Below the pieces are notes generated by a model. It worked only from the letters and a program-made list of their open reading frames with translations. It was not told the DNA's origin and did not search any database. Positions 1 to 64,000 of a stretch of DNA of 64,000 bases are shown here, piece by piece. The first letter of the stretch is position 1. Every line of letters starts with the position of its first letter. The DNA is from Prosopocoilus inquinatus (Eukaryota; Arthropoda; Insecta; Coleoptera; Lucanidae): positions 36,673,001 through 36,737,000 of the forward strand of contig CM069876.1 in NCBI GenBank assembly GCA_036172665.1. The letters are read 5' to 3'. The position numbers and the translations under genes are program-made.

Positions 1-625
1 GGTTGCATTTATTTTTAAGTTCTTTTTGGTATATTCAAAACGATTTATCTCAAAAAGCAAAACAAGGATATCGAATTTTCCGGGGGTGTTGTGTTATTAT
101 TGTAGTATCATTTATTACTATTATTAAAGTGAGGATCAACGTTATTCACTGTCATTCGCAAAGTTGCCCGCTGGGAAATATCAATTGACAAAGAGCGGTT
201 TTATGTGCGTGTACGCAATGCAGAAATGTATTTTATGTATGCGTTCCAGTGGTTGTGGATATTCACAAGTGGTTGTTACAAAGGGGAGTTAATAACTGAC
301 GATCATTCACAATGTTCGGGTTATTTTATGATTTGATATTGTTTTGACATTGTTGCGGATTTAGTGTAGATACGTTTTAACATCAACTTACACACAAATT
401 CATATTCATTAACAAAACAGAATTTAAACCGCCTATCATTAACAGAGACAGAATATAAATCGAATATAAACAATATTCGATTGCTTCGTTTTTGAAAAGT
501 TGTTGTGTCTCGTGAGAGCCTCATCATCGGCGGTTATTTATTTTTGGAGATTCATGCCTAATTAAATTGCACTCTGCATTAATTCAATGTCTTCATGAAA
601 GAAATTTTTTTAAATCATTAAAACG
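1..625. other. AT-rich DNA without a recognised gene
   Basis: No coding exon, RNA gene or clear repeat boundary is visible here. Short open frames on both strands have low-complexity composition and no recognisable domain. The right edge runs into a MITE-like repeat that begins around 626. Confidence 0.5.
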
Positions 626-912
626 TATTTAACACCCTTTAAGTAGATTACAGTTGAATCGATGAGTGCATAATCGTGTTCAGTCCAAATTTACTGTGTT
701 GAGAAAACAACAAATAACTTCATCTAGATTTTTATTTTAAGTGAATTATTGGTTTAAAATTCTTTCAGATAAGAATATCTGAAGCCAATAATTACTTGAA
801 ATAAAAATCTAGAGAAAGTTATTTGTCGTTTCGTCTCAACACAGTAAACTTGAACTGAACACTATTATGCACTCATCGATTCAATTAATTCCAAAAAAAT
901 TTATGTGTGCAG
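626..912. mobile_element. partial MITE split by a nested foldback
   Basis: The flanks of this stretch (626-653 and 885-912) match the right end of the MITE at 8517-8834: both share GCAGATTACAGTT-like and AATTCC...TTTTTATGTGTGC segments. In the 8.8 kb copy these two halves are contiguous, so that copy serves as the empty site for the foldback at 654-884. The left end of this copy is not recognisable. Confidence 0.6.
654..884. mobile_element. 231 bp foldback element nested in a MITE
   Basis: The ends are near-perfect inverted repeats: TTGAATCGATGAGTGCATAA on the left pairs with its complement ending at 884, and the arms continue for about 110 bp to a short loop near 770-780. There is no coding capacity. 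Comparison with the related uninterrupted sequence at 8806-8816 dates it as a later insertion into the older MITE. The exact target duplication is unclear; a TT or TTAA target is possible. Confidence 0.75.
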
Positions 913-983
913 ATACAGGTTAGTGTTAGTGTTTAAAACTTAAAGAGTTACTGAAATGAAATTGCCAATTCTGAAACTCGGAT

Positions 984-1006
984 GTTATTAAAGTTACTTT
1001 AATAAC
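984..1006. repeat. short perfect palindrome
   Basis: GTTATTAAAGT and ACTTTAATAAC flank a single central base, giving 11 bp arms. It lies in otherwise unannotated AT-rich DNA (913-1328) with no gene. It could be the tip of a decayed foldback element. Confidence 0.5.
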
Positions 1007-1328
1007 TACTCACTGCGACAACTATTTGGTTTGACGACTTTAATAACAACTTTCAGAAACTAGTTAGTAATAAGCCCGTTAATTGTTATCGACAAAGACA
1101 AGCAACAGCGACTCGTTATTAATCAAGTGAATGAAGTTAAATACTCAACTTCCTGTCTATATTTATACGACAACAAACGATTCTGGTCTTAAAGCATTTT
1201 CGATTCACTGCACTCTCACAGTAGCTAATGTAATTCGCGAAAATCTATAACCAACAGATGGCGCTTTTAATAAGGAAAATAAAGAGCTATTTTATTGAAT
1301 CTATCAACGTTTTTCTTCTTAGTTTTAT

Positions 1329-2293
1329 TATTATGTGTACGTTATTCTAAAAGTACGGGAGCGTCACAAAACTCAGAATCGTTGAATCTAATGGCCAGTT
1401 GCACAAAACACTTAAGCCGAGCTTAAATTTAAGTATTGCTTATAACGTGATATTGGAGGTTACATAACTCACATTCTAAACGGCGCTTAAAGTTAAGCTC
1501 GGCTTAAGTGTTTGGTGCACCTGACCCTAAACGTTTTATAAAACCAACAAAAGTTTTTTTTTTTAATATGGTTTACTTATCTGACAGAATGTCACAGTCT
1601 AAGATACAGTGCTGATAAACTTTCAAGCTCCTGAGAACTGAGACTGTGACATTTTTGCGACATTTCTGCAATACTTTTATTTGTTTTCAAATTTATAGGT
1701 CCGTTTTAGCTTTGGCTTTTCGAATGAAAACGATAAATATTGTTTCATAATAAAAATAAGTTGTTGAGGTTTTTCAACATTATGTATTTCTACAGAAATT
1801 CCTTTTATTGAAAAAATAAAATAGAATTATTTTTAATAAACACAGTTCAAGTGATAATGACTATAATAATGTAGTACTGGGCTTCCCAAACTTTTTTTAA
1901 GCATCGACATCTTAAAAAAGCAAATAAAATTGACATCGATCCCCTCTTAAATTTAATTAATTGAATAATAATACCAACAACATCAAATTTCGTTTATTTA
2001 TTTTTTTTATTGAAACCCATATTTCTGTTTGACCTTATTTCTACTCTTTTAATGATAAACCGATCCAGCCGTCTTTTGCCTTTTGATTCTTTTTGTTCAA
2101 AAACTTTCGGTTAAAAACTCGTCACTTCTCTTGATTCGATCTGACTTTCAATTTAACTTTTTAGTTAATTTTATAGAATTTTTATTTTCGCTTTATCTTC
2201 ATCACCGATCGTCTTTTGTTTTTTTTTTGTCTTTCATTTTTTTATGTAGCTTTATTTAATTTAATTTTTAATATAATCAATTGGCCCATCCAC
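1329..2293. repeat. tandem duplication, copy 1 (~965 bp)
   Basis: This block is repeated directly at 2294-3238. Both copies begin with ATTATGTGTACGTTAT, contain the same MITE near their left ends, share TTTTTTTAAGCATCGACA and CCCCTCTTAAAT, and end with AATATAATCAATTG and CCACC. Differences are scattered substitutions and short indels, so the duplication is not very recent. No coding sequence is seen. Confidence 0.85.
1392..1528. mobile_element. 137 bp MITE (GGCCAGTTGCAC type)
   Basis: Terminal inverted repeats start ATGGCCAGTTGCACAAAACA and are matched by the complement of the segment ending at 1528; they extend about 40 bp through CTTAAGCCGAGCTTAA. The paralogous copy is at 2357-2493, duplicated together with its surroundings. 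No coding capacity. Confidence 0.75.
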
Positions 2294-3238
2294 CATTATG
2301 TGTACGTTATTATAAAGTTAAGAAAGCGTCACAAAATTCAGAATCGTTGACTTTAATGGCCAGTTGCACAAATCACTTAAGCCGAGCTTAAATTTAAGTA
2401 TTGTTTATAATGTGATATTTGAGGTTACCTAACTCACATTCTAAACGGCGCTTAAAGTTAAGCTCGGCTTAAGTGTTTGGTGCAACTGGCCCTAAACGTT
2501 TTATAAAATCAACAGAAGTTTTTTTTTAATATAGTATTTATCTTATAGAGTTTCACAGTTAAGATACAATACTGATAAACTTTACGGCTGCTCAGAACTA
2601 TTCTAAAAACATTTCTACAATACTTTTATTTGCTTTGAAATTTGTAGGTCCATTTTAGCTTTGGCTTTTCGAATAAAAACGATAAATATTGTTTCATAAT
2701 AAAAATAAGTTGTTGAGGTCATTCAACATTATCTACTCCTACAGAAATTCCTTTTAATTGAAAAAATAAAATAAATTTAATTTTTAACAAACACAGTCCA
2801 AGTGATAATGACTATAATTATGTTTAAAGTTTTTTTAAGCATCGACACCTAAAAAAAGAAAACAAAATTGACATCGATCCCCTCTTAAATTAAATTAATT
2901 GAATAATATTACCAACAGCATTAAATTTAATTTAATTTTTCTTTTATTGAAACCCATATTCTTATTTGACCTTATTTCTTTTCTTTTAATAATATACCGA
3001 TCCAACCATCTTTCGTCTTTTCTCGATTCATTTTCAATAGCAATTTGATTCTGTTTGTTCAAAAACTTCAGTTAAAAACTCGTCACTTCTCTTGATTCGA
3101 TCTGACTTTTAATTTAACTTTTTAGTTAATTTTATAGAATTTTTATTTTCGCCTTATCTTCGTCACCGATCGTCTTTTGTTTTATTTTCTCTTCTCTCTT
3201 TATTTAACTCATTTTTTAATATAATCAATTGATCCACC
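2294..3238. repeat. tandem duplication, copy 2 (~945 bp)
   Basis: Second unit of the head-to-tail duplication described at 1329-2293. It is slightly shorter because of small deletions, for example near 2590 and 2825. It holds a MITE copy at 2357-2493 and no gene. Confidence 0.85.
2357..2493. mobile_element. 137 bp MITE, duplicated copy
   Basis: Same element and relative position as 1392-1528 in the first duplication unit. Here the two termini are better matched to each other (ATGGCCAGTTGCAC left, complement of GTGCAACTGGCCCT right), so this copy preserves the original ends better. Confidence 0.75.
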
Positions 3239-3385
3239 TATGTTTTTCTCTTAATCGATTTCATTAATTTGATTTCATTTTTTAACTATCAATTTATCAT
3301 CTTCTCGTTATAAAATTTATACTATTGTTCGATATTTTTTTTTATTAGAGTGGACATTTATTTTTTGAGAAAACGTTAGTTGCCC

Positions 3386-3411
3386 CTGAAAGTGCGTATA
3401 CGCACTTTCAG
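3386..3411. promoter_or_regulatory. 26 bp perfect palindrome before the transposase ORF
   Basis: CTGAAAGTGCGTATACGCAC followed by TTTCAG reads identically on both strands over 26 bases without a loop. It ends 14 bp before the ATG of the transposase at 3426. A binding site for the element's own protein or part of a sub-terminal repeat are possible roles; only the palindrome itself is seen. Confidence 0.55.
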
Positions 3412-3425
3412 AATTACATTTTGAA

Positions 3426-4471
3426 ATGGCTGATTTAGAAGCCAAAATGGAAGAATATTTATTGAACGTCAAAAGAACTATTCAAGAAGCTACGGTGCAA
3501 TTCATTTCAAAGTTATATAATAATGTTGGCTTGAATCGTAGTACTGTACAAGAGCTAATTCAGTATGTCAGGACATTTCTAGCACACAGTGGCATTAATA
3601 TTTTACAAGAATGTTTACAGTTGTTATTCAAAATAAAAAACCTACCTGTTACTAAAATAAATGACATGTTAAATTTATTTCGAGATCCGCTAGATAACTT
3701 TTCTTCTGAATTTAAAATTCTAAAATATTTTCAATCACACAATTTGTTAACCTACCCGACACCTTGCTTATTAGGTACTAATACTGATCGTACGTACAAA
3801 GATGGTGAAGTGACATTGATTTTAAAAAATAGATTTAGTTATTTTATTCCAATGCGACAAACTCTAAAATCTTTTCTAGAACTTCCTGGAGTGTATGCGG
3901 AAATTATGAAATTTTATAACGAGTTGATGTTGGTTGATACAGCCAAACCTGATAGCGTTATTTCCAATATTATTCAAGGTAAATTATGGAAAAACATTTT
4001 AAAAAAGCATGACTGCAATAAAATTGTTTTACCGATTGTACTTTATTTTGATGATTTCGAAATTTCTAATCCTCTAGGAAGTCGTGCAGGAGTATATAAA
4101 CTTGGAGGAATATATTTTAATATTCCATGTATACCAATTCAACATATAAGTAAATTAAATAATATATTTTTGGCTTTGCTTTTTTACAGTTCTGATAGAG
4201 TTTTATATGGAAATGAAAAAGTGTTACAAATAGTGATACAAGAATTAATTTTCCTAGAAGAAGAGGGAATTTCGCTTGTTATCGGAAATGAATTAACACA
4301 AATATATTTCTCATTGGTTTTGATTGTTGGTGATAATTTGGGTTTACATTCAATTTTTGGTTTGGTAGAATCATTTTCAGCTACACATTATTGTAGATTC
4401 TGTATTGGCACCAGAGACGATTTCAGACATCAAATTGTAGAAAACACATGTGCCTTACGAAAAATAAATGA
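3426..4471 (+). pseudogene. CACTA/EnSpm-like transposase, N-terminal part
   Basis: Residues 1-348 of a DNA transposase of the CACTA/EnSpm (CMC) kind. Visible hallmarks are the acidic block VLYFDDFEISNPLGSRAG (about residues 206-223) and IVGDNLGLHSIFGLVESFSA with a downstream CRFC knuckle (about residues 299-325). These contain aspartates expected of the RNase H-fold catalytic core. The frame is open from the ATG at 3426 until it enters the 607 bp insertion at 4472, where translation would run into unrelated sequence and stop at 4577. The frame resumes exactly at 5081. There is no decay inside the remaining frame, so disruption is recent. Family assignment rests on motif memory; a related CMC lineage is the main alternative. 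CACTA terminal repeats were not identified. Confidence 0.75.
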
Positions 4472-4524
4472 TTTTAGAAAAATTTTGTGCAAATCGTTTT
4501 TGATTGCAGTGAGAACCTCGAGCA

Positions 4525-4573
4525 GCCTCTGGACAGCTGTTTCAGCCCTGCTTGGGGCTTCTTCAGCAGAAAC
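4525..4573 (-). ncRNA. hammerhead ribozyme, copy A (minus strand)
   Basis: Read on the minus strand: stem I strand GTTTCTG (4573-4567), core CTGAAGA (4566-4560), stem II AGCCC/GGGCT (4559-4555 with 4548-4544), core GAA (4543-4541), three-base-pair stem III ACA/TGT closed by GC (4540-4533), C17 at 4532, then CAGAGGC (4531-4525) pairing back in stem I. All invariant positions of the hammerhead core are present; predicted self-cleavage is between 4532 and 4531. It differs from copy B at the variable core position 7 (A instead of C). The minimal stem III is like that of schistosome and Penelope-like hammerheads. Activity is inferred, not seen. Confidence 0.85.
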
Positions 4574-4842
4574 GTAGCTCGACATTCCCACTGCAGACCA
4601 AAAACGACTTGCCCAATTTATTCGCAATTGCGATGTAAGAGTGATGAACATATAAAATAGCGACATCTTACTATCGCTTTTCATTAGGAGCAAATCCCGC
4701 TTCAGTTTGTCTATCCTACTGCAATGTTAGGTCAAAAAGCGATAGTAAGATGTCGCTATTTTATATGTTCATCACTCTTACATCGCAATTGCGAATAAAT
4801 TGGGCAAGTCGTTTCTGGTCTGCAGTGGGAATGTCGAGCTAC

Positions 4843-4891
4843 GTTTCTGCTGACGAAGCCCCAAGCAGGGCTGAAACAGCTGTCCAGAGGC
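4843..4891 (+). ncRNA. hammerhead ribozyme, copy B (plus strand)
   Basis: Stem I GTTTCTG (4843-4849), core CTGACGA (4850-4856), stem II AGCCC/GGGCT (4857-4861 with 4868-4872) with loop CCAAGCA less its closing base, core GAA (4873-4875), stem III ACA-GC-TGT (4876-4883), C17 at 4884 and CAGAGGC (4885-4891) closing stem I with two G-U pairs. It is the inverted duplicate of copy A, so a transcript of either strand carries one ribozyme in sense. Transcripts across both arms would also fold into a ~200 bp duplex that competes with ribozyme folding. Confidence 0.87.
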
Positions 4892-5078
4892 TGCTCGAGG
4901 TTCTCACTGCAATCAAAAACGATTTGCACAAAATTTTTCTAAAATCTTTCATTATGCTTTGACAGCAAGCATGGCCGCCTTGCATGGGGGACTCATTAGG
5001 AGCAAATCCCGCTTCAGTTTGTCTATCCTACTGCAATGTTAGGTCAAAAAGCGATAGTAAGATGTCGCTATTTTATAT

Positions 5079-6052
5079 GAAAAATAAATGAATATAATGA
5101 TCATGTTACAAATAAACAATATGGTATTAAAAGTAATTGCATTTGGCACAATTTAAAATATTTCCATATTTATCAAAACGTGACTTGTGATATTATGCAC
5201 GATCTCTTTGAGGGTGTATTTCGCTATGATATGGCTCACATCATATCATATTTTATAAAAAAGAAATATATTACTTTAGATGTTTTAAATGCACGTATGA
5301 AGTATTTCGACTATTGTCCAAACTCGGAGAAAAATTTTCCATTTGTTAAGATGGAACAGTTGCAAAATAAATATATTTCAATCTCAGCCTCTGAAATGCT
5401 TACGCTGGCAACAAATTTTTCATTGTTCATAGGAGATTTAATACCTGAAAATGATTCTGTTTGGGAATTTTATTTGATATTACTTCAAATTACAGAATTA
5501 CTTATATCGTCTGCAGCGTCTTTAAATAAATGTAAATTATTGAAAACATTAATAACAGAACATCATAATTTATACATTTCCTTGTTCAAGGACGTTCTAA
5601 AGCCTAAGCATCATTTTATGTTACATTATCCAGAAATTATTTTAAATATTGGGCGTCTAGCAAACGTCTCATGTTTAAGATTTGAAGCTAAACATAGAGA
5701 ATTTAAAGCAAATTCGTCTACAGTAAGATCTAGAAAAAATATTATTTTTACGCTGTGCCTAAAAAATCAGTTAAAATTTTGTTATAGACTTATATCAAAT
5801 GAAACTTTAGAAAACATCGTCACGTATAGTCCTTGTCACCATCCTGATTTTTGTGACGTTCAAGAATTGCTTCCACAAGAACCATATAATTGCGTTTCAT
5901 GGTGTAAAATTAATGCAATTCGATATAGCAATGTAAATGTATTACTGTATGACACATTTCATGATATTCCTCAATTTTGTAAGATCTTATATATTTTCTT
6001 AGATGATAAGAGCAATGCAAGTTTTATTTGTCAATTACTAACAACAGTGTAG
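5079..6052 (+). pseudogene. CACTA/EnSpm-like transposase, C-terminal part
   Basis: Continuation of the transposase begun at 3426. After the second target-duplication copy, the frame codes for KINEYNDHV and is open to the stop at 6050-6052 (about 323 residues). Family motifs are DIMHDLFEGVF near the start of this part, the histidine-rich PKHHFMLHYPEII, and RFEAKHREFK followed by RKNI. Both halves together would give about 670 residues, a usual length for such transposases. The only visible lesion is the insertion at 4472-5078. The ATG-less start means this part is not separately translated from an obvious start codon. Confidence 0.75.
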
Positions 6053-7978
6053 TTTGATTTACACTTTCGAGCATATCATGTAACTTACACAAGTACTTAT
6101 AAAAGAGTATCTCATGTAAAACTTCAATCTGTTTTGCCTACTGTCATTCATAAATCACCTGATGGTAATATGTATATTTCTACTGTGAAGTTAGAATAAA
6201 GCCATTGGTCATGTCACAAATGTAATCTGAGACTTGTGCTTTGTAACTGTATTTTTTGTAGTACTAATTTTAAAAATTTTTTGTATCTCACTTCTTTCAG
6301 AATAAGCGCATATGTTTAGTTAAAAAATTTATTTTCTAATGAAAGTTTTAAAAGGGCGCGAATCAATTGCGAATAGACCGCGCGCTCTACAAGAAATTGG
6401 GAACTAATTTTAAGAAGAGTGTTAGAATTTGTTTATTTATTGTTTTATAAGAATTTCTCTTTTCTGCATTTTCCTTTTGTACGTTTCCTGATAATAAAAT
6501 AATATGAAACAGTAGTTACGTACTTATAATTTATCCTGAACATTATGCATATTTATAGCAACAAGTGAACATAGAATAAGATTTTTTGTAATTTGTTCAG
6601 CATTTCTGCAGATATAGTGCAAATTTTAAATAAGAATTATTCATAGAAATATACTGCATGTTTTATAATATATTAAAAAAAAACTTGTAAGAAATTTCTG
6701 AAGAAATTTCTTCTGTATTTTCTAATTTTATATGACACACCTTATCATACAAAGTATGTTATGTAAAATTAACAAATTACTGAAGAAATTTCTTCAGAAT
6801 TTTGATACAAGAACAGTATTTATATGTTTGTTACAAATCTTGCACTATATTTCAAATAAATAATTTTTTGTTTTAACTGAATCATAACATTTATTCATTT
6901 AAACTTTTCTTGTCTTTTTAACAGAAATATGAGAATTTTTTATTTTGAAATAACTTTTTTCTTACAATAATAGTGATAATTTTTTAAATGAAATGTAGAG
7001 TTTTATTTAAAATGATTTTCAACAAGTTCTACTGAAAACATCTTATTGCATTATTCCGAAATTTAAAAATTATCAAAATGAAAAAATAAATTTGTTCAAT
7101 GTACGCTTCTAGGTCACTTAACTTGATGCGATTATTTTCTTATTTCCTGAAGAAATATTTTTCTTGTTTATAGGAAATATTTATTTGCGTATATAGGAAA
7201 CAATGATTTATTCAACATAAATAAAGTTTATTTCGTAGGAATATATACTTTTCTGTGTGTATACATAGGGGCTTCTATACATATTTTTTTAGCAGAATAC
7301 TGTATAAGGAGTAACATTTAGCATTCCATCCAGAATACTTCGATGGCATTGAAAATACTGCAAAGAATAAAAAGAAAAATACTTTTAACTAAAAGAAATC
7401 GAAAATTATAAGTGGCCAATATTGCTAAAAATGACCTCACAGAAATGTTTGCGGACCTATATTCACCTTCACAATCTCATTTTAAGTGAGGGGAAAGAAA
7501 CTTTACCAGATTATCCACGTGGTGGGGACCTTTAACCTACGCCTTAGGCATTAACATTGCCTTAAAACTAAGCTTTAAAAAAATTATTTAACTCTTCTTC
7601 TTTGATTTAGTTAAAATCTGAAACTTACCTCTTAAAAAAAATGTACTTTATATCTACCTATAAAACTACCTAAAATGTAGAAGTCACTGAATTATGTATG
7701 TAATTATAATTAGTAAATAATTATTAAAAAAAAAGGAAAAAAAAACTTTTTCATTTTAACTGTAAGTGCTTCACAATCTGAGCGACAATCGCCGTCGTGT
7801 TTATATTCACTAGGACGTGAGATTGTGACTTTTTTGCGACTTTTCAGCAACTTGGTTTTGACAATTTGTTTTTTAAGCAACTGTAAATATGATTTTATAT
7901 AAGTGTCCCATAACGTAATGTCACCACTTTACAAAGTAAAAAAAACTAAAAAAAAAATTTTTTTAAAGTTTTGTTCTA
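6053..7978. other. AT-rich non-coding DNA after the transposase
   Basis: Probably the 3' part of the CACTA-like element and then intergenic or intronic DNA. Repeated short palindromes TGAAGAAATTTCTTC occur near 6708 and 6782. No coding exon or second terminal repeat of the transposon was recognised. Confidence 0.4.
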
Positions 7979-8434
7979 AAGTAAATCGTTACAGAAATAC
8001 TGGATGTTTCACGTACAATTTTTAATTTTTTTAAATTGTAAAGTTCATGTAATCGTTCTTCTTTTCACTCAATAACCAATTCAAATAAAAAAAAATAATA
8101 AAGCAAACCGTTTTTCAAGAATACGCGACATGTTTTGTAATTTTCGTTTTTAGAAACACGCTAACTATTTTTTTTTAACTAATAATTTGAAGGTCATGTA
8201 ATTGGTAGAGGAGAAATTCACGCCTGGCTTCCAAGATCTCCAGACTTTAGCACTTTGAATTATTATTTATGGGGGCACATGAAACATTTACCTAATGTAT
8301 CAACAAAATCAGACACGGTTTCACGGTTTTTTTATTAGTTTTTTTTTTTAATTTTAATTGGTTATTAGGTAATATTAGGTAAACGAAGATATGAACCTTA
8401 AACACCTCGTATTTCTGTAACGATTTACGGTTTA
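7979..8434. mobile_element. deleted mariner-like element
   Basis: Inverted ends GTAAATCGTTACAGAAATAC (from 7981) and the complementary CGTATTTCTGTAACGATTTA (8408-8427) bracket a fragment of a DDE transposase at 8186-8299. The distance is far too short for a full element, so most of the coding region was lost. Confidence 0.6.
8186..8299 (+). pseudogene. mariner-like DDE transposase fragment
   Basis: About 38 codons translate to FEGHVIGRGEIHAW, then LPRSPDFSTLNYYLWGHMK. This is the WPxRSPDLxPLDYFLWGxLK block around the last catalytic aspartate of mariner-type (DDE_3) transposases common in insects. It has no start codon or remainder of the domain. It is too short to encode a working enzyme. 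Confidence 0.7.
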
Positions 8435-8516
8435 TAGTTTACAGTTTTTGTACTTAGTTTGAATGGATTATCAAGGTATGAGATATGCAAGAACGTGAGC
8501 CTTTAAACATGAAAAA

Positions 8517-8834
8517 TACACTGATAAAAATCTGGAGTTAATTCTAACACTTTTTGGACGCCCGGGATCACTTTTTCGGTGTTCCCTCGCGTCCATCCGT
8601 TTGCGGAGCTACGAAAAACGGAGTTAGGATGTTTACCCTTTAAACGTATGTAGTAGAGTAGAGTTAAGCTTATCCTTGTTGGAGTAAACACTCACTTTTA
8701 AATACAATTTAGTCGGAAAGAGAGAACAGTAACTCCAAATTAGATGAAAATGAACAACTTTTCAGATAAAATTTTATCCATATTTAACACCGAATAGGCA
8801 GATTACAGTTAATTCCAGAAATTTTTATGTGTGC
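8517..8834. mobile_element. ~318 bp MITE
   Basis: The left end ACACTGATAAAAATCTGGAG and the right end (complement of AATTCCAGAAATTTTTATGT) form imperfect terminal repeats of about 26 bp. A relative is interrupted by a foldback at 654-884. The short open frame at 8503-8691 lies inside it and has no domain. Confidence 0.6.
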
Positions 8835-9270
8835 AAGTCAGCAAGTTGAAACGAACTGTTATGATTGATGAGAGAGGGCCACTAACTTTTTATTAAATAA
8901 TAAATTTGTGAAGAAATTAGCAAAGTACGTGTTGAAAATTACGGAATATTTAGGGTGTAAGTTGTAATTAACTAAATTGAAAATAATCCTCCTGCATCAA
9001 ATTTTCCATAAATCCCATTTTACATATTTCTGCAAATATCCTTCTGGCAACCGCGATATTCGGAGGATCCAATAACTGCCTGCCTAAATTGCTCGCAACT
9101 TTGATTACCACCAAGTTAATTTCCTCCCCCCCGTTCGTCATCCCCCGAATCGATATTAATTTTAACCGCGCCCGCTCTCGCATAATCGATGGTAATTAAA
9201 TTTCATCCGCGTCATAATTGCGCACCGGCGTATTCGTACAGGCGTTTTCGCCAAACTAATTCGTACATAC

Positions 9271-9483
9271 CTGATTCAGAGAGAGCTTCATGTCGAAACC
9301 GCTGGGGGAGAGCCATTCGAACAGGAAGATCGTGAAAGTCGCCGCTTGTATGGCCACCACCCCTACTAGCATCCAAGAGGCGGTGTCGAAAGGTTCCAAA
9401 AATGCAGTCGGCGAGATGATTCCGGTACGTTTCACTACGACTATGGCGATTCCCGTTTCCATAAAAGGAAGACTGAAGTCGAC
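9271..9483 (-). CDS. NMDA receptor 2-type subunit, exon with first membrane segment
   Basis: A 213 bp phase-0 exon (71 codons). The acceptor is TTTTCAG just upstream (9484-9490) and the donor is CAG|GTATGT at 9271/9270. It encodes [11 protein letters not shown], a conserved ligand-binding-domain end, then [13 protein letters not shown] and the first transmembrane helix ([18 protein letters not shown]), followed by LSPSGFDMK. This matches GluN2-type glutamate receptors, including the FMETG/EPF-W pattern; GluN1 differs here. The protein is a tetrameric glutamate-gated calcium-permeable channel of neuronal membranes. The preceding exon at 18683-18926 joins in frame (SEREAA|VDFSLPF). The next exon (pore and M3 helix) is not visible between 1 and 9270. 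Confidence 0.93.
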
Positions 9484-9773
9484 CTGAAAACAATAAATGT
9501 CATTTATCGATCAAGAAAAATAAAGCCAATCTTATAGCATTCCCATTTTAAACTGACTTTTTTATGGCAGGGCAATAGTGATTATTTTAGGAGGCTACAT
9601 ACACGAACATAGGATACAGAAAGTCTTGCTATAAACCTTCAGGGTCTCCTCCATCGCTTAGTAACCGACGAGGTAACATCAAGATGACAAACTTCAAGCA
9701 ACGTCATAATAGGTGTTTTCGTTTTATAAGTGGTCTGAACTCGAAGTGATCTGAACTGATCTGATCCTAAGGC

Positions 9774-9894
9774 CCAGTTTTACTATGACGGTTTAATTTT
9801 GAGTCGAAGCCTAATTCCTTCACAACAATTGTTGAAATAATCATTGCTAAGGGTGTGAGCCTCAGCTCAAAATTGAACCGCAGTTGTAAAACTA
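9774..9894. mobile_element. ~121 bp foldback MITE
   Basis: CAGTTTTACTATGACGGTTT on the left pairs with the complement of the segment ending AACCGCAGTTGTAAAACTAG. The arms are ~35 bp and hold the shared core TCAATTTTGAG. No coding capacity. Confidence 0.6.
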
Positions 9895-10135
9895 GATTTG
9901 ACAATACGAAAAGAACACGCAAATATATTATTAAACTCCTAACCTCAAGCACCTAATTGATCGAAACTGACCCTACAATTTCTCGGTGCTTCAGCGGTAA
10001 GGGGAAGGTACACCAGCGCACCTAAGGATCAGTTCAGTTTAAACGAAAAGAACGCTTACTGGTCAAGTAGATGAGATATATTCTACTCGGTGCTATTTCG
10101 TTCGTTGAAACGAAAACTGCTAATAACTACAGGAC

Positions 10136-10262
10136 GCAATTATGTATTTTGTTCGATGTATTTCGAACAAGGCGGAAATGAGTGTGTGAGCACTGACGCG
10201 TCGCTGCAGAGCAGCGTTATACGTTTGCCGCTTCATTTGTATTTAATCGAACAAAATATATA
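10136..10262. mobile_element. foldback MITE
   Basis: GCAATTATGTATTTTGTTCG at the left is complementary, with mismatches, to CGAACAAAATATATAATTCC at the right. The middle is GC-richer (ACGCGTCGCTGCAGAGCAGC), with a small hairpin of its own. Confidence 0.5.
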
Positions 10263-11174
10263 ATTCCGTTCCCTCCTAATAACAAACGTTAAAGAGTCAG
10301 AATGGAAATTATGAGTGTGTATGTATTAGTAAAAAAAACATGTCGTATGGCTTCCTTAAATATTTCATTGAATAAAATTTGAATTCTTTCGAGTCAGTCT
10401 GTTCCGAACAAATACAAATTTGAACAAACCGAAACGGTTCTTGGTAAATAAATAACTCGGCGGTTAGGAGAGAGAGGGCGCGCGACCAGCATTTTCAGCA
10501 GTAAAAGACTCAATATATGCAAGAAACACCAATAAAAGGAGCATTAAATATTTTACGGCGGTATCAAGCTCCGCCAGTAAAATTTTAGACGCTCACGAAC
10601 ATTACACGCTTTCTTATTGTGTGCCATAAAGATCATAACACATCAGAGGGCGTTTCGTCGACAAGAAAAGCCGCTTTTAATCTTCGGTTATGTAACCCGG
10701 TTCTTCCCCGAGACAGCCGAGCGCGAGCTGCATTTGGCTCTCTTCCAATGAATCGACTTTAAAACGCTATTCGACTGTTATTTAATGTACTTTTATTGAT
10801 CTTTTATGTTAGCGTACATCTTAGTAAGTAGACCACCCAAACTACATGGAAGGCAATATGATTGCCTATGCGATTCGAGAGAAATCTATACTTCAAGCTT
10901 TCGATACTTTCCTGTCATGTTGTACAAGATTTTTAGACATATCTTGTATAATGTCATGTGGGTTTTAAAAGCAAATTGTTGCTGATGTATTCCAACAGAT
11001 GGCGCTCCTCATAATAAAAGTGCTATTCTTAGTTTAAAATGGTCGATATTCTAAGAATCATCATGGTTTTGAAATCTCGGATCTTTTCTTTTTAGTTCGT
11101 AACTCTATCCTTTTTAAGTGTGATTTGTTTAGAAATTTGAATGTCATTCAATAGATGGCATTGCCTATTCTTCT

Positions 11175-11276
11175 GGGATCAATTAGAAACTGAAAAACTT
11201 TGGTGAACTTGGAAATAGATCAATGGATGGGATCAATTAGAAACTGAAAAACTTTCGCGACCTTGGAAATAGACGA
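11175..11276. repeat. two-copy 54 bp tandem repeat
   Basis: GGGATCAATTAGAAACTGAA starts at 11175 and again at 11229, each followed by AACTTTNGNGANCTTGGAAATAGA. It is in the Nmdar2 intron, with no gene. Confidence 0.8.
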
Positions 11277-12092
11277 CCAATCTGACAATATTATTTGTCT
11301 CTTTGCATTTGATTGTTGTTTGTCTTTCTTTATCCTTTTGGACATTGACGCTTTAAACAAGATTATCCTTAGGTACCTTGATTTTTCTTTATATTTTACT
11401 AAAGAACTTCCTTTACTTTGTTTTGTTTTTTCATCTTATTATTTGTATTTGCTTGTTTCAGGTTCTTTTGTCGAATTATTATAGTTTCTTCTCTTGTTTT
11501 CTTCTCAGAAGTATCAAAAAATCAGCTTAATAATATAATAATAATCTTCGATGCTTTAGTTATTAATCTTTATTTTTTCATATTTCGTCTTTATTCGTTT
11601 TTTCTTTTTTTTTGGTTTCTTACAATCGAATTAATATTGTATGTTACACAGAGCATTAACCTAAACAAAAGAATCACTCAGGGCGGAACGTTTGATCTTT
11701 CGCACAACTTGATAATTACCTCGACAGTGCGATGAAAGGAAATCGGTGTTTAGGAATGTACTTAAGTACATCCTTTATCCTTTTCTAAGTTTTAATGTCT
11801 TTGTCGAGTTCCGCTTCTGTTATAAATAAGATTAATATTCTGTGATATTACAATTTGATTGTCTCACATTCCATTCCAAAGAATAGCTGGTCTTATTTTT
11901 CTTCTGTTGCTTTCTTTTGTTTGTTCATCTTTTTCTTCGCAGTTCGCCGTTCTTTATCTTCATCTTTCGTAACCTTTATTTGCAGTTATTTAATTTTAAT
12001 TTAATAATAATAAATGTTCTTTATTGCAACTTCGTTTACGAGTTCTGAACTTTTTGAATACGGTAAGTAGTTATTTTATCAATAGCAACATG

Positions 12093-14461
12093 TTATATCG
12101 GAGCACAAAACGTAAACTGAGACATAATCAAAGCTTCACACAGTTTTTTCTTTAACTCGACGTTTAGGTATGCTCTGTGAGGAAACAAAATCTTCAGACC
12201 GACATAGGCGTTACTGACACATTTAGTAATATGTTCCCTGTATCTAAAGGAATTATCTAATATCAGTCCAAGACTTCGAACCTTGTTAACTACTGGAATT
12301 TTAGTACCATTGATTTTTATGTCAAGAAGATTTATTAAATTATTGCAAATGGTATTATTACCGCAAAGTAATACTGCAGATTTATCAGGATTTATTATCA
12401 GAGAATGTTCACGAGAAATATCCGCTATATACCTTAAATCAGCATTAATATTTGATACCGCCTGCTGCCAACTTGATGATTGAAAACTGATATATAGCTG
12501 CGTGTCATCTGCAAACATTTGCGCTGTACAATACTTAAGACCATCAACAAAGGTTGACGTGTAAATGGAGAAGAGAGTGGGACCAAGTACCGAACCCTGA
12601 GGTACTCCTCTTGTAACGGGCAGTGAACCTGATGTCGAAGCGTCTAATTTAACAGCTTGAGTCCGGCCCAACAGGTAACTGCGTATCAAAGTAACTGCAT
12701 CACACGAGAGACCAATATAAGACAGTAATGAAATGAGCATATCGTGATTAACAGTATCGAAAGCTTTGCTGTAGTCGAGTAATATTAGGCTGTGATGTTT
12801 CCTTGGTCACAATTTCTCAACAAATCGTCGGTAACATTTAGTAAAGCGGTTGTACAGCTAAAACCAGCACGAAACCCTGATTGAACATCTGGCAGTACAG
12901 AATTGTCACTGAGAAATCTTCTTAATTGGCTGTTCAAAACCTTTTCGCACACTTTTGAGAGAATAGGCAGGAGGCTTATTGGTCGTAGATCTTTATACTG
13001 CATAGGAGATTTAACCTTAGGCAGAGGTCGCACTATAGCTTGTTTCCAAGGCATGGGGAAGGTGTTTTCAATAATGCAAGAGTTGATTATGTGAGTAATA
13101 AAGGGAATAATATAAGGAGAACAAAGCTTTATCATTTTAACGTCAATTCCATCACTACCAGCAGCATTAGATTTGAAGTCATTTAATATCTTTGTTATAG
13201 TTGGAGAGTCTACGATATTAAAATTAAAACTAATATTAGGATATTTCTTTGTGTCTTTGTACCGGCTCGCGTTATGTTGCAGGTTGGTATTGGAAATACT
13301 ATTTACATAAAAATCATTGATTGAATCTGCATTCTTTAGGTGATCCGGTATCAATGACACTTTATTGCGCTTTGCGCTTATGCGATTAAGCTCCTTCCAT
13401 AAACTTTTGCTGTTGGAATATTTAGATATAAATTCAAAGTAAGCTTTGCGCTCCTTCTTGAACGTAAATGTAGTAAGATTCCTAAGAGACTTATAATAAT
13501 TCCAATGTCGTGGAAGCTTTGTTTTTCTAAACTTAGCCTTTGCCCTATCCCTCAGAGTCATGAGAAGCTTCAGGTTGTCTGTTAGCCATGGCGTATATGG
13601 CATATTTGAATTTGCATAGTTTTAATGGTGCATGTACGTTAAATAACTCTACAATACAATTATTCAAAAAATCAACTTTCTTTCCTATGTCTGCAATCCC
13701 AAACATCAAATGTAACGGTAACAAATGTCGATCTCTATCAAAATCGGTTAAGTTGATGTTCGAAAAATTACGACACAAGTAACTTACTGGATTCAGTTTG
13801 CTTGGTGTAACTATTATGTTGCAAAAAATACAGTCATGATCCGACAGTGAACAGGAAATAACACCGGAATCTTCAATCAGGTCATCACCAGAGATAATAA
13901 ACAAGTCAATCAACGATAGCTTCGAAACAGTTAATCGAGTAGGTTCATTTATAACCTGAATAAGATTTAGAGATTCTAAAAAATTTGAAAAATACATTGT
14001 TTTAGGATCAGTAGAATTGCAAAAATCTATATTAAAATCTCCACTACAGAAAATTTTATCCGAATGTAACATGCACTGAGAAATTGAATTTTCAAATTCG
14101 TGAAGGAAATAAATGTAATCAACATGTGGTGGTTTATAAATGACTCCAAAACAAATTTATCAGAGGATACACTACATAATAACCACAACTGTTCTATATC
14201 GTTACATGTTTCTATAATGGTATACCGAATTGACTTACGTATGTAAATTCCGACTCCCCCTCCACGACTGCTTCGATCATTACGAACGAACGCAAAATTA
14301 TTTACTTGTAAAGCATCCGATGAAGTATCTGATTTCAACCAAGTCTCAGAGACGGCCATAATATCAAAATTGTTATTCAAAATAAATCTTTCGAGATCCG
14401 AAATTTTAGGTGACAAAGATCTAATATTAAGATGTCCTGCCTTGATGATCTTTTCTATCAT
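12093..14461 (-). pseudogene. LINE ORF2 (endonuclease + reverse transcriptase), frameshifted
   Basis: A non-LTR retrotransposon polyprotein in several frames. From 14461 downward it shows endonuclease motifs GHLNIRSL, AVSETWL and GGGVGIYIR, then after a shift near 14100 GDFNIDF and SDHDCI. After another shift near 13590, the reverse transcriptase follows: LRPISLLPILSKVCEK, SGFRAGFSCTTALL, a shift near 12790, DYSKAFDTVNH, GVPQGSVLGP and the catalytic FADD (about 12520-12503). The frame ends at 12093, apparently lacking the usual C-terminal tail. Motif style fits the CR1/L2/Jockey group; the exact clade is not resolvable by eye. At least three frameshifts make it non-functional. Confidence 0.88.
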
Positions 14462-14651
14462 TCTAGGAAATTAATGCTCATTTATACTTGTTTATTAACA
14501 GGAACACATACTCTCAAAGCTTGTGTAATTTACAAAACGAAAATAAGTATTTTGACGAAGAAATTTAGCAAAAAAATGAAAATTCCTAATTGCGCGCTTG
14601 ACAGCTACGAATTTGTAAGATCAGTACACTGTTGCTGACGAAAATAATTTA

Positions 14652-15017
14652 CTAGTGTATTAAACTAAGGTCACTAGAATTACTAATCTTATGTATTTTT
14701 TCCTCAAGTTTTACAAAAATTTGGCCGTTACTAGTAAATACCTTTCTATGTCCAAACTTCAGAACACATGATTTAACTAAGTTCATTCTCGCGGCCATTA
14801 AGTCCTCCCGGATAATAATTTTTGTTCCTTTGAACTTGCTTTTTGCATAAAATATTTTGTTTTTGACGCTGCGTCGACAAAACTTCACAATAATCGGCCT
14901 ACTGGAACCTTCACGACCTTTAAGCCTGTGACTGCAGTCAATCTCGGACGGTGAAATCGTTATGTTTAATTTCTCACGAAATAAATTCGAATTCCAGCCT
15001 GAATTCATGTGTCGCAT
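14652..15017 (-). CDS. LINE ORF1-like protein
   Basis: A 121-codon open frame directly upstream of ORF2, separated by 190 bp. The segment ITISPSEIDCSHRLKG, then RPIIVKFCRRSVKNKIF and GTKIIIREDLMAARMNLV, is the typical arrangement of the C-terminal nucleic-acid-binding domain of LINE ORF1 proteins (RNP chaperone function). It is shorter than a full ORF1, so the N-terminal coiled coil is probably lost or in another frame. Part of the same decayed element as 12093-14461. Confidence 0.65.
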   Translation of the reverse strand: MRHMNSGWNSNLFREKLNITISPSEIDCSHRLKGREGSSRPIIVKFCRRSVKNKIFYAKSKFKGTKIIIREDLMAARMNLVKSCVLKFGHRKVFTSNGQIFVKLEEKIHKISNSSDLSLIH

Positions 15018-15343
15018 TGTGAGTCCATCGCAAACGGTTTACGAATTGCTAGGTGACCTTGAAAATTCAAAATCTTAGAGCAAGTTGCGCTAGACTTCTT
15101 TGAATTGCGTTCAGTAAAATTATTTTCCTCATTTTAAAGTTGCAAAATGTGCCTTACGAAAAGAACGAAGTCAAAACAGAAGCTTATTACATTTTTTCCA
15201 GACGAACACCCTGTATATTATTGCATTTTTGCCTTCGCGAGTAAATTCTAGCCTGAGTTTGTGCGTCGCACTGTAGGTCTAGCGTGAACGGCGCACGAGT
15301 TAGGAGGTGACCTTGAAAATTCAAAATGTTAGAGCAGGTTTTT
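15003..15343. repeat. ~235 bp-period duplication at the LINE 5' end
   Basis: GTGACCTTGAAAATTCAAAA occurs at 15053 and 15308 in similar contexts (TGTGTCGCATTGTGAGTC / TGTGCGTCGCACTGTAGGTC before it). This looks like two 5' UTR monomers, as seen in some LINE promoters. The right edge near 15343 is taken as the approximate 5' end of the LINE. Confidence 0.5.
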
Positions 15344-15446
15344 TTAATTTTTTTTTACACCAAGGTCTGTGAGTTTGTCGCGAAGGCGTTAGGCCAATTA
15401 ATCGATTTAATTTTCTACATATGGAGTCAGGAGGTATACCCATTTA

Positions 15447-15772
15447 GAGACCCTTTAATAAGATCCTGGACAATTCATAACTAACGGCCGATTTCATAAT
15501 AGGACTTTAAATTTAAAGTCTCTTTAACTTAAAAAAAAATACATTTGTTTCCTTATTCTTAAAGTGACTTTAAATTAAAGCTTCCTTAAAGTCTGATTAT
15601 GAAAACGGCTGTAAGTTTTGATTGGCGCCGCCATGTTATATACAAATTGAAACTTGACATCCGTCAAACGTGACAGGTGAGAAAGTAACACCTATTTTTC
15701 TTCCTTCCCAATCATAGCTAATTGTCATGATATAACATGACGGTATTGTCTAGACTCTGATTAAAGGGTCTC
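15447..15772. mobile_element. 326 bp TA-flanked MITE
   Basis: Terminal repeats GAGACCCTTTAATAAGATCC on the left match, imperfectly, the complement of the end GATTAAAGGGTCTC; the arms extend ~30 bp through (C)TAGACAA-like sequence. Flanking TA dinucleotides at 15445-15446 and 15773-15774 suggest a Tc1/mariner-type target duplication. A second MITE is nested inside (15485-15611). Confidence 0.75.
15485..15611. mobile_element. 127 bp MITE nested in another MITE
   Basis: CGGCCGATTTCATAATAGGA at the left pairs with the complement of TCTGATTATGAAAACGGCTG at the right. The interior contains ACTTTAAATTTAAAGT-like palindromes. No coding capacity. Confidence 0.75.
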
Positions 15773-15992
15773 TACACCCATTGATTAGGCCACAATGTCG
15801 TACCATTTAATATTAGTAGAATATGGCAGTCCATTTTACTTTCATTTTTATTCAATAGATGGCGCTACCAGCAGTCGATGTATTAGAAGAGGTGTTCTCA
15901 GCTTAAAACTGAATCATCAATAATGTTTTAACAAAGATCCTTTCTTAATTTGTTTTGTTTTAGATTTACGACCAGGGGATAGTCCTAATAAT

Positions 15993-17853
15993 CAGGGCCG
16001 GAGGAAGGATGATCGACGCCCTTATGCAAAACAGTAACCGCCCTCTTCAAAAGAAAAAAGAAACAAATTCAGTGGATTTATACTGTTGTTACAAAAAGTA
16101 GTGTACATTCTTATTTCTTATAGAGCATGAAATCGATTGCATAGTTGCCAGATTTTTTTTTGTAATTTGTATTATAGTCATTATTTTTCCAAACTTTACG
16201 TTAAAAAGCTAATTTTGACAAATTTTTGCTTAAGTCTGAACCAGTTTAAATGATTGCCACCGCAATTAACTCGTATCTTAAAAATTAACCATCGTGGGAA
16301 AATTTTGTATGTGACTTTAGAAACAGACTGTGTTGGTTCAATGAGAAATGCGAATTAATAATTTGGCTTTGAGTGACAATTCTAAATTACGGAAAAATTA
16401 AATTCGGCATTTAACGAATTTTTTAGTTTATTCGTTTGGGTTGACGTTTCATTTTAATTGATTTTTAATTTTCAATTTTATATACTTCTAATTTTTCCTG
16501 CAATTTTTAACTTTTATTTGCGTTAAATGGAGTTATTTTGAGATCAGTTGGGTTGGATTAACCTTGACAATAGTTGAACTACATTTTAATTAATTTTTAA
16601 TATTTTTAAATATCTATATTTATATTTTACTTGTATTAGTTGACCTTGAGATTTGTTGAGGTTATCTTTAATCCATGCGTAAGTGTTAACATTTTTTTAC
16701 TTTAATTTTTTTTTCAGTAGGAGTTTTTTTTTTTTAATTTTTTACTTAGGTAGAATGGAATGCATTATGATATAACAAGTTGGGTGAGTTCAGTTGACCT
16801 TGAGATTTGTTGATGATCACTTTAATTCATGTATAAATTTTAATATTCTTTGCGCTTTTAATTTTTTTAAATATTTTCTTTTCAATGTTTAACTTTAAAA
16901 TTTAAGTTTAGTGCAGTTAGATTGGATTAACATTGAAAATCACTTTTAATTTAATTTTTTTATTGTTCTTTAATTTTTAATTTTTTCGCTTTGGTTGAAT
17001 AGAATCGAGTTTAGTTGCTAGGTCGAGTTTGGTTGAGCTTGGCTTTGGTCGAACTTTACTGTAATGGTTTTTTTTAATTTTTACTTTTAATTCTTTGCAC
17101 TTTTAATTTTTTGCTTTAATTGGGTTCAGTTCAGTTAAGTTGGGTTAACCTTAACATTCGTTGGGTATATGTATAAATTTGAAAATTTCTTTTGCTCTTA
17201 ATTTGTTTAGATATTTGTTTTGAATGTTTAACTTTAAGATTTAGGTTGAGTGCAATTAGATTGGATTGACATTGAAAATAATTTTTCATTTAATTATTTT
17301 CACTGTTCTTCGATTTTTAATTTCTTTGCTTAGGTTGAATAGAATCGAGTTCAGTTGTTGGGTCGAGTTTGGTTGACCTTGGCTTTGCTTGAGCTTCTCT
17401 GTAATCGTCTTTTAATACTTTCCTTGTACTTTTTGCATTTTTAATTTTTTGCTTTATCTAAAGACAATTAGGTTGAGTTCAATTAAGTTTAGTTTCACCT
17501 TGAGATTCATTGGGTTTCATTTTAATATTCTTTTACTTTTAGTTTCTCTTTCTTAGTCTTTTATTTGGATTGAGTGGAGTTAGGTTGGGTTCAGTTCGAT
17601 TGGGACATTGAAATTTTTGTCAACATTTTTCTGTCTGCTTTAATTTTTTTTATTTATTTATTTTTATTGTTTTTTATTTTTAATTCTTTACTCGGGTTAA
17701 ATAGAGTTGAATTTAGTTCTTGAATCGAATTTGGTTGACCCTGAGATTATTTGAGCTGCGCTTTAATCGTTTTTTTAATTTAAATATTTTGACGATCCTC
17801 TTGCATCGACGCCCTCTTTCCTTGCTTACCACCTTTCACTGCCGCCGCTCCTG
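15993..17853. mobile_element. non-autonomous hAT-like element (1861 bp)
   Basis: Perfect 8 bp target duplication CTAATAAT (15985-15992 and 17854-17861). The ends are CAGGGCCGGAGGAAGG on the left and, in complement, CAGGAGCGGCGGCAGTG on the right, the CAGxGxCGG style of hAT termini. No transposase is encoded; the interior is filled with degenerate T-rich tandem repeats (16430-17780). Confidence 0.8.
16430..17780. repeat. degenerate GTTGACCTTGAG-type minisatellite
   Basis: Irregular repeats of ~100-200 bp built from GGTTGACCTTGAGATT, TTTTAATTNATTTTTAAT and TTGCTTNGGTTGAATAGAGT blocks. The same repeat type fills 40960-42960. It is contained in the hAT-like element 15993-17853, which may have dispersed it. 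Confidence 0.7.
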
Positions 17854-18039
17854 CTAATAATTAATTAACGAAAATCAAATCGATTTTCTCTAATGGTCGT
17901 GTTCTTAGGTCAGTAATTCCAATACGATTCAATAGCTGGTGCTAATTGGGTTCTTTTCGCTTCTTTACGCATATCAAGTTTAAATGCATAAATGATTAAT
18001 GGTGGCATGAACAAAGGACCATTGAATTGCAGATTAAAT

Positions 18040-18192
18040 CAGTGGCGGTTCGTCGGGGTGAGCAAGGTGGGCAGTGCTCATCCTTTCCTATTGTAATAGG
18101 AAATAAAAAAATAGATTTCTTTGGAAAATGCACCCATCTTTCCCTTTTGTAGTTGTTGCCCACCAGTAGTAAATCATCACGAGCCGCCACTG
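18040..18192. mobile_element. 153 bp hAT-type MITE
   Basis: The ends CAGTGGCGGTTCGTCGGGGT and the complement of CATCACGAGCCGCCACTG are hAT-like. Flanking octamers GATTAAAT and AATTCAAT match at six of eight positions, as expected for a worn 8 bp duplication. A fresher member of the family is at 55619-55824. Confidence 0.75.
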
Positions 18193-18682
18193 AATTCAAT
18201 AGATGTTAAAGATCTTTTATAAGTGATATTTTATACACTATTTGAGAGTATAAAGGATATTTGGTAAGGAGTTACTGTTACAGCCTGATGAATAGGCCAC
18301 CCAAACAACATAGAGACGATGGCGGGAAATTTAAAACAGTTTACACTTTTAGTTAATAATAATAATAATTATTTATTTTTGCATGACACTGAAATCCTAA
18401 TTCGAATTCGGGGGTGCTCGGGGATAGCCAACGCATTCTTTATTTGAGCTTGTAATTTTTCCTGCATATTCCGCTTCCGTTCACACAACAAAAAGGCTCT
18501 CATCGATTCCGTACGCGCACGGACATAAATAAGGGTGAAAAAACAAGGAAACTACCGAGTCCATCGAATCGAATCCGGCCTCGAGCACGTATCGGCAAAC
18601 AATAGATTATAAAAGGACGAAGAAGATAAAAACGAGATGAGCAAATAAAAATGCAAATCCGCTGATGGAATCTGTTACTTAC

Positions 18683-18926
18683 GGCGGCTTCTCTCTCCGA
18701 ATTGATCATCAGCGAGGTCATGACCATGTCAGTCTTCTTGTTGACGAGATCCGCGATTAAACCGTTCCATTTGCCGTTCTCGTTCGTCCCCCAGCGACCA
18801 TCTTCCACCCTCACTAGTTCATAGGTGAAACCCAATTCTTCGGAAAATTTTTCCAGGAGGTCTATGCAGAAACCAGAGCAGCACTGGTAGAAGCTTCCGT
18901 TACGATGAGCCTGGGCTGCGTCCACT
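18683..18926 (-). CDS. NMDA receptor 2-type subunit, ligand-binding-domain exon
   Basis: A 244 bp exon; acceptor TATTCTAG|A at 18927/18926 and donor GCC|GTAAGT at 18683/18682. It codes (81 full codons) for [58 protein letters not shown] and [12 protein letters not shown]. This is the S1 glutamate-binding lobe, with the FCID-L and WNG-I / SL-IN-ER motifs of GluN2-type receptors. It splices in frame to the exon at 9271-9483. Upstream exons (amino-terminal domain, signal peptide) would lie at higher coordinates; none was recognised up to 64000. An open frame from 18949 extends into the intron and is not coding there. Confidence 0.93.
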
Positions 18927-20706
18927 CTAGAATAAAAGACAAACATCATTGGATCATCCCATCGAATTAAATTTGGAAAAAGTAAGTTAAATTCATTTCG
19001 AAATTTAGTATTTCAAAATTGTGCGACATCAAGATCGATTAGGCGTTTCAGTAGATCACGAAGCGTGCTTTGCACGGCGCTGCGTAAAAAATACATCGCA
19101 ACGGAATGTAAGCGTGTCATGTTTACTTGTTCCAATTAGGAAAGAGGCGGTTAGAGTGGCTTGCATAACACGAATTTAGGCAAGGCTTAATTGATGCTGA
19201 CAAATCTTGGAGCTTTCAGCTTTGGACCGGACCCTTCTCCCACCAAGGCGTAAACCAATTGGCGTAAAATTTCACGATGTTCAAACAAGGTAGGAAATGA
19301 GAGTAAGAATGAGTTAGCAGAGAAAATCAGAAATCAGTTGAGTAGAAGTTAGTAAAACTGAAGTTCGAATTATTTTGACACGTTTTCTTCTATTTGTATA
19401 ATATGATCGTCATTTGTTTTTTTTTCTTACTTTACACAGGATTTTTTTCATTTGTAGGGGATTTCTCGATTGTCACAAACGTTTTTAATTTTTTTAATTA
19501 TTTCAAATATTTCAGAAATCAAATAATTATTACGATTTTAAATTTAATAAACAAATTTAATAAACAAATTTAATAAACAAATTTAATAAACAAATTTTAA
19601 TTTTTCTGCTTAGATCGTGTTTCTGTATCTTTAAAATGTTCTTGTGTTTTTTTTGTGTGATTGTTTACTCTTTTTCTGTCTTACTCTTGTAAAATATAGC
19701 TATTATCTTTTGTTCCGAAGTAGTTGTAAAAATTTCCTGAGTAGCTTTTAAGTTTTAAGTTTTACGCACTCACACTGCAAATGAATGAAACAAAAAATAC
19801 ATGATAGTGTTTTCCATCTTTCTTTTTGTGTTTATTTTTATTATTTGTTTTCCTTTTTTCCTTTTTCGAATTATTATCTTGCAAGGCGTTAAGTTCCACT
19901 CTTTTTTTTTCTTTCGTACAAGTTGTTGTTTTTTTAAAATCATTTTCACATTCCGCATTCGGAAAATCGACGATCACCTTTTGTTTTTTGTCCACCAAGT
20001 GCTCGCTTCATGTTTTGATTTTATCTCTTCTTTTTTCTTTTGTTTCTGTTTGTCGAAATATTGTTTTAGAACGTGTTTTCTATTCTTATTCAATTATTTT
20101 ATTGAAGATTTTTAGTTTCAGTTTTTTCTTGGCATTTTTTAAATAATTTGTAAAAAGATCAGTTTTTTTTTTTTTTACAACTACGTCTATGTTTAAATAG
20201 ATTCCCACCACGTATCGACCAAATCAGTCAAATTTTAAATAATTTTCAAACCATTCGCTGGTCTTCTATTGTAGTTTTGAGTTTCTTTCGTATGTTGTTT
20301 TATTTTTTATTGTATTTGTTCTTCTTGCAGTCATTCTCAGTTTCTCGTTAGTTTTGTTAATTCGTTTTGTTTTAGCCGGAGAATCGTTGATTATCTTTTG
20401 TTTGGGCTTATCATCGTTTTTCCTGTTTCATGTCCCATTGATACAATTTTGCAATTTAATTTTTTGTTTACTTTCCTTTCAATTTTTTTTGACTTAAACA
20501 GCGTTTCACGTAATCGTTATTTTTCTTTATTTTTTCGTTCACCCTTTTGGTTACAATATTCTCCTTCATTTGTTCTTCCTGCAAGTTTTCTTCGCAGTTC
20601 GCTAATGTTTTTATTATTTTTACAAAATTGTTGATTTTATTTTGTTTATCTAACTTATTCTCATTTTGTTTGTTAGTTTCTTTTTTTCCGACGTATTCCA
20701 TTGACG
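18927..20706. other. T-rich non-coding DNA
   Basis: Mostly single-copy AT-rich sequence, becoming strongly pyrimidine-rich from about 19800. The open frames on both strands here (for example 19801-20146, 20398-20762) are low-complexity Phe/Leu/Ser or Lys/Asn strings and are not genes. Pieces such as GCCGGAGAATCGTTGATT near 20374 recur near 24240 (complement) and 28422, showing that it is an old degenerate interspersed repeat. Confidence 0.6.
19540..19596. repeat. 13 bp tandem repeat, about 4.4 copies
   Basis: AAATTTAATAAAC is repeated four times without interruption, then a partial copy. It is a simple minisatellite. Confidence 0.9.
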
Positions 20707-20985
20707 CTATCTATTTACCTAAAGGTTTTTTTTTTTTTTTAAATATTTTGCACCCTATCTAGAGGTTTTATTTTAGGAGCTAGAGAAAAACTTTAAATGC
20801 AAAAGGGTTTTATATTTATTATCTTCTACAGTTATCACAAGAAACAAAAATGCATTGCATACTGGAGAAAAAATAGAAGCCTAAACGTTGTTTTTTAAAA
20901 TGAAAGATCATTTTTTTCCTGATTTCAAAAATGTATAATACGTTGATATTTGGAGGGAGTAAAAATATCTATATATTAAGCAAGG
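20707..20985. repeat. dispersed repeat related to the 32.4/36.3 kb foldback
   Basis: ATTTTGCACCCTATCTAGAG, AGGGTTTTATATTTATTATC, CACAAGAAACAAAAATGC and the following ATGAAAGATCATTTT also occur at 32475-32750 and, inverted, at 36015-36330. It is one arm of that foldback family standing alone. Confidence 0.7.
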
Positions 20986-22472
20986 TGCGCACACGCAACT
21001 CGTTTAAACACGAATACGAACAAGTGTGATTTGTCTGGCGCGAAAATTTAAATATGTATACAAATTTACTATTTTATTAAAGTTAAAAATGATATTGATT
21101 TATAATTTCTGAAATTATTATTCACAAAAAATATCCTAGTTCGACGTCCTTCAAAATTGGTGCCTCAGGCAATCGCCCGTCTCGCCCGCCCCTTTAAAAC
21201 CAACTTTAACAGACTCAATATTTAAATTAATTGAATTTCCCTAACGCGATAATATTATTGTTATTATTAAGGGTCGGACATTCCTAAGATATCTGGTAAA
21301 AACCAGTATAAAGATAAACAAAGCACCGGCGTAGATTTCAACGTCGCCGCTGAACGGCTTATATACCCGAGGCACTCTCACACTGGTGCTCATTGCATCA
21401 GAAGCAACCGTTTGATGTAAATTACGTATGTAACATAATTGCCTTTATAGTTTCTTTCAAATTAATAATTATGAAAACATTATAATTCTTTAATGTAGCT
21501 TTTAAAAAGACTGGCATAATGCATTTAATTCATATCAATTATAGCGCCGTCACTGCAAAAAGAATGCGAGATTACTTCGTAATGAATCGGTTATGTAAAC
21601 AAGTTTTTATATCCAGTCGACCAGAACTGTAGTGGTTACTGCGTGCCGCATAGACTTCTCGAGCTTCGACTGGTTTATTGTTTTGTTTTTCAGGGCAGAC
21701 GCGTTGAAGATTAGAACTTTTTCCGACTTTGATCGCTTCAGAAAATTAGTAGTTCCTCGTACATAAACCTTCCGCCTAAAATGCGCCCAGGCCTGGTTAT
21801 TATTTTTTAAGCTTAAACATTTTTCTTCCTAATCGAAAAGGAAGTTTCTGTCGCTTGAAGGTACTTTTACAATGCGGCATTTTTCATTCTTATCCCTTTA
21901 CGATCAAATTAGTTATATTTATGGACTTTCAATAGCGCGCGATCGATCGTCGTGTCTTCCAGATAACAAGGAAAGGACCCCTCCCTCCGCCCCTCCCATT
22001 TGGCTTAATGGCAGAAACGCCGTATAAAGTTACAGTTTATAAACATTTGTATTCGCAGTGATAACGATAAATTACTTGCTAAAACTTTCGTCAATTAACC
22101 GCTTCTATTATTGAGGATACACAGCTTGAAATAATGAGAACTGACGTAGTGACATCTAGTAAGTCGATCGCAGCTTCATCACGTCGCGGGCGTGACGTAT
22201 CAAAAAGCAACGGTTTTCGTTTCACGCTTCAAAAATTAGTTTGACGTACTCCACTATATCACAAAGCGTGATCCGGCGTATATTATGGAAATTTAATGAA
22301 AACTCATCCAGCTGTCCCCGGCACATGTTCACTTTGGCGGGCATACACGCGTTTAGTTTCAGACATTAATTACACTAAAACCCTCTAGGTTTATGCTAGC
22401 TGTGTATCCTGCGACCCTTCTGTTTATTATTCCTAGGAATTTTCAATTTTAATCGTGTTTTGCATACTCTAA
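20986..22472. other. mixed single-copy DNA, no supported gene
   Basis: Contains a GC-richer piece at 21150-21200 (GGTGCCTCAGGCAATCGCCC) that looks like a hAT terminus. A possible core promoter, TTATATACCC near 21360 followed ~40 bp later by GCTCATTGCATCAG, is not tied to any coding exon. No open frame of note. Confidence 0.4.
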
Positions 22473-22704
22473 GTTACAAGTTATAACTAAACAGCGGACC
22501 GACAATGTCCTCCGTCGCTTGTGATTACGAAACTCTCGTTTAGTTTCGGTGTACATATGACTTCTGTATGAAAGTCATGTGCAGTGCAAAGCTAAGCGAT
22601 CATTCTACGTCAACTCAATGCGATCAGTGATTACAAGAGTTGATTATGATTCATAATAAGCGATTGAAAACGTTGTCTGTCCGCAGTTTAGTTATAAGTA
22701 ACGC
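22473..22704. mobile_element. ~232 bp foldback element
   Basis: AAGTTATAACTAAACAGCGG (left) is complementary to CCGCAGTTTAGTTATAAGTA (right) with few mismatches, and the arms continue through GACMGACAAYGT. Non-coding. Confidence 0.7.
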
Positions 22705-23951
22705 CTAATAGTGCTTAGCTTTACAGACCTACACCTAAATAAACAACTGATATAAAACTTTTAACTTTGATGGAACTCAAAACAGGCATTCAATTAATTT
22801 CTGAATAATGAGAGAATACATACACTGTGTCCACGGATTGGGTTCACAACAGGATAAATTTTTTTATTTTTGAGTTTTCGAAAAAAGTGATTCTTTATAA
22901 AAGTACTCACTTCAGAAATGCATAAAATAATAGACTAAATACAAACACGCAGCTTGATTCTTCGGCATCTGTATCTGGTGAAATATTTATTGTAACATTT
23001 CAGTGATTATTTAAGCTAAACTTTTTTTTTGCGAAAGCCGATTGGCAATACTGTTTGGTCATATTCACGCTGCTGTCGGTTTGACAGCAAGAGAAAGGAA
23101 TAATCGTCACTTTTAATTCCAGAAGAAATCTAAATCAATCCACATCTTGCCAGGGGGGTGGTTCAACGAGTAGAGTTTATTGATGAGTTGGAGTCAGGGT
23201 TGCCAGATTTTTTGCAGGCAATGTCGCCAACTTGTTCAAAAAATATAGCCAGCCAAAAGGCGCCATTTTTTTTCTATTAAAGTCAAAGACAGAAAAACAA
23301 GAAATCTCCGATTTGGGATATGAAAAATCAGAACAAATAAAAAAAATGAAACCTGCAAGAAATAGAAACAAAAGAGAAGTGAAAACAACAGCAACAAAAT
23401 ACAAGGCATGAAGTGAATAAAGAAACGAACAAAGAAAGATCGACAACATCAAACTCAATGAAAAATAACAATTTTCCGAGTGAATTAAAAAATTCCCAGA
23501 AAATTAAAGCAAACTGTAAGAAAGTCAGTAATACCCTTAAAAAGAACAAAAAAAAACAAACGAAATACACCCCGCAAAACAAAAGAAAATCAAGCAAACT
23601 ACGCCCTGCAAAACAAAATAAAATCAAGCACACTACACCCTGCAAACAAAAGAAAATCACAACTGAGACTCAATACAAATGAATAACGATGAACTACAAA
23701 CAGGCGTCAATAAAATACGAAAAATCAATTTTATAAGAAAGGCAAAAGAAAAATACATAGTACGAAAGCGTAAAGAAAGGAAAAAAAAACAAAAGAAGAT
23801 TCGGAGACTAAGATGAACAAAAATCAAATTACTTTCGTGACGAAAAATTAAAAAATAGAGACTAATAGTAAACAAAAGATAATTTTACAAAAACGTTAAT
23901 GAACAAAATGTGAAAAATCAATTTGAAATAAATAAAATAAGATGTAAATAA

Positions 23952-23994
<43 letters not shown>

Positions 23995-24584
23995 GTACGA
24001 GAGCAATAAAATGAATTTAAAAAAACAGAAGTGCCAGGACACTATGATGAGAAAAAATGAAAGTTTTTGCAAAACAAAACAAACTTGCAGGAAACAAAAG
24101 AGAACTGTAAAAAGGAGTCAATAAAACGTGAAAATCAATTCGATTAAAAGAAGAAAAATGCGAAATAACGAAATAAAAAAAACAAACAAAATAATGAATA
24201 GAAAGAAAATTACTCAAATGAAAAACAGCGATTCTCCCGCCGAAAAGTAATACAGTCAAGAAACCAAGAGGAAACAAAACGACAAACTGAAACAAACGAA
24301 CCCTGAATGAAATGCAAAACATGCAATTCCTAAAAACAAAAACAAAAAAGGAAGAAAAAATATTAAATGAAGAAAAAACAAAACAAACGATGCTCGACTT
24401 ATCCTCGTCATATAATACCTATAAATTAAATGAGCGTAGTGGCATGGACAGTCATTCTTGATCACACTTTATATTTTTTTATATATTTAACATATTTTAA
24501 ACATCCAATTCCTTAAAACAAAAACAAAAAAAAAGAAAAAAATATGAAATGAACAAAAAACAAAACAAACGATGCTCTACTTAT
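22705..24584. repeat. purine-rich degenerate repeats and an AAAT microsatellite
   Basis: From about 23200 the sequence is A-rich on the plus strand and is largely the reverse-complement style of the 20 kb region (TTTTCGGCGGGAGAATCGCT in complement near 24240). A pure (AAAT)n run lies at 23948-23993. GAGCGTAGTGGCATGGACAG occurs at 24431 and, nearly identical, at 24612, a ~180 bp tandem duplication. Open frames here are low-complexity. 22705-23190 is unremarkable. Confidence 0.6.
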
Positions 24585-25527
24585 TCTCCTCATACAATAC
24601 CTATAAATTAAATGAGCGTAGTGGCATGAACAGTCATTCTTGATCACACTCTATTTTTTTATATATTTATTTTATTATTATTTGTCGGTACCGACTACCA
24701 AATAAATTTTTGAACACCAAATATGACTAAAATGTAGCGTAAATGGCGGAAGTACGCCAAATATGGCAACTCTGGTCGAGACAACATTGTCAACATTCCA
24801 TTGGCGAAATTTCGCCCAATCTGGCAACTCTGGTCGGGATTACACTCTCTACAAGCGTCTAAAGTGGCGCGCTCTGTACGAAGTTAATGTTCTTGTTTGT
24901 AACATATGGACTGCATTTTTAATGAATGAAAAAAAAAATTCAAAATCACTTCTAAACAAAAGCAAATCGAACCTATGTTGATAGGCCGTTTCTCTTTTTC
25001 ATAAAATTATCTCAGCTGTCAATTTATTGTCTAAGCTAGTAAAGAGTCTAACGAATCATCATAACGTATAAAGTTCTACAGAGTCTAACTAATCATCCTG
25101 TATAATGTTATACAGATTCTAATGAATTATTATTGTTATACAGCATGATTCTTTCGACTCTTTACAAACTTTGGTAACTGAAAGTAGGTATAATTTTATG
25201 AATAAAAAAGATGGCCTCTTAACAGTGATTTCGAATTTTTTCATTGACTTAAAATGTAGCATATTATACAGGGTGCTTGCGAAATAAATGCAAAAATTTT
25301 AACCGACAGCACAAACAACTCGAAAAAAATACAAAAAAATCGTATAACAAAAAGAAAATTCCTTTATCCGTTCCTTAGTCCGCGCTCATGAAATAACAAG
25401 AAAAAAGAACTTACGGAACTTGCTTCTCTGATCGTAGACAGTAAATATCGCGGGAATGACTAATACGCAAGACACACTCACCGAATATCATCTGTGTGGG
25501 GGATCACATTCAAACAATTGTTCACTA

Positions 25528-25779
25528 TTAGACGTTTAGAAATGTTTGTAACAATTGTTCGACGTGGCGTTCATCATTAGCGACACACAAACGAGCTCGG
25601 CGAAAAAGTGATTCTTGTCTTCGTGTGCACGTCGGGACTGGCGTAAATACTGTCGACGGCATTATGAAAACACTCCTCTGAAGTGCTTTTCTCTCGCCGT
25701 TCGTGAATTGCGGCATTTTAATAAGTAATAATATTACAAGTAGATAGTAATCATATTTAGCTTTAAATCGTTCAATCAC
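25528..25779 (-). pseudogene. deleted mariner-like transposase (N- and C-terminal pieces fused)
   Basis: The frame reads MPQFTNGERKALQRS, resembling the start of the helix-turn-helix (DUF4817-like) region of insect mariner-type transposases, and then almost at once RRARLCVANDERHVEQLL, resembling their extreme C terminus. The catalytic domain between them is missing. It looks like an internal-deletion derivative. It sits just inside the TACAGGGTG-type inverted border at 25262-25312. Identity is inferred from the two short motifs only. Confidence 0.5.
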
Positions 25780-26982
25780 TTTTCACAAACTAAACTGCTG
25801 ATCCCAAAGAATACGGAGCAATAAATTGTGTCATTATCTAAAAAAATGAAGCAAATTATTTTCTTCAGCTGTAATGACTTATTGCAACGTTAAAAGCAAC
25901 GCTTTTATTCACCTCTCCACTTCGGCAAAGGTCACTGCTCGTTTGAACTTCTGTTTTTTATTCCAATAAAATTTCCTTTTCTTGACTTACTTCAAAGACA
26001 TAGACGTACGATTACTTCTTGCCCGATTTTCAACTGCGATTTTCTCGAAATGCGTAATAAAACTTTTGTTTAGGATATGTAAGTTCAATTGTTCCTTCCC
26101 AGTTATGGTGATGTATTGCAGGTTTAAGTTTCTGCACTTCTTTCACAAACACCCGGTACATGTGTACACGCTGAATGTTACGGTTTAAATTAGCTTTTTT
26201 TTAATTTTTGATCCACTAATAACATTCATACATACATACATAGATAAAATTAGTTAGCCGGAGGATGACTTCTCTGATTCCGCGCGACATAAATTCAGGC
26301 GAGTTCCACATTTTCCGGACGTTTATCGTCGTGTACTCGGACCGCAGAGGCAATTAAAACGCAAAAATAAAATCGATCCGGACGTGCTCCGGCTTTGTGC
26401 ACCGGACGTCATCAATTACAATCATTCGCAGACGTATTTAATTGCGTCCCTCTTTAACCGGTCGGTGGTAGTAGAATTCCGGGATGGTAAAAAGTGCACA
26501 TCAACTCGTTTGTCGGACACGTGCAACGAGCAAACGCGAATTTTAATTTCGAAATTTGCAGTGTTTTTTTTTTTTAAACAGGGTTCGCTTTTGTATTCAT
26601 GCAAAAAAAAAAACAGTTTGGGGTACAAAATACAGGGTGTAACAAAAATACAAACCGCTACTTTAGGGACGTATTCTACAGATCCAAATTAAAGAGAAAA
26701 GTTCATATAAACATGTATACAGGATGTTCACGGGAAGCTGCAACAACAATTAACTCTTTTATTTGAACTTTTACGAAGTAACTTATATTGGAAAAGCTTA
26801 AGGACCTGTCCTGCCCAATTTTATAGTAATATTAGAAAAGCAAATGACTGTCAGTTTATTGAGATTTTCAATTGTTCTTAAATTTTTTTAATAAAACATA
26901 ATTTTTATATCATCGCATTGCGTTCAGAATGTCATATTATCTAAAATAGTAAAGGAGATTGTGGTTTAAGAGATAACTGAAA
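25780..26982. other. inner part of the large foldback
   Basis: AT-rich with a GC-richer patch at 26270-26540 (CCGGACGTGCTCCGGC). ATACAGGGTGTAACAAAAAT near 26632 and ATACAGGATGTTCACGGGAA near 26715 are further Tc1/mariner-like tips. A short CATA microsatellite is near 26229. No gene. Confidence 0.4.
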
Positions 26983-27012
26983 TTAACTTCCGCCCACAAT
27001 AATTTTTATATC

Positions 27013-27055
27013 CGTAGATACGTATTTCGGCATATAAACTGCCATCTTCAGTACG
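27013..27055 (-). ncRNA. hammerhead ribozyme, family 2 (minus strand)
   Basis: Minus strand: stem I CGTA (27055-27052), core CTGAAGA (27051-27045), an extra T (27044), stem II GGCA/TGCC (27043-27040 with 27032-27029), core GAA (27028-27026), stem III ATA-CG-TAT (27025-27018), C17 at 27017, then TACG (27016-27013) closing stem I. The single unpaired T between core and stem II is also in the 44 kb copy, while the loop of stem II differs, so the stem is conserved and the loop is not. Predicted cleavage is between 27017 and 27016. Confidence 0.75.
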
Positions 27056-27438
27056 CTACCAACCTAAAAGCACTAAAAAAATGTCTAAAAACAACCTAAT
27101 CACACTGACAAAATCATAAAAATGTTAAACCTAACAACAATCTAATCATCCTAAAAGATATAAATGTCTAAATGTAAGTAAACATAAATTAATATGTAAA
27201 AATCTAAAATAAACTATATATGTTATGTATAAATTGGGAAAAAAAATTATGTGAACACCTAAAATTAACTCTTATAAATAAGAGCTAACCAAACACGGAA
27301 ATGCGGAAATAAATAGTCCAAAGACCCGAAAAAACTTCTTATTCTAACGAATAAATAAGTATATAATTCCCTGTTATTTGATACCTAAAAACCTAAAAAT
27401 CCTGAAAAATAAAACAAAATATATATATTAGGTACAAA

Positions 27439-27475
27439 CAACCTACAGATGAGAGTCGCTCTCATCTGTAGGTTG
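27439..27475. repeat. perfect 17 bp hairpin
   Basis: CAACCTACAGATGAGAG, loop TCG, then the exact complement. It lies between the ribozyme copy and the right foldback arm. It is not followed by a T-run specific enough to call a terminator; probably a repeat tip. Confidence 0.85.
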
Positions 27476-28462
27476 ATTTTCTTTTGTACTTTTATCGTGT
27501 TTGTGCTGTCGGCGTACTGTGGTTAAAATTTTTGCACTTATTTTGTAAGTACCCTGTATAATATGCTACATTTTAAGTCAATGATAAAATTCGAAATCGC
27601 TGTTAAGAGGCCATTTTTTTTTCAGAAATTATACCTGCTTTCAGTTACCAAAGTTTGTAAAGAGTCGAAAGAATTATGCTATATAACAATAATAATTCAT
27701 TAGACTATGTATAACATTATACAGGGTGATTAGTTAGACTGTGCAGAACTTCATACAGGATGATTCGTTAGACTCCTTTCTAGCTTTGGCAGTAAATTGA
27801 GAGTAGATATAATTTTATGAAAAAAGAAACGGCCTATCAACATAGGTTCTGTTTGCTTTTGTTTAGAAGTGATTCTGAATTTTTTTTAGTCATTAAAAAT
27901 GCACACCGTATGTTACAAGCAAAAACATTAGCTTCGTACATATCGCGCCACTTTAGACGCTTGTCACTTTCTTTTTTTAGTGGAATTGGAATGCAGACAG
28001 TGTAATCCCGACCAGGGTTGTCAGATTGGGCGAAATTCCGCCATTGGAATGTTGACAATGTTATCTCAACCAGAGTTGCCAGATTTGGCGAACTTTCGCC
28101 ATTTAGGCTACATTTTAGTATCATATTTGGTATTCACAAATTTATTTGGCACTCAGTACCGACAAATAATAAAAAAATAAATATATAAAAAATATAGAGT
28201 GTGATCAAGAATAACTGTCCATGCCACTACGCTCATTTAATTTATAGGTATTATATGAGGAGAATAAATCGAGCATCGCTTGTTTTGTTTTTTGTTCATT
28301 TCATATTTTTTCTTTCTTTTTTGTTTTGTTATAAGGAAATGGATGTTTTGCATTTCGTTCACGGTTTGTATCTTTTATTTTGTCCTTTTGTTTCCTGCTA
28401 GTTTCTTGACTTTATTAGTTTTCGGCCGGAAAATCGCTGTTTTTTCATTTGAGTATTTTTTT

Positions 28463-28510
28463 CCGAAATACGTATCTACGGATATAAAAATTATTGTGGG
28501 CGGAGGTTAA
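28463..28510 (+). ncRNA. half hammerhead (3' part only)
   Basis: CCGAAATACGTATCTACGGA matches the 3' half of the family 2 ribozyme (GAA, stem III, C17 and the 3' strand of stem I). The CTGANGA half is replaced by unrelated T-rich sequence, so it cannot fold alone. It is followed by the family end ATTATTGTGGGCGGAGGTTA. Confidence 0.7.
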
Positions 28511-28855
28511 TTTCAATTATATCATATTATGTCTTTAAAATATTTTCTTCCAAAGCCTACTCGTTCTTTATTAGTAAATAAATCTTGGTGTTTAAGAAAG
28601 ATGTCTACAATAGCTAACTTTTTTATTTGACATATCACGGGGTAATTTAAATTAGGAAACTATTTGTTAGTAAACAGTATTTGTAACTAAATTCCATTTA
28701 ACTATTACAGGTATAAAAACGGTTAAAAAAATTATATTAAATATATGTGCTGGTAGCGAGAAAAATAATATATAAAACATGGGGACGAAGATTTTTATAG
28801 CCTTACTTCATTATCTTGTACAATGCAAAAAATATCTTTGTACCTTTGGTATATA

Positions 28856-29303
28856 CTGTCGCCGCCAAAAAAGTGGACACTTTTTGACGTAAATTTAATA
28901 ATGCTAAGAATTTTTCTGGTTGGCTGTAATTATGAAGTGACACTTACGGATGACAGTCAATAATTAATAAATTTCAGTCATTATAAAATTGGAAAATGAA
29001 TTTATCTTTCAAAAAAAGCTAATTTGTTTATTATTCGTAGATGACAATTTATAATTACAGCCGCCCAGCAAAAGTTTTACGGTGGGTTTCACAAAAAAAT
29101 TGTTAATCGGCGATTAATTTAATTCTCTGATTAAGGAACGTCATTCGACGAAGTTAACAATAGATTTGAAACAACCAATTATTTCACCCAACCAATCACA
29201 GGCTGTTAAATTAATCAATGATTAAATAATTCTTGTGAAACTGGGGGCTAATATCCTTAAATTTACGTCTAGATAAGTGTCCATGGTTTTTTGGCGGCGA
29301 CAG
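28856..29303. mobile_element. 448 bp mariner-type MITE
   Basis: Ends CTGTCGCCGCCAAAAAAGTG and its inverted copy, with TA flanks at 28854-28855 and 29304-29305. The inverted repeats continue ~40 bp through GACGTAAATTTAA. A second MITE is nested at 29083-29246. Confidence 0.85.
29083..29246. mobile_element. MITE with GTTTCAC ends, nested
   Basis: GTGGGTTTCACAAAAAAATT and the complement of AATTCTTGTGAAACTGGGGG are the ends; sub-terminal GATTAATTTAAT/ATTAAATTAATC repeats follow. A second copy is at 46740-46877. Confidence 0.75.
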
Positions 29304-29627
29304 TAATCACTATTTAGACGATTGAAACATTTAAGTTGTTAAAAAATTCAAAATAATGACTTAATAATTCTGACAGATGTCATCAGTGGCAAAAATGCAG
29401 TGGCAGATTTTCACTAAACCGTTTTGAGAACTGCTGGCATAGCTAAAAGTGGAACGCGGCCGCCTCTTCAATTACGACCTGTAGCCGAAGTTGGCCGGGT
29501 CAATGCCTTACTGAATCTTGAGCAGGAACGACGTAAATCAGCACTGCTGCCTCTCATCTGGTCGGTCAAAATGTGTACAATTTAAATTAACTTCACTGCA
29601 AGTAATTACAAGTTTAAGGTATATTAT

Positions 29628-29739
29628 ATTATAAACGTAAAATAAATTTACTTTACAGTTTAATGCCTTAGTAACCATTGCTTTTACAATTGTTACTAAG
29701 GCATTAAACTGTACAGTAAATTTATTTTACGTTTATAAT
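29628..29739. mobile_element. 112 bp snap-back hairpin
   Basis: ATTATAAACGTAAAATAAAT and the following CTTTACAGTTTAATGCCTTA are mirrored in complement to 29739 with only a few mismatches, leaving a ~15 bp loop. A pre-miRNA-like fold is possible, but the arms are too AT-rich and too perfect to prefer that. Confidence 0.8.
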
Positions 29740-30028
29740 TAGCAGTAAAATGGAGTTTGAATTTGTTAAGAAATAAATCACCTTTGTAATGTACGTGTTA
29801 TATTAAAGACGTACAAACATATGACATTTCTTTATTAATTGATTTCACGAATATTATGTAGGAGTATTTGTTATTCATTTGCAGTTACTACATAAATATG
29901 TTATAAATAATTTTTCTATATTGACTAAGTAACACTCTACAAAGATGATAATAAAAATTACCAGAATGTGTGCACTTGTATTTGAAATTGAGGTGTGTTC
30001 AAAGACACAGCTACTGTGGTAAGATATA

Positions 30029-30584
30029 TAGGGTGTTGCGTTTTGTAACGCAACATAGGAAATCCCATGTTAATTCAAATGTACTCGAATATTGGCTTTC
30101 CTAATTATTTTACAGCAAAATTCCATTCAGGTTTTTTAAAGTACTCTTCAAGCTGAATCTGTCTGTGAAGTTTGTGAAGTTAGAGAATTTTTCATTCGCT
30201 CAGTTTCCAGATATTTACAAAAGATCAGTAACGAAGTTCAACTTATACCAAACTATCAGCACGGCCTTGATCGATAAATGTTAAAATAAATTACTTGAAA
30301 AGGTTTTTCTATCAATCTTTTCCAAAAACGAACTAGATTGATTAATTATCTGTTCAGTTTTCACTATTATTGATGAAGGCCGAGCTGATAGTTTGGTATT
30401 GGTTTGGAAATTTTGAAATATTTTAAAACTCAGTGAATAAAAAATTCTTAAACTTCACAGACAGATTCATCCTGAAGAGTACTTTAATGGAATTTTGCTG
30501 TAAAATAATTAGGGAAGCCAGTATTCGAGCATCTTTCAATTAACATGGCATTTCCTATGTTGCTTTCCAAAATGCAGCACCCTG
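30029..30584. mobile_element. 556 bp Tc1/mariner-like MITE
   Basis: The left end TAGGGTGTTGCGTTTTGTAA and right end (complement CAGGGTGCTGCATTTTGGAA) are inverted repeats that continue through GCAACATAGGAAAT and much of both halves. TA dinucleotides flank it (30027-30028 and 30585-30586). Non-coding. Confidence 0.8.
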
Positions 30585-30586
30585 TA

Positions 30587-31486
30587 TACAATTTTGAAGA
30601 AGCATATTGTAATACCTTATATTCTTGTCCGACGAAAATTTATAAGCAATTTTTAGTAGGGATAACTTTAAGATCCTTACACTTTCTCATTTCTATGCGA
30701 TTGACACCCTCTTCAAGAAAACGATGCCAAAACGTTGAGGTTTTTAAGGTTGTCCGTGCAAACTTAAGAAATCACTATACAAATTTTCATCAGAAAATAA
30801 TCTAGCGTAATTGCAGTAGGCCTGTTTGGTAAAAATTATATGAAACCACACGTAGGTGTCATTTTACCTGTATGTAAAATTCTCACTTAATTGTGTCGAA
30901 ATTAAAAATTAATCTGTGTAAAAATACGCACTTAACCTATGTGTGTTAAAATTCACACTAAATGGGGCCTTTTCTACATATATAGATAGGAACCGTTAAA
31001 TTTAAAGGGCTGTTAAATTTTGTTGCTACGTTAACAACCAATAATAGAACTGTATTTTAAATTTTAAAGGACCTCTAAGTTTTAACAACCCGTTAAAAGT
31101 TACAGAATACGCCCCAATCTGTGTTAAAATTCACATTTACTCGGCGTTAAAATTCACCGGCGTCTGTGTCGGCGTCCCGTGTTAATTTTGACACAAATAT
31201 CGATGTGGACCGCAACTAACACCGCGATTGTGTAAATTTTGAACCGGGTTTTCAACAGGGTGAGGGTATTTTCTATAATATTGGACAGTCTTTTGTAAAA
31301 CACTGAGAGATATGTGTATCTATGATTTTTTCACGATTTTCGGTGTTCAAAATTTCCCATTTTTCTTGCAAAGTTGTATACAGGCTGTCCGTTTTTCGAG
31401 TGCCACTATGGGTATCTCGTTTATCTTAAGAGATACAAAGTTGGTTAAATTAGGACAAAGTTGCGCATTTTCGCGCTGAATACACT
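30587..31486. other. non-coding DNA with a small MITE
   Basis: Holds a MITE at about 30965-31117 (GGGGCCTTTTCTAC left, complement of ACAGAATACGCCCC right). The rest contains repeated AAAATTCACAC-type words and no gene. The open frame at 30545-30805 overlaps the previous MITE and has no domain. Confidence 0.5.
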
Positions 31487-32881
31487 AGCCTGCGAAAAAA
31501 ATATTTTTTTTTTTGCGTATGAGATAAGACTAGGTGTTCTTCAATGATTTCGTCATTACAAAAAAGAATCTGTTATTAGTTTTTTTCTATCACGTCAGGA
31601 TATCAAAAAAATTAAATAAATTATGTATAGGGTTTTTGTTTGTGTTTTGAACGGCACCTACACATTTTGTTATTAGACATATAAAAAAAATGGTAATTGC
31701 AAAAGTTTTAGGGATTTACCTGAACCCCCAGGATTTACTAAAAAAAAAACACAAATGGCGATCGGAATCCTACCAAATAATGAGAACCAGCTCTGCTATT
31801 TTAGATTTAACGCACAGTATATTTTCTCGAATTAACAGAAATCCCTTTTCCTAATTTCAAAAATATATATAGTCGGATCTCTATAACTCGCACCTCCACT
31901 AATTCAAATTTTGTATAAGTCGAAACTTGCTGATGGTCCCTGCACATTGTGTATAACTATTTTTTGAACTTAAAATCTCTATTACTCGTAATTTTTCGGT
32001 AACCTGAATATTGAGTTACGGAGGTTCGACTGTAGTTTGTTTATATTTTAAGTTTTAATTTAAAAATTGATTTACTTTGATTAATAATGTCATGTATGAA
32101 AAGTGTTAACTACAAAATTAAAAGACTGCTCATCTGGGTCATTTTATAAGACAAAACGCTGACAGCTAAGACAATGTTATATAACATAAATTTGTAAAAA
32201 CATTTCAAAACAAAAATAAATTTCAAATATCGCAAAAAAGACCAAACAAACAAACTATATACTTTTCGAATTATAAAAACAATCTTTCTTAATTCGTAAA
32301 AATATACTGTTCCATTTAAAATAACAAAATTGGTACTAATTTCTTGGGTTCCGACGACTGTTTATTTCTTTTAAGTAAATTCTGGCTGTTTAGGTATAAG
32401 CGAAAACTGTACAGCTGCTGTGACCCCGTTAGTACCACTTTTTTTTTTAATACAATATTTCAAAGTACAGGTTTTTTTTTTATATTTTGCACCCTACCTA
32501 GAGGGTTTATCTTAGAAGCTACAGGAAAATTTTAAATACAAAAGTTGTAGGGTTTTATGCCTATTATCTTTTAGAGTTAACAGAAGAATCAAGAGCGCAT
32601 CGGAAATTGGAGAAAAGAATTAAATTTTTGTTTTTTTTTTTTAATGGAATATCCTATATATTGCTTGCTAAGATGAAAGACCATATTTTTCTGATTTCAT
32701 AAATATATAATGAGTTGATATTTGAGGTTAGAATATCAGTGAATTAATGTTTAAAATATTAAGGCGACCTGGAATTTTGTTTTATATTATTAATTCATTG
32801 TACAGTTTCCAGCAGTCGAATTTTTGTTATTTTTTGCTAACTATAACAGCCATTTAGAACTTTTTTAAGCACCTTTCCACG

Positions 32882-35800
32882 CAGTGGCGGCGATAAGATT
32901 TTGGGGGCCCCCCCGCCGTATTTACTCATACATGTGACTAAAATAAATATAACACCTAATAATAATACACGTAAATTAAAACACTTACTGCAATAGAAAC
33001 ATCAGGACAGCGCTGAACTGCCAAAACACCGTTGCTTTTGTTTCAAAAATTTGTCCACTAATTGTTCCAAGTTGAGTTCACAAGTACGTTCATGTTCAAT
33101 ACAATACAATAACACCCAAACCACTAAGCCTACCTTGGCTCATTGTACTACGCAAATAACTTTTTATTAGTTTTAATTTGGAGAATGTTCTTTCGGCAGA
33201 AACAGATGTCACAGGCAATGTTAAAAAAAGTTGAAATAATGAACAAATATCTGGAAGACTGCTCAAAATGCATCTGTTTTCTGGCTAATTCAGAAATAGT
33301 TTTAGTGGACATTTCATTGAAAAAGTACTTTTGAAGTTTATTAACTGCATAGACAAACCATCCGAAAAGTCATCTCCATATTTGTCTAATATTTTATTGG
33401 CATGTCCAACTATTTCATCATTTGATAGTTTAACGAACGTGTCTGGTTTTAAAAATGAAAAATTGCTCATTACTTCGTTCATTCTGGTAAATCGTGTTCT
33501 GAGCTGATTGATTAATATATCCAAAGATTCGTAAAATACTTTAATTTTAAATCTTTCTAAAGAATTTTCTATTTCAGTGTCCGCTGCCAGCTCATCAAAA
33601 AAAGTTTTGACTTTTCTTTGACGCTTAGATGTTGTTGGTTGAATATCCCAAGATTTCGCTAAATTGCTCGCTTGTCTATGTAATGCATCAAAATCATATC
33701 TAAGATTGGAAAAATGATCTATCGTGAAGTTCATTAATTCGCAGGCCCGATCCAGATCAACTGTAGAACTTTGCAGCAATTTAGATACTAAATTAATATT
33801 TTCCAAAACCTTACATTGGTATACAAGAAGCAAGATGAAATCATAAGTATTCATACGTTTTTGCAAAGAGTTTGCTTCTGTTCTGTCGGCCGTTTTTTTT
33901 GCAAATTAAAGTAAACGTTGACAAGCATTGCATCACACATTTATAGTTAATATATAGTCATCTAGCACTCAAACAATCAAACCGTGATGACCATCTTGTA
34001 GGACATAATCTCTTCAGAGTTTTTCTAATCATTCCAATTTCTTCTTTAGATTTGTTTAGCTCTTGCCAGCGCGGTAAACTTTGACTGAAAAACGAATATA
34101 TAGTTTCCACCAATCCGTAGAAATCTCTAATTTGACCAATATTTTGCACTGAATCATTCAATACTAGATTTAAATTATGTGCAGCGCAATGCACAAAATC
34201 TGCAGTTGGCACTTTTTCTTTTATTCTTGCCTGAAGTCCAGAATATTTTCCGCTCATGTTAGAAGCCCCATCGTACCCTTGACCTCTGCATTTTCTTATG
34301 TCAATTTTCATTTCATTCAATGTATTCAGAATTATATGTTCAAAATTTCTGGCACTTTGATCCTGTATTTCAATAAAACCGAGGAACGATTCCTTTATTT
34401 CTATTTTACCGCCGGCAACAGATTTATCAACGTTTAGATCGACGTTAACGTGGCGAATACATATGCTTAATTGATCCCTCTTCGAGATATCTTGCGTTGT
34501 ATCGACGATTATTGAAAAAAACGGCGCCTTAGAAATTTCACGAACTATATCTTCTATCACACATTTAGACATCAAGTTTATTATTTCATTCTGGGTATCG
34601 TGATGTAAATATTTGTTCCTATTGCTTTCATTTGTTATATGGGAGTTTAACAAAGCATCGGAACGTGACACCAAACCAATCATATTCAAAAAGTTGGCAC
34701 TATGAGGCCCTATTTCATAAACATTCTCGCGATGACCACGAAAGGGTAAATTGCAAACTGCTAAAGTTCGGATTGTATCAAAAATTCTTACCAATATTTG
34801 TTTGATAGTTTCATGCGATCCTTGAAGCAAATTTTCTAGTTTTGTTTTTTTCCCAAGATGTGTGTGCAACACATGCACGAAAATGAGCTGCACTTTCTTC
34901 ATGCGTTTTAATTTTTTTACTTAGGCCTTTCCAATAGCTAATGGTCCCGTCACACCATGGGTTTCTTGAATCCGAAAAAAGCCAGCAAGGTTGGCAGTAA
35001 ACTGCATTTAAAACTTGGGAATAGCATAACCAAAATCTTTCTATTTTCTGTTTAGCTTTAGTAGTAGTATAATAATATTCAACACTAAATGACCGATTTG
35101 TATGTACATTTCTAACAAACGGCCCAGTAGGTCTATTTGGACCTGCTGCAATAATTTTTCGCTTCATCTCATCAGATAGCTTGTCAGGAAAAAACGCCCT
35201 ATCTGTATTAAATAGAACTAATTCATTGTCATATACTGTGCTTATTTCTTGAATATCTAAATTTAATTCGCTTACAACAGAATTTTGTTCCTCAACTTCA
35301 ATTTCTGTAGACTCAAAGTTGGATTTTGAAGATGAAGCTTGACTAGCAAAATCTTCTTGACTCTTATTCTCGTTATCCTTTTCGTCCTGGTGTTCCTTTT
35401 GTTGCTGTTTATCTGTTTCACTTAATGTTTTTAAAAAACTGTCGATCTTAGGAAGCTTATTAATTGCTTCCAATTTTTCGATTTTAATTTTTCTTTTTCG
35501 AGCACCACTGAGGTACTGCCTACCTTTATCAGTCATTATTGTTAAGTTAAATTAAACACAATTACAAAACAAAAACCAACTCCACAAATACAGTTCAACG
35601 AGTCTGTTCGTCAACACCGATCGCCACTGAGAAATTAAACCAAAAGGGGTTGCGTTGCAAGTCAAACAATAATTAAAAGAAAACTAAAATTGTGTTATTG
35701 GGTACTGGGGTAGTCGTAAATAAACACGTGTTAATACAATGCTCTACATCCGGTGGTGCTTGGACGTGGCAGATGAAGGCAAAGCACAATAAATCTTTCT

Positions 35801-36006
35801 TTGCGACCCATCGTTGGTGGCACCCACTTATTTATGGGAAAGGTTTATTATTTTTAAGATAACTGTTTTTATGTTGAGTTGAAATGTTACTTTGGATAAA
35901 AAAATTGCAATTTTTTTTTGAATTCTATTAGGAAAATAAGGGGCCCTCTAGAGCCGGGGGCCCCCTCGCATGGCGGGGTCTGCGGGCGCCTTAACGCCGC
36001 CAGTGT
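32882..36006 (-). mobile_element. hAT element, ZMYM/TTF type (3.1 kb)
   Basis: Perfect 8 bp target duplication TTTCCACG (32874-32881 and 36007-36014). Inverted ends CAGTGGCGGCG on the left and CACTGGCGGCG (in complement) on the right, followed on both sides by G/C runs (GGGGGCCCCC). It contains one frameshifted transposase gene (33006-35536, minus). The well-kept ends mean it could still be moved by a related enzyme. Confidence 0.9.
33006..35536 (-). pseudogene. hAT transposase with TTF-type zinc finger, frameshifted
   Basis: Start ATG at 35536. Part 1 (to about 34811) has a basic/acidic N terminus and a TTF-type zinc-finger region with FWLCYSQVLNAVYCQPCWLF and WKGLSKKIKTHEESAAH. After a shift near 34880, part 2 (34902-33958) has the DUF4371 and RNase H-like core: FFSIIVDTTQDISKRDQLSI, GYDGASNMSGKYSGLQ, DFVHCAAHNLNLVLND and RWSSRFDCL. 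Part 3 (33866 downward) ends with the hAT dimerisation motif SVSAERTFSKLKLIKSYLRS at about 33200-33140 and a tail to ~33006. At least two frame breaks (near 34880 and 33900) disable it. Such proteins are often annotated as zinc finger MYM-type protein 1-like. Confidence 0.88.
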
Positions 36007-36450
36007 TTCCACGCCGTCTTAATTTTTAAACGTCATTATTACACTGATATTTTAAATTTAATTATATCAGGAACGACCCCTTCAAATTTGAACATAATAT
36101 ATATTTTTTAAATCAGAGAAAAATGATCTCTCATCTTAGCAAACAATATACAGGTCGTTCCATTTAAGAAAACAAAAATTTAATTTTTTTCTACAATTTA
36201 CGATGCGCTTCTGTATCTTCTGATAACTCTAAAAGATAATAGGCATAAAACCTTATAACTTTTGTATTTAAAGATTTCCTCTAAAATAAACCCTCTAGAT
36301 AGAGTGCAAAATATAAAAAAAAATTATACTTTGAAATATTGTATTTAAATGGTACGTGATGAAAAAATTATTATATTTTCCTCGAACTCGGGAACACCAA
36401 ATGTACTACATACATAAAACTATGTCATCCGCAAAACCTTCGCAGGCTAG

Positions 36451-37485
36451 TGTTATCTCAAAAGAAATTCGAAATATTTTCAATAGTTTTGAAAATATCG
36501 CGAAAGAAACAGGATTTCTGATTTTGGTTTTTGATTTTTTCACGATACACTAATCGCACCAAGCTTTTTTAACCGACGCATTATTCAGACACTTTTCTAT
36601 GAGGAATTCGAATATGGCATTCAATAATTTTCAAGATGGCGGAGAAACACCTGGCAACTTCATTTTTTTCTCTTTACAACGATGTATATACATGATTTTT
36701 TGCAAAGAGTGCTTTGGAAAAACAAAACTTTCTTTTATTGTGAACCATCACCGAAATTTGTTAAGTTTCCCGGCTATTAGCAGCACTGTTAGAATCATAA
36801 ACTTGAAATTGAAAATAAACATTACCGTTTCGTTATGGTTGCGTTAAGTGAACGGCAATTCTGACCAATGTGGTCGGACTTTACTGACCGCTTAACGGCC
36901 ACAGTTAATGGCTAGGTAGGCACTTTGATTATAAAATATGACAGAAGAGGGCGGGAATGGAACAGGTTTTGAAAGAGTCTCTAAAGTTTCGAAATTAATG
37001 AAATACGCCAGGGGTTTACTTCGTTTAAATCTTTGGATAATAAAAAAAGTAATATATCTAACTCTTAGCTACAATCCTTATTTCACATCCCTGTATTTGC
37101 TGTTCTGATCTGTCAAATTGGTCCTAACTGGACTAACCACTTAACGTTTCAGACCACGTTGGTCACATTTTAAATCGCGACCAATTTTTCCAATCAGCTG
37201 ATTGATCACGTGGTACAGTCTGACCGTTGACTTAACGATTTTGCTTAAAATAACCGTTCACTTAACGCAACCTATATTTCACAATAATACCAATAAAAAT
37301 GTCACCTTAACTCGCCTACTCTGACGAGGAAACCGGGTGAACGGCTAATCTAATAACTTTTAAAATTTTCAATTTGAATTTGAAAATGGAAACGTCATGG
37401 AATTTTTTTCAATGGATTGTAATATATTACAAAATAATTTCGAAATTATCACTAGAAAGGCCGGGAGTGTCAAGTGGTTGACAAA
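36451..37485. other. non-coding DNA including a MITE
   Basis: A MITE spans about 36836-37275: GGTTGCGTTAAGTGAACGG left, complement of CCGTTCACTTAACGCAACC right, with internal GACCAANNTGGTC palindromes. The rest is AT-rich with no gene; the open frames at 36356 and 36599 show no domain. Confidence 0.6.
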
Positions 37486-37751
37486 TCAGCAAGCTCTATC
37501 TTCGATCGCAGGGATTATTGTAATTTTAATTCGCTTCTCGTTGTGATTCCTCCTCCTGTTCATCTCATTGTGCGTCTCATGGTTCTCCATATTTCGTACA
37601 TGCCATGTTCGGTTGGAACGGTTGGATAAAGCGTTGCATAGATCGTATGTGCAAGTCCACAGCTCGACTTCAGAAGTATATAAATATGAATTGCCGCAAT
37701 TTTTATCAACATCTGCTGGTACACAGCATCCTCTTTTAACTATTCGGAACC
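37486..37751 (-). CDS. Ly6/three-finger protein, last coding exon
   Basis: Acceptor CGATGTAG|GG at 37752/37751; stop TGA at 37488-37486. With one base from the previous exon it codes GFRIVKRGCCVPADVDKNCG, NSYLYTSEVEL and CTYDLCNALS, then a charged tail rich in Asn/Arg ending in DRAC. The closing pattern C-x4-CN and the internal GCC fit the Ly6/uPAR fold. Together with the exon at 37818-37991 it gives ten cysteines. Unlike classic quiver-type Ly6 proteins, no hydrophobic GPI-anchor tail follows, which suggests a secreted protein or an alternative last exon. The upstream ATG of the open frame (37800) lies in the 66 bp intron and is not the start. Confidence 0.75.
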
Positions 37752-37817
37752 CTACATCGAAAAACAAAGCTACATTTAAAAGCAAAGCAGTTTCTATCAA
37801 ATTATCTTAGCAAATAC

Positions 37818-37991
37818 CTTGGAGGGTTCTGCCGTTCTTTAATTCCCAGTTGCCTTTTCCTTTAACATAATAGCAAGAGGTTTCGTTTACGCTGCAGTTG
37901 ACGCTGGGCAAGCTCTCTTCGTTTGTTTCCTTAGAACAAGAAGCATCACCATGACCTATTACGCTCACGCATGAATAGCATCTCAAACTAC
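37818..37991 (-). CDS. Ly6/three-finger protein, upstream coding exon
   Basis: A 174 bp exon: acceptor TAACTATAG|G at 37992/37991 and donor CAAG|GTATTT at 37818/37817. In the frame entering with two bases it codes SLRCYSCVSVIGHGDASC, then SVNCSVNETSCYYVKGKGNW and ELKNGRTLQ, joining in frame (GG/G) to the next exon. LRCYSC is the standard start of a mature Ly6 domain, so the signal-peptide exon should lie just upstream at higher coordinates, beyond the hAT element at 38038-40219; it was not recognised. The 66 bp intron (37752-37817) is of normal insect size. Two N-glycosylation sequons (NCS, NET) are visible. Confidence 0.75.
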
Positions 37992-38037
37992 CTATAGTTA
38001 CAAAAAATTAAAAGAATTTGACGAAACAACTTATAAC

Positions 38038-40219
38038 TAGAGACCGGATTTATAAGTTTTTACAAGTTTTTTACGCTAACATACCTAAACTTGGCGTTTT
38101 GTATTTATATGTTTGTCGATTAGAGAAGCCCAAAAATGGTAGTTTTATTTCGCATATAACTTAATATTTTAGACTTTTAGCGCATATTTATTTATTTATC
38201 CATATATTGATATAAATAACATTATAATTCCATATACGGTCAATATTCAAGTCTGCAGCTTTTCCAAGAAGTAATTTATTCTCCTCAACGTCTGGCCACT
38301 TTATTTTACGATTTCCCGGAATGTGATTTTCTGGGAATCTGTAGCGACTTGCACTTGCATTTTGCACTTATGTTTTGCATTTCAGTTTGAGATAAGAACT
38401 CCGTGAATGTGTGTGACTAGTGACTAGTGTATTTATCAACACGAATTAGTTGTTATTTTCTTATTTAATTTAAAGACGAAATAAATTCAGTGCTTATCTT
38501 TTCAAAATGCCGAAAGTAGCATCCTCTCGATCCGAGCTATTGAAAAAATGGATTAAAGCATCTAAACATCTAACTACAGATGGAAAAGTTATTTTTTGCA
38601 ACGCATGCTCAAAACAGGTAGATACCTTACAAATTCTCTTAAAAATCACATTTTCATTTTGACAATATTTTAAGGTGTCGTCAGACCAAAAGTACCAGAT
38701 TGATCAACATTTGGCTACAAACCTCCATAAGGAGTCGGAGAAAAGATGTGTGTCTAACTTTAAGCAGTCTTTTATTTCTTCAACAGCCAGTAACTCACAG
38801 GGCAGTGACACAGGAAATGAATTCTTTTTAGACTTGTGCAGTGCTATGGCAGAGTCAAACATTCCTTGGCATAAACTTGAACAAGCAAGTTTTCGAACTT
38901 TTTTGGAAAAATATTGCAATCGTCATATTCCAAATGAATCGACTTTGCGGAAAAACTATCTAAGTATATGCTACCAGCAACGGATGAAGAAAATAAGAGA
39001 GAAGCTTAGCGACAACAATATTTATATAGTAGTTGATGAAACGACATATGCCTGCGGTCGTTATGTAGCAAATATGTTAGCAGGAGTATTAAGCAACACA
39101 GTTGCACCAATATCTTATTTGGTAAATAGTGCAGTTTTGGAAAAAACAAATCATTCAACGATCGCACGTTTTATTAACGACAGCTTGACACTTTTATATG
39201 CACCTAATCAAGTTAAATCGGAAAATATATTACTAATGGTGTCTGATGCAGCAGCCTACATGATAAAAGCAGGACAGGCTTTACAGGTGTTTTACCCAAA
39301 TCTGATGCACTTCACTTGTATGGCTCACGCAATGAATAGGCTCGCTGAATTGGTGCGACTAGAATACCCAACAGTAAATAAGTTGATCAATAACGGAAAA
39401 AAGGCGTTTCTTAAAGCCCCACTGCGTATACAACACTATAAAGAATTAGCTGCTGACCTGCCATTACCACCAGAACCAATAATTACGAGATGGGGTACGT
39501 GGCTTGAAGCAGCAAATTTTTACGCAGATAACTTTAAACAATTAAAGGAAATTTTCTTAGAATTGGATGATTCCAATTCAGCGGCTTTAAGAATTTGTAA
39601 GGAATGCATGTCGAACACAAACATCGGGAATCAATTAGCATTCATTAAAACTCATTTTTCGGTTTTAATATCCACCATTAAAAAGTTGGAATCATCCCAG
39701 ACGGCTCTATTAGATTCTTTTGAAGTGGTCGATGATGCAATTGAAAGTGTAAAATCAATTCCAGGGGAGATAGGAGAGAAGTTAATGGCAAAATTAGACA
39801 AGGTTCTATTACGTAATCCTGACTACAATAAAATGAGGAAAATCTGTTTAGTTTTAAAAGGTCAAAGTGAAGAGGATTTGGACATGGACCCCAAAGATGT
39901 AGCATCCATGAAATTTGCGCCCATTACTTCATGCGATGTCGAGCGTTCGTTTTCCTCTTATAAAAATATTTTGACAGACAAACGACAAAATTTTACCCCA
40001 AATAATTTAAATCAACTGTTGATTATATTTTGTAATCCTACTACTTAAGTGTTAAGTGTTAAAATTACTTATATGAAACAATTTATGTTTTTATTATTCT
40101 AAAGTATGTATAAGTAAAATAAAATTTTTATCGCATATAATATCCATATTTTGATCCATTTTAATCGCATAAAAAAAACTTATTTTCCACTTTTTTAGCA
40201 CATATAAATCCGGACTTTA
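38038..40219 (+). mobile_element. apparently intact hAT element (2182 bp) in a Ly6 gene intron
   Basis: Perfect 8 bp target duplication CTTATAAC (38030-38037 and 40220-40227). Terminal inverted repeats TAGAGACCGGATTTATAAG on the left and TAAAGTCCGGATTTATATG on the right (complement). It encodes one spliced transposase with no visible lesion. It lies only 46 bp upstream (in gene orientation) of the splice acceptor of the Ly6-like exon at 37991, in the opposite orientation to that gene. Fresh ends and an open frame argue for a recent and possibly still mobile insertion. Confidence 0.93.
38507..40048 (+). CDS. hAT transposase with BED-like zinc finger (CGGBP1-like)
   Basis: Two exons: 38507-38617 (37 codons, starting MPKVASSRSELLKKWIK) and 38675-40048, with a 57 bp intron (CAG|GTAGAT...TTTTAAG). 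The zinc finger FCNACSKQ...H...H spans the splice. Catalytic-core motifs: IYIVVDETTYACGRYV, LLMVSDAAAYMIKAGQAL, FTCMAHAMNRLAELVR and TRWGTWLEAA. The C-terminal dimerisation part is SCDVERSFSSYKNILTDKR. Total about 494 residues, a normal length for this family, which includes the transposase ancestor of vertebrate CGGBP1. No stop or frameshift is seen. The enzyme would bind the element's ends and excise and reinsert it in the nucleus. Confidence 0.88.
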
Positions 40220-40959
40220 CTTATAACAAACTTACCAACAAAAGGCATAAACGTACCAATAACAAGCACAACAAAAGCAAATTTCTACTTCATAGTATAA
40301 ATTCAACCAAAAGTTATTTTAAATATTTCACGTTATTTTTCAGTACTGACCCCAATGACTGACATAAATTATAATGCAGATACCACTTGATTATTTAATT
40401 GATTCAGTCTCGTTCGGGTCGTGAAATCTAGTAGGAACTGTTTTTCTCTACGACCCTTTTTGAAAAGAGGTTTCGTCACCGACTACTTCCACCAAAAACA
40501 TGATTTCCGTCACTATACTCTATTTTTTTTTTAATTCGGAGGAGTGCTTTGAAATTTTGGCGCTAAAACCGAGCTTTGTCATTGGTCAACTCCGGCCATC
40601 TACCAATGACAAAGCTCGTTTTTAGCGCCAAAATTTGAAAGTACTCCTCCGAAATAAAAAACAGAGTATAGAAACGAAAAATCTGAGAACGTTTATTTTT
40701 GTCGCTAGAGTAAAGTTATATACGAATTTTCACCTCCGACTAGTTGCCTGCTGGCGTTGTATTGCGTTATTATTAAATGTCAGTTTGTGCTGTTCCTCGT
40801 AGCTTCATCATGATTTCTGATTCACAAAGTGATTTAGATCTTTCGAATAGGTACTCCATCAGAATATTCATTCCACCTCTATTTCGCAAAGACGTAAATA
40901 AAATATAGCTTCAACTTAATTTTTATTGACTCATTTCTTTTTGAATCTAATATTATACA
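40220..40959. other. non-coding DNA with a snap-back MITE
   Basis: A near-perfect snap-back at about 40513-40671 has arms of ~65 bp (GGAGGAGTGCTTTGAAATTT, GGCGCTAAAACCGAGCTTTG and complements), ends TATACTCT/AGAGTATA and a ~25 bp loop. The remaining sequence shows no gene. Confidence 0.75.
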
Positions 40960-42960
40960 TTATTCTTTTTTATTTTTTGTTGATTTCTAATTTTTTACTT
41001 GGACTGAATAGGTCTTCTTAATGTTTTGCTTGGGTTAAACGGAGTTAGGTGAAGTTGGGTTGGGTTGACCTTGACGTTGGTTGAGATTATTTTAATTGAC
41101 TTTTATTTAGAACATTTCTTTCTTCCTTTCAATTTTGTTTTATAATTTTTAATTTTTATTTGGATTGGATCAAGTTCGAAATTTGTTTGGGACTTAACTC
41201 GTATTTAGACTGAATGTTTTTTATTTCCTCACTATATTATTAATAATTGAAGTTGATTCTTGTCCGATGAAAATTGTAAGTACATTTTTTTTAAATCTTG
41301 AACCGGACAAGATTTAAAAAAAATTGTACTCATATTATTTATAATTTTACCTTTTTTTACTTGTGATGAATAGTTAGTTCAGTTGAGATCATTTGAATTG
41401 ACCTTGACGTAGTTAGGGCCTAATTCTCATTGATTTCGAAAAAAAAGATCCAGTTTTCATTTTCTTTATTTTAAATTTTATTTATTTTTAATATTTTTGA
41501 GATCGTGTGAATTTAACTTTAATTGATATATACTCTTTTAAGTCTTTGCTTGCGATTTTTACTCTTTTAATTGTTTGCTTGGATTGACCTTACCTGTTTT
41601 TATTCTTTTAACATTTATTCCTTGCTTGGGTTGACCTTGAGATTGTCTGAGCTGACTTCTTCTGAAATTTGTTTTGGACTTAATGTGCGTCTTTTAGTCT
41701 GACCTTTTTTTGCTTTCTTACTACACATTTACAATTATACATTTCTTACTCGTGTTGAATAGAGAGGTCGGTTGAATTCAGCTGAATTGACCTTGAGGTA
41801 GTTGCGCCTAATTTTCATTGACTTTGAAAAAAGATTTCAAGTTTTGATTTGCTTTATTTTTAGTATCTTGCTTGGCTTGAATTGGATTAGAACGACTTTG
41901 AGACCGTGTGAATTTAACTTTAATTGATTTTTACCCTTTTAATTTCTTGCTTGGATTTTCTGTTTTTATTCTTTTAACTTTTATTCCTTGCTTGGGTTGA
42001 CCTTGAGATTGTTCGAGTTGATTTCGAAATTTGTTTTGGATTAATGTGTTTAGTCTGAATGTGTCTTGCTTCCTTATAATTTTACATTTTTTACTCATGT
42101 TGAGTTGAATTGACCCTGAGAGGTAATATAATTGAGGTGGATTCAAACTCAAATAAATCTACAATAATATAGCAAATCGATCTCCTCTTCTTGTCAGGGA
42201 GCTTTTTACATAAATCCTCCGCCACTCCAGCTCGTCTTCATGCTCTTTTAAGTCTTTGCTTGCGATTTTTACTCTTTTAATTGTTTGCTTGGATTGACCT
42301 TACCTGTTTTTATTCTTTTAACTTTTATTCCTTGCTTGGATTGACCTTGAGATTGTCTGAGCTTCTTCTGGAATTTGTTTTGGACTTAATGTGCGTTTTT
42401 TAGTCTGACTTTTTTTTGCTTTCTTACTACACATTTACAATTATACATTTCTTACTCGTGTTGAATAGTGAGGTCGGTTGAATTCAGCTGAATTGACCTT
42501 GAGGTAGTTGGGCCTAATTTTCATTGATTTTGAAAAAAGTTTTCAAGTTTTGATTTGCTTTATTTTTAGTACCTTGCTTGGCTTGGATTGGATTAGATTG
42601 ACTTTGAGATCGTGTGAATTTAACTTTAATTGATTTTTACCCTTTTAATTTTTTGCTTGGATTCCCTGTTTTTATTCTTTTAACTTTTATTCCTTGCTTG
42701 GGTTGACCCTGAGATTGTCCGAGTCGACTTCGAAATTTGTTTTGGACTAATATGTTTAGTCTGAATGTTTCTCGCTTCCTTACAATTTTACATTTTTTAC
42801 TCATGTTGAGTTCAGCTGAAATGACCCTGAGAGGTAGTATAATTGAGGTGGATTCAAACTCAAATAAATTTACAATAATATAGCAAATCGGTCTCCTCTT
42901 CTTGTCAGGGAGTTTTTTACATAAATCCTCCGCCACTCCAGCTTGTCTTCGCCGATCATG
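40960..42960. repeat. degenerate GTTGACCTTGAG repeats with a ~710 bp tandem duplication
   Basis: The same repeat type as 16430-17780. Within it, CTCTTTTAAGTCTTTGCTTG starts at 41532 and again at 42243, and the two following ~710 bp blocks match closely down to CAAATCGNTCTCCTCTTCTT and CCTCCGCCACTCCAGC. Shared substitutions are few, so this duplication is younger than the repeat itself. The reverse frames ending ...NPSKKLKG at 41931 and 42637 are paralogous shadows. Confidence 0.8.
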
Positions 42961-44238
42961 AATTAAACGTTCTGTGAGGAAAGAGCTTTTAAAGCAATCT
43001 GACGACCTCCGCTCGTCTCGAATTTCCCGCAAAGCCGACTACATCATCCCTCTTCATCCACCCTCGTAGCCGCTACGAATTTCTTCCGTTCCAATTTAAA
43101 GCAGATTACAAGTGCGAAATGAAGCGCTAAGGCGGTTTTTGATCGCGGGGTGAAATTGATTTCGTATCCAATTTCGCCCTTGTGCATTAATCACGTTAAA
43201 AATTCTGAAGCGAACTTTTCATTTACTTTTCTTATAATCCCAAAGATAGGGGATGACCAGTTACTTCGTGTATCCAACACCAACAATCAAGTTCTTTGCT
43301 AATAAGTTTTCAGGCGCAAATTAATAAAGCCATTTCTCCTCTCTTTAAAAAATTACCCATGTGTCGAAATTGTTTGGTGTGACTTCTTTTTTTGTTGTGG
43401 AGCATTTACTTTTCGTGTTAAGTAATAAATGCTATAAATAAGTTACGAAATTGCTGGAAACGTCTGATGTCATAAAAAGGAAACCTTTGACGTAAACGAT
43501 CTCAGACTTACTCTCGATCGGATTTAGAAGGTCGTAATTGGAGGCGACCCCCGTTTTCCGGGGGCGTACCGACGAGAAGGGATGTTATTGAAACCGAACG
43601 ATAATCCGAGTGATTGCCGCTTTACAGCTTGCCCTTTTGATCTAGTGTGCTAGATTACAACAATCGGAGCTTTACAGGCGAGATTATCCTCGTAAGCCAT
43701 TAGGGTGTGTGGAAATTATTTTATTTGAAAGTGGATGGTCTTTCAGTTGAGTGGATTGACCGAAGAATGATTTCTTTCACAGTTAATCGCATTATGGACG
43801 AGAATCAATATGATATTTATACCATGTGATCAAATCAAATTACACCTGAAAGATAGGCAATAACAACACAAACAGTTGTCAAAACTACAGCGGCAGTTTC
43901 CAAAGAAAAGTAGTAATAATCATGACAGCGCCTTTATGTATTGTCATTTTAGGCATTTACATATGTATGTACTGGATCACGTGGGGTACATGATTAAATG
44001 AAGACCCGATATAATCAAAGGTCATATTTTTTTTACGATGTGTGTAGTGCTATTAACGAGCGAGAAATTTTTAAGGTTTTATCATTGCCTGATCTTTACG
44101 ATGTTTAAAGAAAGATGAAGATGAGGAACTTGACGAAAACTTTTTTTTGTAATGTAATGTACAGTTGCGAACACTGAAAAAAGACTATGCCTTAGAACCG
44201 AAACGCCCAAATATAGCTAAATGGTCATACTTTTCTAT
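42961..44238. other. single-copy DNA, no supported gene
   Basis: GC-richer at 43000-43200 and 43500-43700 (GAGGCGACCCCCGTTTTCCG). No open frame with a domain, no RNA gene recognised. Confidence 0.4.
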
Positions 44239-44535
44239 AATTGAAAATTAACCTCCGCCCACGATAATTTTCAGTACACTACCAACTTAAAAGCACTTAA
44301 AAAGATCTGAAAACAACCTAATCATCCTAATAAAATCAATAAAAATGTAAAAACTTTTAGGATGATTAGATTGTTGTTAGTTTTTACATTTTTATGATTT
44401 TATTAGGATGATTAGGTTGTTTTTAGATCTTTTTAAGTACTTTTAAGTTGGTAGCGTACTGAAGATGGCAGCTTAGCTGCCGAAATACGTATCTACGGAT
44501 ATAAAATTATTGTGGGCGGAAATTAAATTTCAATT
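44239..44535. mobile_element. 297 bp foldback carrying a hammerhead ribozyme
   Basis: The ends AATTGAAAATTAACCTCCGC and its inverted copy at 44535 match the family ends at 26983 and 28518. The arms share TTTAAGTTGGTAG, AACAACCTAATCATCCTAAT and AAAAATGTAAAAAC. The right arm holds a full hammerhead; the left arm has lost the segment between GGTAGTGTACTGA and ATTATCGTGGGCGG, i.e. the ribozyme core. This is a compact retrozyme-like or Penelope-pseudo-LTR-like unit without coding capacity. Confidence 0.75.
44455..44497 (+). ncRNA. hammerhead ribozyme, family 2 (plus strand)
   Basis: Stem I CGTA (44455-44458), core CTGAAGA (44459-44465), extra T (44466), stem II GGCAGC/GCTGCC (44467-44472 with 44476-44481) closed by TTA, core GAA (44482-44484), stem III ATA-CG-TAT (44485-44492), C17 at 44493, then TACG (44494-44497). 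Predicted cleavage is between 44493 and 44494. Stem II is longer than in the 27 kb copy but still fully paired. The unpaired T may weaken activity. Confidence 0.8.
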
Positions 44536-45420
44536 CTTTTTTAAACCACAGTCTATTTTACTATATTAATACTTTTCGATTATAGAAAACTGTAACAACC
44601 GTAGCAAGTCTATATTTTATCAATAGTGTTAGCGTAATGTTATGTTATAGGAGTATAACTTTTATTGAAATTATTAAATCTATTATAATGTGCCAGTGTG
44701 TATGTTATAAAATTCGTTAAATACTTTTTATTGAAGTTGTTAAAAATTGAAATGACATTGTAACCTTAAGTTAGAATTGTCAGTTAAAGCTGAACAAAAG
44801 AAAACAGTGTCCCGTTTTTCACGTCGGCGACTGTACTGTTCATGATCTTTTTGAAACCTATTTTCTCGGCTTCTTGTCTAGAGCGATCTGTTTCAACTCT
44901 CACTTTAAAATGATTGCCTTCCCTTCCTAAGATTTCTGAATAATTGTTTTGAAATTTTGCGTTCTTTGCATTTCTTAAAGAGGTAAGTACCTCACATATA
45001 ATTTTGTTTTTCAAATTGCTATTTGTTTTTTTCAAATTCTTTAAAACCTTATTTTTTAAGTACAAAGTTTTTTAAATCTCGAACCGGACAAAAATATGAA
45101 GACAACACACTCAACGTTTCGCTACAGATTTATAGCTTCGTCAGGAAACTTTGTACTTACAATTTTCATCGGACAAGAACCAACTTCACTTATTTTTTAA
45201 CTTTCAGATCAGCTGTGAATCAAGTAAAATAGGAAACTTCTTTTTTAATTCCACTTCCACTTCTTCCAAGCTTTTTCTTAATTTGTTTTAAGTTTGTAAG
45301 TGTTTTGTTTAAGATTGCAATCGTTCCCATTTCTCTTTCTCTTACTGCATTGTCCTTCGTCTCTTTTGGTATTGATACTCTCCTTTGGTATTGATTAAGT
45401 TGGCCATGATAGATCACCAA
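44536..45420. other. repeat remnants and an unrecognised reverse ORF
   Basis: An open frame of 93 codons at 44784-45065 (minus) is basic and Asn/Lys-rich (IICEVLTSLRNAKNAKFQNN) with no domain I recognise. Next to it, 45063-45186 has CTGACGAAGC...GTAGCGAAACG on the minus strand, a decayed hammerhead-like motif between two CGGACAAG-containing ends; a relative of the ends lies at 41266-41335. 45190-45240 repeats part of the block at 45577. Confidence 0.4.
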
Positions 45421-46432
45421 CATTAAGAAATGAAAACTTCAAAACAAAAAATACTTAACTTCTTTAGAAAAATTTGAATCCAGACATAGAAACATTCTTC
45501 TCCTTTTCCCTTTTGTTTGAAATTATCCCTAGATTGAACGACTTTTCTCCTAAGTTGGCAACACTCCATCTAACTGACTTATTTTTTAACTTTCAGATCA
45601 GCTGTGAGTCAAATAAAATAGGAAACTTTTTTTATTCGTTCCATTTCTTCCCACCTTAAGTTATTAAATTTTGAAATTATGTACTGCTAGTGAGGCCTCA
45701 AGTGACTTATATTTTATTTTTTAATTTATTTTTATGTTACATGTAGGCACTTTATAGCATTAATTATTAATTTTACGATGTCCTCATTGCTCTGCTCTTT
45801 GTTGGAAATTATACGTACACAAAAAGATTCTCTTGTCCATATATCTCCGGATATCTTAAAAACGTTTTAAAAATGAAAATGTGACTCACGGAAGAAACAG
45901 TCTGCAAGAAAAACTAAGCAAGCTCTGCGCTGGCGTTGTTTTTCTTTTGTTCAGATACACGTACGGACAAGTCGTTAACAGATTAGAAGTCAGCGTGTTC
46001 GGACGTACAAATTTTTGTCAATTTTATTCTATTCATTTAAAACAAATTCCCTTAATTGTAAACTAAAACAGTGTAAGTTGTTTGATTATAACTGCGTTAG
46101 TGTCAGGTGAAGGTAAGCGAATTTTGAATTCCGTTAATTTTTTGCATGCGTGCGAATTACAATGCATACAAAAAATCTCAGAAATCTAACAATCTCAATT
46201 TAGTAACAAGGCCTTGCTCTTTTTTTTTAAATTGTTCGTCAGCTATTTTTCTAATTCTGATTTTTGAAAGAGTGGTTGCAGTCGTGCCTTAATTCAGATT
46301 TGAAAGAAATTTGGTGAAACGTGGGTGAAGTGGGGGTAAATATGCAACAATCGATTTTTAAGGCATTTAGAAACACAAATTGAAATACCTGATTTTACCA
46401 CCAGTTGCAGTTTCACCTGATCTTATTGAAAA
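45421..46432. repeat. ~1 kb direct repeat, copy 1
   Basis: Repeated in the same orientation at 48213-49272. Shared words include ATTAAGAAATGAAAACT, TCAGATCAGCTGTGAGTCAA, GTGACTCACGGAAGAAACA, AAGCAAGCTCTGCGCTGGCG, GGTTGCAGTCGTGCCTTAAT and TTTTACCACCAGTTGCAGTT. No TG..CA borders or coding frame were found, so an LTR identity is not supported. Confidence 0.8.
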
Positions 46433-48212
46433 AAAATTGTGCAATCATGTTGAAAATGAATATAACAAAATAATTTTAATCTTACTGTTTTTCTTCTAGA
46501 AGATAGACTATCCCATTTTAAAAATCTCAAAAATATCGGAGCGTATCAGTGAGTATCGTTTCCTGGGCAACTTCTTATTTTTTGTGACAAATATTCGAAC
46601 AATTCTAGTAAATCTTACGACAAAAATGCCGTCTAGCCCTACATTTGTACGAATATTTCCTACAATTTGTTTCCGTCTCCTATTTTACTACAATTTTTAT
46701 TTCTGTCTACCTAGTCCGATAAAAATGGCAGTTTCTTTCCAATTGTTAATCAATGATTAATTTAATTCTCTGATTAAGGTACGCTATTGGACGAAGTTGT
46801 TTCACTCAGCCATACACAGGCTTTAATTACGTTGTTAAATTAATCAGTGATTAAATAATTTTTGTGAAACTAGGGGTTAGTGTTTCAACTTAATTTTTGA
46901 ATTTTTAAATTTTGAAAGTATATTTTCATTTATTGTTAGAAATTATAGTATAGTATAATGTACTTGGTGTCCTAATAATCAAACATAATTACTTACATCT
47001 TAACTTTTAATTTTGTTTACACAATTTTCTAATAATTTAATCAAATCTTTTTCCTTTAACTTATTTCATTCTTATACAATTTTAGGAAAAAAGAAAATTT
47101 ATGAAGATTAGTCTTCGAAAAGGGTTGTTTTATTTTATAAGTGAAGTTATGTTTTTTTTCTAGTGCAAGAATCATTTACTTTTAATTTAGTTAGAAATTT
47201 GTGCATCGAATCGTGTCGAAAATGAATATAACAAAATAATTTTAATCTTGCTGCTTTTCTTCTAGAAGGTAGACTATCCCATTTTAATACTCTCAAAAAT
47301 ATCGGTGCGTATCAGTGAGTATCTTTTCCTAGGAGAGTTCTTATTTTTTGCTTGTTCAGCTTCAATGCTTGTTCGAAGAATTGTCAACAAATATTTATAC
47401 AGGGTGTTTGAAAACTTCTAGTACAAAAAAAAACATTTTTTAAATTTTTCTTGGTATTTTTATTTTTATTTTTATAAAATAACACCATGTTCGTCAACTA
47501 ATTATTATTATTATTTGTATAACCGGCATTCATTTCGGTAATAATAATGTACCGGGTTGTGATTGTTGTGACACCTTGTTACCTGTTAACACAATGGCGC
47601 AATAGCAATTTTTGTCAAATTTTTAGTAATTTTTATCTCGAAAACTAAAGGACTTTTATTAGATTTTTTTGCCAATGACTTCAACTCACCATCACCAACC
47701 AAAATTTTTTTTTGTACTAGCAATTTCCAAACACTCAGTACACTAAACCTAGATGATGCCCATGAATTCCCCGATTTTGAAATTGTTCCATTTATTCTTT
47801 TATTGCACTTATTAATTTCTGATTAATTTTCTTTTTGTATTTCTGATTGTATTCCTTTCATGCACTTTTCTATTTCTTTTTACCACTTCTCTTTTAATGA
47901 TAAATCATAAAAAGAAAGTTGGCTTTGGGTTTATAAATCACAGACAATCATAGTACTGGCGTACGTACTTAATTATTAATAGTATTAATGAATATTATTT
48001 TTCAATAATTTAATAATAAAGCATATCATACTTTTAAATAGTGCCGGGTAATCCCGAAAATCCCGGGATAACTACTTTCTATTCGCGGGATTTACGCAAC
48101 CAAAAATCGGTCGGGATACCGGAATTGTATTCCCTAGCCAAGAACAAAGCAAAAGAAAGAACTAGAGTGAGTTTTACCAACATTTGGCAATTTGGCATGA
48201 CATAAATCATCA
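46433..48212. other. spacer between the direct repeats, with MITEs and a second duplication
   Basis: GAAAATGAATATAACAAAAT blocks at 46454-46580 and 47218-47345 are a ~130 bp direct duplication. A GTTTCAC-type MITE lies at 46740-46877. A 339 bp Tc1/mariner-type MITE lies at 47400-47738 (CAGGGTGTTTGAAAACTTCT left, complement of AATTTCCAAACACTCAG-like right end, TA flanks). GTGCCGGGTAATCCCGAAAA at 48042 looks like a hAT tip. No gene. Confidence 0.6.
47400..47738. mobile_element. 339 bp TA-flanked MITE
   Basis: Inverted ends CAGGGTGTTTGAAAACTTCT / complement of the segment ending CAAACACTCAG, then CTAGTACAAAAAAAAA on both sides. TA at 47398-47399 and 47739-47740. It interrupts otherwise duplicated DNA. 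Confidence 0.8.
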
Positions 48213-49272
48213 ACATTAAGAAATGAAAACTCCAAAACAAAAAATATTTTGCTTCTTTCGAAATAGGAGTATCTGAATTAAGAAGTTGAAAAAATTCCCC
48301 GGATTTTGAATTTTTGCAATTTTTCTCTTTTTCCATTTTGTTTGAAATTATCCCTAGTTTTAACTTTTCCCCTACATTGGCAACACTTCATCTAATTGAC
48401 TTCACTTTCAGATCAGCTGTGAGTCAAGCAAAATAGGATTTTTTTTTAAATTCGTTCCATTTCTTTCAAGCTGAAGTTATTAAATTTTAAAATTATATAA
48501 TGCTAGTGAGGCCCAAGATGACCTATATTTATTTTTTAATTTTTTAATTTATTTTTATGTTTTACGTGCAGGCATTTTATAGTATTAATTATTAATTTTA
48601 TGATCATCCTCATTGCTCTGCTCTTTGTAGGAAATTACATGTATACAAAAAGATTCTCTTGTCGATTTTATCTCCTGGTAATATTAAAAACGTTTTAAAT
48701 TGAAAAGTTACGTTTTTCGTGGTGTGACTCACGGAAGAAACACTCTGCAAGAAAAACTAAGCAAGCTCTGCGCTGGCGTTGTTTTTTTTTGTTCAGTAGA
48801 TACATGCAGGGACAATGCGTTAACTGAATAGAAGTGAACGAGCTCGCACGTATAAATTTGAGTAAATTTTATTCTATTTATTTAAAACAAAATCGCTTAA
48901 TTGTAAACTAAAACAGTGTGAGTTGAGGATGATTATAACTGCGTTAGTGTCGGGTAAAGGTAAGCGAATTTTGAAATCCGTTAATTTTTTGCGTGCGTGC
49001 GAATTACAATGCATACAAAAAATCTCAGAAATGTTACCATCGCAATTTAGTAACAAGGCCTTGCTCTTTTTTTTTAAATTGTTCATCAGCTATTTTTCTA
49101 ATTCTGATTTTTGAAAAAGTGGTTGCAGTCGTGCCTTAATTCAGATTTGTAAGAAATTTGATGGAACGTGGGTGAAGTGGGGGTAAATATGCAACAATCG
49201 ATTTTTAAGGCATTTAGAAACACAAATTGAAATACCTGATTTTACCACCAGTTGCAGTTTCACGTGATCTTA
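48213..49272. repeat. ~1 kb direct repeat, copy 2
   Basis: Second copy of 45421-46432, slightly longer because of an insert near 48265-48330. The small open frames on both strands at 48874-49114 are shadows of this repeat. Confidence 0.8.
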
Positions 49273-49645
49273 TCGATTATGTATGGTTTTTGTTTACATT
49301 ACACAAATATTCAGCAAAAAATAAAAATAAAATAAAAGCAGCGTTTCATCTTTAACCTCATTCAACGATTTTGGGGAAAAATGAAACAGAGTCGGGAAAA
49401 TGTGAAACAAGCTAATAACTCTTGTTTATATTGTATGTGATGCAGACATTTGCGAAACAAAAATGTAATATGCGAGAAAAACTGCATAGAAAACGTTGTA
49501 TACCGGGTGTCTCGTGCCATGTGCTCACCCTTCCAGAATCTTTATTTATTAATCGATTAACCTGAATCTTGGAGACAATAAATTAAACGAAAAATGGAAT
49601 TCTTCGACATACTGCTGTGGTCATAGGACTTCCGGTTTCGCCGGA
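49273..49645. other. AT-rich DNA, no gene
   Basis: TATACCGGGTGTCTCGTGCC at 49500 resembles a Tc1/mariner-like tip whose partner was not found. Nothing else supported. Confidence 0.4.
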
Positions 49646-50406
49646 AGTGATATCAACTTTCTTTTTTTAAATGAAACACCCTAAATATTTTTACGTATTT
49701 GAAATTTACGGATCACTATGAGTCCGAATACGCACCAATAGTTAATTTTGGTTTCCATGACAAGGAAAAAAAGAACTCTTTTATTTTTCAATCTAGAAAG
49801 CTATGAATCGCATTTTTTCGATCTAGTGCGATCAAGTGTTTCGAGAAAATCGTATCTGAAATTTTCATTAGGTCTTAACTCATTTTTTTTCGACAGAACC
49901 TCATATGTTTCATAACATAGTTCAACAGAACATTACTTCCTGAGTACGCTGATACCAAATACGTCATATTTTCTTTGAAAGTCATTTGAAATAATGGGAG
50001 TGTAAAATTTAAATAAGACATGGTCTATTTTAAATTATTTTCGAAGAAAATTTGACGTATTTGGTATCAGCGTACTCAGAAAAAAATGTTCTGTTAAACT
50101 AAGCTTAGAAACATATGAGTTTCTATTAAAAAAATGAGTTACGACCTAATGAAAATTTCAAATACTGTAAAAATGTAAAAATCAAAACACTATCAAAGGA
50201 ACGATTTTCTCGAAACACTTGATCGCATTAGATCGAAAAAATGCGATTCATAGCTTTCTAGATTGAAAAATAAAATGGTTTTTTTTTTCGTTGTCATGGA
50301 AACCAAAATTAACAATTAATATGTATTCGGACTCAAAATGGTCTGTAAATTTCAAATATATAAAAATATATAGGGTGTTCCATTTAAAATAAGAAAGTTG
50401 ATATCA
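49646..50406. mobile_element. 761 bp snap-back with ~360 bp arms
   Basis: The left arm starts TGATATCAACTTTCTTTTTT and the right arm ends with its complement; between them GGTTTCCATGACAAGGAAAA, AGAAAGCTATGAATCGCATT, TCGATCTAGTGCGATCAAGT and CGTACTCAGGAAGTAATGTT-type sequences are mirrored with few mismatches to a ~60 bp centre. No coding frame. It is immediately followed by a hAT-like tip (50408-50491, ending GTTTGGGAAACACCG). Confidence 0.85.
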
Positions 50407-50651
50407 TATTTCTTCTGCTGCGCCCCTCTTTGAAGACTTACGCCCCCTCCCAGGCGGGCGCACCCTACAGTTTGGGAAACACCGGTTTAGGAGGGATAGC
50501 CTATGCTCCGAGCACGCGGATTAAAACGTGCATCCAGGCTAGTGAGTGTTGTTGTTTCAAAACTACGGACTATTTACAGGCCGGAATATTTTATATACAA
50601 ATGTGCTGTCTAAGTATTTCAATTTGGTTAGCTAATCTGTGGGCAACAGCG

Positions 50652-50741
50652 TACTCGGCTCGTGGAGGGCTTGGAGCGCAGGCCAAGCACGTCACGAGCC
50701 AGGTCTTGGCCCGCGCTCCAAGTCCACCACGAGCCAGGAGT
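50652..50741. repeat. GC-rich hairpin
   Basis: TACTCGGCTCGTGGAGGGCT with GGAGCGCAGGCCAAG is complementary to the segment ending at 50741, leaving a ~15 bp loop. It is far more GC-rich than its surroundings. A foldback tip, a small structured RNA or a pre-miRNA-like hairpin are possible; nothing decides between them. A second weaker inverted pair (ATAAGTATGTGCGTGTGT / ACACACTTATAT) flanks 50750-50825. Confidence 0.7.
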
Positions 50742-50975
50742 ATCGGATAAGTATGTGCGTGTGTGGCGGGCTATTCTCGCAAGACGAAGCCCATATTCCT
50801 GTTGAGTCTTGCACACACTTATATAAAATTTTCTTATATCTTACCCCACACTATTTGACTCTTTTTGCCGAAATGGTGTTTCACTCTTTCCCATAACTTT
50901 AAATCACTACAATTGACAGAAAAATAAAACGATTTTTTTTGTGCAAAGATATTAATACAACTGTTCTTGTTTCAG

Positions 50976-51249
50976 TGTGTTTTTGTGTTGCATCGTGCCT
51001 CGTGACTTTCATAGGTAATATTTCATTTCTTTTCTTTTTAAATGTACGAATTAATTTTCTATTCTTTTTTTAGTGGTGTGTAGTGCTGTGACTGGTGCGG
51101 TTGGAGTTGGTGCAGGCGAACGGCAAGTAGAACGGCACGCTTCGAAAAAAGGTAGGGTAAGTATCACGAACAAGTCTTTTTTTTGGGCGTTTCATTTATT
51201 TCTGCATAATTTCAGTCCCACGTCGAGTTCCTGATTGGGTTGCAGTGCG
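50976..51249 (+). CDS. possible chain of three micro-exons
   Basis: Three short segments are each bounded by strong splice signals: TTGTTTCAG|50976-51014|GTAATA, TTTTTTTAG|51074-51156|GTAAGT, ATAATTTCAG|51216-51249|GTAAGT. Both introns are exactly 59 bp. In one frame (entering with two bases) the joined 156 nt is open without a stop and codes CFCVASCLVTFIVVCSAVTG, a hydrophobic signal-peptide or membrane-like run, then a basic stretch (ERQVERHASKKGRS). No start or end exon is visible; a hAT-like end (CCAGAGGCGGCC, 51296) follows directly. I do not recognise the protein; it may be a broken or untranscribed gene. Confidence 0.4.
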
Positions 51250-51447
51250 GTAAGTACATTTGAACTTTTTTTTTTTTAATTTTATTATTTGCTAGCCAGA
51301 GGCGGCCTTAATAGTTGCGGGGCCCATCGGATAAGGCAAAAGTTTGTTTTCTTTGCGTTATAAAGAACAGAGAAAACTAAATAAATTAAAAAAGTGGGTA
51401 AAATAATTTTTGCAACACACATACTCGTATATTAACAATATTATTTA

Positions 51448-54400
51448 ACACGTTTCAATTTGCAAATTTTAATAGAATCTTTAATCTAGAACCCTAGAGC
51501 AATCAATTGAATGCTCTAGGGTTCTAGAGCACTCTCAGAATAATCCCTCAGAAACTTAGTGCAGGAAGGGCGGGGTTAGTTCTATTATGAACAGCAATGG
51601 TCTCGCAGGGTGACGCTTGTAGTGGCTTGATGACATAAACACTAACCAAGGGGGGAGGGGGCAAAATATTAAAATGATCTCCTTATACAGGCTGGGCCAA
51701 CAGTGGGTGGGCGGAAGATTGTGGTGGTACTATTGAAAATTTTTGAAGTCTGTGCGCAATAACATACATAATGGTTAGGTACACAATCTAAAATTATTTA
51801 GACTTGTACAGAGTGTTCCGTAAGAGTGTGACGACCCTAACATATATTTTTTTTAATGGAACACCCTATATATTATTGCATTATTAGATGTCTCATTATC
51901 AGTGGACGAAAATGGTATAACGTTTTAATGACCTAAAGTTTTTATCGTTTTCGAGATATTGACAATTCACCGGTAAAAAATGGCAAAATTTGTTACTCCA
52001 TAAATTAGTTATTTTTAAATAATAATAATAATAATAATATATTTATTGGTCATTGTGGCCACTATTTAGTGAGTGGATATGACATGTCATTTTAACAAAG
52101 AAAAAAAAAACCTAAAAATACAGTTAAGTTTACATTGCAATGCAAATTTTCCTTTGAGTCATTTAACATTGAATTTGTAAAATCGAACATTACAGTTGCT
52201 TTTAATTTTGGTGGATACAACCTTTAGAAAACAGAAATGTATGATCAACTTGAATTTTTTCCGGGTACTTTACACAGGGTGATTCACAACGCATATTATT
52301 TTTCTAAAAAAAAAAAAAAAAATGGAATGCCCCGTATAAGGACTCATAGTTTAAAACATCTTTTACTAAGGTTTCCAATAGTATACTTTTTACGTATAGC
52401 TCCTAAACTTTGAATGTAGAAATTTTTTAAATTTGTTTTTTAAAGCCTCAACTGTATTGTAATTTAATAAATAAAATTGGATTTTGTTTTGTTATTCACA
52501 TACATTTGGTAATAACATTGTTAATAACATTGATAATAATAACAGTAGATGTATTTTAATGTTTGAACCAACATTTAGGACACACCGATTTTTTTTAAAT
52601 TAACAAACTATTAAATTGAACTAAATTTAATTTCTTTACAATTATATCATTGTTCAATTGTTTTGCATTGTATTCATAGTACGAAATATACAAAATACCA
52701 CAAAAGCAATAACATAAATCTTACTTAACAAAAGAAAATCTAGATTTAACAAACATGCTCAAAATGTAATTCAATTTATTTTATACATTTTTAATTTGGC
52801 CATTCAAAAATATATTAAAATTTATTAATAGTAAATACATAATACATACAAATGTAATTCTAAATAATTCTGCTTCACGATCTCGACATCCATAGGAGAT
52901 TCACTAAACCCGTTTATATTCTGGCGTAAAAAAATAGTGAAATCAGAACGGAAGTTTGGGTAGCAACTCAAAATTCTTCCACATTTTATTTATTGAATTA
53001 ATGATTTATTTAAATCATTTTCTAGTGTCATTGTTGTAATATGATGGTACTTCATCATGCTTAAACCACATATTTTATTCTCTATTTTGGGGAACACTCA
53101 TCAAATATTACAAGGAATAATTCTAAATCAGAAACAGAAGGTAAGAATCTTCTCACAAAATACAAACTGATAACAAAACATGACTAGAGTGATAACACAT
53201 GAATGCATTTATTAAAAGACCGTTAGTTGTGTGAAAAATTTCTAGGAAATGTGGATTTCCGCCACCATAATAATGTAAATTCTGCTTGCTAGAAATTTCT
53301 TTATTCCTAATAAACAGAATGGAAAGTTTTTAATCCAATAAAACAGGTTAGTAGATTTTAAATGCTAATCAAAATACTATAGAACATTCAACGTCATTAC
53401 AAGTTGAAATTCACGTCAGGAGAAACACAAAAGATTCAATTTTGTTTATTAAATTACAATTATAACTAAGATTTCTGAGATATAAATTTAAAAAATTTCT
53501 ACGTTTAAAGTTTAAGAGCTATACGTAAAGAGTCTTATACTATTGGAAACCTTAGTAAGATATGTTTTAAACTATGTGTTCCATTTAAATTTTTTAGAAA
53601 AATGGTAATCTGTGTTGTGAATCACTCTGTGTAAAGTACCCGGAAAAAATTCGAGTTGATCATACATTTCTGTTTCTTAATAGTTAAATAATGTATCCAC
53701 TAAAATTCAAAGCAAAATATTTATAAATAACTAATTTATGGAATAACAAATTTTGCTATTTTTACCGGTAAATTGTCAATATCTCGAAAACGATAAACTT
53801 TAGGTCAGTAAAACTGCATATTATTTTCGTCCACTGATAATGAGACATCTAATAGTGCAATAATATATAGGGTGTCCCATTAAAAAAAAAAGCATATTGT
53901 CACGATAAGGATTTAATTTTTAGCCTAAAATTATTAATTATAAAATGTAAAGGAGTCGCGACGAAATATTTCCGCGAGGAATAAAGTAGAACACGCGCTA
54001 TATGTGGGACAAATTAATACAACAGGTGACGAAAGGAGAACACAGAAACATGTGATAACAGTCGAATAGACAGATTTTCGCCTATATAACGTGCGGAAGA
54101 AGATGGGAAGACAGTCGAACCCGACTCCGGTAGGCTTAGTGCCTACTGTAAGAAGGGCAGCCGCCCTCGCAGTCGAACCAGCCGTCGACTCAAGTAGGCC
54201 TAGTGCCAACTTCCCCAGGAGGACCTTCCTCACCAACGCCGTGCAACCGCCACCCGCATCAGGACGCTGCCGTTCCCAAGAAGGATCATCATCACCGACG
54301 CCTTGTTGCCGCCACCCTCATCAGGACGCTGCCCGTTCCACGGAGGCATCCTCACCGACGCCGTGCTCATCAGGACATCTCATCGCAATTGTTGCAGCCC

Positions 54401-55028
54401 TCGAGATTGCCCTGGATCCGGTTAGTCGAATCGTCGGGTCTCTTCAACCCCAGCACGGAGGGATTCCTCATCCTCGCTGTCGCAGCCGACCCGTCGCGAT
54501 TTCCGATAATTACGAAAAGGCACCCCCGCACATTTAAAGATCGTCCGCCGATAGATAAAAATATTCATTTAATAAAGGTATACATTGTTTTGGTAAACTG
54601 TGTTTTCAAGCTCTACCACTGAGAACCCGCTACCTACCCCTAACCACGTGACAATATGTTAGGGTCGCCACACTCTTACGGAACACTCTGTATATGTCTA
54701 AATAATTTTAGATTGTGCATCTAACCGATATATATGTTATTGCGCACATAGACTTCAAAAATTTTCAATAGTAACGCCACAATCTTCCGCCCACGCACTA
54801 TTGGCCCAGCCTGTATAAGGAGATCATTTTAATATTTTGCCCCCTCCTCCCTTGGTTAGTGTTTATGTCATCAAGCCACTACAAGCGTCACCCTGCGCGG
54901 CCATTGCTGTTCATAATAGAACTAACCCCGCTCTTCCTGCACTAAGTTTCTGTAGGATTATTCTGAGAGTGCCCTAGGACCCTAGAGCGTTCAATTGAAA
55001 ACGCTACTAAATTTTGCAAATTGAAACC
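51448..55028. mobile_element. 3.6 kb foldback with ~1 kb arms
   Basis: GTTTCAATTTGCAAA at 51448 is mirrored at about 55028. The arms share, in complement, CTCTCAGAATAATCC, AACACTAACCAAGG, GGCTGGGCCAACAGTG/CACTATTGGCCCAGCC, CTAAAATTATTTAGA, TTTTCGAGATATTGACAATT, ATTTTTTCCGGGTACTTTAC and ATACTTTTTACGTATAGCTC. Left arm ~51448-52500, right arm ~53440-55028 including a 756 bp solo LTR. The centre (52500-53440) is AT-rich and non-coding. Confidence 0.85.
53898..54653 (+). mobile_element. solo LTR (756 bp)
   Basis: Begins TGTCACG and ends CGTGACA, flanked by ATAT on both sides (53894-53897, 54654-54657). The equivalent position in the opposite foldback arm (near 51850) is uninterrupted, confirming an insertion. 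A TATA box (CTATATAAC, ~54081) precedes a GC-rich transcribed-looking part, and AATAAA at ~54571 gives a polyadenylation signal. The orientation follows from these. TGTCACG...CGTGACA ends and a 4-5 bp duplication fit a Ty3/gypsy-like LTR; no internal genes remain. Open frames at 54091-54622 are LTR sequence. Confidence 0.8.
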
Positions 55029-55483
55029 ACCCTGTATAATATTCAGTGTTGTCGACTGAAAATTCTCTTTTTTTCAAAGGATTATTAAAGGATAAGATAA
55101 TTTACACAGTAATTGAGGGAAAAATATTTTTTCGTTAATATTTATGGCTTGACGACAGTTAAAAAATTTAAAAATCAATTGTAAATTAAAAATATTCAGA
55201 AAACTTAAATTTATAGATTTAAATTAGGGATTTAGAACTTTAATGAATCCCTAAAATTAATATTCTTTTATTGAATTGAATTATTCAAAGAATGAGAAAG
55301 AGGTCGTAGATAAAGATCTAACTTTGTGGTTTCCTTTTTAGTTTTTCATGACAACTTGTAACCACTTAAATTTTAAACTGAATTTGTATCACGTCGACAG
55401 GGAAAACATTCGTTACAGGGTTGGCAACACTGATGACATGCCACGTAATGAAAGATCAGCGTTGGGGGTCGTAGCTTGACCTA
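55029..55483. other. non-coding DNA
   Basis: AT-rich, with no supported gene or repeat boundary. Confidence 0.4.
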
Positions 55484-55938
55484 GGGTCCCTAGATTTGAT
55501 TGACCTCTGTCTTACGTGATAGGTTTCGGACTCGTCTATTTCTCGAGCTCCGGATCGCTTACGAAATAGCAGTACTTCGTTTTACTCTTTCTAATTTAGT
55601 AACTTAGGGAGAAATTACCAGTGGCGGCTCGTCGGGGTGAGTAAGGTGGGTCCTGTTGAAGTTGAATTGAACTCTCTGTGACGGAACTGTTCAGATATTT
55701 AAATTTACATGTTCCGGTTTCATGTCAGGACTGTCCCGCGAAACAAATGTACTTGTAAAATTCACCCATCTTTACCTTTTGCAGTAGCTGCCCAGCAGCA
55801 GTAAATCATCACCAGCCGCCACTGGAAATTACTGTGAAATTAGGTCAGCTACCATAAAATCTGAAATTACTGACAGAAATGACATCGTGTTTCCGAATCC
55901 TCTCCGACATGTTAAATGTCAATCAAATCTAGGGACCT
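55484..55938. mobile_element. 455 bp TA-flanked MITE hosting another MITE
   Basis: GGGTCCCTAGATTTGATTGA on the left and the complement of TCAATCAAATCTAGGGACCT on the right form the ends; TA flanks at 55482-55483 and 55939-55940. A hAT MITE is nested at 55619-55824. Confidence 0.8.
55619..55824. mobile_element. 206 bp hAT-type MITE
   Basis: The ends CAGTGGCGGCTCGTCGGGGT and the complement of CATCACCAGCCGCCACTG, with a perfect 8 bp duplication GAAATTAC on both sides (55611-55618, 55825-55832). Same family as 18040-18192. Confidence 0.9.
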
Positions 55939-56311
55939 TAGCGCAAGTTTTAACAAGGGCTGCCACAACCACCAACGGGAATATTAAAACGTAACAGTTT
56001 CAAAGTTTTAGTTTTTTCGTCGCGTAAGTTTCATTTTCTGGAAAATTTTCGTCTTTTTATTTTTATCTTTTGCATCCTTTTCAAAAATTCAGTTTAAATC
56101 TACGTCTGTATATTTTACATTTTACTATTAAAATCAAAAAAAATATAATAACTAATTTTTTCATCGTATTTATTTGTTGTTGTCTGTTAAGAGTTTAATT
56201 CTTTGGAAAATTTCGGCTTCTTTATTTAACTTATGTACTATCCTTTTCTAAAGTTTATTTTAAATTTATGTCTGTATATTTTATACTTTATTGTTAAAAA
56301 ATTTTGTTGCT

Positions 56312-56362
56312 TAGGCAATATTAGGTTAAAAAGCGGTCGTAGGATGTCGCTGTTTTATTTAT
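56312..56362 (+). repeat. fragment of the ribozyme element's 3' end
   Basis: GGCAATATTAGGTTAAAAAG then GTAGGATGTCGCTGTTTTAT matches the end of the insertion at 5029-5078 (GCAATGTTAGGTCAAAAAGC, GTAAGATGTCGCTATTTTAT) with several substitutions. It ends in TTTATTTATT. This shows the element family is dispersed and older than its 4.5 kb copy. Confidence 0.7.
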
Positions 56363-56837
56363 TTATTGTTAAAGTAAAAAGAAAACTCAAGAAAAAAAAA
56401 TTTTCAGTTCATTTGATTTATTCGTGACATGATGTAATAGATTTTCCCTTACTCTGTGGCTTTTTCTTCCATTCGTGTTTTCCTGCGTTTTTATTTTCCA
56501 GTTTTTTAGGAATTTCATAAATCTCTTCTATTTTATCTATCCACTACGCTCTGTTTCAACTTTCAGTCGTAAGCTGAGTAAAAAGTGTAACATTATTCTT
56601 TCTTAAGCATTTTTTTGTTTACGACATTTACCTTTTTTAGTGATGCGTTTTTTTCCTTCAATGTAATAGTGTCATGTTTTTTTGCTTCTTTATATTCTGT
56701 TCCTTTGTCTTTCTTTTATATTCTAAACTGTTTGATACGTAACGTTTTTTTTTGAACTTTACTTTTTCATTTATTTATTTTTTTATCACGAACAATGTTT
56801 GTTTTTTTCTCTTGGTTTTACTTTCAAGAGGTATTTT

Positions 56838-57045
56838 AATTTCCGAATTGCTTCAAACTTGTTTCTCCTTTTCTTTCTGTACCTCATTTCGTAAAAAAAA
56901 CAAACTTTTATGCACTTATATTTAAAACCTCGAAGGGCGCTCGAAGCGAAGCGAAACAGCCCTGATTTTGTGGTGACCGCAAAACACCTTTATCCGTTTT
57001 GGAACACGTCACAGCTGTATTCAAGTTGCAATTTTGATCGTAATT
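56838..57045. repeat. ~200 bp direct repeat, copy 1
   Basis: GCTCGAAGCGAAGCGAAACA, TTTTGTGGTGACCGCAAAAC and CCGTTTTGGAACACGT recur at 60640-60840. Non-coding in both places. Confidence 0.75.
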
Positions 57046-60000
57046 AATTCCAACTCTTCGGTTCATAAATTAAATGATAGATCGAGGTTAACAACACTTT
57101 GTATCATACAGGAAGTATGATTTTAGTATAATTGAGACTCCAAAAACGTCATTGTGCGATCAAAGTGTCAAGTTCCCATCTCTCTCTCTGTGGATCTGAT
57201 ACTATTGTTTGGTGATCGATTTCTTTGTTAATTATCTTTCAGGATTTAATTGCTTACGTTATTGTAGAGAACGCAGTTTACTCTCTTTATAAAATTATTT
57301 TGAATTTGTTTCCTGTGATGTTATTTTGAAGTAATCCTTTTTTTTTAGAATTTTATATTTACCTAAATCATTATTTTTTCTTTCTTAAATTTTTATCTAT
57401 AATATTTTCTTATTGGAATGTCGTAATTTTGGGTTACTATTTTTAACACTGTTATAAATATTATACTGGCTGATAATTTTGAATCCGGAAATTAGCATCG
57501 CTACCTTTGATTATAACATTTTGGATTAAAAAATCAATTAATTCATTATCAGGGGTAGTCATGTTAATTTCCTATGTTCTGAATTGAAAATCATCATCCA
57601 GAACATGAAAAAAAAATATTTCTGTTTTTTTTTTGTTTGTAATTGTTTTGTTTTTCAATTCTTGAATACAAACTTTCTAAATTAAATTCTTATAAGCCTC
57701 ATTTCCACCACTATAGATTAATTTTAAGCGGTGTTTATTTCCCATAGAAGCAATTATTGTAACAAATGTCTCCATGGGGTTAACTGGAGCTTAAATTTTA
57801 ACTGAAAGTGATGCAAATTGACCTTGAAACAAAGAAAATATAACAGGAGAAATAGTGGCAGCTGAAGGATGGACAATAATAGCATTAAAAAAGAACACCA
57901 AGATGCTACTTAAAAACTCAAACCAGAAACAGACAAGAAGAGGAATTGCTTTTTGTACCTTTGATGGTTGACTAAAGTTCTGAGTGCAAAGGGTACGAAA
58001 AAGGAGTGGAATTGATTTATTTTCGTGAAAAATTTTCGTACGTTTTTAAAATAGAATCAAATATATTTTTTTTTCAAACTTTCAGGGAATATAAGTTCCG
58101 AACCTCCTGTAATGATAACATTTTTTTAAATGACTTACCCCCCCCTCTCCCACACATTTATTTCTTCGATTTTTGTATTATTTCGTAAGTGTATATCCTT
58201 TAATACAACTCCTTCTGGATAGAACAAAAGCTCAACACCGCACCGCCAGAAGAGAAAAAGACAACTCTCAGAGGTGCAGAAGCTTTGCAAATTTAAAGTT
58301 CAAATTGTCAATTGCAACTTTTCTATTGTTTTTCTTTCAAATTCTAATTCTCAATGATATTCTGAATCGTGCTGCTTTCGTCTATTCAAAACTCTTTTAT
58401 AGTTTCTGTTCTGAAAAGGCTCAGCTTTCCTAAACTAACGAAACTTTCAAATCTAAATTTTCATCACCCTTTCCATTGCCCAAAAGATTAAGCGACGCGA
58501 AACAAGGAACACAAAAAGCAAAAATAGATTTCCATTATACCGGGCGTGAAGTTCATTGTGCGCCCGAAAACCGAATTTATATTTCCCACTTTTTCACGTC
58601 GCGTCGGCGTCGTCGCCTCGTAAATAGTCCTGCGTTATCCTCGGAATTTAATAACGTTAATATATCGCCTAATGACGCCGAAATAAAACGGTCCAGATTT
58701 TTATTAAGCCCGGCACTCTTTTCATTAGTCCTCCCCCGTACAAAGGGCCGAAAAACGTGACGCTTCCGACTTTCCCCTTTCGCCAAACGTAAATATTTGT
58801 ATAGAAAGCAAACGCCTTCCGTTTTAAGGACGGTGTAATTTCACAGCGTCGTCGATGATTGGCTCCGCGGTAATCCCATTGATGGGTCGGGTTTTCGAAA
58901 TTTAATGCACTCGATCAAACGGGGTGAAGGTGTAAAGCCGCAATCCGCTGGATTATCCCTTGGTTTCTCCCTGACATAGTTTCCCTTTCACTCTCTGCCA
59001 ACGGCAAAGATACTTCTTTTGATTCTCATAGAATTTTATCCTTGATGGTATTTGGAGAAAGACTTTGCTGTTGACCTACAAAAAATATTTTATTGAGTTC
59101 ATTTAATTTCTGGAGAAAGAAAATAAAATAAGAAAAATATAAACGGATGATAGTTAGCAAAAAAATGTTAATTTTACCTTACCAAACCCTGGTACTGGAT
59201 GCAGAAAACGAAGCGTGCCTCCGGCACTGACCACACACACATTGCGTCAATTCTTCTGAGAGACTAACAACAGCTTGAGCTATGTGAGACATGTGATGAT
59301 TATTTTCAGTTTCCTCGCTCTTTTAAAGAGTTTTTCAACCGAAGTTACGATCAGAAAAGATGCATATTGCCACATTGCCATGTTGGCAAAATATAATACA
59401 CACATACGTGTAACAAATGCCTAATGTGTGACTAATTAATTAAATAAACTATTGTGTTTTAAATACTGAAATTTTTCTGCGCAATTCCGGTTTCTTACAG
59501 TTTCTTTTAGCTTCTCAAAAGTCAACTTTTACATTAAATCTGCAAATAAAATGGTACTTCGTAATTAAAAAAAATATATCTATATATTATGCCGTCTGCA
59601 GAATAAAATTTCTGTAAAAAAATAATTTATTTTAATTTCGAAATGATTCGCTCGAGGAAAGAAAAATGTTTCTTTATTTTGCCGTCGACGAATTATTTAT
59701 TAAAAAAGAAATGTATTCCTTTCACTCGCGTGAAGTCCCTGACGTTGATGAATTTCGCCTGCGCCTCTGCCGAAATTAATATCGAATTCCCCGAAAAAAA
59801 AAGAAAACTTTTCGCGCGCCACATAATTCAGGAAGTGACGGGAAAATTTTCGCCGAATTTAATTTCGCAACTGCGAGACGGCGACGCCCTCTTTTTTACT
59901 AATTATTTTCTTCCATCGGGCGTGGGATTCGTTTAATAATGAATCGCAATAAATTCATCTTTGTCCCAAATTTTTTTTCCCCTCGAACTTTATTTACAAG

Positions 60001-60639
60001 CTGCTCAATAGAGAAATCTGAATTTTAATTTGATTCAATTAACATCGGAATTCTTGAAAATTTCGAAAATTTCGTTTGCTCTGAATTGTTTTTTAATTAC
60101 TTTCAATATCAAGCATCTTTTTCTTTATTAGCAACGAAAAGAATTCAGGCCACTTAGTGTTGGACGCTTTTTACGCCGATTGTACTATTAACTCCTGCCA
60201 TCTCTTCGCGGCTCCGATGCAACGAATTGTTATTAGGTGGGAGGGGAAGGAGTGCAACGCAAGCGTTTGCACTTCGCGCAAATTATTGTGGGTGAGGCTA
60301 ATACAGTCCGAGTACTAAATACTTTCGTACCATTCGCGAAACAAGCGGACCGAATTCTTTTCCCTGTTTATTACTGCTTAAAATGATTCGTGTTAAGAAT
60401 CAAATCAGAGATTTTCAACATCCCCTTTGTAATAAAGTGAATTAAAATAGTATTTCGTTTGAAAAAAAAAAACCTCAAATTGAGAAACAGAAGCGCAACA
60501 AAGGAAAAAAAAATAAACCAACGAAGAATTGAAAATCAAGACGACAAAATTTATTTGATGAGATTCTCATTCATTTTTTTTGTGATGAAAAATGTTTTCT
60601 TTATTTTAATTTGTCCTGTTACTATTTCACTTTTTCAAA
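57046..60639. other. single-copy DNA with GC-richer islands, no supported gene
   Basis: GC-richer, CpG-containing stretches at 58470-58960, 59640-59935 and 60120-60340 stand out from AT-rich surroundings. Open frames over them (58476-58760, 59643-59936) show no domain, no splice-consistent structure and basic low-complexity composition. They could be conserved regulatory or promoter-proximal DNA. Nothing more can be supported. Confidence 0.4.
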
Positions 60640-60840
60640 CTGCACCTTAATTTGCGAATCGGTTCAAACTCATGTCTCCTTTTTTGTTTCTGTACTATTT
60701 TTTTTTTTTTGTTCGAATAGTGCTCGACGCGAAGCGAAACAGTCGCAATTTTGTGGTGAGCGCAAAACACCTGCACCCGTTTTGGAACGTGTTTGCATTA
60801 GCCGCAGCTTTTTCGACTTGCAATATTCATCTTATTTAAT
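60640..60840. repeat. ~200 bp direct repeat, copy 2
   Basis: Counterpart of 56838-57045 in the same orientation, sharing GACGCGAAGCGAAACAGTCG-like and TTTTGTGGTGAGCGCAAAAC words. Confidence 0.75.
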
Positions 60841-63800
60841 CAGTTCATAAATTTTGGGTAATTGTCTTTAATACTGTTTTGAGTTTCATAAAAAAAATTT
60901 CAATTCTTTTTAATTTGTAACTGTTTTGTTTTTTTTTCTTCTTTTTTATTTTTTTTAATTTCCAAATAAAATCTTCAAACAATCGCTTTTTCTATTAACA
61001 GAAGATTCACGATTCACGATTTGTGCATCACTAATTTAGATTTGGCGCAGGGCGCGCTGATTTTTATTGATTGGAGGGGGCCATCGCCAGTGTTGCCAAA
61101 GTTGGGGACGTGACTTTCCCGATTCCTGGAAATTTTTAAACATTTGTAGGGTTGATGGGTTTCTAGGAGATTTTCAAAAATAAAGGAAATTCTGTCTAAT
61201 TTCGTGAGATTTATTAAAATAATGGAATAATAGTAATCACAGAGCGGGCCGGAGAAAGTTTTATGGTTTCCTATTTCCAACGAAGCGCGCGATTTTGTAA
61301 ATGGAATGTGTACACGACTCAACATATTTGCTAGCGCAGCGCGTCTCCCGATGGTGAACAACCAGCAAGCCAAAGAAATAGTGTATTTGTGAGAACGGCA
61401 TGATTCACAATAACATCGCGGTTGATTGGATGCTCGGAAACAATGCGCAGTGACAGATGTGTGCCACGAAAGCGGTGGCTGCTTCTATTTAATTCTAATA
61501 AATTGTTGTTCCTAAATTCAAGAAATTATTATTATTTTCTGGAATTATATTTGTATTTTTACCCTAACGATATTATACTGATTGATTAAAAATCACTTAT
61601 AGTTGTGCGTAACATTTAATGCTTCCGTTTAAACCCATGAGTCGAGTCAGGCTGTCGCTGTCTCATATTGGCTTCAGTCGGAAAAACTTTCGGAATCCGC
61701 TGACTGATAATAACCATAACCTCACCAAGATATTAGATTCAACATTAAACTTTATTCACAATTAGAAGTTCAAAAGTGTGATAGCCTTTTTTTACCTGTA
61801 GATTTTTTCTTCAGTTACTAATTAAACTAAATCACTTAGGTGCACTTAGGTATTGCAAGGTCGCGAGCATTAAATTTTGGTCATCACTGTCAATCAAAAT
61901 GAGTCTCAAATTACCTTTCAATTTATCGGGAAAAGAACGGTTCAGCCGCTTGGTAAAAGTTGTTTAAAGAAACGGGTTCACAAGGCACAACTAATTCCAG
62001 TAAACTTGAATTTTGATCTAAATACCAACAATTCACGAGGACAATTCACACGTTTGCTTGCACCTCGTAACGATGAAATGTAAAGTAAAGCGTGCAGCAG
62101 ACGCCGAAAGAACTTGTGAGCGAGCCGAGATGGCTAGCCAATTAGAATTCAGAAATGGGTCACACGACCTCTAGAACCACCCAATAGAAGATGTGATATC
62201 AAAGCGACCAAACGGAAACAGCAGTGTGGCCAACTGACAACCCTTGCATCGTACCACATATGAATGTTAAAGAGAACCAACCAGGAAATTAAACTCTAAC
62301 AATTTGGCCATTTAGGGATGAGAAAGTCGTGGAAGAAATGAATTTCAAATTCAAAAAACGCATGGTTTCCAAGTGTTAATTCATAAAAACGATTTCCACT
62401 CCAGTTTAATACAAAACGCCCAAACCCATCACGTACATAACTCATGGCGCGCTCGAAGTTCGATGCGAAAAAAAAAATTAATATTTGCATTTCATTTCGT
62501 TCACGCGCTGTTTACTCTGCGCCAGTTATTTATTAAACATGAACCCCAGGTGATTCAAATTTTTTTTATTTTTCCTCTATTTCAGTATTCATTTCAAACG
62601 CCGCACCGATGCCCGTCCAGGTTGAAATACATTCGCCGTTGGCGGTGAAAAACTATGCCTGAAAGTGACGTGCATTCACTTGTTTTAATCACTCGATGGA
62701 TAGATGGATTTGTAAATGTAGTAAATTGGCGGATTTAATTACTTTTTTTTAAATTTTGAAGCCAAAGCCGCTGTGGTGCATGCGTGGGCACTCCCGAAGG
62801 GGAATCGTACTAACAGGGTTAAAAACGCAGCCTAGAGTGAACGAACGAGATCCCAACTTCTGGTAATATTAATTGTTGTTAATCAGTCATGAGTTATGAT
62901 GACTCATGACCCACATGCATCCTAATGGCCAGTCATATGTCAGCATTTCATGTGACGTCCGGTGAAATCCCCGGGCGTTAATTTATAGCGGCGTTGATTG
63001 TTCTCGCATCGAAGCCATATAATTAGGTTGAGTGGTTTACAATAAGGCAATTAAATTTATGAAAATCCGGCAAAAACTTGGGAAAAAAGTAAGTCTGTAA
63101 CTTTTAAACTGGATTAAAGTTCGAAAAGCGGGATTAAAGTTGAAAAACTGTTGGTTTTATCTGTAATAATTCCTCATCTGCATACAGACGACACCTCATT
63201 CGAATTCACGTCATAAACTTTCACGGTGATGAACTTAAAGCAGGCGTAATTATTATTCACGGGCGAAGGCTGCACCGAAATGGGAATTTCTGCGTGAGCT
63301 GCAGCGGACGTCTCGCATCATCGTCGAGTATCGATCCTGCGGGACGCGCCCCAGGATGCGCCGCAACCTTCGCCGACGAGTCCGGTAAAAACTTATCCGA
63401 CCCGAATTACTACCCTAATTAGGTTACCTGAACACAATGCGCTACAGAGGCGGGCCGCGAAATGAAGAATTATATTTGCATGCAGTCTGCGCTGATAAGC
63501 ACGAGCCTCGGAGCTGGTTGTGTAGGCGAGACCAGTTTCACCCTCGGGGGTAATTAACTCAAATGCAATTCGATTGCAACCGACTGGAATTGGAGCACAC
63601 AAATCTCCGGCTTTTTTTCTATCTGACAAATCTCCGGACTTTTTGGGGCAAGTCTCAAAAAATGTTTTTGGGTTAAACCATCAGTAAAGATGCTTTTGAC
63701 TAATTATAAAATTGATCGGTCCACTTAGGAATTGATTTCTTTCTGACTTAGACGGTCCATATGTTGAGCAAACCCTCACCTCCGTTCCGCGGACTCTTAT

Positions 63801-64000
63801 TTTTATTTACAGCAAATTCACTTTAATTTTTTTTTTCCTCCTACGGAAACGGCACGATTAATTAAGTTCGATTAACTTTTGTTTTAACCGCTGAATCGTC
63901 TTGTAATTTTGTGAAATCTTTCAGCATAGTCTCGTGGACAATCGTGCCAAATTTCATCCCGATCGCACGGCTAAAAAAATTGTTACGGAGTCGGAAGCAT
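60841..64000. other. single-copy DNA with GC-richer islands, no supported gene
   Basis: GC-richer islands at 61225-61450, 62400-62650 and 63180-63620. The 119-codon reverse frame at 61014-61373 and the 78-codon reverse frame at 63393-63629 were examined; neither has a recognisable domain or flanking splice signals. A CCAGCTNNGGAG-poor, TATA-less context gives no promoter call. No tRNA or rRNA gene recognised. Confidence 0.35.

Follow-up and report, generated by a model that had tools for sequence, protein, structure and literature searches.

Why should a short ribozyme-bearing element lie in a genome as two opposed arms, and which enzyme placed it there? These questions are raised by a 607-bp insertion at positions 4472-5078 of the window, the 64-kb stretch of DNA analysed here (C8:36673001-36737000 of the 650-Mb genome of Prosopocoilus inquinatus). 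The insertion lies between perfect 13-bp direct duplications, GAAAAATAAATGA, at 4459-4471 and 5079-5091, the right copy being identical to the left at 13/13 positions. It splits a transposase-like gene on the plus strand. The 5′ part (3390-4471) is an open frame with no Pfam match of its own, and the 3′ part (5092-6052) matches the Plavaka transposase family weakly (21.4 bits, below the Pfam cut-off of 26.3); the two share one frame when the insertion and one duplication, together 620 bp, are removed, and the host frame continues beyond. Two transposase paralogues, L151 (C5) and L152 (C12), are 97% and 95% identical to the left flank of the window, respectively. Since each of them holds a single, uninterrupted GAAAAATAAATGA with matching flanks (26/28 and 27/28 on the left, 28/30 and 30/30 on the right), across which the sequence reads straight, an empty site exists. 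An earlier note, made from the letters of the window, had described the insertion, its duplication and the resumption of the host frame, all of which are confirmed.

The insertion consists of two arms in opposite orientation. The left arm (4472-4681, minus strand) corresponds to an antisense cDNA of 0.67 unit and begins at a start site designated B (unit coordinate 4944). The right arm (4682-5078, plus strand) runs in the sense direction for 1.28 units and ends at a second start site designated A (unit coordinate about 4769), so that this copy has its B end on the left and its A end on the right. The arms overlap by one base at 4681. A complete retrozyme unit of 312 nt at 4681-4992 (plus strand) provides the coordinate frame for all copies and is followed in the right arm by a partial second unit at 4993-5078 (plus strand). 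The sequence contains an inverted repeat of 219 nt with 98% complementarity (4463-4681/4735-4953) and a direct repeat of 87 nt with 100% identity (4681-4767/4993-5079). The earlier note had counted the latter, a direct repeat of the 3′ end, as part of an unusual architecture, but it is simply the right arm going more than once round the unit. The left arm is identical to the family majority at 210/210 positions and the right-arm stretch 4682-5079 at 396/398; as the right arm differs from the majority at two sites and the left arm at none, the window copy is young. The GC content of the window retrozyme is 44.6%. We found no open frame of at least 120 aa within 4472-5078, nor any reverse transcriptase (RT) or GIY-YIG frame in the 607 bp.

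Each arm carries a predicted type I hammerhead ribozyme, at 4512-4582 on the minus strand (core from 4566, predicted cut after 4532) and at 4834-4904 on the plus strand (core from 4850, predicted cut at 4884/4885). The descriptor used for the search comprised CTGANGA, stem II, GAAA, stem III, TH and stem I. The motif is complete in both arms, with CTGANGA, a 5-bp stem II, GAAA, a 1-bp stem III, a palindromic AGCU loop, GUC and stem I; the two differ at the free position, which gives CTGACGA in the right arm and CTGAAGA in the left. The hammerhead cores that had been reported in the two inverted arms are the only two descriptor matches in the 64-kb window, and 100 synthetic windows generated from a dinucleotide model gave none on either strand. 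The core was exact in 109/119 sampled units and fitted a looser form in 113/119. The whole genome contains 11,263 exact cores, 5585 on one strand and 5678 on the other, and 0 copies of the reversed core, which served as a control; the core pattern had no match in viral_contigs or genome_contigs. The covariance-model check named in the earlier note came out at background level: Rfam returned nothing at gathering scores over the whole window, and by E-value the Hammerhead_HH9 model reached 14.5 bits (left arm) and 14.4 bits against a cut-off of 52. The best Rfam matches by E-value were microRNA models fitted to the inverted repeat and were rejected. The available parts of PMC7229834 describe animal ribozymes in which stem III is a single base pair and the tetraloop is palindromic. 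Our ribozyme call rests on the descriptor, the conservation of the core and the likeness to these animal ribozymes, and the activity is predicted.

By its anatomy, the window element is an animal (non-LTR) retrozyme. The available parts of the description of these elements (Cervera and de la Pena, 2020; PMC7229834) report type I hammerheads with a 1-bp stem III and, in amphibians, a palindromic loop, units of 170-400 nt in tandem copies, a GC content below 50% and target duplications of >4 bp. The window family likewise has a predicted hammerhead in each unit, a tandem unit of 312 nt and duplications of >4 bp, with Rfam scores at background. Self-cleavage and circular RNA were shown for the published elements, whereas here they are predicted. 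Plant LTR retrozymes resemble the window element in being non-autonomous and ribozyme-bearing and in having circular RNA (PMC4918200, parts available), but differ from it in type III hammerheads located in LTRs, 4-bp duplications and Gypsy-type mobilisation, as described in the same parts of PMC7229834.

A genome search yielded both further copies, in large number, and tandem multimers, as the earlier note had anticipated; together with the near-identity of the window arms to the family majority, this agrees with its reading of a recent, non-autonomous, ribozyme-bearing retroelement. In this young family the 312-nt units lie in tandem in arms of 0.3-6.1 units that are often unequal in length, and in the first locus set an antisense array was followed by a sense array in 19/20 loci. 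The matches listed contained 39 clusters, 32 of which, chosen as the best matches to the window, were examined by sequence. Thirty of the 32 were head-to-head, and L021 and L047 were single-armed. Every one of the 30 head-to-head insertions had one A end and one B end (B on the left in 17, A on the left in 13). The A ends fell at 4762-4771 in 29/30 (mode 4769) and the B ends at 4936-4947 in 29/30. As this sample came from the best window matches, a second one was taken by position, namely 17 pairs of opposed cores at 1.66-6.94 Mb of C1, with four opposed-core clusters (near 1.21, 2.42, 6.93 and 7.03 Mb) left out as ambiguous or too far apart; 17/17 had one A and one B end. In total, all 47 scored head-to-head retrozyme insertions were A/B, and A/A or B/B never occurred.

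Several copies mark the margins of this count. The weakest member counted, L014, has a right arm of 86% identity, an A end at 4788 and no convincing duplication; L008 is also weak, with a 7-bp duplication, and L036 contains an extra piece of 56 nt at its centre. The cluster at C6:46994235-46995677 was considered as an A/A exception and rejected: its right end is A, but its left arm continues through A and past B. This cluster, whose outer end lies beyond the sequence examined, is outside the counts, as are C6:23531929, C7:19992886 and C13:776733, which look like one A plus one B from query coordinates alone, and C5:39185499, C7:5403086 and C8:6881352, which show a single direction among the matches listed.

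Duplications of at least 9 bp were present in 28/30 insertions of the best-match sample (median 12), the remaining two being 5 and 7 bp and possibly due to chance, and duplications of 12-14 bp in 16/17 of the positional sample. Inverted repeats commonly cause misassembly, and the inverted structure might be an assembly artefact or a DNA-transposon-like inverted repeat. We regard this as scarcely conceivable, given duplications of at least 9 bp at 44/47 scored insertions, the presence of empty sites, and arm lengths and centres that vary. An exact GTT directly outside the duplication was found on 17/56 sides, compared with 0-4 at the other 20 offsets. GTT is enriched on both sides and, read outward, gives AAC-N12-GTT. 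This placement fits an endonuclease that would cut 5′ of GTT on each strand and leave 3′ overhangs.

Among known elements, Penelope-like elements (PLEs) with a GIY-YIG endonuclease are a close parallel. In the available parts of Arkhipova et al., 2013 (PMC3846280), they have head-to-head pLTRs, a 31-bp tail that is optional on one of them, and AT-rich targets. In our genome search for GIY-YIG frames, 150 of 2232 candidate places were scored; most of the scored places had one score, and many were paired, minus then plus. One family, PLE-1 (L070), encodes RVT_1 and GIY-YIG in a single frame. Its relatives carry PF00078, PF01541 and PF26215, the last of which we take to be a domain typical of PLEs, and those named by organism are insects and one springtail, including Tribolium (51%), Aromia (54%), Molorchus, Aedes and other mosquitoes; both statements refer to 120 of 693 relatives listed. 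Downstream of the PLE-1 frame we read a hammerhead-like core whose stem III is a single base pair and whose loop, ACGU, is palindromic. Beyond it lie the end sites of the element, X at about L070:2007 and Y, 39 nt away, at about 2046. This core occurs 19 times in 15/20 loci (L051-L070), the other five being other families, and no Rfam family matched the end of PLE-1.

PLE-1 copies lie as head-to-head pairs, at least one cluster being three-armed (C2:41411689-41418268 and others). We fetched 40 of at least about 47 pairs among the matches listed, two of which (L107 and L141) were left unscored as one end was absent from the fetched stretch. All 38 scored pairs had one X and one Y end, with duplications of 11-16 bp. 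Several copies retain long open frames, and the arms compared differ by 0-6 substitutions in about 500-960 bases; from these two features PLE-1 looks recently active. Loci L053, L055, L056 and L061 belong to a second, diverged PLE-like family, which could be a helper candidate too, and at L056 it adjoins frames that give the impression of Polinton structural proteins.

Thus, the opposed arms are the usual insertion form of both the retrozyme family and PLE-1, and not an accident of template switching, which the earlier note had offered as one possibility. The finding of that note is real and the core of its interpretation right, and its explanation of the architecture is the part that changes. 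The insertion signature of PLEs, in which the arms lie head-to-head and one of the two is extended by a tail, was seen in 47/47 retrozyme and 38/38 PLE-1 insertions scored, and different paired ends in 85/85 of the two families together. Exact GTT stood outside the PLE-1 duplication on 14/76 sides (0-6 at other offsets), and the flank profiles of the retrozyme and PLE-1 had a correlation of 0.87 when aligned in register, compared with no more than 0.69 when shifted out of it. The window insertion looks PLE-like in its insertion form, yet it is not an autonomous PLE: its start sites are 137 nt apart (B to A), as against 39 in PLE-1, and it has no enzyme frame.

Twin priming yields inversions in LINE copies, and the inverted arms could derive from such an event, or from one-sided priming followed by a snap-back (self-primed) second strand. 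Self-priming on an antisense template was indeed proposed for the head-to-head pLTRs of rotifer Penelope copies (Arkhipova et al., PMC3846280, parts available). A snap-back strand would copy the first cDNA and should have the same outer site and a similar arm length, whereas the ends differed in 85/85 insertions and retrozyme arms are often unequal; twin priming at random internal sites would leave no second fixed end. As 85/85 insertions in two families follow one rule, mobilisation by a PLE is favoured and self-priming disfavoured, and we consider both the snap-back and the twin-priming route very improbable. Pairs of different ends are what a single RNA with two start sites, one used on either side of the cut, should produce, and they are not expected from self-priming.

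Two-sided insertion by another retroelement of the genome, such as a LINE, would give the same form. LINE-like RT frames can be read at 12093-14470 in the window, and the retrozyme unit showed no DNA similarity to PLE-1 at E values up to 1 in the 20 loci L051-L070, which would suit an enzyme other than that of a PLE. The agreement between PLE-1 and the retrozyme, the two families compared, in head-to-head form, paired ends, duplication length and GTT makes this explanation improbable. The sole match in the similarity search was rejected, being a retrozyme copy beside a different GIY-YIG gene at L052 (C4:3829287 region); this copy, at 2006-2467, lies a few hundred bases from an exon that we named SLX1-like from its translation. 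Stem-loops 5′ of the start sites, compared with shuffled sequences, gave z values of -2.8 for A, -2.2 for B, -0.3 for X and -1.2 for Y. A stem-loop is clear at A and weaker at B, and X and Y are no better than shuffles; we claim no shared structure. Given this lack of DNA similarity, the candidate helper is either PLE-1 or a sister family of equal endonuclease specificity. The lack also speaks against the PLE reading, as it offers no means by which a PLE would recognise the retrozyme RNA, and the partner may be a PLE of another family.

The arms also bear on the RNA template. A linear monomer cut by the hammerhead would start at 4885 and limit the cDNA to 60 nt (0.19 unit) from B and to 197 nt (0.63 unit) from A. 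All 30 A arms and all 30 B arms exceed these limits. The inner ends, placed by exact extension and approximate where near private mismatches, are spread evenly round the unit (KS p=0.64), 1/60 being within 5 nt of the predicted cut compared with 2.1 expected. As all 60 measured arms pass the predicted cut site, the template was circular or uncleaved. The circular RNA intermediate suggested in the earlier note fits these data but is not proven by them, as an uncleaved RNA fits too.

Variants present in at least two insertions were used to compare the two arms. Their sharing between both arms reached a score of 16, compared with a permutation mean of 3.9 and a maximum of 10 in 2000 permutations (18 variants), a result in favour of a single template, or a single type of template, behind the two arms of an insertion. 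By case, 31 were in one arm only and 16 in both, and 112/117 variants private to one insertion were confined to one arm. Within multi-copy arms, all copies carried the variant in 9 cases and part of them in 29. These counts tell against a simple picture of one circle; later mutation, which is not separated here from template differences, can account for them, and copying of a single circle is not proven. The excess of arms with the variant in part of their copies speaks for an uncleaved tandem transcript as the template of the same two-sided mechanism, the hammerhead being incidental to insertion, and such a multimer explains the 60/60 arms crossing the cut site equally well. In support, the dominant template of the anole PLE in vitro was unprocessed RNA, and ribozyme mutations had no effect on insertion (PMC11167929). 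In contrast, multimers are predicted to be cut given the exact core in most units, and animal retrozymes accumulate as circular and linear monomers in the available parts of PMC7229834. On balance, we hold an uncleaved template to be possible but doubtful. The arms overlapped at the junction by at least 2 nt in 13/24 usable junctions (null, 16.7%), 6/30 having been dropped for mismatches beside the junction.

We therefore consider it likely that the window element, an animal-type retrozyme by anatomy, was inserted by the RT and GIY-YIG endonuclease of a PLE, through target-primed reverse transcription on both sides of the cut, with a single RNA copied from two fixed start sites. In the proposed cycle, transcripts of tandem copies would be cleaved by the hammerhead at 4884/4885 and the resulting monomer circularised. 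A PLE protein, which is plausibly dimeric, would then cut each strand 5′ of GTT, with about 12 bp between the two cuts, to leave 3′ overhangs. Both 3′ ends would serve as primers for cDNA on the RNA, starting at B (about 4944) on one side and at A (about 4769) on the other. Synthesis would run for a fraction of one turn up to six turns, the two cDNAs would join at random points, often with at least two matching bases, and fill-in would produce a duplication some 12-14 bp long. The genome directly shows the ends of the elements, their duplications and motif, the arms with their junctions, and the variants that arms share; the enzyme, the circle, the ribozyme activity and the order of steps are what we infer from them.

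This scheme resembles the anole PLE in vitro, for which both strands are cut and extended, two adjacent internal RNA start sites are used and a dimer is predicted (Frangieh et al., 2024; PMC11167929). In the anole element the start sites bear no relation to the DNA that is cut, and the tail corresponds to the stretch of RNA from one start site to the other. However, that assay found no difference in start site between the strands, whereas each insertion scored here uses both sites, one per arm. PLEs were named as strong candidates for moving animal retrozymes, and a curation guide states that retrozymes may rely on PLEs (PMC7229834 and PMC8969392, respectively, parts available). Mobilisation by PLEs has therefore been suspected in print before, and the present counts are a quantitative genomic signature for it. 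The paired A/B ends, the head-to-head arms, the GTT motif and a PLE with the same signature in the same genome are not described in the available parts of PMC7229834, the main text of which contains the words "inverted" and "opposite" 0 times. A literature search that included few subscription papers found no report of the pairing rule or of head-to-head retrozymes, and an earlier partial statement is possible; the insertion rule, and its sharing by a retrozyme and a PLE in one genome, appear to be new. The rule bears on which enzyme moves animal retrozymes and on why Penelope copies are head-to-head. It may with about equal chance prove right or wrong that PLEs and their parasitic retrozymes represent a distinct form of retrotransposition, in which the staggered, palindromic cut is the work of a dimeric enzyme and a single RNA (in retrozymes, a small circle made by the ribozyme and copied by rolling-circle reverse transcription) is read from two obligatorily different internal start sites, one per side, into two cDNAs at once.

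The window also holds a probable older miniature copy of 63 bp (56299-56361, plus strand) between 12-bp duplications, TTTATTGTTAAA, at 56287-56298 and 56362-56373. Some 10 nt of the B end, in antisense, come first in it, and a stretch of some 50 nt then runs to the vicinity of A; the B-end match is weak alone, as 2.2% of random 16-mers of the window match equally well. Short or diverged partial retrozyme matches of 85-97% were seen at L040, L042 and L044, and short aborted insertions may be common. Elsewhere in the window, we read a LINE-like RT in pieces (12093-15038, minus strand) and a frame resembling part of an ionotropic (NMDA-type) glutamate receptor (18500-19012, minus strand). Pfam matches identified the remains of mobile elements encoding a DUF4371 protein (33285-35551, minus strand) and a DUF659 protein (38663-40048, plus strand).
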